Part shown: positions 1-24,632 of the stretch, one piece after another
Position numbering within the stretch: position 1 is the stretch's first letter
Layout of the letters: every line of letters begins with the position of its first letter
Virus record (IMG/VR): IMGVR_UViG_3300031669_000225
Coordinates: 1 to 24,632 of that record
Length of the DNA: 24,632 bases
Source: a virus
Direction: 5' to 3' (one strand)
The notes under the pieces: model-generated
What the model was told of the DNA's origin: nothing
Seen by the model: the letters and a program-made list of their open reading frames with translations, nothing else
The model's database searches: none
Translations under genes and position numbers: made by a program

Positions 1-655
1 TCGTTTGTTTGTAGCCCTCGCCAAGGATGCTGATGCCGTCAAAGGACTCCGCCTTGATGAGTGTGGAACTGATGAGATAGCTACCTGCTGGACAGAAAAG
101 GATTTTCCCCTGCCCTGTGCAATAAGTGACGCCTGCCTGAACCGCTGCGGTCACATCAACTAAAAGCGTTCCTGCTTGCACGTCAGCGATCTGCGCGGCT
201 GTCATAAAGTCAAACACGCTCTTGAGCATTCCTCGCAGCGCAGCTTGTACTGTGTTTGCGACCGCCCCCGTTCCCAGCGGTTGATTGCCAACAAGGGCGG
301 AACCTGCGGAGGCGGCTAGGGATGCCTCGAACGCATTTAGTGCGGCCAAGAAAGCAAGCGCAGTTACGCTTGTGGCTTGATTAAGCTGATTGCCGTCTTT
401 ATCGTAAAGCGTGAAGGTATAAACTACGCCTTGGACTAAAAATAACTGGCAAGATACACCGGACGCATTCGATATTTCGCCGCGGGAATTGAGCGGGATC
501 GGATTGGGGAGCGGAGTCGTGCCGGCCGCGTCCTGATAGGTGGCATAGTTGACGCCGCCGACCTGGGTCAGTACGCTCCCTCCGGCCGCAGGATTGCCTC
601 GGTTGTCGAAGAACTGAAGAACTGTGGGCGGGCTAGAACCTACGATTGCAGTCAT
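1..655 (-). CDS. Tailspike/tail fibre protein, N-terminal part (cut by window edge)
   Basis: Reading left from an ATG at 655 the frame stays open for 218 residues to the window edge, so only the amino-terminal part is present. Residues about 11-60 (TVLQFFDNRGNP, then LPNPIPLNSRGE) resemble the virion-attachment region common in podovirus and prophage tailspikes. Residues about 148-200 (FDFMTAAQIADVQAG, then GKILFCPAGSYLIS) look like the entry into a right-handed beta-helix of the pectate-lyase type, which normally binds or cleaves surface polysaccharide. AAGGA lies 9 bases before the ATG. It follows the three ejection proteins, where P22-like phages commonly carry the spike. Catalytic residues lie outside the window, so the substrate cannot be guessed. 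Confidence 0.8.
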   Translation of the reverse strand, partial: MTAIVGSSPPTVLQFFDNRGNPAAGGSVLTQVGGVNYATYQDAAGTTPLPNPIPLNSRGEISNASGVSCQLFLVQGVVYTFTLYDKDGNQLNQATSVTALAFLAALNAFEASLAASAGSALVGNQPLGTGAVANTVQAALRGMLKSVFDFMTAAQIADVQAGTLLVDVTAAVQAGVTYCTGQGKILFCPAGSYLISSTLIKAESFDGISILGEGYKQT

Positions 656-729
656 GCTATGATGTCCTTATGGATGATCACACCGCGCGAATGATTCTGT
701 TGCCGGTATTTGTCATACTGGTTCAACTT

Positions 730-2853
730 CTAATCCTGCGGCCTTTGGGTCGCTTGTTCCGTCGCTACCGCACCAGGAATAGCGGCTCCGGTCATAAGTC
801 GGTTTCTCAAAGCTTGACTCGGCGTTGAGGACATTAGCGCCTTGATCGTGACGCCAGGATTCAGGGCGGCGCCGACATCGGTCTGATTCTTCGCGGCAGC
901 CAAGCCCTCTGCGATACCCTTGGCGATCGGCATGCGCTTTGCGATCTGAGCAACGGCGCTGTTTTTCAACATCGACACGCTGGCATTGACTACCGAAGAT
1001 CCCGTGTTCGAGGTATTCACAGCGGATGCGACTGGAAATTTCTTCGCCGCCTCGACCGTCGATGCAAGATTCTTGAACGTGTCAACGGCTGGTTTCGGCA
1101 GGAGCGCATCCAGCTTGGCAGATTTGACTGGATCGTTTGCCCAGCCGCGCAACGTCGCCTCCGAGACCGCCCCGCGAGCGTCTGACGAGGAATTGAGCGC
1201 CTGGCGCTTGATCTCGCCCATGAGAGTTTGGCCGATCTGCTGCGGTGCTTCTGGGTCCAGTTTCGACAGAAACGCGAGGTTTTTCCCAGCCACCGAGGGC
1301 GCGGAGTTAAGGAAATGCGTAGCAAAAAGCTGCTCCGGCGGTTTGCCGTCCTGAACCACCGCCTTGACCATCGGCTGAAAATTCGGGTTAGGCATGCCGT
1401 TCAACTGTTTAGGGTCGAGCAATGACATCTGCTGGGCGTGGGCTTGCCGCGCGGCCATATACGCTTGTTTCGCCTCAGTCCCGAGGTCATCAGCAATCGG
1501 CGCATCCATGAGAAGACTTCGTGCTTGATTGATGGCGTAAGCCGTCGATCCGTCAGCCCCTCGCGCCGCCTGCCCCCAGATTTTGTCGAGTGCCTGAGAT
1601 TGGGCGACCGTCAGCGGAAACTCTCCGGCGCCAAGCGAATCGATAGTTTTCTTGATATTCGGCGGCAGCGCGTCATACACATGGCTTGCTTGCGGAGTAT
1701 CAAGGGCCGCTTTAATGCTGTCTGCGGCTTTAATCCCATCCATCGCGGCAGACTGGCCCGCTGAGTTGCGCACCCCGGCGTATAGGGCATCCTTGCGCGC
1801 CTGCAAGGCGTCCCAGAACGATTGAATGCGATCGGCGTACTTGGCGCCGGTTGATACTGGATCAGGAGCGTTCCTAGCACCCAGGGCGTCAAGGTTCTGG
1901 ATAAATGCCGCGTTCTGCCCGGTCAGTTGATTGGTGATCGGCTCCCCTACACCAGTCACGCCGCGCAGGTTCTGCTCGCGCGCGAACTGCATCGCGTCTC
2001 CGGTTGCCTGCCCGCGAGTAAGATTTACAGGAACTGGTAGGGATTCAGCCACCGCGCGATTTGCTACTGAAGTCGGAGATACATCCGCACCATGCTCAAG
2101 GGCGGATTGCACATCCTGTTTTAGCCCCGCCAGCACATTGAGGTTGACGGTAGCGGGGTCGTGTCCAGCAGCTTGCACAGCTTGATTGATGACGGCATCA
2201 GGAGCGCCGGCAGCGACTGCGGCTTGACCGCTTCCGAACAACTGCCGGGCTTTGCTCATGCCCCACCGTACGGCTGGCATAGCGCCCTCGATTACGGAAC
2301 CGAGAATGCCGCCAGTGCCTGCGCCCACGGATGCGCCTTTAGATGTGTCCCACCAGAAACTGCCTGGATCAGTGGGCTCCGCGGCCGCCTGCATTCCGCC
2401 TGCCACGCCACCTTGCAAAGCAGCCTGCCCGACTCGGCCGACGACTGTTTCAGCCGCGCCCGCGCCACCTCCCAGATAATTGACCGGATTTGCCACGTTT
2501 CCGGCAAGCCGCCACCAGTCAATTCCGTTCTGGCCGGCCATCGCTCGGGCCTGCTGATATTGCCCGTTGCGCTGGGTAACAATGTTGTCAAACTGCTGTG
2601 TAGATACCGGGTCTTGCCCTAAACCTCGGCGCAGGAGATTCATCGCCCCTTCAGGAACTACATGCTGCGCTATGCGTCCCAGGCCGACAAACGCATCGCC
2701 AAGCCCCTGCGTAAAACTTTGCTCCGCACTCGGCGCTTTGCTTGGGTCAATCGTCTGCGGTGTCTCGTCTCCAGCCGATGCGATGGCCGCGTTGATGTCA
2801 ACAGGAGCGCCAGGCGCGGCGGCATATTGCAGCGCGTTCGTGATGTCGGCCAC
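730..2853 (-). CDS. Ejection (DNA transfer) protein, P22 gp16-like
   Basis: The 707-residue product is rich in Ala, Gly and Gln, with small-residue stretches around 110-195 (GGGAGAAETVVG, GASVGAGTGGILGSV) that could enter a membrane. This suits a protein stored in the capsid and ejected with DNA to help it cross the cell envelope. P22 gp16 is about 609 residues, so this one is longer. The start is GTG; the stop of the upstream gene (TAG) shares a base with it (TAGTG), so translation is probably coupled. The call rests mainly on position as third gene of the gp7-gp20-gp16 block just before the tailspike, and on composition. No enzymatic motif was recognised. Confidence 0.65.
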   Translation of the reverse strand: MADITNALQYAAAPGAPVDINAAIASAGDETPQTIDPSKAPSAEQSFTQGLGDAFVGLGRIAQHVVPEGAMNLLRRGLGQDPVSTQQFDNIVTQRNGQYQQARAMAGQNGIDWWRLAGNVANPVNYLGGGAGAAETVVGRVGQAALQGGVAGGMQAAAEPTDPGSFWWDTSKGASVGAGTGGILGSVIEGAMPAVRWGMSKARQLFGSGQAAVAAGAPDAVINQAVQAAGHDPATVNLNVLAGLKQDVQSALEHGADVSPTSVANRAVAESLPVPVNLTRGQATGDAMQFAREQNLRGVTGVGEPITNQLTGQNAAFIQNLDALGARNAPDPVSTGAKYADRIQSFWDALQARKDALYAGVRNSAGQSAAMDGIKAADSIKAALDTPQASHVYDALPPNIKKTIDSLGAGEFPLTVAQSQALDKIWGQAARGADGSTAYAINQARSLLMDAPIADDLGTEAKQAYMAARQAHAQQMSLLDPKQLNGMPNPNFQPMVKAVVQDGKPPEQLFATHFLNSAPSVAGKNLAFLSKLDPEAPQQIGQTLMGEIKRQALNSSSDARGAVSEATLRGWANDPVKSAKLDALLPKPAVDTFKNLASTVEAAKKFPVASAVNTSNTGSSVVNASVSMLKNSAVAQIAKRMPIAKGIAEGLAAAKNQTDVGAALNPGVTIKALMSSTPSQALRNRLMTGAAIPGAVATEQATQRPQD

Positions 2854-4742
2854 TACAAGGCTCCCAGACTTTGCAGGACGGCGTGTTTAGCCTGCAACGC
2901 TTTCTGCTCCCCTGCTCGAATATGGAGTTTGGCGTAATTTTGGGCTTGCCCTTGATCTTTCATTTCGGCTAGTTGGAACAAGCGCGGGTCTGCGTTTTCA
3001 CGCCAAAGTGCCTCGAACTGCTGTTCGTTCTGTAGGGAATGACCCGGCTCCGCAAGCCATTTATCCATCGCGCCGGCTTTAGCGAGAGACATGCGGGTAA
3101 GGCCGGCCATGTACTGAGCCACGTCCTGCACTGTGCGCGCGTCCTGTTGCTGATTCGGCTGCGAGTGCAACGCTAGGTCTAAGCGGGCATCAGAGCCTTC
3201 CAAGCCCATCTGCTTGCCCATCCGCGCGGCATTCTGCGCCATGAACTTGGCGAGCTCGTTGTAATTGTTCGCGTACTTCGCCGCCCCTTCAAAGCCGGGA
3301 AGCCCAGAGACCGCTGTAGCGAGCTCGGCGACATTCTGACTGCCTGGGCCAAGGTAAAGCCCAGGCGTCGCGGCCAGTGATTGGATGCGGTTCAGGATGT
3401 CGTGATTCGTCAGACTGTCCGCGGCCATCGTTCGCGTTGACGTGACGGTATCGACGTTGCTCTTTACCTGTCCCGCCTCGCCCAAGGTCAGTGTAGGCGG
3501 TTGCTCAGTCTGGGCAGTTTTCGCTGCGCCCTGACCAAATACCGCCTGCGGGCCATTTTCGTGTAACATAATCGCCGTGGCGATCGCGTGCCTTTGTACC
3601 GGATTGCTCAGGTCGATCTTTTGATCCGGGGCGATCCCGAGACGTTTTGCCGCATCCGCAATGTAAGCAGCGGTATTGTTTTCTCCCGGAGGCGCCCACT
3701 TCGAGATTACCCCGGAAAGCGTATCGACTCCTTCCGTTCCGTATTTCGTGAGATTCGCATCCAGCGCCGACAATCCTGCTTCCGGCGTCTGGTATTGCGC
3801 GAGCTTGCCACCGGGCATCAGCGCACCGGGGTTGTTGGCCTTCAATGGCGCAGTTTCTCCTGGCTGCGCGGCCGCACCTGTTCCGGCCCCAGTATTTACC
3901 GCCCCCCCCTGTCCGACCCTGATTGCATGGCCCGGGTCTTGCGGGTTAAACGCCCAGGAATTCCCGGCCTGATCCTGAAAGGTTGACATACCCGGAGGGA
4001 CGCCTTTCGTAATCGCCGGCACAGCCCCCAGATTGCCCCCTGCTGCCTGCGGATTTACGTTCGTGAGCTTCGGCCCTACATCCGCATAAGTCGGCGCCTG
4101 CGTGGCTGCTTGGCGTGAGGCATCCTCAGCCTGAAGCTGGATCGTGCTTATGCCCTGCGCGAGCTTTCCAGGAGGCGCATGGACGGCGACTTGGCCGTAA
4201 ATGTTGGCTACCCGCTGCGCATCCGGTCCGCCGGCCTGCCCGAACTGCGCCATTGCGTCCGTCACTTTCTGGCGACCGGTCGGATTGTCCGCTATCACAT
4301 CGGGGTCTGTCCGAAGCGCCCCAACCATCGAGCCGAACTGTCCGCGCAATTTGTCATTGAGCCCGACGAGAGATTGTTTGTTCTGGATCTGCTGCCCTCG
4401 TATCGCCGCCCCGGCTTTTATCACATCAAGGAACTGGTCGCCAGCAGCTTGTTGCAGACTCGGGTCAGCCATCATCTTGTCGGTGCTTACCGTCCCGGTG
4501 CCATCGTCGTACTTGCTCCAATCGACGCCGGCGATGGCTTGACGCTGGGCAGCGCTTTGCTGCGCCATCTGGGTGGCCGCAGCGCCTTGCTGCAGGGTCT
4601 GCTGTTGCTGTGCAATCCCGATATTCTTTGATTGAATGGCCTGCTGCTGCTGTTGCAGCCCCATCAGGTCAGAGATTGTTTTCAGGCCGCCAGCAGGGTT
4701 GACGTTGACCCCCGCGGCTACGGGCGCGCCGAAGTCGCTCAC
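2853..4742 (-). CDS. Ejection protein at gp20 position with muramidase-like domain
   Basis: The 629-residue product has a Gln-rich coiled N-terminus (residues about 28-68, runs of QQQQ). A compact module at about 300-400 reads KANNPGALMPGG, then EAGLSALDANLTKYG, WAPPGENNTAAY and HENG. That pattern (NNPG, one-Tyr helix, APP-EN-T-YI, hExG) is typical of virion-associated peptidoglycan-hydrolase-like modules such as those annotated structural protein P5. The flanks are helical and low complexity. ATG overlaps the previous stop (ATGA). Its place between the gp7-like and gp16-like genes corresponds to P22 gp20 (471 residues), which has no such module as far as I know. Its likely role is ejection with DNA and local opening of the cell wall; hydrolase activity is inferred. 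Confidence 0.68.
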   Translation of the reverse strand: MSDFGAPVAAGVNVNPAGGLKTISDLMGLQQQQQAIQSKNIGIAQQQQTLQQGAAATQMAQQSAAQRQAIAGVDWSKYDDGTGTVSTDKMMADPSLQQAAGDQFLDVIKAGAAIRGQQIQNKQSLVGLNDKLRGQFGSMVGALRTDPDVIADNPTGRQKVTDAMAQFGQAGGPDAQRVANIYGQVAVHAPPGKLAQGISTIQLQAEDASRQAATQAPTYADVGPKLTNVNPQAAGGNLGAVPAITKGVPPGMSTFQDQAGNSWAFNPQDPGHAIRVGQGGAVNTGAGTGAAAQPGETAPLKANNPGALMPGGKLAQYQTPEAGLSALDANLTKYGTEGVDTLSGVISKWAPPGENNTAAYIADAAKRLGIAPDQKIDLSNPVQRHAIATAIMLHENGPQAVFGQGAAKTAQTEQPPTLTLGEAGQVKSNVDTVTSTRTMAADSLTNHDILNRIQSLAATPGLYLGPGSQNVAELATAVSGLPGFEGAAKYANNYNELAKFMAQNAARMGKQMGLEGSDARLDLALHSQPNQQQDARTVQDVAQYMAGLTRMSLAKAGAMDKWLAEPGHSLQNEQQFEALWRENADPRLFQLAEMKDQGQAQNYAKLHIRAGEQKALQAKHAVLQSLGAL

Positions 4743-5491
4743 GATCCGGTCCAGCCCTGAGAGGCGTTCAGCGATGCGATCGGGTCAGAGCTTTGATTGG
4801 CGGCATTGATCGCACTTTGCGGAACTTGTGAGCCTGAATTTCCAGACATGAGATACGCCAGCGGAACAGCCGCGCCGCCGAGCGCGTTCGCTGCGCCCAC
4901 TGTGCCAGCCGCTTGCGATGCTCCTGCCGCCGCCCCGGCTTGCGCGATTCCGGTCCCGAGTGCTGTTCCTGCCGTCCCGACATTGGTCGCCGCGTTCTGA
5001 CCCAACGTTGCGATCTTGTTGAGTCTGTCGAAAATGTTGTTCTGCTGCGTCTGCGTGTTGGTGAAATAGTTCTGGTAGGTCTGGCTCGCTAGCCCTTGAT
5101 TGAAGCCCATCAGGTCTTTCAACGCAGGACCGGAAAGCGCACCGACGCCCGGGGTGTCTGCGTTGCGTACGGCCTGCCCCCCAGTCTTGAGGGCGAACTG
5201 ATAGCCCGGGTAACTTTCCAGCTGCGACATCGACGGATTGAATGGCTGCGTAAGCGATCCATATCCGGATGCCCCGGTATTTCCAGACGTTCCAAGCAGA
5301 TCGGACAATTTCGACGTTGCGGCATAACCCGGCTGAATAAAGGGCTGATTTTGCTGGTTGATGGTTTGAAACATCTGCTGCTGCGTGGCGGCAGCTTGTT
5401 CTTGCCCTTGAGCCTGTGTATTAGCGGCAGACTTGCTGCCCATATACCCCAGTACAGCGCTTCCCGCTATCGCGGCGGCTACCCATGCCAT
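4739..5491 (-). CDS. Ejection protein, P22 gp7-like
   Basis: The 250-residue product begins with a short hydrophobic Ala/Gly helix (residues 2-18, AWVAAAIAGSAVLGYMGSK), then a Gln/Ala helical stretch (24-55) and FIQPGYAATSKLSDLLG. A second small-residue segment lies at about 180-215. The hydrophobic N-terminus followed by Gln-rich helices is characteristic of podovirus DNA-transfer proteins, and the length is close to P22 gp7 (229). ATG lies 13 bases inside the cupin gene and the stop overlaps the next start (ATGA). It is probably packaged in the virion and released into the envelope at infection. Similar N-termini are often annotated simply as DNA transfer protein. Confidence 0.65.
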   Translation of the reverse strand: MAWVAAAIAGSAVLGYMGSKSAANTQAQGQEQAAATQQQMFQTINQQNQPFIQPGYAATSKLSDLLGTSGNTGASGYGSLTQPFNPSMSQLESYPGYQFALKTGGQAVRNADTPGVGALSGPALKDLMGFNQGLASQTYQNYFTNTQTQQNNIFDRLNKIATLGQNAATNVGTAGTALGTGIAQAGAAAGASQAAGTVGAANALGGAAVPLAYLMSGNSGSQVPQSAINAANQSSDPIASLNASQGWTGS

Positions 5492-5925
5492 GACAGGCTC
5501 CTTAACTCGTTGCGCGCGTCAAAGAGCGCCAAGCCGTCAGGCTCTACAAGTTCAGCTTCAATTTCGTCCAGATCGCGAGAGTCCGTTCGGTGGACATTCA
5601 GCACGATGCAGTCCGTGTGTGCATAGCCCGCTCGCTTGATACCTGGAGCGCTTACAACAGTGAAAGGCGCTTTGACCAGCCGTGGAGCGTGACCGTCTCC
5701 GGTAAGTGTCATTTCGCCAGCGGTCAGAATGAAAAGGTGTTCCCGCTTGTGGACCTTCCCAACAATCAAAGTTCCGGCTACGCAGTGCATTTCCCTGACA
5801 TAAACGCCGTCAGAAAAGTGGTGGAACGTGGGAATATCGACCTGCGGAAATTCGGCCATTGCCGACTGCAAAACTTCCATCTTTTCGCGTGTCGGCTCCT
5901 CGTTTGCAATCAACGCGGGGATCAT
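5479..5925 (-). CDS. Cupin-fold protein in the tail/ejection cluster
   Basis: This 148-residue protein has a recognisable single cupin. A first motif at about 51-70 (GTLIVGKVHKREHLFILTAG) contains His59 and His63 followed by GE. A second motif at about 94-110 has PGIKRAGYAHTDCIVLN. Two His residues from motif 1 plus His103 could bind a metal, but a structural role is equally possible. It sits at the position that P22 gp14 occupies, between the tail-needle slot and the first ejection gene; I see no sequence resemblance to gp14. Start ATG overlaps the previous stop (ATGA). Small cupins are recurrent beside podovirus structural genes and their role is not settled. Confidence 0.7.
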   Translation of the reverse strand: MIPALIANEEPTREKMEVLQSAMAEFPQVDIPTFHHFSDGVYVREMHCVAGTLIVGKVHKREHLFILTAGEMTLTGDGHAPRLVKAPFTVVSAPGIKRAGYAHTDCIVLNVHRTDSRDLDEIEAELVEPDGLALFDARNELRSLSWHG

Positions 5926-6263
5926 TGGATAATCAGCCCGGACATGGTGAAGGTGATCGAGGTCGCGGCGCTCGCGTACGCGCGCAATGCCGAGCCTGCC
6001 GGAATAACAGCTCCCGCCAGTTCCGGGGAGACATAAGCCTGACCAGCGGCCAGCGTCATAGCGGAAATGAGGGTAGTGCCTGCGGCAAGAGCGCCGCCAG
6101 TCGTGATGCCCGCCGTGATGGTCAGAGCGCCTGCGGTCGTGTTGGTGAATACGGCGCGGCCGATCTTGGCGGAAGTAAGGGCTGGGGCGGTATAGACTGC
6201 GGCTGCGTCAGTGCCGGCGAGTTGCGCGGGCGCTACGAGTTGAACGAGGGTGATTGTCGCCAT
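5922..6263 (-). CDS. Small beta-rich structural protein, function unknown
   Basis: This 113-residue protein is dominated by Ala, Thr, Gly and Ile with alternating hydrophobic residues (KIGRAVFTNTTAGALTI, then SITFTMSG at the end), as in small beta-sandwich decoration or tail-attachment proteins. No signal peptide or catalytic motif is visible. The ATG at 6263 is preceded by GGGAG at a spacing of 9. It follows a 97-base gap, the longest untranslated stretch in the late block, and so may head a sub-operon with the cupin and ejection genes. Naming it decoration protein would be a guess. Confidence 0.55.
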   Translation of the reverse strand: MATITLVQLVAPAQLAGTDAAAVYTAPALTSAKIGRAVFTNTTAGALTITAGITTGGALAAGTTLISAMTLAAGQAYVSPELAGAVIPAGSALRAYASAATSITFTMSGLIIQ

Positions 6264-6316
6264 CTGCGAATGCTCCCAAAAGGGTTAAATTGCACTCGCC
6301 TAAATGACGTGGGGCT

Positions 6317-6322
6317 ATTATA
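6317..6322 (-). promoter_or_regulatory. Possible promoter -10 box in the 97-bp late intergenic gap
   Basis: The gap 6264-6360 holds a perfect TATAAT on the minus strand about 54 bases before the ATG of the 113-residue gene. The hexamer 17 bases upstream (ATCTCG) does not match -35, and no extended -10 TG is present. It could be a weak or activator-dependent promoter for the cupin/ejection genes, or chance in an AT-richer gap. Confidence 0.25.
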
Positions 6323-6360
6323 TGCCAACAATCAATAGACGAGATATTGACGAGTGATAC

Positions 6361-7026
6361 CTAGTCAGATACCCACGCGCTCCCGTTGTAGAAAACTGGC
6401 GTCGTAACCGTCCCGCCGCCGACGAGCACGCCAAGAAAAGTCGGCGCTACCGCATCGGTGACATAGGCGTGCATCCCTACGGTGCCAGCTGGAAGCGTTG
6501 CCACCGTGTAGCCGCCGCTGCTGAAGGTCGTGGTTGGGTTAGACTGCCCGACGATTGCTAGGCCTTTAGCGGAAGCGGATGCTATTGGTGCGCCGTTGAA
6601 ATATAACGCGCCGGGAAGCGCAATTATTTGATCCAGAATATCCGCAATGAGCGCTTGAGCAGTTTGCAGCATCGATAGAAGCTGAGCAGCGTCTGCTCCG
6701 GAAGCGTCAATATCAACTGAATCGACATCCTGTGGACGTTGGCTGAGCTTCGCAACATCGGCGCTTACAGAATCAATATCAGCGGAATCCAACACCACAT
6801 TAGAGGATTGCGCGTTCGGAATTTCCGAAGCGTCGATGCTGTCAATCAGCAGCAGATCAATAGAACTTCCCGGAATGGCTCCGTTTGGCTGACTCAGTAC
6901 TTGGTGCGAAAGGTTGTACAGCAGGAGATACCACGTTATGTCTATGGTGACATTCCCATCCGCATCAGCCTTTCCGAGTGAAGCAGTCTGAGGCGGGATG
7001 GTTTGATGGAGACTACCGTTGCTCAT
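6361..7026 (-). CDS. Unknown protein at the tail-needle position, with internal acidic repeats
   Basis: This 221-residue protein has three parts. The N-terminus (about 1-50, QTIPPQTASLGKADADGNVT then WYLLLYNLSHQVL) resembles the start of many small podovirus virion proteins. The middle (about 58-118) has imperfect Asp/Ser repeats: LDSADIDSVSADVAKLSQ is echoed by VDSVDIDASGADAAQLLS, with a weaker copy at LIDSIDASE. The C-terminus (about 168-221, YTVATLPAG ... HAYVTDAV ... VFYNGSAWVSD) is a module frequent at the ends of phage fibre and tail proteins. It lies between gp10-like and ejection genes, where P22 has tail needle gp26, but lacks the long heptad coiled coil of gp26. ATG overlaps the gp10 stop (ATGA). 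Confidence 0.55.
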   Translation of the reverse strand: MSNGSLHQTIPPQTASLGKADADGNVTIDITWYLLLYNLSHQVLSQPNGAIPGSSIDLLLIDSIDASEIPNAQSSNVVLDSADIDSVSADVAKLSQRPQDVDSVDIDASGADAAQLLSMLQTAQALIADILDQIIALPGALYFNGAPIASASAKGLAIVGQSNPTTTFSSGGYTVATLPAGTVGMHAYVTDAVAPTFLGVLVGGGTVTTPVFYNGSAWVSD

Positions 7027-8582
7027 GCTGAGCTTGCTGCTTTTAGAGTGACGCCGACAATATCCCTACGAACGGGATCGATGACTTCTAGATCAAGCAC
7101 CATGTCACGCGCAAAGCTGAGCTTGCGCCACATCGTGCGGTTCTTGGTTTCTCCGATCTTGCCGATAGGTGCTTTCCATTGCATTCCGAAAGTCTGGCCG
7201 CCGTCCCGCGAAATTGTAAGCGTAGCCTGTGGGTCTGATCCAAGTCCGCTCGCGGTGCCAGTGCCAGGCGTGAAATCGATCTGAAGGCTCGCCACGAAAA
7301 CACGTCCACGCTGGCCTTCGTCCCAAATATGTGGAGACCTGCGCTTGGCAAGCAAAGGCCAGCCGGCGTCGGTGAAAGCCGAGCGCGTGAGTTGGTAGAG
7401 ACACCCAGACTGATAATCCCCGACGATCCGCATCCCCGCGAAGTTCATGTAGCAGTTCGAGCGGTTGCGGTGGAACTGCTGCGCGTAGGGATCATAGGAC
7501 GGGCGTTTATGGAGCAGTTTGGTCTGCGCGTCATAGACCCAAGTAACGTCAGCGGTCGGGAACGTCAGCACGTAGAATTCGTGCGTGTCCTCCTGATACG
7601 TGTAGCCTATCGCGTCAGAGGTCACGGCGTAGGTTCCAACCTCGTCGCCAAAAGCTGGGGTAGAAACGACTATCCCTGAGAATCCTTGCGTCACGACTAT
7701 GACGTTTTCGCCCCGATCGGAACGGCCAAAACAAACAATACCATCCTGTCCGCCAGCGCTAAACCGAGCAACAGAAGCTGCCGCCTTGGTGCCGAACTGC
7801 ATGAGGGTGCCGACAAGCCGCTGGAATGGGAAATACTGGCCGCCGGCGTCGTACCAGACCTCGGTCGTGCGTTCCCCAATCAGCCAGAGCTGCTCTTTGC
7901 TTTCGAACACCGCCATGAGATTGTCGGAGGCCGCGTCTTTCAGAGCAAAGTAGGAGCCATCAAAGCCGGTCCCGTACTGCGGATAGTTCGTGTAAAACGT
8001 CTGCGTCCCGGGCTGATTGAATATCCACCAGCCGTCAATGTACGCGACGGTATTGGAACCGAGGAAAGCCGGGTCCGTGATCTGGGCGAATGCCTGCGTG
8101 GCGATGTTGTAGAGATACCCATTTGGGCCGTCCACAAGCACCGCGTAGCCGCCGATATTGTTGTCCCGGATACTGACAGGGCCGGAACTCGTTGCGAGCG
8201 TCCCTACGGCCGTCAGCGTCATTCCTGAGCTAACCAGATAGCAGGTGTTGCCGATGACCGCCAAGGCCGTCTGCCAGCCCGGTAACACCCAACATCCGCG
8301 CACCGGCAGATTAGGCCCAGAGTAAGGCGTGGGCCATGTCGTCGGATCGTCCCAAACCTTTCCGCCGCCTGGCGCGGTTGCCTTCACGACGAGCCCAGGA
8401 CACCCGAGCAATGCTATGGCTTCCTTTGCGTTTTGCGGGTCGATTTCAGCATAGAAGTTATAGCAGAGTTGCGTGTTCTGCTGCGTGTTCGGCGCAACGT
8501 CCTCCCCGCCAGCAAAGCCAAAATCTCCGAAAATTTGTAACGGAGATGACCAGCTAGGGGCGTCATTGTCAGGGCGTTGCAT
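7023..8582 (-). CDS. Head-completion / packaged-DNA stabilisation protein, P22 gp10-like
   Basis: The 519-residue product matches P22 gp10 in general form and place (472 residues in P22). It has an N-terminus with PLQIFGDFGFAGG and NTQLCYNFYAEIDP, then many beta strands with aromatic/Gly turns (YIDGWWIFNQPGTQTFYTN, EVWYDAGGQYFPFQRL, WVYDAQTKLLHKRPSYDP). In P22 this family binds below the gp4 ring at the portal vertex and holds the packaged DNA. It follows the gp4-like gene by only 3 bases and its stop overlaps the next start. Alternative names in databases are tail accessory factor gp10 or phage stabilisation protein. Confidence 0.82.
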   Translation of the reverse strand: MQRPDNDAPSWSSPLQIFGDFGFAGGEDVAPNTQQNTQLCYNFYAEIDPQNAKEAIALLGCPGLVVKATAPGGGKVWDDPTTWPTPYSGPNLPVRGCWVLPGWQTALAVIGNTCYLVSSGMTLTAVGTLATSSGPVSIRDNNIGGYAVLVDGPNGYLYNIATQAFAQITDPAFLGSNTVAYIDGWWIFNQPGTQTFYTNYPQYGTGFDGSYFALKDAASDNLMAVFESKEQLWLIGERTTEVWYDAGGQYFPFQRLVGTLMQFGTKAAASVARFSAGGQDGIVCFGRSDRGENVIVVTQGFSGIVVSTPAFGDEVGTYAVTSDAIGYTYQEDTHEFYVLTFPTADVTWVYDAQTKLLHKRPSYDPYAQQFHRNRSNCYMNFAGMRIVGDYQSGCLYQLTRSAFTDAGWPLLAKRRSPHIWDEGQRGRVFVASLQIDFTPGTGTASGLGSDPQATLTISRDGGQTFGMQWKAPIGKIGETKNRTMWRKLSFARDMVLDLEVIDPVRRDIVGVTLKAASSA

Positions 8583-8585
8583 ACA

Positions 8586-9581
8586 TTATCGCCCGTACCC
8601 GCCATGAAACACCCACCCCCCGTCAGGCCGATTCCCCCTCGAAAGCTCGCGGTCGTACCTCGATACCTGAGCAGGCTGCGCATTCAGCGACTTGACGAAA
8701 TCCGCCGCTTCCTGAGCCAGCTTCAACGCAAGCGGTGAAAGCGCTATCCCGTACTCAAGCGAAATGTCGCGCATGAGCAACAATTTTAGACAACGCGCGT
8801 AACCCTGCGGCATGACGAGGACTTGATTCAGCGTCATGTTGTCAAGAATGGTGTCGGTGAAAAGATGGACCGCAGCACCGTTCCCCGGCGTCTGATAGAC
8901 GTTCAGAATCCCGTACGGGAATTGGTTGTTGTACCAAGCCACGATAGGCCACGGCCCGGGCTGGGCCTTGTACAGAATCGAGGTGTATTGCGCTTCGGTC
9001 TGACACACGTCCAGCGTAAAATCAAGCGCGTTGAATCGCGTGAATCCGTGCGTGATGCGCAAAGGCCGCACGATTGGGAAATCGCCGGGAACGGTATAGC
9101 TGAAACTGTCAGCGCCGTTCGACGTTGCGGTGGCATTAGCCGACATAGTGATTGTGGTAGTCCCGATAGCCGTGACCGTGGTATCGGCCGGCAGAAGCCC
9201 TTGCGTGTCGGTCAGGATAGAGCCAGAGCCCACCGCATAGGCAGCAGCGGCGCCCGCCACCAGATTTGATGGAATGTTCGTTACCGCCGTGATGATGTTC
9301 GACGCGCTCGTCAGCGTTCCGGTAAATGCCGACGACCCGAGCAGCGTCATAATCGGATTGCCGACCGTGTACTGATTCTTGCCCGCGGTCCAAGACAGGA
9401 TGTTTTCGCCGGAACCGAACACAAAGTTCTCATCGGTCGAGAGTGAGTCTAGAAGATCGTTGAGCACCTCCAGGCAATCCGCCTCGTCAGGAGCTGCAAT
9501 CGTCTCGCCTGACTGGTATGAATTGATCTTGCGCAGCGCGCCTTTGATTACGTCAAGCGCGGTCGTGGTTCCGATAGTCAT
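8586..9581 (-). CDS. Tail accessory factor / head-tail adaptor, P22 gp4-like
   Basis: The N-terminal helical section (about 7-55, ALDVIKGALRKINSY ... ADCLEVLNDLLDSL) and the C-terminal helical section (about 255-310, QGYARCLKLLLMRDISLEYG ... AADFVKSLNAQ) match the podovirus gp4-type adaptor that extends the portal ring. At 331 residues it is about twice P22 gp4 (166). The extra length is a Thr/Ala/Gly beta segment at about 80-165 (TLTSASNIITAVTNIPSN, TTVTAIGTTTITMSANATA) plus a linker (165-250). The order adaptor then gp10-like then needle slot is exactly that of P22. ATG at 9581, with AGGAAAT just upstream, is the best start. Confidence 0.75.
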   Translation of the reverse strand: MTIGTTTALDVIKGALRKINSYQSGETIAAPDEADCLEVLNDLLDSLSTDENFVFGSGENILSWTAGKNQYTVGNPIMTLLGSSAFTGTLTSASNIITAVTNIPSNLVAGAAAAYAVGSGSILTDTQGLLPADTTVTAIGTTTITMSANATATSNGADSFSYTVPGDFPIVRPLRITHGFTRFNALDFTLDVCQTEAQYTSILYKAQPGPWPIVAWYNNQFPYGILNVYQTPGNGAAVHLFTDTILDNMTLNQVLVMPQGYARCLKLLLMRDISLEYGIALSPLALKLAQEAADFVKSLNAQPAQVSRYDRELSRGNRPDGGWVFHGGYGR

Positions 9582-9590
9582 GGCATTTCC

Positions 9591-9857
9591 TCAAAAATTC
9601 GTCTGCCCGGCGGGATACGCTACCGACATCGGAGGCGACGATACCGTGAGCGATACAGCAGCATTTGCCGCGACAGTAGCGCTTGCCGATGGATTCTGAG
9701 CACTGACGACATAGGGCCTCTCTGAGACATCGGACCAAATCAGCGTTACGGGATCATTCTCGAAATATCCAAGCGGCAGAACACGAACGCCCGCCGTGAC
9801 CATCGAGTCTAGAGCGGCCTCATACTCCAAGCCGAGGACGTTGGGCATTGTTGGCAT
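9591..9857 (-). CDS. PASTA-domain-like small protein
   Basis: This 88-residue protein starts MPTMPNVLGLEYEAALDSM and continues with GVRVLPLG, then YVVSAQNPSASATVAANAAV and SLTVS. PNVLG...A...L...G (strand, helix, strand) followed by V..QNPS.G/A..V......V.L.VS is the classic PASTA layout known from penicillin-binding proteins and Ser/Thr kinases that sense muropeptides. A short Pro-rich tail follows. ATG at 9857 overlaps the upstream stop by one base (TGATG); a GTG at 9860 is a second option. In a virion it could bind glycan or just be a small folded structural domain. Confidence 0.6.
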   Translation of the reverse strand: MPTMPNVLGLEYEAALDSMVTAGVRVLPLGYFENDPVTLIWSDVSERPYVVSAQNPSASATVAANAAVSLTVSSPPMSVAYPAGQTNF

Positions 9858-11227
9858 CACGGCGTTCCGTGAATCGCTTTGAGCAGCGCATTGATATTTG
9901 CCAACTGCCCGGCACTCGGAATGACTGGAAATATGATCCGCTCCTTGACCTGCTTGTTGCCGAACTTCGTCCCTGCGCCATTCGCAAACTCAGTCCATCC
10001 AGCGAGCGCGGTAGCGTTTAGCGTTCCAGTCGCCGCAGTTCCGCCGTTTAGTTGAATAGTTGCAGCACCGGCGGCGCTCTGCCCGATGCTGATAATGTTG
10101 TACGTGTTCAGCGTTGGTGAGATTGAAGCCGTCAGCGTCGTTCCGTCCCACATCTTTACCTGCGGCGTTCCGGTGATCTGCTGCGTTGCGAACGAGTTGG
10201 ACGTTTTACCGTCTGCCATCACATTTGCGGAAGTCCACGAAATATAGTTGGCAACCTCGATTGCAAAATACGGCGCGGGAATCGTTGCCGTCATCTGCAT
10301 GATGTGCGCCACGCCATCCCCGAGCAACTGCGGGGAGCCAACGATCTGCGCCAGGAGCGTTCCGGTATTCGCAAGCGTCCACGTCTCGCCGGTCGTGGAA
10401 GATACTGCCGTTGCGCCGTTCGTCGTGGTCTCGGGCCAGTCTGATGCGGAGAACTGCATCACCGGGCTACCGCCGATGCCGTTGGTCACGGTTACGCTAA
10501 AGAGTTTTCCTGGTACTGTAAGCGTGCCAGTCTGAGACGCCGCGATAAAAATTCCAGTTGTATTGGCGTTTTTCGCTCCGATAGTGGCGACGCTTTGCTG
10601 CGTTCCAAGCGCAGAGTAAGTTACTCCATCTGTAGAAGTGGAGAAATTGACGAGACTGTTTCCTGCGCCGTCGTTCGCGGTGAACGATATTTTCAAATAG
10701 CCGCCGCCCGCTCCGAAACTTAGCGCCACGCTAGATATGAAGCCCCGAACGGTGCTGCCTGTCGGAACGTCGACATAGATCTGTCCCGATGACTTCTGCA
10801 AAACATATATATTGCGCGTTGATTCACTGGTATTGGCGCCATTCAGAAACAAGATTTTGTCGGCGCCTGGCGCGTAGGTGTAGGTATTAAGGTCAAAATG
10901 AAATATTAGATCAAAATCGGCGCTAGGCACACTCGCCGCAGAATAAGCGCTGCTCAGATAATTGCCGTCGACAGCCGGAAACCACGCATACTTCTGCCCG
11001 CTGAACGACAGGATGATCGGCTGTGCGCCTCCTGAAGCGGTGAGGCTGGGGGCGGTGAACTGAGGTAGGTTCGTTACGGCGCTCGCGTTGAGCGTGCCGA
11101 CAGCGTTTCCGGCTAGGTAGTCGGCAATCGCCCCAGCGGAAACCAACTGGCCGGTCAGGATCGAGCGGGGGCTACCAGCTTGGGCCTTGACCCCGCGATA
11201 GACCGCACCGGATGCGGCCTTGAACAT
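9857..11227 (-). CDS. Lectin-like (concanavalin-type) structural protein
   Basis: The 456-residue beta-rich protein has a short N-terminal region (GAVYRGVKAQAGSPRS) and a domain at about 65-245. That domain's pattern (FDLIFHFDLNTYTY ... ILFLNGANTSESTRNIYVLQ ... YLKISFTANDG ... VNFSTSTDGVTYSALG) resembles LamG or concanavalin-like jelly rolls. A second beta domain (about 280-440) carries similar features and ends NKQVKERIIFPVIPSAGQLANINALLKAIHG, typical of laminin/lectin-like phage proteins. No signal peptide is present. It is flanked by other probable virion genes, so a capsid or vertex-attached carbohydrate-binding decoration is plausible. ATG follows the preceding stop with no gap. Confidence 0.55.
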   Translation of the reverse strand: MFKAASGAVYRGVKAQAGSPRSILTGQLVSAGAIADYLAGNAVGTLNASAVTNLPQFTAPSLTASGGAQPIILSFSGQKYAWFPAVDGNYLSSAYSAASVPSADFDLIFHFDLNTYTYAPGADKILFLNGANTSESTRNIYVLQKSSGQIYVDVPTGSTVRGFISSVALSFGAGGGYLKISFTANDGAGNSLVNFSTSTDGVTYSALGTQQSVATIGAKNANTTGIFIAASQTGTLTVPGKLFSVTVTNGIGGSPVMQFSASDWPETTTNGATAVSSTTGETWTLANTGTLLAQIVGSPQLLGDGVAHIMQMTATIPAPYFAIEVANYISWTSANVMADGKTSNSFATQQITGTPQVKMWDGTTLTASISPTLNTYNIISIGQSAAGAATIQLNGGTAATGTLNATALAGWTEFANGAGTKFGNKQVKERIIFPVIPSAGQLANINALLKAIHGTP

Positions 11228-11563
11228 TTACGACCCCTCGCCTGCCTGAACCTTGATGACCGCCGTAACGCCCGAGCCGGGCGTGATGCCGGTAATGTAG
11301 TAGCCAGACGGAATAGCGACGATGACCTGACTACGGGCGAGCAGGTAGTAACAGGCGTGAGATAGATTGGCCACGGCGGCATTTAGCTTTGCCGCGGCGT
11401 CGGTCACACCCCAACCGACTACGCAGTCGTTCGCCACATCCGTATTCGTCAGGCAGACCTGCTGGTCGACGGTATTGTTCTTCGAAATCGCCTGCACCGA
11501 GGTCGGAACAGAATTGGCACCGGTAAAACTGAGGAGCGGCCCTGTAGGCCGGAACGGGGTCAT
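11228..11563 (-). CDS. Small structural-type protein, function unknown
   Basis: This 111-residue protein begins MTPFRPTGPLLSFTGANSVP and has the strands SVQAISKNNTVDQQVCLTNT and IPSGYYITGITPGSGVTAVIKVQAG. The small-residue-rich beta pattern and one Cys pair (Cys37, Cys47) recall small head decoration or head-tail proteins. It begins one base inside the previous gene (TAATG) and abuts the next, so it is co-translated with its neighbours. No family could be named. Confidence 0.5.
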   Translation of the reverse strand: MTPFRPTGPLLSFTGANSVPTSVQAISKNNTVDQQVCLTNTDVANDCVVGWGVTDAAAKLNAAVANLSHACYYLLARSQVIVAIPSGYYITGITPGSGVTAVIKVQAGEGS

Positions 11564-11982
11564 TATGCCGTCCGGGTAAAGGCGTAGGCGGTCGGGCTCG
11601 AAAACATGAGCGTGAAGCGTGCGAGGCCGGTAGCGCCGCTTGCCACGGTGAGCTGCCCGAAACTGGCCGCGGTCGTGGTGGCGGCATCGCTCAAAATGCC
11701 GTTCGTTGCGACGGCCATCGTCACGGTATTGGCTCCAGCCGTGTTGTCCACGTACAGATCAAACATGGTTCCTTTCTGCGCGCCAAGGTATGCTCCGAGC
11801 AACGTCCCGGTCGGCAGCGTGATCGTAGTCGCCGCGGCAGACGTGGAGGTGATGTAGCCGGTACCGACCTGTTGAGGCGATGCGGTAGCCGTTGCGTTGA
11901 TCGCGGAAGCCTTATAGGTCACAGCCAGGTTTTGAAACATCGGATCGAGAAATGCGACACCGGATGCTTTTTGATTGAACAT
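11563..11982 (-). CDS. Putative capsid-associated protein, function unknown
   Basis: With the ATG at 11982 (AGGAAACCATC just upstream, a good ribosome site) the product is 139 residues: MFNQKASGVAFLDPMFQNLAV, then Ala/Thr/Gly-rich strands (SAAATTITLPTGTLLGAYLG, FDLYVDNTAGANTVTMAV) ending FTLMFSSPTAYAFTRTA. Such short Thr-rich beta proteins often bind the outside of capsids. A longer reading to 12111 would overlap the glycosyltransferase by more than 100 bases and has no ribosome site, so I reject it. Its gene ends sharing one base with the next start (TAATG). Confidence 0.6.
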   Translation of the reverse strand: MFNQKASGVAFLDPMFQNLAVTYKASAINATATASPQQVGTGYITSTSAAATTITLPTGTLLGAYLGAQKGTMFDLYVDNTAGANTVTMAVATNGILSDAATTTAASFGQLTVASGATGLARFTLMFSSPTAYAFTRTA

Positions 11983-11993
11983 GATGGTTTCCT

Positions 11994-12680
11994 TTAGGCT
12001 GCGCGGATAGACAAATCGCCGCCCGGTTGACGCCGCATGAAATTGTGAAAATTGCCGCGATACTCTTTGTCTTTGGCGTGATGGTTCAGGCTCAGGTCGG
12101 GCACTATCCATATTTCCTCGCCCATTTCACGCCACCGGCGGCTGAACGAATAATCCTCGCCGTACCAGACGCCTTTGTAGGCGCCGTGATTGAACAGGTC
12201 CACGGAGTACCTGTCCGGGTCTCCGTAAAGCAATTCAGGGTATGCGCGCATGAACTTCTGAATAGCTGCCTTCGTGACCTTCAGGAATCCGGCTGGAACC
12301 TTATCGGCGCGAATCGACCCATCCGACCGGCAAACGGGAATGTTGTTTCCATCGGAAACAATCGTCCCCATGTACTTTTCTTCGTCCGTCTTGAAACGAT
12401 ATATTCCGGCCACTACATCGCCCTCGGTTGAAAGCAGCTTCAGCATGTCCTCCGGGCGCCACGACAAATCGTAGTCAAGATAGACAATGACATCTGCGCC
12501 GGCATCCAAAGCCTTGCGCGTCATAGTCGCCCTTGCGTGCGAAATATACGGGCACCCTATTTCCTGAACATACGCTTCCGTCCAACCCTGCGCCGTAATC
12601 AAGGGGATGGATTTCTCCAAAGCCTCGATATACGGCGCGGTCGGGCCAGCCAGTGAAGGCGTGGCGAAAACTACTTTCAA
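11994..12680 (-). CDS. GT-A-type glycosyltransferase in the virion cluster
   Basis: The 228-residue protein begins MKVVFATPSLAGPT and has a Rossmann-like first half. ALDAGADVIVYLDYDLSW (about 58-73) carries the DxD-type acidic motif expected to hold the metal and sugar nucleotide. A later GEDYSFSRRWREMGEEIWIVP (about 173-193) corresponds to the acceptor-side/catalytic region (ED-F-R), followed by HH. It resembles family-2-type phage glycosyltransferases. The start is TTG at 12680, directly after the stop of the previous gene, with GGAAAGG upstream. It may glycosylate a capsid or tail protein; modification of host surface is the alternative. The donor sugar cannot be told from sequence. Confidence 0.7.
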   Translation of the reverse strand: MKVVFATPSLAGPTAPYIEALEKSIPLITAQGWTEAYVQEIGCPYISHARATMTRKALDAGADVIVYLDYDLSWRPEDMLKLLSTEGDVVAGIYRFKTDEEKYMGTIVSDGNNIPVCRSDGSIRADKVPAGFLKVTKAAIQKFMRAYPELLYGDPDRYSVDLFNHGAYKGVWYGEDYSFSRRWREMGEEIWIVPDLSLNHHAKDKEYRGNFHNFMRRQPGGDLSIRAA

Positions 12681-12971
12681 TTACGCCGAACCTTTCCAGA
12701 GGCCCAGAGCGGTCAGCGTGTTCATCACCTCGATCAACGCGGCTTTCGTTGCCGTGTCGAGCGCGGTAGATGACGCCGTACCGACTAAGGAAGTGGCCTG
12801 CGCAGCAAGCGAACGCTGAGCGATCGGCGTGGCTCCGTAGAACGCATTCAGCGCCGTAGCGGATGCCCCGAATTGGTTCGGCCCACCTTGGTTCAGGTAA
12901 GGGGCCGGAAGCGTAACGGCGTTCGGGCCCGGGTTCGAACCATCGACGTTTGTGGTAGCGGGAAAAGTCAT
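12681..12971 (-). CDS. Small phage protein downstream of coat, function unknown
   Basis: This 96-residue protein has a Pro/Asn/Gly-rich N-terminus (GSNPGPNAVTLPAPYLNQGG), a middle with FYGATPIAQRS and a helical C-terminus ALIEVMNTLTALGLWKGS. The C-terminal pattern of helix then GLW-G is frequent in short virion proteins located after coat genes of this phage type. ATG at 12971 follows the coat stop by 11 bases. It could be a decoration or head-completion protein, but nothing in the sequence decides this. Confidence 0.5.
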   Translation of the reverse strand: MTFPATTNVDGSNPGPNAVTLPAPYLNQGGPNQFGASATALNAFYGATPIAQRSLAAQATSLVGTASSTALDTATKAALIEVMNTLTALGLWKGSA

Positions 12972-12982
12972 GTCATTGCTCC

Positions 12983-14347
12983 TTAGCCCGAAACCCGCAC
13001 GCCGAGCGAGCGATACAGGCTACTAAACCCATACGCCACGTCCATCCGTGTCGGTTCCGCGTCGTTGTTGATGGTGTACTGCGTGGCGACCCGAATCGAA
13101 AGCCCCAAATCTTCGTCGTAAGCCCTGGAGGCTTCGACGGCCGTCCGCGGGAGCGGCAGGTCGACAAAAGCCAGCGCGAAGGCGTCACGATGGAAATACA
13201 GGTTCTCGGTCGAGGACGTTGCCAGAGCAGCGCCGCCGTTCAGCGTGACCGCGGGAGTGCCGGTCCAAGCTGTACCCGTTGCTACGTTCTGGAACTGGCC
13301 GCCAGTGATCGCGCATTCCGCAACTGTCACAGACAGCGTTCCGTCCGATTTGGCGGTGTAAAGCCCGGTCGTGGCGTTGAACGTGCCGTTGGTCGGGGTG
13401 CCAGCCGCAAACGCAGGGCCACCAGGCGCGGCGGCACCGGACATCTGCGAGTAGCCGGCCGGCGGAAGCACCACGAACTGCTTGAGGCTGTTGCCGTAAC
13501 GGCTGCGGTTCTGCGGGTTGACCGGATAGAGGCCGGCAACTTGCATCGTATCGCCAACGTAGCAGGCTGCCGAACTGTTGGTCAGGCCGGACAGCTCGAA
13601 CACGCCGGTCTGCGCCCAGCCAGAGGTCAGGATCGCCGTTCCGCCAGTTCCCGAGGTCAGTCCCACGAGCACCGGGGTTCCCAACAGGGAGCCAGTCGAA
13701 TAGCTGGCGATGTTCGGGTCCTCGAACCAGTCCGCGCCGGCCGTCTTTGCCGCAACCATGCCGGTCTCGTACAGCTTGGAAATGTCGGCCTGGGGATTGA
13801 ACAGACCTTTCAGGCTGTCGGCCATGCTCGAGCTTGCCAGCGGGTGAAGCACCGCCGAGGGCATCGATCCCTTCGGCATGCCCTCAGAGATCAGCAGGGC
13901 GCGTGCATCGCTGAAGTTCTTGTACGACGTCGGAGGCGTGCCGGGCGTCCCGATGCGGTTCGCCGTGTTCTGCATGGCGAAATAAGCTCCGTCCGAGTCG
14001 ATCCGATTCCCCACAGCCATACAAGCCGGCTGAATGAAGCGGGACTCGAATTCGTCGATGTCCAGCAGCATGTTGATCGTGTTGAACTGGATGTCAACGT
14101 GATACTGATACAGGATCGAGACCGGAACGTAGTTCTCCGTGCTCGACTCGACGTTGAGCGCGGGACCAAACGTACCCAGGTAGCGCGGGGGCAGCCTGAC
14201 GTTACAAGTGGCGCCGATTTTGCGGCCTTTCTGGCCGAATTCGCGATCATATTGTCTATTGAACTTGTCGGTAACGACGCATGTGTTCGCCAATACAGGC
14301 AGAGCCCGATTGGTGATCATGCTGATTGTAAGCAGCTGGTTGCTAAT
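12983..14347 (-). CDS. Major capsid (coat) protein, P22-type, with apparent ATT start
   Basis: The 454-residue product is a P22-like coat: N-terminal LLTISMITNRALPVLANT, then KFNRQYDREFGQKGRKIGAT, LPPRYLGTFGPAL and a C-terminal YTINNDAEPTRMDVAYGFSSL. P22 coat is 430 residues. A Gly/Ala-rich insert at about 290-380 is probably a surface domain. The first ATG (14320) would drop nine residues and has no ribosome site. In frame at 14347 is ATT, 5 bases after AAGGAG, with an in-frame TAA at 14359. Starting there gives (M)SNQLLTISMIT, matching the MANxLLTISMIT start I recall for related coats. I therefore call ATT as initiator; a mutated ATG or a base-call error are alternatives. P22-type coat forms the icosahedral shell and needs GroEL/ES to fold. 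Confidence 0.88.
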   Translation of the reverse strand: MSNQLLTISMITNRALPVLANTCVVTDKFNRQYDREFGQKGRKIGATCNVRLPPRYLGTFGPALNVESSTENYVPVSILYQYHVDIQFNTINMLLDIDEFESRFIQPACMAVGNRIDSDGAYFAMQNTANRIGTPGTPPTSYKNFSDARALLISEGMPKGSMPSAVLHPLASSSMADSLKGLFNPQADISKLYETGMVAAKTAGADWFEDPNIASYSTGSLLGTPVLVGLTSGTGGTAILTSGWAQTGVFELSGLTNSSAACYVGDTMQVAGLYPVNPQNRSRYGNSLKQFVVLPPAGYSQMSGAAAPGGPAFAAGTPTNGTFNATTGLYTAKSDGTLSVTVAECAITGGQFQNVATGTAWTGTPAVTLNGGAALATSSTENLYFHRDAFALAFVDLPLPRTAVEASRAYDEDLGLSIRVATQYTINNDAEPTRMDVAYGFSSLYRSLGVRVSG

Positions 14348-14385
14348 GATATCTCCTTAAGGGCTTATCGCCTTCGGCGTGCCTT

Positions 14386-14413
14386 CGATGCAGGGAAACG
14401 AAATTCCGCATCG
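14386..14413 (-). promoter_or_regulatory. Hairpin in the scaffold-coat intergenic leader
   Basis: The 78-base gap between scaffold and coat folds as CGATGC paired with GCATCG, interrupted by a two-base bulge, then GGAA/TTCC with a six-base loop. A second small hairpin (CGCC-GAA-GGCG, 14369-14379) lies nearer the coat ribosome site AAGGAG (14353-14358). There is no T-run, so it is not a Rho-independent terminator. It may stabilise coat mRNA or mark a processing point. Confidence 0.4.
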
Positions 14414-14425
14414 GCTCGGAGATAT

Positions 14426-15451
14426 TTAGTGTCGCTTCCTCATCGCGAGGTTCGCATTGTTGCGCTTCTGCCAGTCAGAGATCGTTTCCCGGATATTCAT
14501 GTCGACCGGGTCTTTCTCGACTGTTGCGCCAGTAGTGCTAAGCGGCTGTATCACCGGGGCCGTAGTGCGGGCCTTGCTCGGGGTAATCCCCGTCGTTTCG
14601 CTGGCCTTGCTGGCCTCAGTGACTGCCTGCGGCTTTGCGCCGCCGTTTGATTTCTCTTTCGAGAATGGCTGAAGCGTACTCTCAATTTTCCCGATTTGCA
14701 CTAATTGCAAGGCCGGTTTGAGCTTGGCGAGTGATACCACCAGTTCGGGATGCTTCGCCAGATGGTAGCCCAACTCGGCCAACATTTCCGATTCCTGCAT
14801 GTAACCTGCGACTGCTGGCGGGATCTCCTGATCCGATGCGCTGGTCACATCCACGAAGTCAGGAACGAGCTTGATGGCGTCCGCGATCCGCTGCTTGGCT
14901 GCCGCTTCCATTTCAGCGAAGGCGCGTTCCTGGGCTTGTTTGGCCTGCTCTGCGGCGTGCTTGGCAAGGGCCTGTCCAACCTTCCAGTCGGTCAGGGCTT
15001 CGACGTACTCGGTCTCGGTCCCAAAGTTCTGGCGGTCTGGCTTGGCGGTTTCTTCCGCTTTGGCCTCGACCTGCTTTCCTTTCGCTGCATCCAAAGCCGC
15101 CTGCAGCTGGTCAGCCCGTTGCTCGGCCAGCTTGCGCTCGCTGTACTGCGCCGCGGCGAATTCCTCGGCCTCTTTCATTTCCCGGTGCTTCTTGCCGATG
15201 GCCTTCAGCATCTTGGCCGACAGTTCTTTCTTCTGATTGGCGGTCAGCCCATCCTCGCCCTCTACGTCGTCCGGGTGTTCTTCGGCCTTGTTATCCGGCT
15301 TCGCTTCACCCGGAATAGCGCCATCGCCGCTCGCAGCAGCCGCGCCTTTATCCTCGCCATTGCCTTTTGTTTTCGGCTGCTCAACGGTTTCCCCGCGCGC
15401 GTCGGCCAACACTGCCTCTTTGTCGCTACTGTCCAGCACTACTATTGCCAT
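14426..15451 (-). CDS. Scaffolding protein
   Basis: The 341-residue product is acidic at the start (about 1-85, many Glu/Asp/Lys), then a strongly helical charged region (about 88-170: ELSAKMLKAIGKKHREMKEA ... AQYSERKLAEQRADQLQAAL) and another helix at 170-215. A basic C-terminal tail is present (about 315-341, SDWQKRNNANLAMRKRH). Long helices and a basic C-terminal coat-binding tail are hallmarks of P22 gp8-type scaffolds (303 residues). It sits between portal and coat as in P22 and should direct procapsid assembly and then leave. ATG at 15451 is preceded by GGAGGCAGAGA; a longer reading to 15481 has no such site. It overlaps the portal gene's end by 26 bases. Confidence 0.8.
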   Translation of the reverse strand: MAIVVLDSSDKEAVLADARGETVEQPKTKGNGEDKGAAAASGDGAIPGEAKPDNKAEEHPDDVEGEDGLTANQKKELSAKMLKAIGKKHREMKEAEEFAAAQYSERKLAEQRADQLQAALDAAKGKQVEAKAEETAKPDRQNFGTETEYVEALTDWKVGQALAKHAAEQAKQAQERAFAEMEAAAKQRIADAIKLVPDFVDVTSASDQEIPPAVAGYMQESEMLAELGYHLAKHPELVVSLAKLKPALQLVQIGKIESTLQPFSKEKSNGGAKPQAVTEASKASETTGITPSKARTTAPVIQPLSTTGATVEKDPVDMNIRETISDWQKRNNANLAMRKRH

Positions 15452-17597
15452 TCTCTGCCTCCGTTTTGGCTGATTGTTCAATCATTCTCTCGGCTTCTGC
15501 TCTGTGATGCTCGGCCTCGGCGTGCGTGTTCAGCAGAGACGCCCCAGCCCTGATTTCCTCTTTCGCAAGCTCGGTATGCGACCGGACCACGGTATCCATG
15601 CGCTTCGTCTGGTTCGATTCCTCGGTGTCATGGGCCTTCGTGACGGCCTGAAGGTGCGCCTTCGCCATGCCGAACTTGGCCTCCTGTTCCAAGCTCTGAA
15701 CCTGCTGCTGCAGGCCCTGCACCTCGTTGGCAAGGGCCTGCACAATGGACTTCGCGCGGCCAGACAGCCCCTCCATGATCTTTTCCAGACCCTCGGGATT
15801 AGCCGCCTGTACGCGGTCGGCAAGTTCCTGCATGTAGGGATGGTCAATGCTGCGGAATATGAGGTCGGCGCCGAGCTTTACGACCATTTCAGCAAGGGCA
15901 GGAATATCCAGCAGCTTGAGCAGGTTTTCCGCGCCTTCCTCACGCTTGGACTCATAACCAGGACCTGTATCCATCACCACGTCATAGCGGCCAACAGACA
16001 GGTCATTCTTGATCTTCTCAATCCCGCCGTCGTTCGTCTTTTCGTTGAGCGTCACCATCTGCGGCGTTGAATCCTCGCCGATGATCCGCTGGATCCGGCC
16101 GGGCTCGGACATGTAGACCGGAATCCACGAAACCATGACACGCCAGCATTGAGCAATGGCAAGGGTGAGGTTGTCGAAGTATTGGAAGTGCGCCTGATCG
16201 CTCAGGAATTGCCTACGCTTGTAGGCTTCGCCCGATACGACTTCACCGGCTTTGTCCATTCCCGGCTCGCCCTGCATGTTGGCGACGGCCATCAGGTTCG
16301 TGCGCATCTGCTGCACGAACTCGCTGAATCCGGCCTCGATCTGCGCCGGCGGTTGTCTCATCGGGGGCGGAGGCATCACCGGACCGCTTGAGGTCTCGAT
16401 TACCACGGGCTTATAGGTGAGGACCGAATACGCCTTCTGATTGGCGTCATCCCACTCAGGATGCCCGTCAAGCTGTCCCTCGGCTGCGACCCAAGGGGCT
16501 TTCGGAGCGAGGCCAAGGCGCTTGATCTTCGCGACTTCTCCGTAGTTCACCATCCGCGCGGGGTCTTTCAGGCTCTCAACCATTCCGCGGCGGATGATGC
16601 GGCCGTCAATATCTTTGACGTTGCCCTCGACGCGGAAGATCGGGATGTAGATGCCTGGCAGTTGCTCGCGCTCGACCACCTTTTTGCCGTTCAGCCGGAA
16701 CCATTCGACTTGCATCTTGGAGGATTCGCGGTCTCCGTCGATCCTCATCCCGCGTTCGGCGATCATGGCTTGGACTGCCTCGATTGGCAGCAGCTTGCCA
16801 TCTTCGCCGCGCGGCAGTTCGGAACGATACTTCGTGAATTCCTCGCCGCCCTGGCCCCGGAACAGGTAAAGCCGCTCAGCTTTCTCGCGCAGGCGGAAAT
16901 ACTCGGCCAGCCGGACCGATTCCTTGTCCTCCCAATCGAGCGTCAGCTCGTCGCGGCTCAGGTCGGCCCAATCCCGGTTCTCTGCCCTCGGATACCGGCG
17001 CTTGTACTCCTGGCGCGGCATCTTGATTGAGATAATGTTCCAGTTCTGGTCGTTGCCGGCCGGCATGATGGCGCCGGGGTCCATGAAGACGGTGAAAACG
17101 TTGCGGATAGGGAGGATACGCAGGTCTTTCTGGAACGACTTACGATCGACGAACTCAGCCACCAAACGGAAATAGCCCCAGCCGGCATCGAGCGACGAGG
17201 TAGAAGCTTGATCGTAAGCCACTGAGGCATCTGAACGCGTCTCGACGTGCCGGCCGATGCCGTTCAGTATCTCGGCAATCTCAACGTCTGCCCCATCGCC
17301 TACCGGATGGCACTTTCCGCGCGGCCGCTGCTGACGAATGTTGTTCTCGACCCGGCGAACAAGGGCGTCAGTCAAGTTGATGGTCAGTTCAATGTCATCT
17401 TCGGATGCTGTGGTCGACGGCGTGTCCTCCCACTGCTTACCCTCGCGGAACGCGATAGAGTCCTTGGCCCGCCTGCGGTTGTCGGACTCTGCGTCCGTGC
17501 CGATTTTCAGGCGGTCGCGGGCTTCCCCCCATATGGCGGCTTCAGTGAGCGCCGCAAAGTCGCGGTCGTCGTCCGTGCGGTCGGTTTCGTCGCTCAT
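15426..17597 (-). CDS. Portal protein, P22 gp1-like
   Basis: The 723-residue product is almost the same length as P22 portal (725). It starts MSDETDRTDDDRDFAALTEA and has LTINLTDALVRRVENNIRQQRP (about 85-105), YDQASTSSLDAGWGYFRLVAE (about 140-160) and KDLRILPIRNVFTVFMDPGA, all typical of the P22 portal family. The C-terminus (about 600-723) is a long coiled coil (EVQGLQQQVQSLEQEAKF, AEAEHHRAEAERMIEQSAK), equivalent to the barrel that extends into the capsid. ATG at 17597 is preceded by AGGAAGTGGGAA; the open frame extends to 17639 without a better site. It forms the dodecameric DNA channel to which terminase docks. Confidence 0.9.
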   Translation of the reverse strand: MSDETDRTDDDRDFAALTEAAIWGEARDRLKIGTDAESDNRRRAKDSIAFREGKQWEDTPSTTASEDDIELTINLTDALVRRVENNIRQQRPRGKCHPVGDGADVEIAEILNGIGRHVETRSDASVAYDQASTSSLDAGWGYFRLVAEFVDRKSFQKDLRILPIRNVFTVFMDPGAIMPAGNDQNWNIISIKMPRQEYKRRYPRAENRDWADLSRDELTLDWEDKESVRLAEYFRLREKAERLYLFRGQGGEEFTKYRSELPRGEDGKLLPIEAVQAMIAERGMRIDGDRESSKMQVEWFRLNGKKVVEREQLPGIYIPIFRVEGNVKDIDGRIIRRGMVESLKDPARMVNYGEVAKIKRLGLAPKAPWVAAEGQLDGHPEWDDANQKAYSVLTYKPVVIETSSGPVMPPPPMRQPPAQIEAGFSEFVQQMRTNLMAVANMQGEPGMDKAGEVVSGEAYKRRQFLSDQAHFQYFDNLTLAIAQCWRVMVSWIPVYMSEPGRIQRIIGEDSTPQMVTLNEKTNDGGIEKIKNDLSVGRYDVVMDTGPGYESKREEGAENLLKLLDIPALAEMVVKLGADLIFRSIDHPYMQELADRVQAANPEGLEKIMEGLSGRAKSIVQALANEVQGLQQQVQSLEQEAKFGMAKAHLQAVTKAHDTEESNQTKRMDTVVRSHTELAKEEIRAGASLLNTHAEAEHHRAEAERMIEQSAKTEAENGNSSAGQ

Positions 17598-17657
17598 TTC
17601 CCACTTCCTCTCATGCCAGCCCGATACTGACTGAAACAAAATCCCACTTTGAGCCCA

Positions 17658-19100
17658 TTATCTGCGCATCCATGAGTTCGGCCCGCCTCGCCTGATTGGA
17701 ATAACCTGCTGCGGCGGCTTTGGTATCGCTGGGTCGCGCGCGAACTCCATGCCGCGCCCAATCAGGGACATAACGTCTACACCGTCGTCATATTTACCGC
17801 CAGGGAAGCGCATTAACTGGCTCATCAGATCGGCTTTCCACGGCGCGTGCTTTGGGAGATAAACCTTACCCATTGCGCACCGGGCTTGGATTGCTCGGGC
17901 TCTAGATATTTTGTCGGTGATGCTTGGCAGCCACTCAAGCCGGCAGAATGCTTGGCGTTCCTGCATACGCTTTTTCAGGAAAGGCTCAATCGCGCGCTTG
18001 ATCGGGCCGGCCTCGCCAAACCAGATAATCGGCTTGTAGCGCAGGATGTACTCGCATTGGCGCTCAATCCAAACGTCACTAGCCGCTTGCTCTCGCCACC
18101 AATCCGTGACGTACAAATCCCCGTTGTAATCCAGCCCAAAGATGCCGTGCTCGGTGTAATCGCCCTGGCCATCCGACACCGCATAGTCCGACGCACCGTA
18201 GAAATGCAACTTGTCCGGCAGCTCCAAATACTCGTTGAAGTCGTCGCGCTGAAAGAAATCGCCCTCGTCCGGGGCCGGATCCTGTTGGTAAAGCGCATTC
18301 CATGCGCGAGGATCAAGCCGCGCCTGCTCCACCATTTCAGCGGTGAACCACTCTGGCCATAGGCGCTCGCCTGGTGCGCGAGAAAGTGGATCGGAGGCTT
18401 TGGCGATCATTGGCAGGCTCACCACCGTCCAGCGATTGGCTTCGCGGTCAAGGATGCGGCCGCCGAGGTCGTCCTGGTGCCAGCGAGTTTGTATGACAAT
18501 CTGTCTGGCTCTTGGCTTAAGGCGTGTGAGAAAGTCGGTAACGTACCAGTCCCAATGCTTCTGCCGCACCCGCTCGCTGTCGGCTTCCTCGCGGCTCTTG
18601 ATTGGGTCGTCAATAAGGCCAAGGTCAGCGCGCCGGCCGGCGATGGCGGCGCCCATGCCAGCAGCAAAAAACTCGCCGGCCCGTTCGTTCTCCCAATGGC
18701 CGGCCGACTGTGTGTTTTCCGACACCCCAAAGCCGAACACGTTGCGGTAGTCCGCTCGGGCGACAAGATTGCGGGAGCGCCGGCTGAACATTTCGGCAAG
18801 GTCGGTCGTATTCGATACACCGATAACCGACGCTTCAGGATTGCGCCCCATGAACCACGGCGGGAAAAGGATGGACGTGTAGGTGCTTTTCGCGCTGCCC
18901 GGAGGCATGAGCACCATGAGGCGGTCGATCTCGCCACGTTCGATAGCCTCAAGATGCCCGATAAGCAGGAGGTGATGGGCGGCCGGGACAAAGCCGAGGT
19001 CGAGGTATTCAATGAACGACGCCAGGCTTTGCTGCGCCAGCTTTATTGCCTTTGCCGCCTTCAGGAGGGTCAAGCGCCGCAAGTTCGGTAAGGATTTCAT
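17658..19100 (-). CDS. terL: Terminase large subunit (packaging ATPase and nuclease)
   Basis: The roughly 480-residue product carries a complete terminase set. Walker A is LMPPGSAKST (about 64-73) and a Walker-B-like LGLIDDP is at about 160-166. The coupling motif QTRWHQDDLGG (204-214) is present. RNaseH-like nuclease acidic residues lie in YGASDYAVSDGQGD (D305), WFGEAGP (E363) and GGKYDDGVDV (D438/D442). Starting at ATG 19100 it overlaps the small subunit by about 90 bases; a TTG sits just before at 19103. The N-terminal FIEYLDLGFVPAAHHLLL is typical for the family. It drives DNA into the procapsid through the portal and cuts the concatemer, probably by a headful mechanism as in P22. Confidence 0.92.
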   Translation of the reverse strand: MKSLPNLRRLTLLKAAKAIKLAQQSLASFIEYLDLGFVPAAHHLLLIGHLEAIERGEIDRLMVLMPPGSAKSTYTSILFPPWFMGRNPEASVIGVSNTTDLAEMFSRRSRNLVARADYRNVFGFGVSENTQSAGHWENERAGEFFAAGMGAAIAGRRADLGLIDDPIKSREEADSERVRQKHWDWYVTDFLTRLKPRARQIVIQTRWHQDDLGGRILDREANRWTVVSLPMIAKASDPLSRAPGERLWPEWFTAEMVEQARLDPRAWNALYQQDPAPDEGDFFQRDDFNEYLELPDKLHFYGASDYAVSDGQGDYTEHGIFGLDYNGDLYVTDWWREQAASDVWIERQCEYILRYKPIIWFGEAGPIKRAIEPFLKKRMQERQAFCRLEWLPSITDKISRARAIQARCAMGKVYLPKHAPWKADLMSQLMRFPGGKYDDGVDVMSLIGRGMEFARDPAIPKPPQQVIPIRRGGPNSWMRR

Positions 19101-19344
19101 CAAGGCTCATGTCTCGCACTTCGCGTTTGACGGTGATTTCCTGCGATGCCTTCCCGTCCAGCCTGTCCGCAAGCATCTGCACCGCCCAGGGCTCCCCCTT
19201 CGCTGCGAGGTCAAGCAATGTCTCAGCACAGGCGCGCAGGCGTTTCCCGTCGTCTTGGGTAATGGCTCGCGCGACCGCATCCAGAAAAGGCCGCGATATT
19301 GGCCTCCCCGCAGGGTTGCCAGTCTGTCCAGGTTTCCAAGCCAT
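19009..19344 (-). CDS. Terminase small subunit-like protein (DUF5681 type)
   Basis: This 111-residue protein opens with MAWKPGQTGNPAGRP, the signature start of DUF5681 proteins. It then has a helical domain (about 19-80: LDAVARAITQDDGKRLRACA ... WAVQMLADRLDGKASQE) and a Gly/Lys-rich C-terminus. It lies immediately upstream of, and overlapping, terL, so it most likely recognises the packaging site and regulates the large subunit. It is somewhat shorter than P22 gp3 (162 residues) and belongs to a different family. ATG at 19344 has AGGATTGATTATCA upstream. Confidence 0.7.
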   Translation of the reverse strand: MAWKPGQTGNPAGRPISRPFLDAVARAITQDDGKRLRACAETLLDLAAKGEPWAVQMLADRLDGKASQEITVKREVRDMSLDEILTELAALDPPEGGKGNKAGAAKPGVVH

Positions 19345-19378
19345 TGATAATCAATCCTATACTGTTGACATTTCGTCA

Positions 19379-19729
19379 CTATCTGGCGCGCGGATCATGG
19401 CTCTGACGGCTGTACCAAGCGCTCACGAAGTTCTGAGCATGTCCCGGATTGGTGAAATGCAACGCCCGCTCAGGCTTACGTGGGTCGGCTTCCTCGGGCC
19501 ATAGCGTGATGGTGTAATCGGGGCCGGTGTTGCGCACGTTCAGGAGTTGGCCGGGGTGCCAGTCGGCGGGGTATTGGGGCGGCTCGGGTTCGATCGTCCT
19601 GACTGATTCAATCGTAATAATTCCGTCCTGCATTGATGCGGTCACCTCTACCGACTGATCGCCATCAGCGGACGCCGGATCAATTGCAACAACTTGGCGC
19701 TTGCGCGACTTTCCTTTAGGCCACGCCAT
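19379..19729 (-). CDS. MAWPKGK-start protein upstream of terminase, unknown
   Basis: This 116-residue protein begins MAWPKGKSRKRQVVAID, basic at first and then acidic/beta-rich (ITIESVRTIEPEPPQYPAD, LLNVRNTGPDYTITLWPEE, ALHFTNPGHAQNFVSAWYSR). The MAWPKGKSRK head resembles the DNA-contacting N-termini of small terminase-like and HNH-neighbour proteins. I chose ATG 19729 because the preceding gene starts with the same motif. An upstream ATG at 19768 has the better ribosome site (AGAGG), so the true start is not certain. It overlaps the previous gene by 14 bases. Confidence 0.5.
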   Translation of the reverse strand: MAWPKGKSRKRQVVAIDPASADGDQSVEVTASMQDGIITIESVRTIEPEPPQYPADWHPGQLLNVRNTGPDYTITLWPEEADPRKPERALHFTNPGHAQNFVSAWYSRQSHDPRAR

Positions 19730-19871
19730 GTCTGCGCTCAAAATAAAATTGGGCTGCGGCCGTTGCATATGCCTCTTTCAGCGTTTTGTGCGGATAAATC
19801 ATGCTTTTATACTCAACAATCCAACAGGAATAGCATCTTTTGATGCGCGGCTTACCCTTAGGCCATGCCAT
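19716..19871 (-). CDS. Small MAWPKGK-start protein with CxxC, unknown
   Basis: This 51-residue product begins MAWPKGKPRIKRCYSCWIVEY and ends in a helix (TLKEAYATAAAQFYFERRHG). A single CYSC pair follows the basic head, so a half zinc site or dimer site is possible. Its ATG lies 14 bases inside the previous gene, and its end holds the start of the next gene, which repeats the same first seven residues. No known function. Confidence 0.5.
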   Translation of the reverse strand: MAWPKGKPRIKRCYSCWIVEYKSMIYPHKTLKEAYATAAAQFYFERRHGVA

Positions 19872-20025
19872 TGGACATCCCTCGCGCTATGCCGAACAAT
19901 CTATCGCGTTCTCGGCGCGTAGATGCGGGCGGCAATCCAGCTTTGGCAATCCACGCGTTTTGTACGTCGACCGCGGCCGTGATATGCGCCCGCTTGAGCA
20001 TTTTTCTGCGGTGCTTTCCGGTCAC
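19858..20025 (-). CDS. Small basic protein, unknown
   Basis: This 55-residue protein (VTGKHRRKMLKRAHITAAVD ... STRRERDRLFGIARGMSNG) starts with GTG that overlaps the stop of the GroES-like gene by four bases (GTGA). It is strongly basic with two probable helices, so nucleic-acid binding is possible. It is supported by tight coupling on both sides rather than by any recognised family. Confidence 0.4.
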   Translation of the reverse strand: MTGKHRRKMLKRAHITAAVDVQNAWIAKAGLPPASTRRERDRLFGIARGMSNGMA

Positions 20026-20429
20026 GATTCAATCCCTACCACGTCAGCTTCCCGGCAGATCAGGTGCACCTTGTCGCCCCACATCAGACTTTGGAACGCG
20101 TATCCACGACTGCCCTGGGGGCTTCCCAACTGGATCACGTCCCCGACCTTGACCTGGGTCGGGATGAATTGCTGGCTGTCCCGCATCTTCGTTCGCTTGT
20201 GCTTGTCGGGGTGATCGTAGCGCTTTGGAAAATGCCCAGGTCCCACAGCCTTGACGATACCGCGGACTGGCTTGGTTTCCTCGATCACGATGAGCCGGGT
20301 TCCGTGGTCAACGTCCAGGGGCTCGATGATGATCTGGTCGCGCAACGGGAGAATCTTGGCGTCAGGCTCGACGTAGGTCGTGGAGTCGAGCGATAGGCTG
20401 GCGCTGCGGCCGTGGGTTGTTACAGCCAT
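20022..20429 (-). CDS. GroES-like co-chaperonin (phage Cpn10)
   Basis: Residues about 27-64 (ILPLRDQIIIEPLD ... GTRLIVIEETKPVRGIVKAVG) align with the start of GroES, including PL-D-V-V, the hydrophobic mobile-loop tripeptide region (LIVI for IVL) and RG-V-AVG. The end has VKVGDVIQLGS, DKVHLICREADVVGIE, equivalent to the GroES closing strands. At 135 residues it is longer than GroES (97): an N-terminal extension of about 25 and a basic insert (GHFPKRYDHPDKHKRTKMRD) replace the roof loop. AAGGAG lies 6 bases before ATG. P22-type coat folding depends on GroEL/ES, so a phage lid for host GroEL is a reasonable role, like T4 gp31; function is inferred. Confidence 0.75.
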   Translation of the reverse strand: MAVTTHGRSASLSLDSTTYVEPDAKILPLRDQIIIEPLDVDHGTRLIVIEETKPVRGIVKAVGPGHFPKRYDHPDKHKRTKMRDSQQFIPTQVKVGDVIQLGSPQGSRGYAFQSLMWGDKVHLICREADVVGIES

Positions 20430-20579
20430 TTACTTCTCCTTACGTGCGCGCTCGCGGCTTTCCGCGTAACCTACCGCCAACCTTTGCTTAATCTTGGGAA
20501 ATTCTTTCTTCTCGCGCTTCGACGAGACAAACCTGCCGATGAACTTGGAAAGTTTCTCACCTGTCTTGCGCTCTGGCAT
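20430..20579 (-). CDS. Small basic phage protein, unknown
   Basis: The 49-residue product (MPERKTGEKLSKFIGRFVSS ... FPKIKQRLAVGYAESRERAR) is Lys/Arg-rich. Its end (KQRLAVGYAESRERARKEK) is similar to a widespread phage small protein with a C-terminal AVA-A motif. Its TAA abuts the ATG of the GroES-like gene, whose ribosome site lies in its last codons, so it is part of the same operon. Function unknown. Confidence 0.5.
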   Translation of the reverse strand: MPERKTGEKLSKFIGRFVSSKREKKEFPKIKQRLAVGYAESRERARKEK

Positions 20580-20588
20580 TTGCGCAGT

Positions 20589-20855
20589 TTATTCCTGTTT
20601 CGGCTCAATATCGTCGGTCTGGTTGGTTATGAGTGATACCAGGTCGTCCATGATCCACTGCGCATCAGCCCCCTCACCGTAGACGCCGACGAACACGCCG
20701 CGGGTGCCGTAGCCTCTCGGGGCTGGATATTTGTAAGACAGGATGTGGCCTTGATAGAGCCGTACCTGCAAGCGTCCGCGGGCTTGAATATCCGCCAGAA
20801 TCTGCTCGACCCTGCGCCGCAAGTGATCTATGCGGACAGGATTAGCCACGATCAA
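20589..20855 (-). CDS. Unknown protein, probable TTG start
   Basis: With TTG at 20855 the product is 88 residues: MIVANPVRIDHLRRRVEQIL, then DIQARGRLQVRLYQGHILSY and GTRGVFVGVYGEGADAQWIM. TTG has GGAG five bases upstream and its last two bases begin the stop codon of the 30-residue ORF (TTGA), suggesting coupling. A GTG at 20870 (93 residues) is the alternative. Mixed helix-strand; no family recognised. Confidence 0.5.
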   Translation of the reverse strand: MIVANPVRIDHLRRRVEQILADIQARGRLQVRLYQGHILSYKYPAPRGYGTRGVFVGVYGEGADAQWIMDDLVSLITNQTDDIEPKQE

Positions 20856-20944
20856 AGATGCTCCGGGCACGCGGCCGCACGCTCAGCCTGGAACGAAAGC
20901 CCATTGCGCGGGGGAGGGTCCGCGCGGGCTGCGGCTTGAATCAT
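20852..20944 (-). CDS. Very small ORF, uncertain
   Basis: This 30-codon frame (MIQAAARADPPPRNGLSFQA, then ERAAACPEHL) is linked to both neighbours by four-base overlaps: ATGA with the gene before and TTGA with the gene after. Its ribosome site is only AGG. Short length and Pro-rich composition make it doubtful; it may be a coupling leader peptide. Confidence 0.3.
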   Translation of the reverse strand: MIQAAARADPPPRNGLSFQAERAAACPEHL

Positions 20945-21111
20945 GCGTACCTGCTGGCCACTTCGCGGAAGGCGTCGATCTCGGATTGCCTCGGGTGATC
21001 CGTCGCTGGCCAGGACTTGAGCGGCTTGAACTCTGGCGTCGGCGCCGGTTCGGTAGTGTCAAAGCCCTGCTTCCACTTATTTACCTGGTCGGTGAACTCG
21101 CTTTGTTTCAT
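20941..21111 (-). CDS. Small acidic-basic protein, unknown
   Basis: The 56-residue product (MKQSEFTDQVNKWKQGFDTT ... FKPLKSWPATDHPRQSEIDA) has a clear ribosome site, GAGGAGACGGAA, before the ATG at 21111. Pro-rich centre between two short helices. It lies 22 bases after the Ref-like gene and overlaps the following ORF by four bases. No known family recognised. Confidence 0.5.
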   Translation of the reverse strand: MKQSEFTDQVNKWKQGFDTTEPAPTPEFKPLKSWPATDHPRQSEIDAFREVASRYA

Positions 21112-21133
21112 TTCCGTCTCCTCGATTGTTTAA

Positions 21134-21424
21134 TCACGCTTGCTTCTCCACAAGGCCCTGCGTCAGCTTGAGCAGATCGGCCTCGGTCCCGTACCTGCGC
21201 TCGAACTCTCGCCGCCAGTGATGCCGCGACACGACTTGAGCGTTATTCAACTCGCTCCGGTGATGCGTGTAGCACAGGCACAAAACGTGCATTTCGCCAA
21301 TCCGCTTGCTTCCGCTCAGCATGTGGTGAATGTCGCCATCTGTGCGCAGTCCGTTGCTCACAAGGCAGGCGATACAGCCAAGATCGCGCAGGCTGTCCTG
21401 AAACGATTGCTCAGCTTTTGTCAC
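21134..21424 (-). CDS. Ref-like HNH nuclease (recombination enhancement family)
   Basis: This 96-residue protein shows a compact zinc/HNH arrangement: CIAC (17-20), DIHHMLSGSKRIGEMH (31-46) and CLCYTHHRSELN (about 49-60), then a C-terminal helix with RREFERRYGTEADLL. This order matches the P1 Ref family of RecA-dependent nucleases as found in lambdoid and other phages next to NinB-type genes. The catalytic candidates are the His pair at 33-34 and the His of CYTHH. ATG overlaps the ninB stop (ATGA). Together the two genes look like a small recombination module. It is shorter than P1 Ref, which has an extra N-terminal part. Confidence 0.72.
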   Translation of the reverse strand: MTKAEQSFQDSLRDLGCIACLVSNGLRTDGDIHHMLSGSKRIGEMHVLCLCYTHHRSELNNAQVVSRHHWRREFERRYGTEADLLKLTQGLVEKQA

Positions 21425-21918
21425 GCGCTCCGCTCCAGTTGATCGAACGCCTCGCGCTCACGGTTTGGTGCAGCATGAAATACAACGCCTAGGCCAGCGC
21501 CGTATGCCTCGACTTGCTGCATGTACAGCGCCATGCCGCGGACGAGCAACTGCGTGGTGCTACCGACTAGGACACGCTCGCCGGAAGGATCAATGTCCCA
21601 TTTCCGGTAGCCGTCCTTGACTAACTCGTGCAGGTCCGGCGTATCGTCCTCGGGCAGATATTCGCGCTTGAAGTATTCGTGCCACACCTCGGCGCTGTAT
21701 TGCCTACCACCGGCCCAGGCTTGCTCGGCAATGTCACGCAGCGGACCGGCCCACATCGCCTGATTTTGGTCAGGCTTCCGCGTTTTCTTTTCCTCGCGCA
21801 GGATCAGTTCAAGCGGCTTTTCGGCGTCGATTGGCGCGTTGCTCACGGCAGCCAAGGCAATGGCGCGCACGTCCTCGCTGACAAGTCGGATTTGGCGCGT
21901 CTTGAAGGCGGCGCGCAC
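21421..21918 (-). CDS. ninB: NinB-like recombination mediator
   Basis: The 165-residue protein (from GTG at 21918) fits the NinB/Orf family: PLELILREEKKTRKPDQNQAMWAGPLRDI, GGRQYSAEVWHEYFKREYLP, then GSTTQLLVRGMALYMQQVEAYGA. These include the family features of a K-R-P-QN-MWAG helix and a C-terminal QVEAYG helix. Lambda Orf/NinB (146 residues) binds ssDNA and replaces RecFOR-type loading in the Red pathway. The longer reading to 21981 adds residues that overlap the nuclease gene. GTG shares one base with the DUF1064 stop (TAGTG). A matching Red exonuclease is not in the window. Confidence 0.85.
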   Translation of the reverse strand: MRAAFKTRQIRLVSEDVRAIALAAVSNAPIDAEKPLELILREEKKTRKPDQNQAMWAGPLRDIAEQAWAGGRQYSAEVWHEYFKREYLPEDDTPDLHELVKDGYRKWDIDPSGERVLVGSTTQLLVRGMALYMQQVEAYGAGLGVVFHAAPNREREAFDQLERSA

Positions 21919-22355
21919 TACGGCAACTCCCGAACAGCCACGCCATGACAGGCAGCCATCAGCTTTGCCGTCCTGCGCCACGCCGCGAGGGTCCTGGTGT
22001 GCGGTGACTTGGCGTCGGCCACGACGCGCTTAAAGGTGCCATCCGGGGCTTTCTCGTCGAACACGAAATCGGCCTTATAGACCCCGATATGCTCACCACC
22101 ACCAGCAAACAGGCTGAACTTCACTTGCCGCCTTAGACCGCGTATTTCGCCTGCCTTTTCGCGCATCTTCAAATCCTGCCACGCCCGCGCCTCAAGCCGA
22201 CTGTCGAACAAGATACCGTCAACCGTTGTCGGCACGGCTTTGTACTTCGCGGGCTTTAGCTCGGGGGCGCCAGGCTTGTCCATAAAATGAACAGTGCGGC
22301 CCTTCACGCTTAGGCGGTCGGTGATCGCTTTCAGGTCGGCGGCGGTCCAGTTCAT
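21918..22355 (-). CDS. DUF1064 nuclease-like protein
   Basis: The 145-residue protein has KYKAVPTTVDGILFDSRLEA (about 38-57), then VKFSLFAGG and YKADFVFDE (about 92-100), then VVADAKSPHTRTLAAWRRTAK (about 112-132). DSRLEAR-W, ADF and DAKS (D-x-K) match the acidic/Lys residues of the DUF1064 family, thought to be PD-(D/E)xK-type endonucleases of phages, probably Holliday-junction or DNA repair related. ATG at 22355 overlaps the small zinc-peptide stop (ATGA). An open frame continues to 22679 upstream but crosses two genes in other frames and is not coding. Confidence 0.75.
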   Translation of the reverse strand: MNWTAADLKAITDRLSVKGRTVHFMDKPGAPELKPAKYKAVPTTVDGILFDSRLEARAWQDLKMREKAGEIRGLRRQVKFSLFAGGGEHIGVYKADFVFDEKAPDGTFKRVVADAKSPHTRTLAAWRRTAKLMAACHGVAVRELP

Positions 22356-22510
22356 TTCGCTGCCTTCACCACCCAACGAATCGGGCTGAAGCTGCATTGA
22401 CTGACCGGCGCCCTGTACTGCCACGGCTTCGCAAGGGAACAGTGCAGCCAGCCGGGCATCTTGTCCGCCTTGGCGTCGATGGAGTGAAGGCAGTTCGCGC
22501 AAGTTTTCAC
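22352..22510 (-). CDS. Small Cys-rich (zinc-ribbon-like) protein
   Basis: This 52-residue protein begins VKTCANCLHSIDAKADKMPG and continues WLHCSLAK ... SQCSFSPIRW. CANC, one HC and a late QC give four cysteines in the spacing of a small zinc ribbon. The start is GTG overlapping the HTH gene's stop (GTGA), and the end overlaps the next start (ATGA). Such CxxC-...-C-...-C peptides are common in phage replication operons; metal binding is inferred. It is too short and non-ATG, so it is easily missed. Confidence 0.6.
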   Translation of the reverse strand: MKTCANCLHSIDAKADKMPGWLHCSLAKPWQYRAPVSQCSFSPIRWVVKAAK

Positions 22511-22719
22511 AGCGCGAGTTCCGCTTGGCCGATGAGCCGATACGCGCCAAATCGTTTCCCGTTTTCCATTCGCATTTCCTTGGCGATTTCGTGGCCTGCA
22601 GCGCGAAGCTCAGCAATGCGACTGTGGCAGGCCAAGCTTCCGGTAAGCTGAAAGGCACGCAAAGGGGTGATGACTTCACCGCGCTGCATGGCCTCGAGGA
22701 GTTGGGCGCACTGGCTCAT
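22507..22719 (-). CDS. Winged-helix (HTH_39-like) small protein
   Basis: The 70-residue product, MSQCAQLLEAMQRGEVITPL, has the small winged-helix pattern common in phage genes next to replication functions. A helix (about 3-13) is followed by ITPLRAFQLTGSLACHSRIAELRAAGHEIA (17-46) as helix-turn-helix with the R-I-LR-G recognition segment, then a wing KEMRMENGKRFGAYRLIG. It may bind DNA as a local regulator or as a helicase or replication partner. ATG overlaps the DUF1376 stop (ATGA). Confidence 0.7.
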   Translation of the reverse strand: MSQCAQLLEAMQRGEVITPLRAFQLTGSLACHSRIAELRAAGHEIAKEMRMENGKRFGAYRLIGQAELAL

Positions 22720-23495
22720 GCGGCCATCCGTTGCGCCTCGGATTCGTCGAGGAGTTGCGCGGCGGTTTTCTTGGCTGGCGCCATCGCACCGTTTTGACGG
22801 AACTTAGGCCAGTCCTGGCGAACGCAGTTTGCAAATCCGGCGTCAATGCTCACGTACTCGTGGCCCTTGGAAGCGCAGATGTCGATAAAAGCGACGGTGT
22901 ACCGGGCGATCCCGCCTTCGGGAAGGCTGTATTCTTGGGTGAGCCTTTGAGCTACCCTCTCCGAGGGTTTCCAATCTTCAGGGACAGGGACAAGCGCGCG
23001 TTTTTTGCGCGCTGTCTTTGCCTTTTCTGGTGGTTGGAGGCTGGTGGCTGGCGGTTGGAGGTTGGAGGTTGGAGGATGTCCCGATCCGGTTATGGTTTCG
23101 GTTAGCGGTCCGGTTACACTTCCGGTTTGGTGCACGGTTCCATCTGTGGTTATTTGTTCGGTTACTAATCCGGTTATGGTTTCGGTTGGTGGTCTGCCCC
23201 CATGCTTCCCGTTGTCGCGCGCCTTTTTCGATACCTCAATTTCGTGGTCGACGCGCTTCTGGTGGTAGCCGTCCGGTTCAATCGTGAAGAAAACGCCAAG
23301 CACCTTATCAACCGCCTTGCGATCTTCCGGCCGCATCGCCCGCAGCATCAGGTAAAGCTCCTGGTGGTCAAGCGGCAGCGGTTGCTCTTCGGAGTAGTAA
23401 TAGTCGAGCAGGAGGTTGTAGGCGCCGTGTTCGAGCATTGAAAGCCGCGCGGTGTCGCGTAGGTAATCGCCAGAATAGCGCCGGTAATAGTTCAC
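22716..23495 (-). CDS. DUF1376 (YdaU-type) replication protein with internal repeats
   Basis: The 259-residue protein has an N-terminal DUF1376 domain (about 1-85: MNYYRRYSGDYLRDTARLSM, LEHGAYNLLLDYYYSEEQPL, YHQKRVDHEI), typical of phage replication initiators. A repetitive linker (100-157) has Thr at every fourth residue from 104 to 136 and then NLQPPATSLQPP. After a basic patch (KAKTARKKRALVP) comes a C-terminal domain (about 170-240, EDWKPSERVAQRLTQEY, ISIDAGFANCVRQDWPKFR). The layout, two ends joined by a low-complexity linker, resembles lambda O, whose linker DNA holds iterons. The start is GTG and overlaps the previous stop (GTGA). It is probably the replication initiator or loader. Confidence 0.75.
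   Translation of the reverse strand: MNYYRRYSGDYLRDTARLSMLEHGAYNLLLDYYYSEEQPLPLDHQELYLMLRAMRPEDRKAVDKVLGVFFTIEPDGYHQKRVDHEIEVSKKARDNGKHGGRPPTETITGLVTEQITTDGTVHQTGSVTGPLTETITGSGHPPTSNLQPPATSLQPPEKAKTARKKRALVPVPEDWKPSERVAQRLTQEYSLPEGGIARYTVAFIDICASKGHEYVSIDAGFANCVRQDWPKFRQNGAMAPAKKTAAQLLDESEAQRMAA
22993..23013 (-). repeat. GC-rich hairpin in the replication gene
   Basis: AGCGCGC and GCGCGCT form a perfect 7-bp stem around a 7-base loop GTTTTTT (plus strand). It lies 20 bases from the heptamer array inside the DUF1376 gene. It could be a replication-origin structure, or could just be codons for a basic KKRALV patch. Confidence 0.4.
23033..23074 (-). repeat. Heptamer tandem array (GTTGGAG) in replication gene
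   Basis: On the plus strand GTTGGAG occurs at 23033-23039 and three times in tandem at 23054-23074, with degenerate copies (GGCTGGTGGCT) between. The array codes for the NLQPPATSLQPP linker of the DUF1376 protein. Its regularity exceeds what the amino acid repeat alone needs. Confidence 0.7.
23084..23190 (-). repeat. 12-bp-period array of nine units (candidate iterons)
   Basis: CGGTT (plus strand) starts at 23087, 23099, 23111, 23123, 23135, 23159, 23171 and 23183, with one variant (TGGTT) at 23147. That is nine units at exact 12-base steps. The outermost copies share an identical 20-base stretch (23084-23103 and 23168-23187). In the protein this gives an ACC-coded Thr every fourth residue (104 to 136). 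In lambda the iterons sit inside the O gene at the equivalent place; here the array and the following heptamers and hairpin could form the origin. Confidence 0.75.
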
Positions 23496-24007
23496 TCGTC
23501 ATCCTCGCCCGGGGTGCGCTCGACTTGGCCGGCGCCGGCATAGGGTGTGTCCGTATCCCAATCCGGCCCGCAGGCCCGTTTCGCCATTTCCAATTGCACG
23601 TAGTTGAGGCTGCCGCCAGAACGGTGCTTATCCCGGAGCCCGTAGGCCCACCATTTACCCGGCTTGCGGGGGCTTCTGAGCATTTCCCTGATAGTGCCCA
23701 TCGCCGCGGTCCCGATGCGCGTGACGGGCGTAGGCGCCCTGCTGAACGCGGCTTTATCGGCAACCGCCCGTCGCTCAACGTCATCCGAAACGGCGTCGCG
23801 CAGCAGCGGGATAATGTCGCCAATCATCGGCGGCTTTGTTTTGGTGTCGCGCCACAGCACCAGCCGCGGCCGCACCTTGTCCCAGGAGAATTCGGTAAGC
23901 GCCTCGAACCAGTGCTTGATAGCCGCGCCGCCGTACGGCTTCCGGTCGTAGCATTCAGCCAGTTCCTGCATGAACGTCTCGAAAGCGGTCAAATCGTAGC
24001 GTTGCAT
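23492..24007 (-). CDS. Probable helicase-loader-like replication protein
   Basis: From ATG 24007 the product has 171 residues: MQRYDLTAFETFMQELAECY, DRKPYGGAAIKHWFEALTEF, SWDKVRPRLVLWRDTKTKPP and MIGDIIPLLRDAVSD. This N-terminal three-helix pattern (helix-W-L-F-V-AL then P-IGDI) resembles helicase-loader domains such as G39P, and the gene lies directly before the replication initiator. The rest is basic and loop-rich (RTPVTRIG ... MAKRACGPDWDTDTPY). It overlaps the zinc gene stop by one base (TAATG). An upstream in-frame start at 24061 would lie inside that gene and is unlikely. Confidence 0.55.
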   Translation of the reverse strand: MQRYDLTAFETFMQELAECYDRKPYGGAAIKHWFEALTEFSWDKVRPRLVLWRDTKTKPPMIGDIIPLLRDAVSDDVERRAVADKAAFSRAPTPVTRIGTAAMGTIREMLRSPRKPGKWWAYGLRDKHRSGGSLNYVQLEMAKRACGPDWDTDTPYAGAGQVERTPGEDDE

Positions 24008-24174
24008 TACCGGCCCCTCGCCTTCCGCTGCACGTCCAACCGCCTGCAAGCGCGCGAGCAATACTCCCTGAGCTGGAACAGCCGCTCATAATTACGGCCG
24101 CACAGCGCACAAGTTGCGTCCACGGCAGGATGCTTGCGGCGGGGGCGATGGCGCCAGATGGGGATGGGGATCAT
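24007..24174 (-). CDS. Small treble-clef zinc-finger-like protein
   Basis: The 55-residue product begins MIPIPIWRHRPRRKHPAVDA and carries CALCG (about 22-26) and CSRAC (39-43) followed by a basic tail RRLDVQRKARG. CxxC plus CxxxC with a turn and helix is a treble-clef arrangement seen in small phage DNA-binding proteins. The ribosome site AAGGAGG is four bases before the ATG at 24174. It lies just after cro and one base overlaps the next gene, so it is part of the early operon. Confidence 0.6.
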   Translation of the reverse strand: MIPIPIWRHRPRRKHPAVDATCALCGRNYERLFQLREYCSRACRRLDVQRKARGR

Positions 24175-24205
24175 GCCGCCTCCTTTTTCTTCGTGCCCGC
24201 GAGGG

Positions 24206-24391
24206 CTATGCCGCTAACTCGGCGCGATCTGCGCGGAGCTTCCCGCCAGTCTGCAACTGAATTAGCGCCTGCGTCTTTATCGGGATGCGCTTTTCTTTGA
24301 GCCAATAGCTGACGATCTGCCGCGTCACCTTCAAAGCCTTCGCCGCCTCTACCTGCGTGCCAAAGTATTCGATTACGTTTTCAGGGGTCAT
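24206..24391 (-). CDS. cro: Cro-like repressor
   Basis: The 61-residue protein MTPENVIEYFGTQVEAAKAL is a typical Cro/YdaS-type one-domain helix-turn-helix protein. Helix 2 is QVEAAKALKV (13-22), helix 3 TRQIVSYWLKEKR (23-35), then a short C-terminal part with QALIQLQTGGKLRAD. It opens the long minus-strand operon and is expected to bind the repeated sites in the divergent control region to shut down early promoters. The ATG sits at the predicted transcription start, so the message probably has no leader. CI or another lytic-lysogenic partner is not in the window. Confidence 0.8.
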   Translation of the reverse strand: MTPENVIEYFGTQVEAAKALKVTRQIVSYWLKEKRIPIKTQALIQLQTGGKLRADRAELAA

Positions 24392-24397
24392 GTACGC

Positions 24398-24425
24398 ATT
24401 TTAGGCATATTTTTGCAAAAGTCAA
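24398..24425 (-). promoter_or_regulatory. Strong promoter of cro, predicted leaderless
   Basis: Minus strand: -35 TTGACT (24425-24420), 16-base spacer, -10 TAAAAT (24403-24398). Six bases follow to the A of the cro ATG (24391), which therefore falls at position +1. Both hexamers match consensus at 5 of 6. No ribosome site can exist upstream. Confidence 0.75.
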
Positions 24426-24426
24426 A
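24413..24426. promoter_or_regulatory. Operator candidate 1
   Basis: TTGCAA-AA-GTCAAA on the plus strand, overlapping the cro -35 box and spacer. It includes the perfect 10-base palindrome TTTTGCAAAA (24411-24420). A second copy of the same bipartite site starts 31 bases away. Confidence 0.55.
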
Positions 24427-24443
24427 TTCTTTTCAAATAGTGC

Positions 24444-24457
24444 TTGCAATCGTCAAA
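24444..24457. promoter_or_regulatory. Operator candidate 2
   Basis: TTGCAA-TC-GTCAAA on the plus strand, 31 bases (about three helical turns) from the first copy and covering the -35 box of the divergent promoter. The two sites may be bound cooperatively by Cro or by the missing CI. Confidence 0.55.
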
Positions 24458-24472
24458 AAGATTTGCTATCGT
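24444..24472 (+). promoter_or_regulatory. Divergent rightward promoter
   Basis: TTGCAA (24444-24449), 17-base spacer, TATCGT (24467-24472). The -10 matches consensus at 4 of 6, so it is weaker than the cro promoter. It would drive the plus-strand gene starting at 24554. Confidence 0.45.
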
Positions 24473-24481
24473 TCAATCAAC

Positions 24482-24531
24482 CCGCCCGCATTCGCGTCTT
24501 TCCGTGGATGGTAAGGCCACAAGGCGGGCGG
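24482..24531 (+). promoter_or_regulatory. Structured leader of the plus-strand gene
   Basis: CCGCCCGC (24482-24489) pairs perfectly with GCGGGCGG (24524-24531). Inside, GTGG (24504-24507) can pair with CCAC (24517-24520). The nested hairpin ends 12 bases before the AGGAG of the next gene and may control its translation or transcription. No known leader family is claimed. Confidence 0.5.
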
Positions 24532-24553
24532 CGAGTACCACCAGGAGATGAAT

Positions 24554-24632
24554 ATGCGACCAAAGTACCTCCCGCGCGATTTGCGCCACTTCCGCACCGA
24601 CCCGGAACCGCTCGGCGACTCGGCGGTGATGT
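24554..24632 (+). CDS. Plus-strand gene, N-terminal fragment, unknown
   Basis: AGGAG (24543-24547) six bases before ATG opens a frame MRPKYLPRDLRHFRTDPEPL that runs off the right edge after 26 residues. It is the only gene reading rightward and starts the opposite early operon. The fragment does not look like a CI repressor and is too short to name. An ATG at 24548 is too close to the ribosome site. Confidence 0.55.
   Translation, partial: MRPKYLPRDLRHFRTDPEPLGDSAVM

Follow-up and report, generated by a model that had tools for sequence, protein, structure and literature searches.

The closest described systems in which translation starts at AUU or a similar codon are found among cellular genes. 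IF3 represses start codons of the infC kind (AUU, AUC and AUA); it rejects AUU and AUC among other codons, and its control has been established for infC and sigR (PMC5472188). Inefficient start codons also limit synthesis, often in company with an extended Shine-Dalgarno sequence (SD), in pcnB of E. coli and cvfC1 of S. aureus (both AUU), ccpN of S. aureus (AUA) and sigR of Streptomyces (GTC) (PMC13009471, PMC5472188). A search of the literature found nothing on phage coat genes started at AUU, or on scaffold-coat coupling with non-AUG starts. Two phage systems offer partial parallels. Gene 26 of phage T4 has an internal AUU start. In the RNA phages, stems that occlude the SD of a cistron are opened by an upstream ribosome, which results in translational coupling.

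The stretch of DNA analysed here (the window) comprises the 24,632 nucleotides of IMG/VR record IMGVR_UViG_3300031669_000225, a single virus record of a soil phage. The gene for the major coat protein (P22 gp5-type) lies on the minus strand at 12983–14347 and, when read from ATT, has 454 codons plus the stop. The product was identified by its matches to PF11651 (profile search, 1.1e-22, 80.9 bits against a curated cut-off of 24), to the major head protein family phrog_283 (4.7e-54, residues 2–454) and to the gene 5 protein in the PDB (1.3e-6). The putative start codon, ATT at 14345–14347 and taken to be read as fMet, was assigned from the homology of its position, an in-frame TAA four codons 5' of it and an SD five bases away. 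From 14360 the minus strand reads T-TAA-GGA-GAT-ATC-ATT-AGC-AAC-CAG-CTG-CTT-ACA-ATC-AGC-ATG. The TAA at 14359–14357 closes the coat frame upstream of the ATT. The SD AAGGAG (14353–14358, part of TAAGGAG at 14359–14353) was recognized from the sequence and from its opening energy, and the spacer ATATC separates it from the ATT. These bases, as given in a preliminary description of the locus, were confirmed on the minus strand. The first in-frame ATG is at 14320, nine codons past the ATT, and no ATG, GTG or TTG was found in frame between the TAA at 14359 and this position. Read from the ATT, the peptide would start SNQLLTISMITNR, with or without Met; read from 14320 it would start MITNR.

Related coat genes were collected by tblastn against IMG/VR and by further scans, which gave 138 distinct coat starts; being gathered by coat similarity, the loci do not sample phages at random. 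Nearly every tblastn relative had a start codon at the place matching the ATT, and the homologues align residue for residue from that codon, so that the MANxLLTISMIT start given in the preliminary description proved correct. Relatives started with ATG begin exactly at the homologous position (MANQLLTISQIT in L004 and MANQLLTISMIT in L047), from which the coat of the isolated Xanthomonas phage PBR31 is also annotated (MSNNLLTISDIT). After a few one-codon insertions and deletions had been shifted, codon 1 of the 138 starts was GTG in 55, TTG in 46, ATG in 18, ATC in 13 and ATT in six, and a larger set, when recounted, showed the same pattern. All 109 representative homologues had one of these five codons at codon 1, as against only 49.7% of the internal leucine, isoleucine, valine and methionine codons of the same genes; CTG, which makes up 15% of the internal codons, and ATA were never seen at codon 1 among the 109. 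Because this set is restricted to start codons, codon 1 acts as a start, and its reading as an internal hydrophobic residue was rejected. In nearly all of the coats the second residue is a small one (A, S, P, G or T). The initiator methionine is normally removed before a small second residue, and that of the coat would thus normally be lost.

The same alignments bear on the ATG at 14320, which would turn the upstream codons into an untranslated leader. As the first in-frame ATG, it is what a gene caller restricted to ATG, GTG and TTG would choose. No SD was found in front of it, as had been claimed earlier, and a start there would remove nine residues (SNQLLTIS and the initiator) that are conserved among coats differing at more than 40% of positions. 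Many relatives have no methionine at that place (LLTISQIT, LLTMSYIT), and PBR31 and the ATG-started relatives begin at the position homologous to the ATT. The downstream ATG is therefore very improbable as the start and, with no SD and conserved residues to be lost, was rejected. Decoding of AUU by a phage initiator or suppressor tRNA was likewise rejected, as the window and 21 long related loci yielded no tRNA genes, and so no phage tRNA able to read AUU. Comparative evidence lends good support to initiation of the coat gene at AUU 14347, and the relatives' starts fall at this position. The call of an AUU start made in the preliminary description thus stands, but not as an isolated curiosity, since non-ATG starts recur across the clade. 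The locus resembles pcnB, cvfC1, ccpN and sigR in its inefficient start codon; those are single cellular genes, whereas here the trait turns up repeatedly within a clade and concerns the protein that virions contain in the largest amount. It shares with T4 gene 26 a phage product started at AUU, but in T4 the start is internal and yields a minor baseplate product.

The ATT is known from one contig, and a sequencing or assembly error hiding a GTG, TTG or ATG start had to be weighed. The nearest relatives of the window coat on the coat tree (L002, L006 and L003) start with TTG, from which one or two wrong bases could yield ATT, and the spacer between SD and start is two bases shorter in the window than in L002 and L006. 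Against an error stand the ATT and ATC codons in 19 of the 138 distinct starts, which come from many metagenomes and many branches of the tree, and the spacer before most of these starts, which was not seen before other start codons. With recurrent ATT/ATC codons and a specific spacer, these starts are not errors as a class, and the window itself could still be one; we consider this unlikely. On a maximum-likelihood tree computed quickly from 109 coats, with codon 1 left out, the four start classes required 47 changes. For the ATC/ATT starts, with 15 tips, the minimum was 14 changes, a number that is approximate because many inner branches are weak; thus, these codons arose, or came in with the leader, repeatedly. 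Among cultivated phages, those examined for their related coats mostly had ATG and short gaps, which places the non-ATG trait in a clade known largely from metagenomes. In another related locus (L252:1501–3016, MW202674), the annotation splits the P22 coat gene into two parts around a small hypothetical gene, which may reflect an insertion.

ATG is avoided at the coat gene specifically. Directly upstream of it, in PBR31 as in the window, is the head scaffolding gene (14426–15451, minus strand; phrog_8865, 1.4e-29), which has an ATG start and the SD GGAGG. The gene after the coat (12681–12971, minus strand) has the SD TAAGGAG, and its homologues start with ATG; it served as an ATG control. On the same contigs, every scorable start was ATG among homologues of the scaffold (39 of 39) and of the gene after the coat (38 of 38), as were 31 of 32 starts of gene 9581. 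Overall, ATG occurred at 16 of 160 scorable coat starts and 118 of 123 control starts (Fisher, 3e-54), any homologue being set aside as misaligned if the codon mapped in it could not serve as a start. On contigs with a non-ATG coat, the scaffold had ATG in 37 of 37 cases and the gene after the coat in 35 of 35. These same-contig controls contradict a generally relaxed choice of start codons in these hosts or phages, without selection on the coat gene. Such relaxation would agree with the GTG or TTG starts of several other window genes; set against the control counts, it is hardly credible. That more than a hundred related phages avoid ATG at the coat, and not at its neighbours, suggests that coat synthesis is deliberately throttled. 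A separate observation concerns the window frame at 11994–12680, which opens only at TTG 12680; few of its homologues have a start codon there.

The coat SD of the window also appears to be held in RNA structure. The scaffold gene ends at TAA 14426–14428, and 78 bases separate it from the coat gene. For the leader (14428–14345) a structure of minimum free energy −28.8 kcal/mol was predicted, in which an 8-bp stem, P1, encloses two hairpins, P2 (14386–14413) and P3 (14362–14383), and pairs the coat SD. The 5' strand of P1 is the anti-SD ATATCTCC (14418–14425), immediately 3' of the scaffold stop; the 3' strand, GGAGATAT (14349–14356), contains the SD core and pairs with ATATCTCC at probabilities of 0.85–1.0. 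An 8-nt complement to any 8-mer holding the SD was present in 0.26% of shuffled leaders. Opening the SD would cost 10.2 kcal/mol, compared with a mean of 2.7 in leaders whose upstream part was shuffled (none of 40 as high, 40 shuffles being used per locus). Among 106 coat representatives, the median opening energy was 5.6 against 3.6 in shuffled leaders, and occlusion reached P ≤ 0.05 in 41%, compared with 0% for the scaffold and 3%, 4% and 8% for other control genes on the same contigs.

Relatives display the same architecture in other letters, with stems such as AGCAGTTCGC/GTGAACTGCT (L022) and AGCCGTACAC/GTGTACGGCT (L040), and further SD-pairing stems were AGATGTGACT/GGTTACATCT (L023) and CTCCTAAG/CTTAGGAG (L123). 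Helices formed by a locus's own leader were stronger than those with 3' parts swapped between loci (z = 8.4), a conservative test, since relatedness among the loci improves the swapped helices. This test was the one applied to the three-way leaders, for which the MAFFT alignment was too poor for pair counts. When 30 simple-hairpin leaders were aligned, covariation was 0.206 against 0.131 after shuffling (0 of 500), and both sides of pair 23–45 had changed in 11 sequences. The covariation supports SD-pairing stems across the loci; the stem of the window itself is a fold prediction. A known RNA family was rejected, as no Rfam match was obtained for the window leader (E ≤ 1) or for nine loci. In PBR31, whose coat starts with ATG, a GC-rich hairpin followed by TTTT, like an intrinsic terminator, lies between scaffold and coat (L251, 1426–1500), within an SD-pairing GCTCC/GGAGC stem.

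A conserved hairpin or three-way fold that holds the SD and covaries could also be expected of an operator, to which a phage protein, either coat or scaffold, would bind, much as the coat of RNA phages does at the replicase site. The leader RNA would then not be a coupling device. Stem sequences and loop sizes differ widely between near relatives, beyond what is expected for a protein-binding site, and Rfam gave no match; an operator is accordingly rather unlikely. Coupling by the scaffold ribosome was preferred. Like the RNA-phage cistrons, the window has its SD in a stem whose opposite strand lies at the stop codon of the upstream gene, and here such coupling would follow by analogy. Of the 41 loci in which SD occlusion was significant, 36 had the centre of the anti-SD between −12 and +20 nt from the scaffold stop. 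With the anti-SD at or just after that stop, a terminating ribosome would melt the stem and free the coat SD. The position fits coupling, yet any hairpin that fills a short gap tends to lie there. Apart from this, two relatives (L133 and L134) have nearly identical coats (end branches 0.008 and 0.021) and unrelated leaders, TTG with a hairpin in one and ATC with a spacer cassette in the other; this contrast suggests that the leader alone may have been exchanged or may have turned over rapidly.

The spacer cassette distinguishes most ATC/ATT starts. YRGCG was found at −8 to −4 in 12 of 15 ATC/ATT representatives and in none of 94 other starts; the ATC/ATT loci that lack it are the window (AGATATC before ATT), L017 and L128. 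The cassette, TAAGGAGCAGCGAAM-ATY, also stands ahead of a divergent P22-type coat gene, a phage csrA gene and an ejection-protein gene. In IMG/VR the pattern AAGGAGYAGCGNNNATHNCNAAY occurred at seven places, five of which start coat genes, and the pattern AAGGAGCAGCGAAMATH at 31. Every TAAGGAG match ending in ATT or ATC opened a frame of at least 61 codons, these being coats, csrA, an ejection protein and small proteins; ATA matches lay within longer open frames or began very short ones only. One of the five coat genes found with the first pattern (L264:2530–3779; PF11651, 6.7e-15) is a very divergent P22-type with the cassette and an ATT start. The csrA gene (L372:1119–1330 of IMGVR_UViG_3300032174_000004; PF02599, 4.4e-23) has an apparent ATT start behind TAAGGAGCAGCGAAA, and the ejection protein (L351:2449–3155; phrog_598) starts behind a TAAGGAG cassette. 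More broadly, (T/G)AAGGAGCAGCGAAM-ATT/ATC precedes genes in L351, L360, L355, L367, L356, L361 and L358, whose non-coat cassette genes encode an ejection protein, a Bbp16-like protein and two small-protein families. The GAAGGAG matches stand at the start of the Bbp16-like gene in L358 and, in L360, of a gene whose protein seems similar to that of L351. The number of cassette matches is near chance for so large a collection, and their coincidence with gene starts is the striking part. The cassette was absent from 399 Pseudomonadota genomes, a result of little weight, as about 0.2 chance matches were expected by our own estimate, and a short-query search of the phage collection returned chance matches only.

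Most infC leaders sampled from Pseudomonadota had a GGAG-type SD followed by ATC, ATT or ATA, in several cases at a spacing of about 8, and the YAGCG spacer was absent from those seen. The coat start resembles infC, the case of IF3 autocontrol, in its strong SD and its AUU or similar codon, and the infC leaders are close to those with the coat cassette in SD, spacing and codon class. It differs in being the start of a phage virion gene, in the SD-pairing leader of the window and in the YAGCG spacer of its relatives, which infC leaders lack; control of the coat by IF3 would be an extension from the cellular cases. It is conceivable, if doubtful, that TAAGGAG-YAGCG-NNN-ATY is a compact and portable AUC/AUU initiation signal used before coat, csrA, ejection and small genes. 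Its spacer would help AUY initiation, late proteins would be gated by the availability of IF3, and the SD-occluding GTG/TTG leaders would be an interchangeable alternative. The YRGCG spacer may aid AUY initiation, or it may instead spread by exchange of leaders.

Judged from sequence comparison, the coat is probably initiated at AUU and throttled by both its start codon and the occlusion of its SD, the latter perhaps relieved by ribosomes ending the scaffold. Ordinary fMet-tRNA would initiate at AUU 14347, guided by the AAGGAG five bases upstream. Two restraints, a non-AUG start and an RNA fold that pairs the SD, would be mixed differently among phages, and both seem to be present in the window. 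A ribosome finishing the scaffold would cover or displace the anti-SD strand and so expose the coat SD, and the weak codon together with IF3 would limit the share of these openings that turn into coat starts. A P22-type coat without scaffold assembles aberrantly, which makes stopping the coat from outrunning the scaffold a plausible purpose; the coat would not be made faster than the scaffold, or without it. Three elements of this account are our inference: the coupling, the control by IF3, and selection for stoichiometry. The tuning of coat against scaffold put forward in the preliminary description fits the data as a proposal, but the start codon would be only part of it, the SD being occluded by the RNA fold as well. 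The SD was significantly occluded in 42 of 91 ATG/GTG/TTG loci and in one of 15 ATC/ATT loci (P = 0.004), and the ATC/ATT loci had slightly longer SDs (P = 0.04). The two brakes thus look partly interchangeable; the sole ATC/ATT locus with a significantly occluded SD is the window, which is atypical of that set. It is odd for coat starts to be infrequent when virions contain more of this protein than of any other, and this counts against throttling.

Gene callers limited to ATG, GTG and TTG would misplace the starts of coat genes that begin with ATC or ATT, and the common spacer ahead of such starts hints at an unrecognized initiation signal. In a tailed phage, a strong start site would usually be predicted for the gene whose product is most abundant; in this group, an entire clade shuns AUG there. 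The clade reaches AUC or AUU many times independently, in combination with an RNA that occludes the SD from a point close to the stop codon of the scaffold gene. Control of the coat-to-scaffold ratio in double-stranded DNA phages thereby becomes testable with simple reporters.
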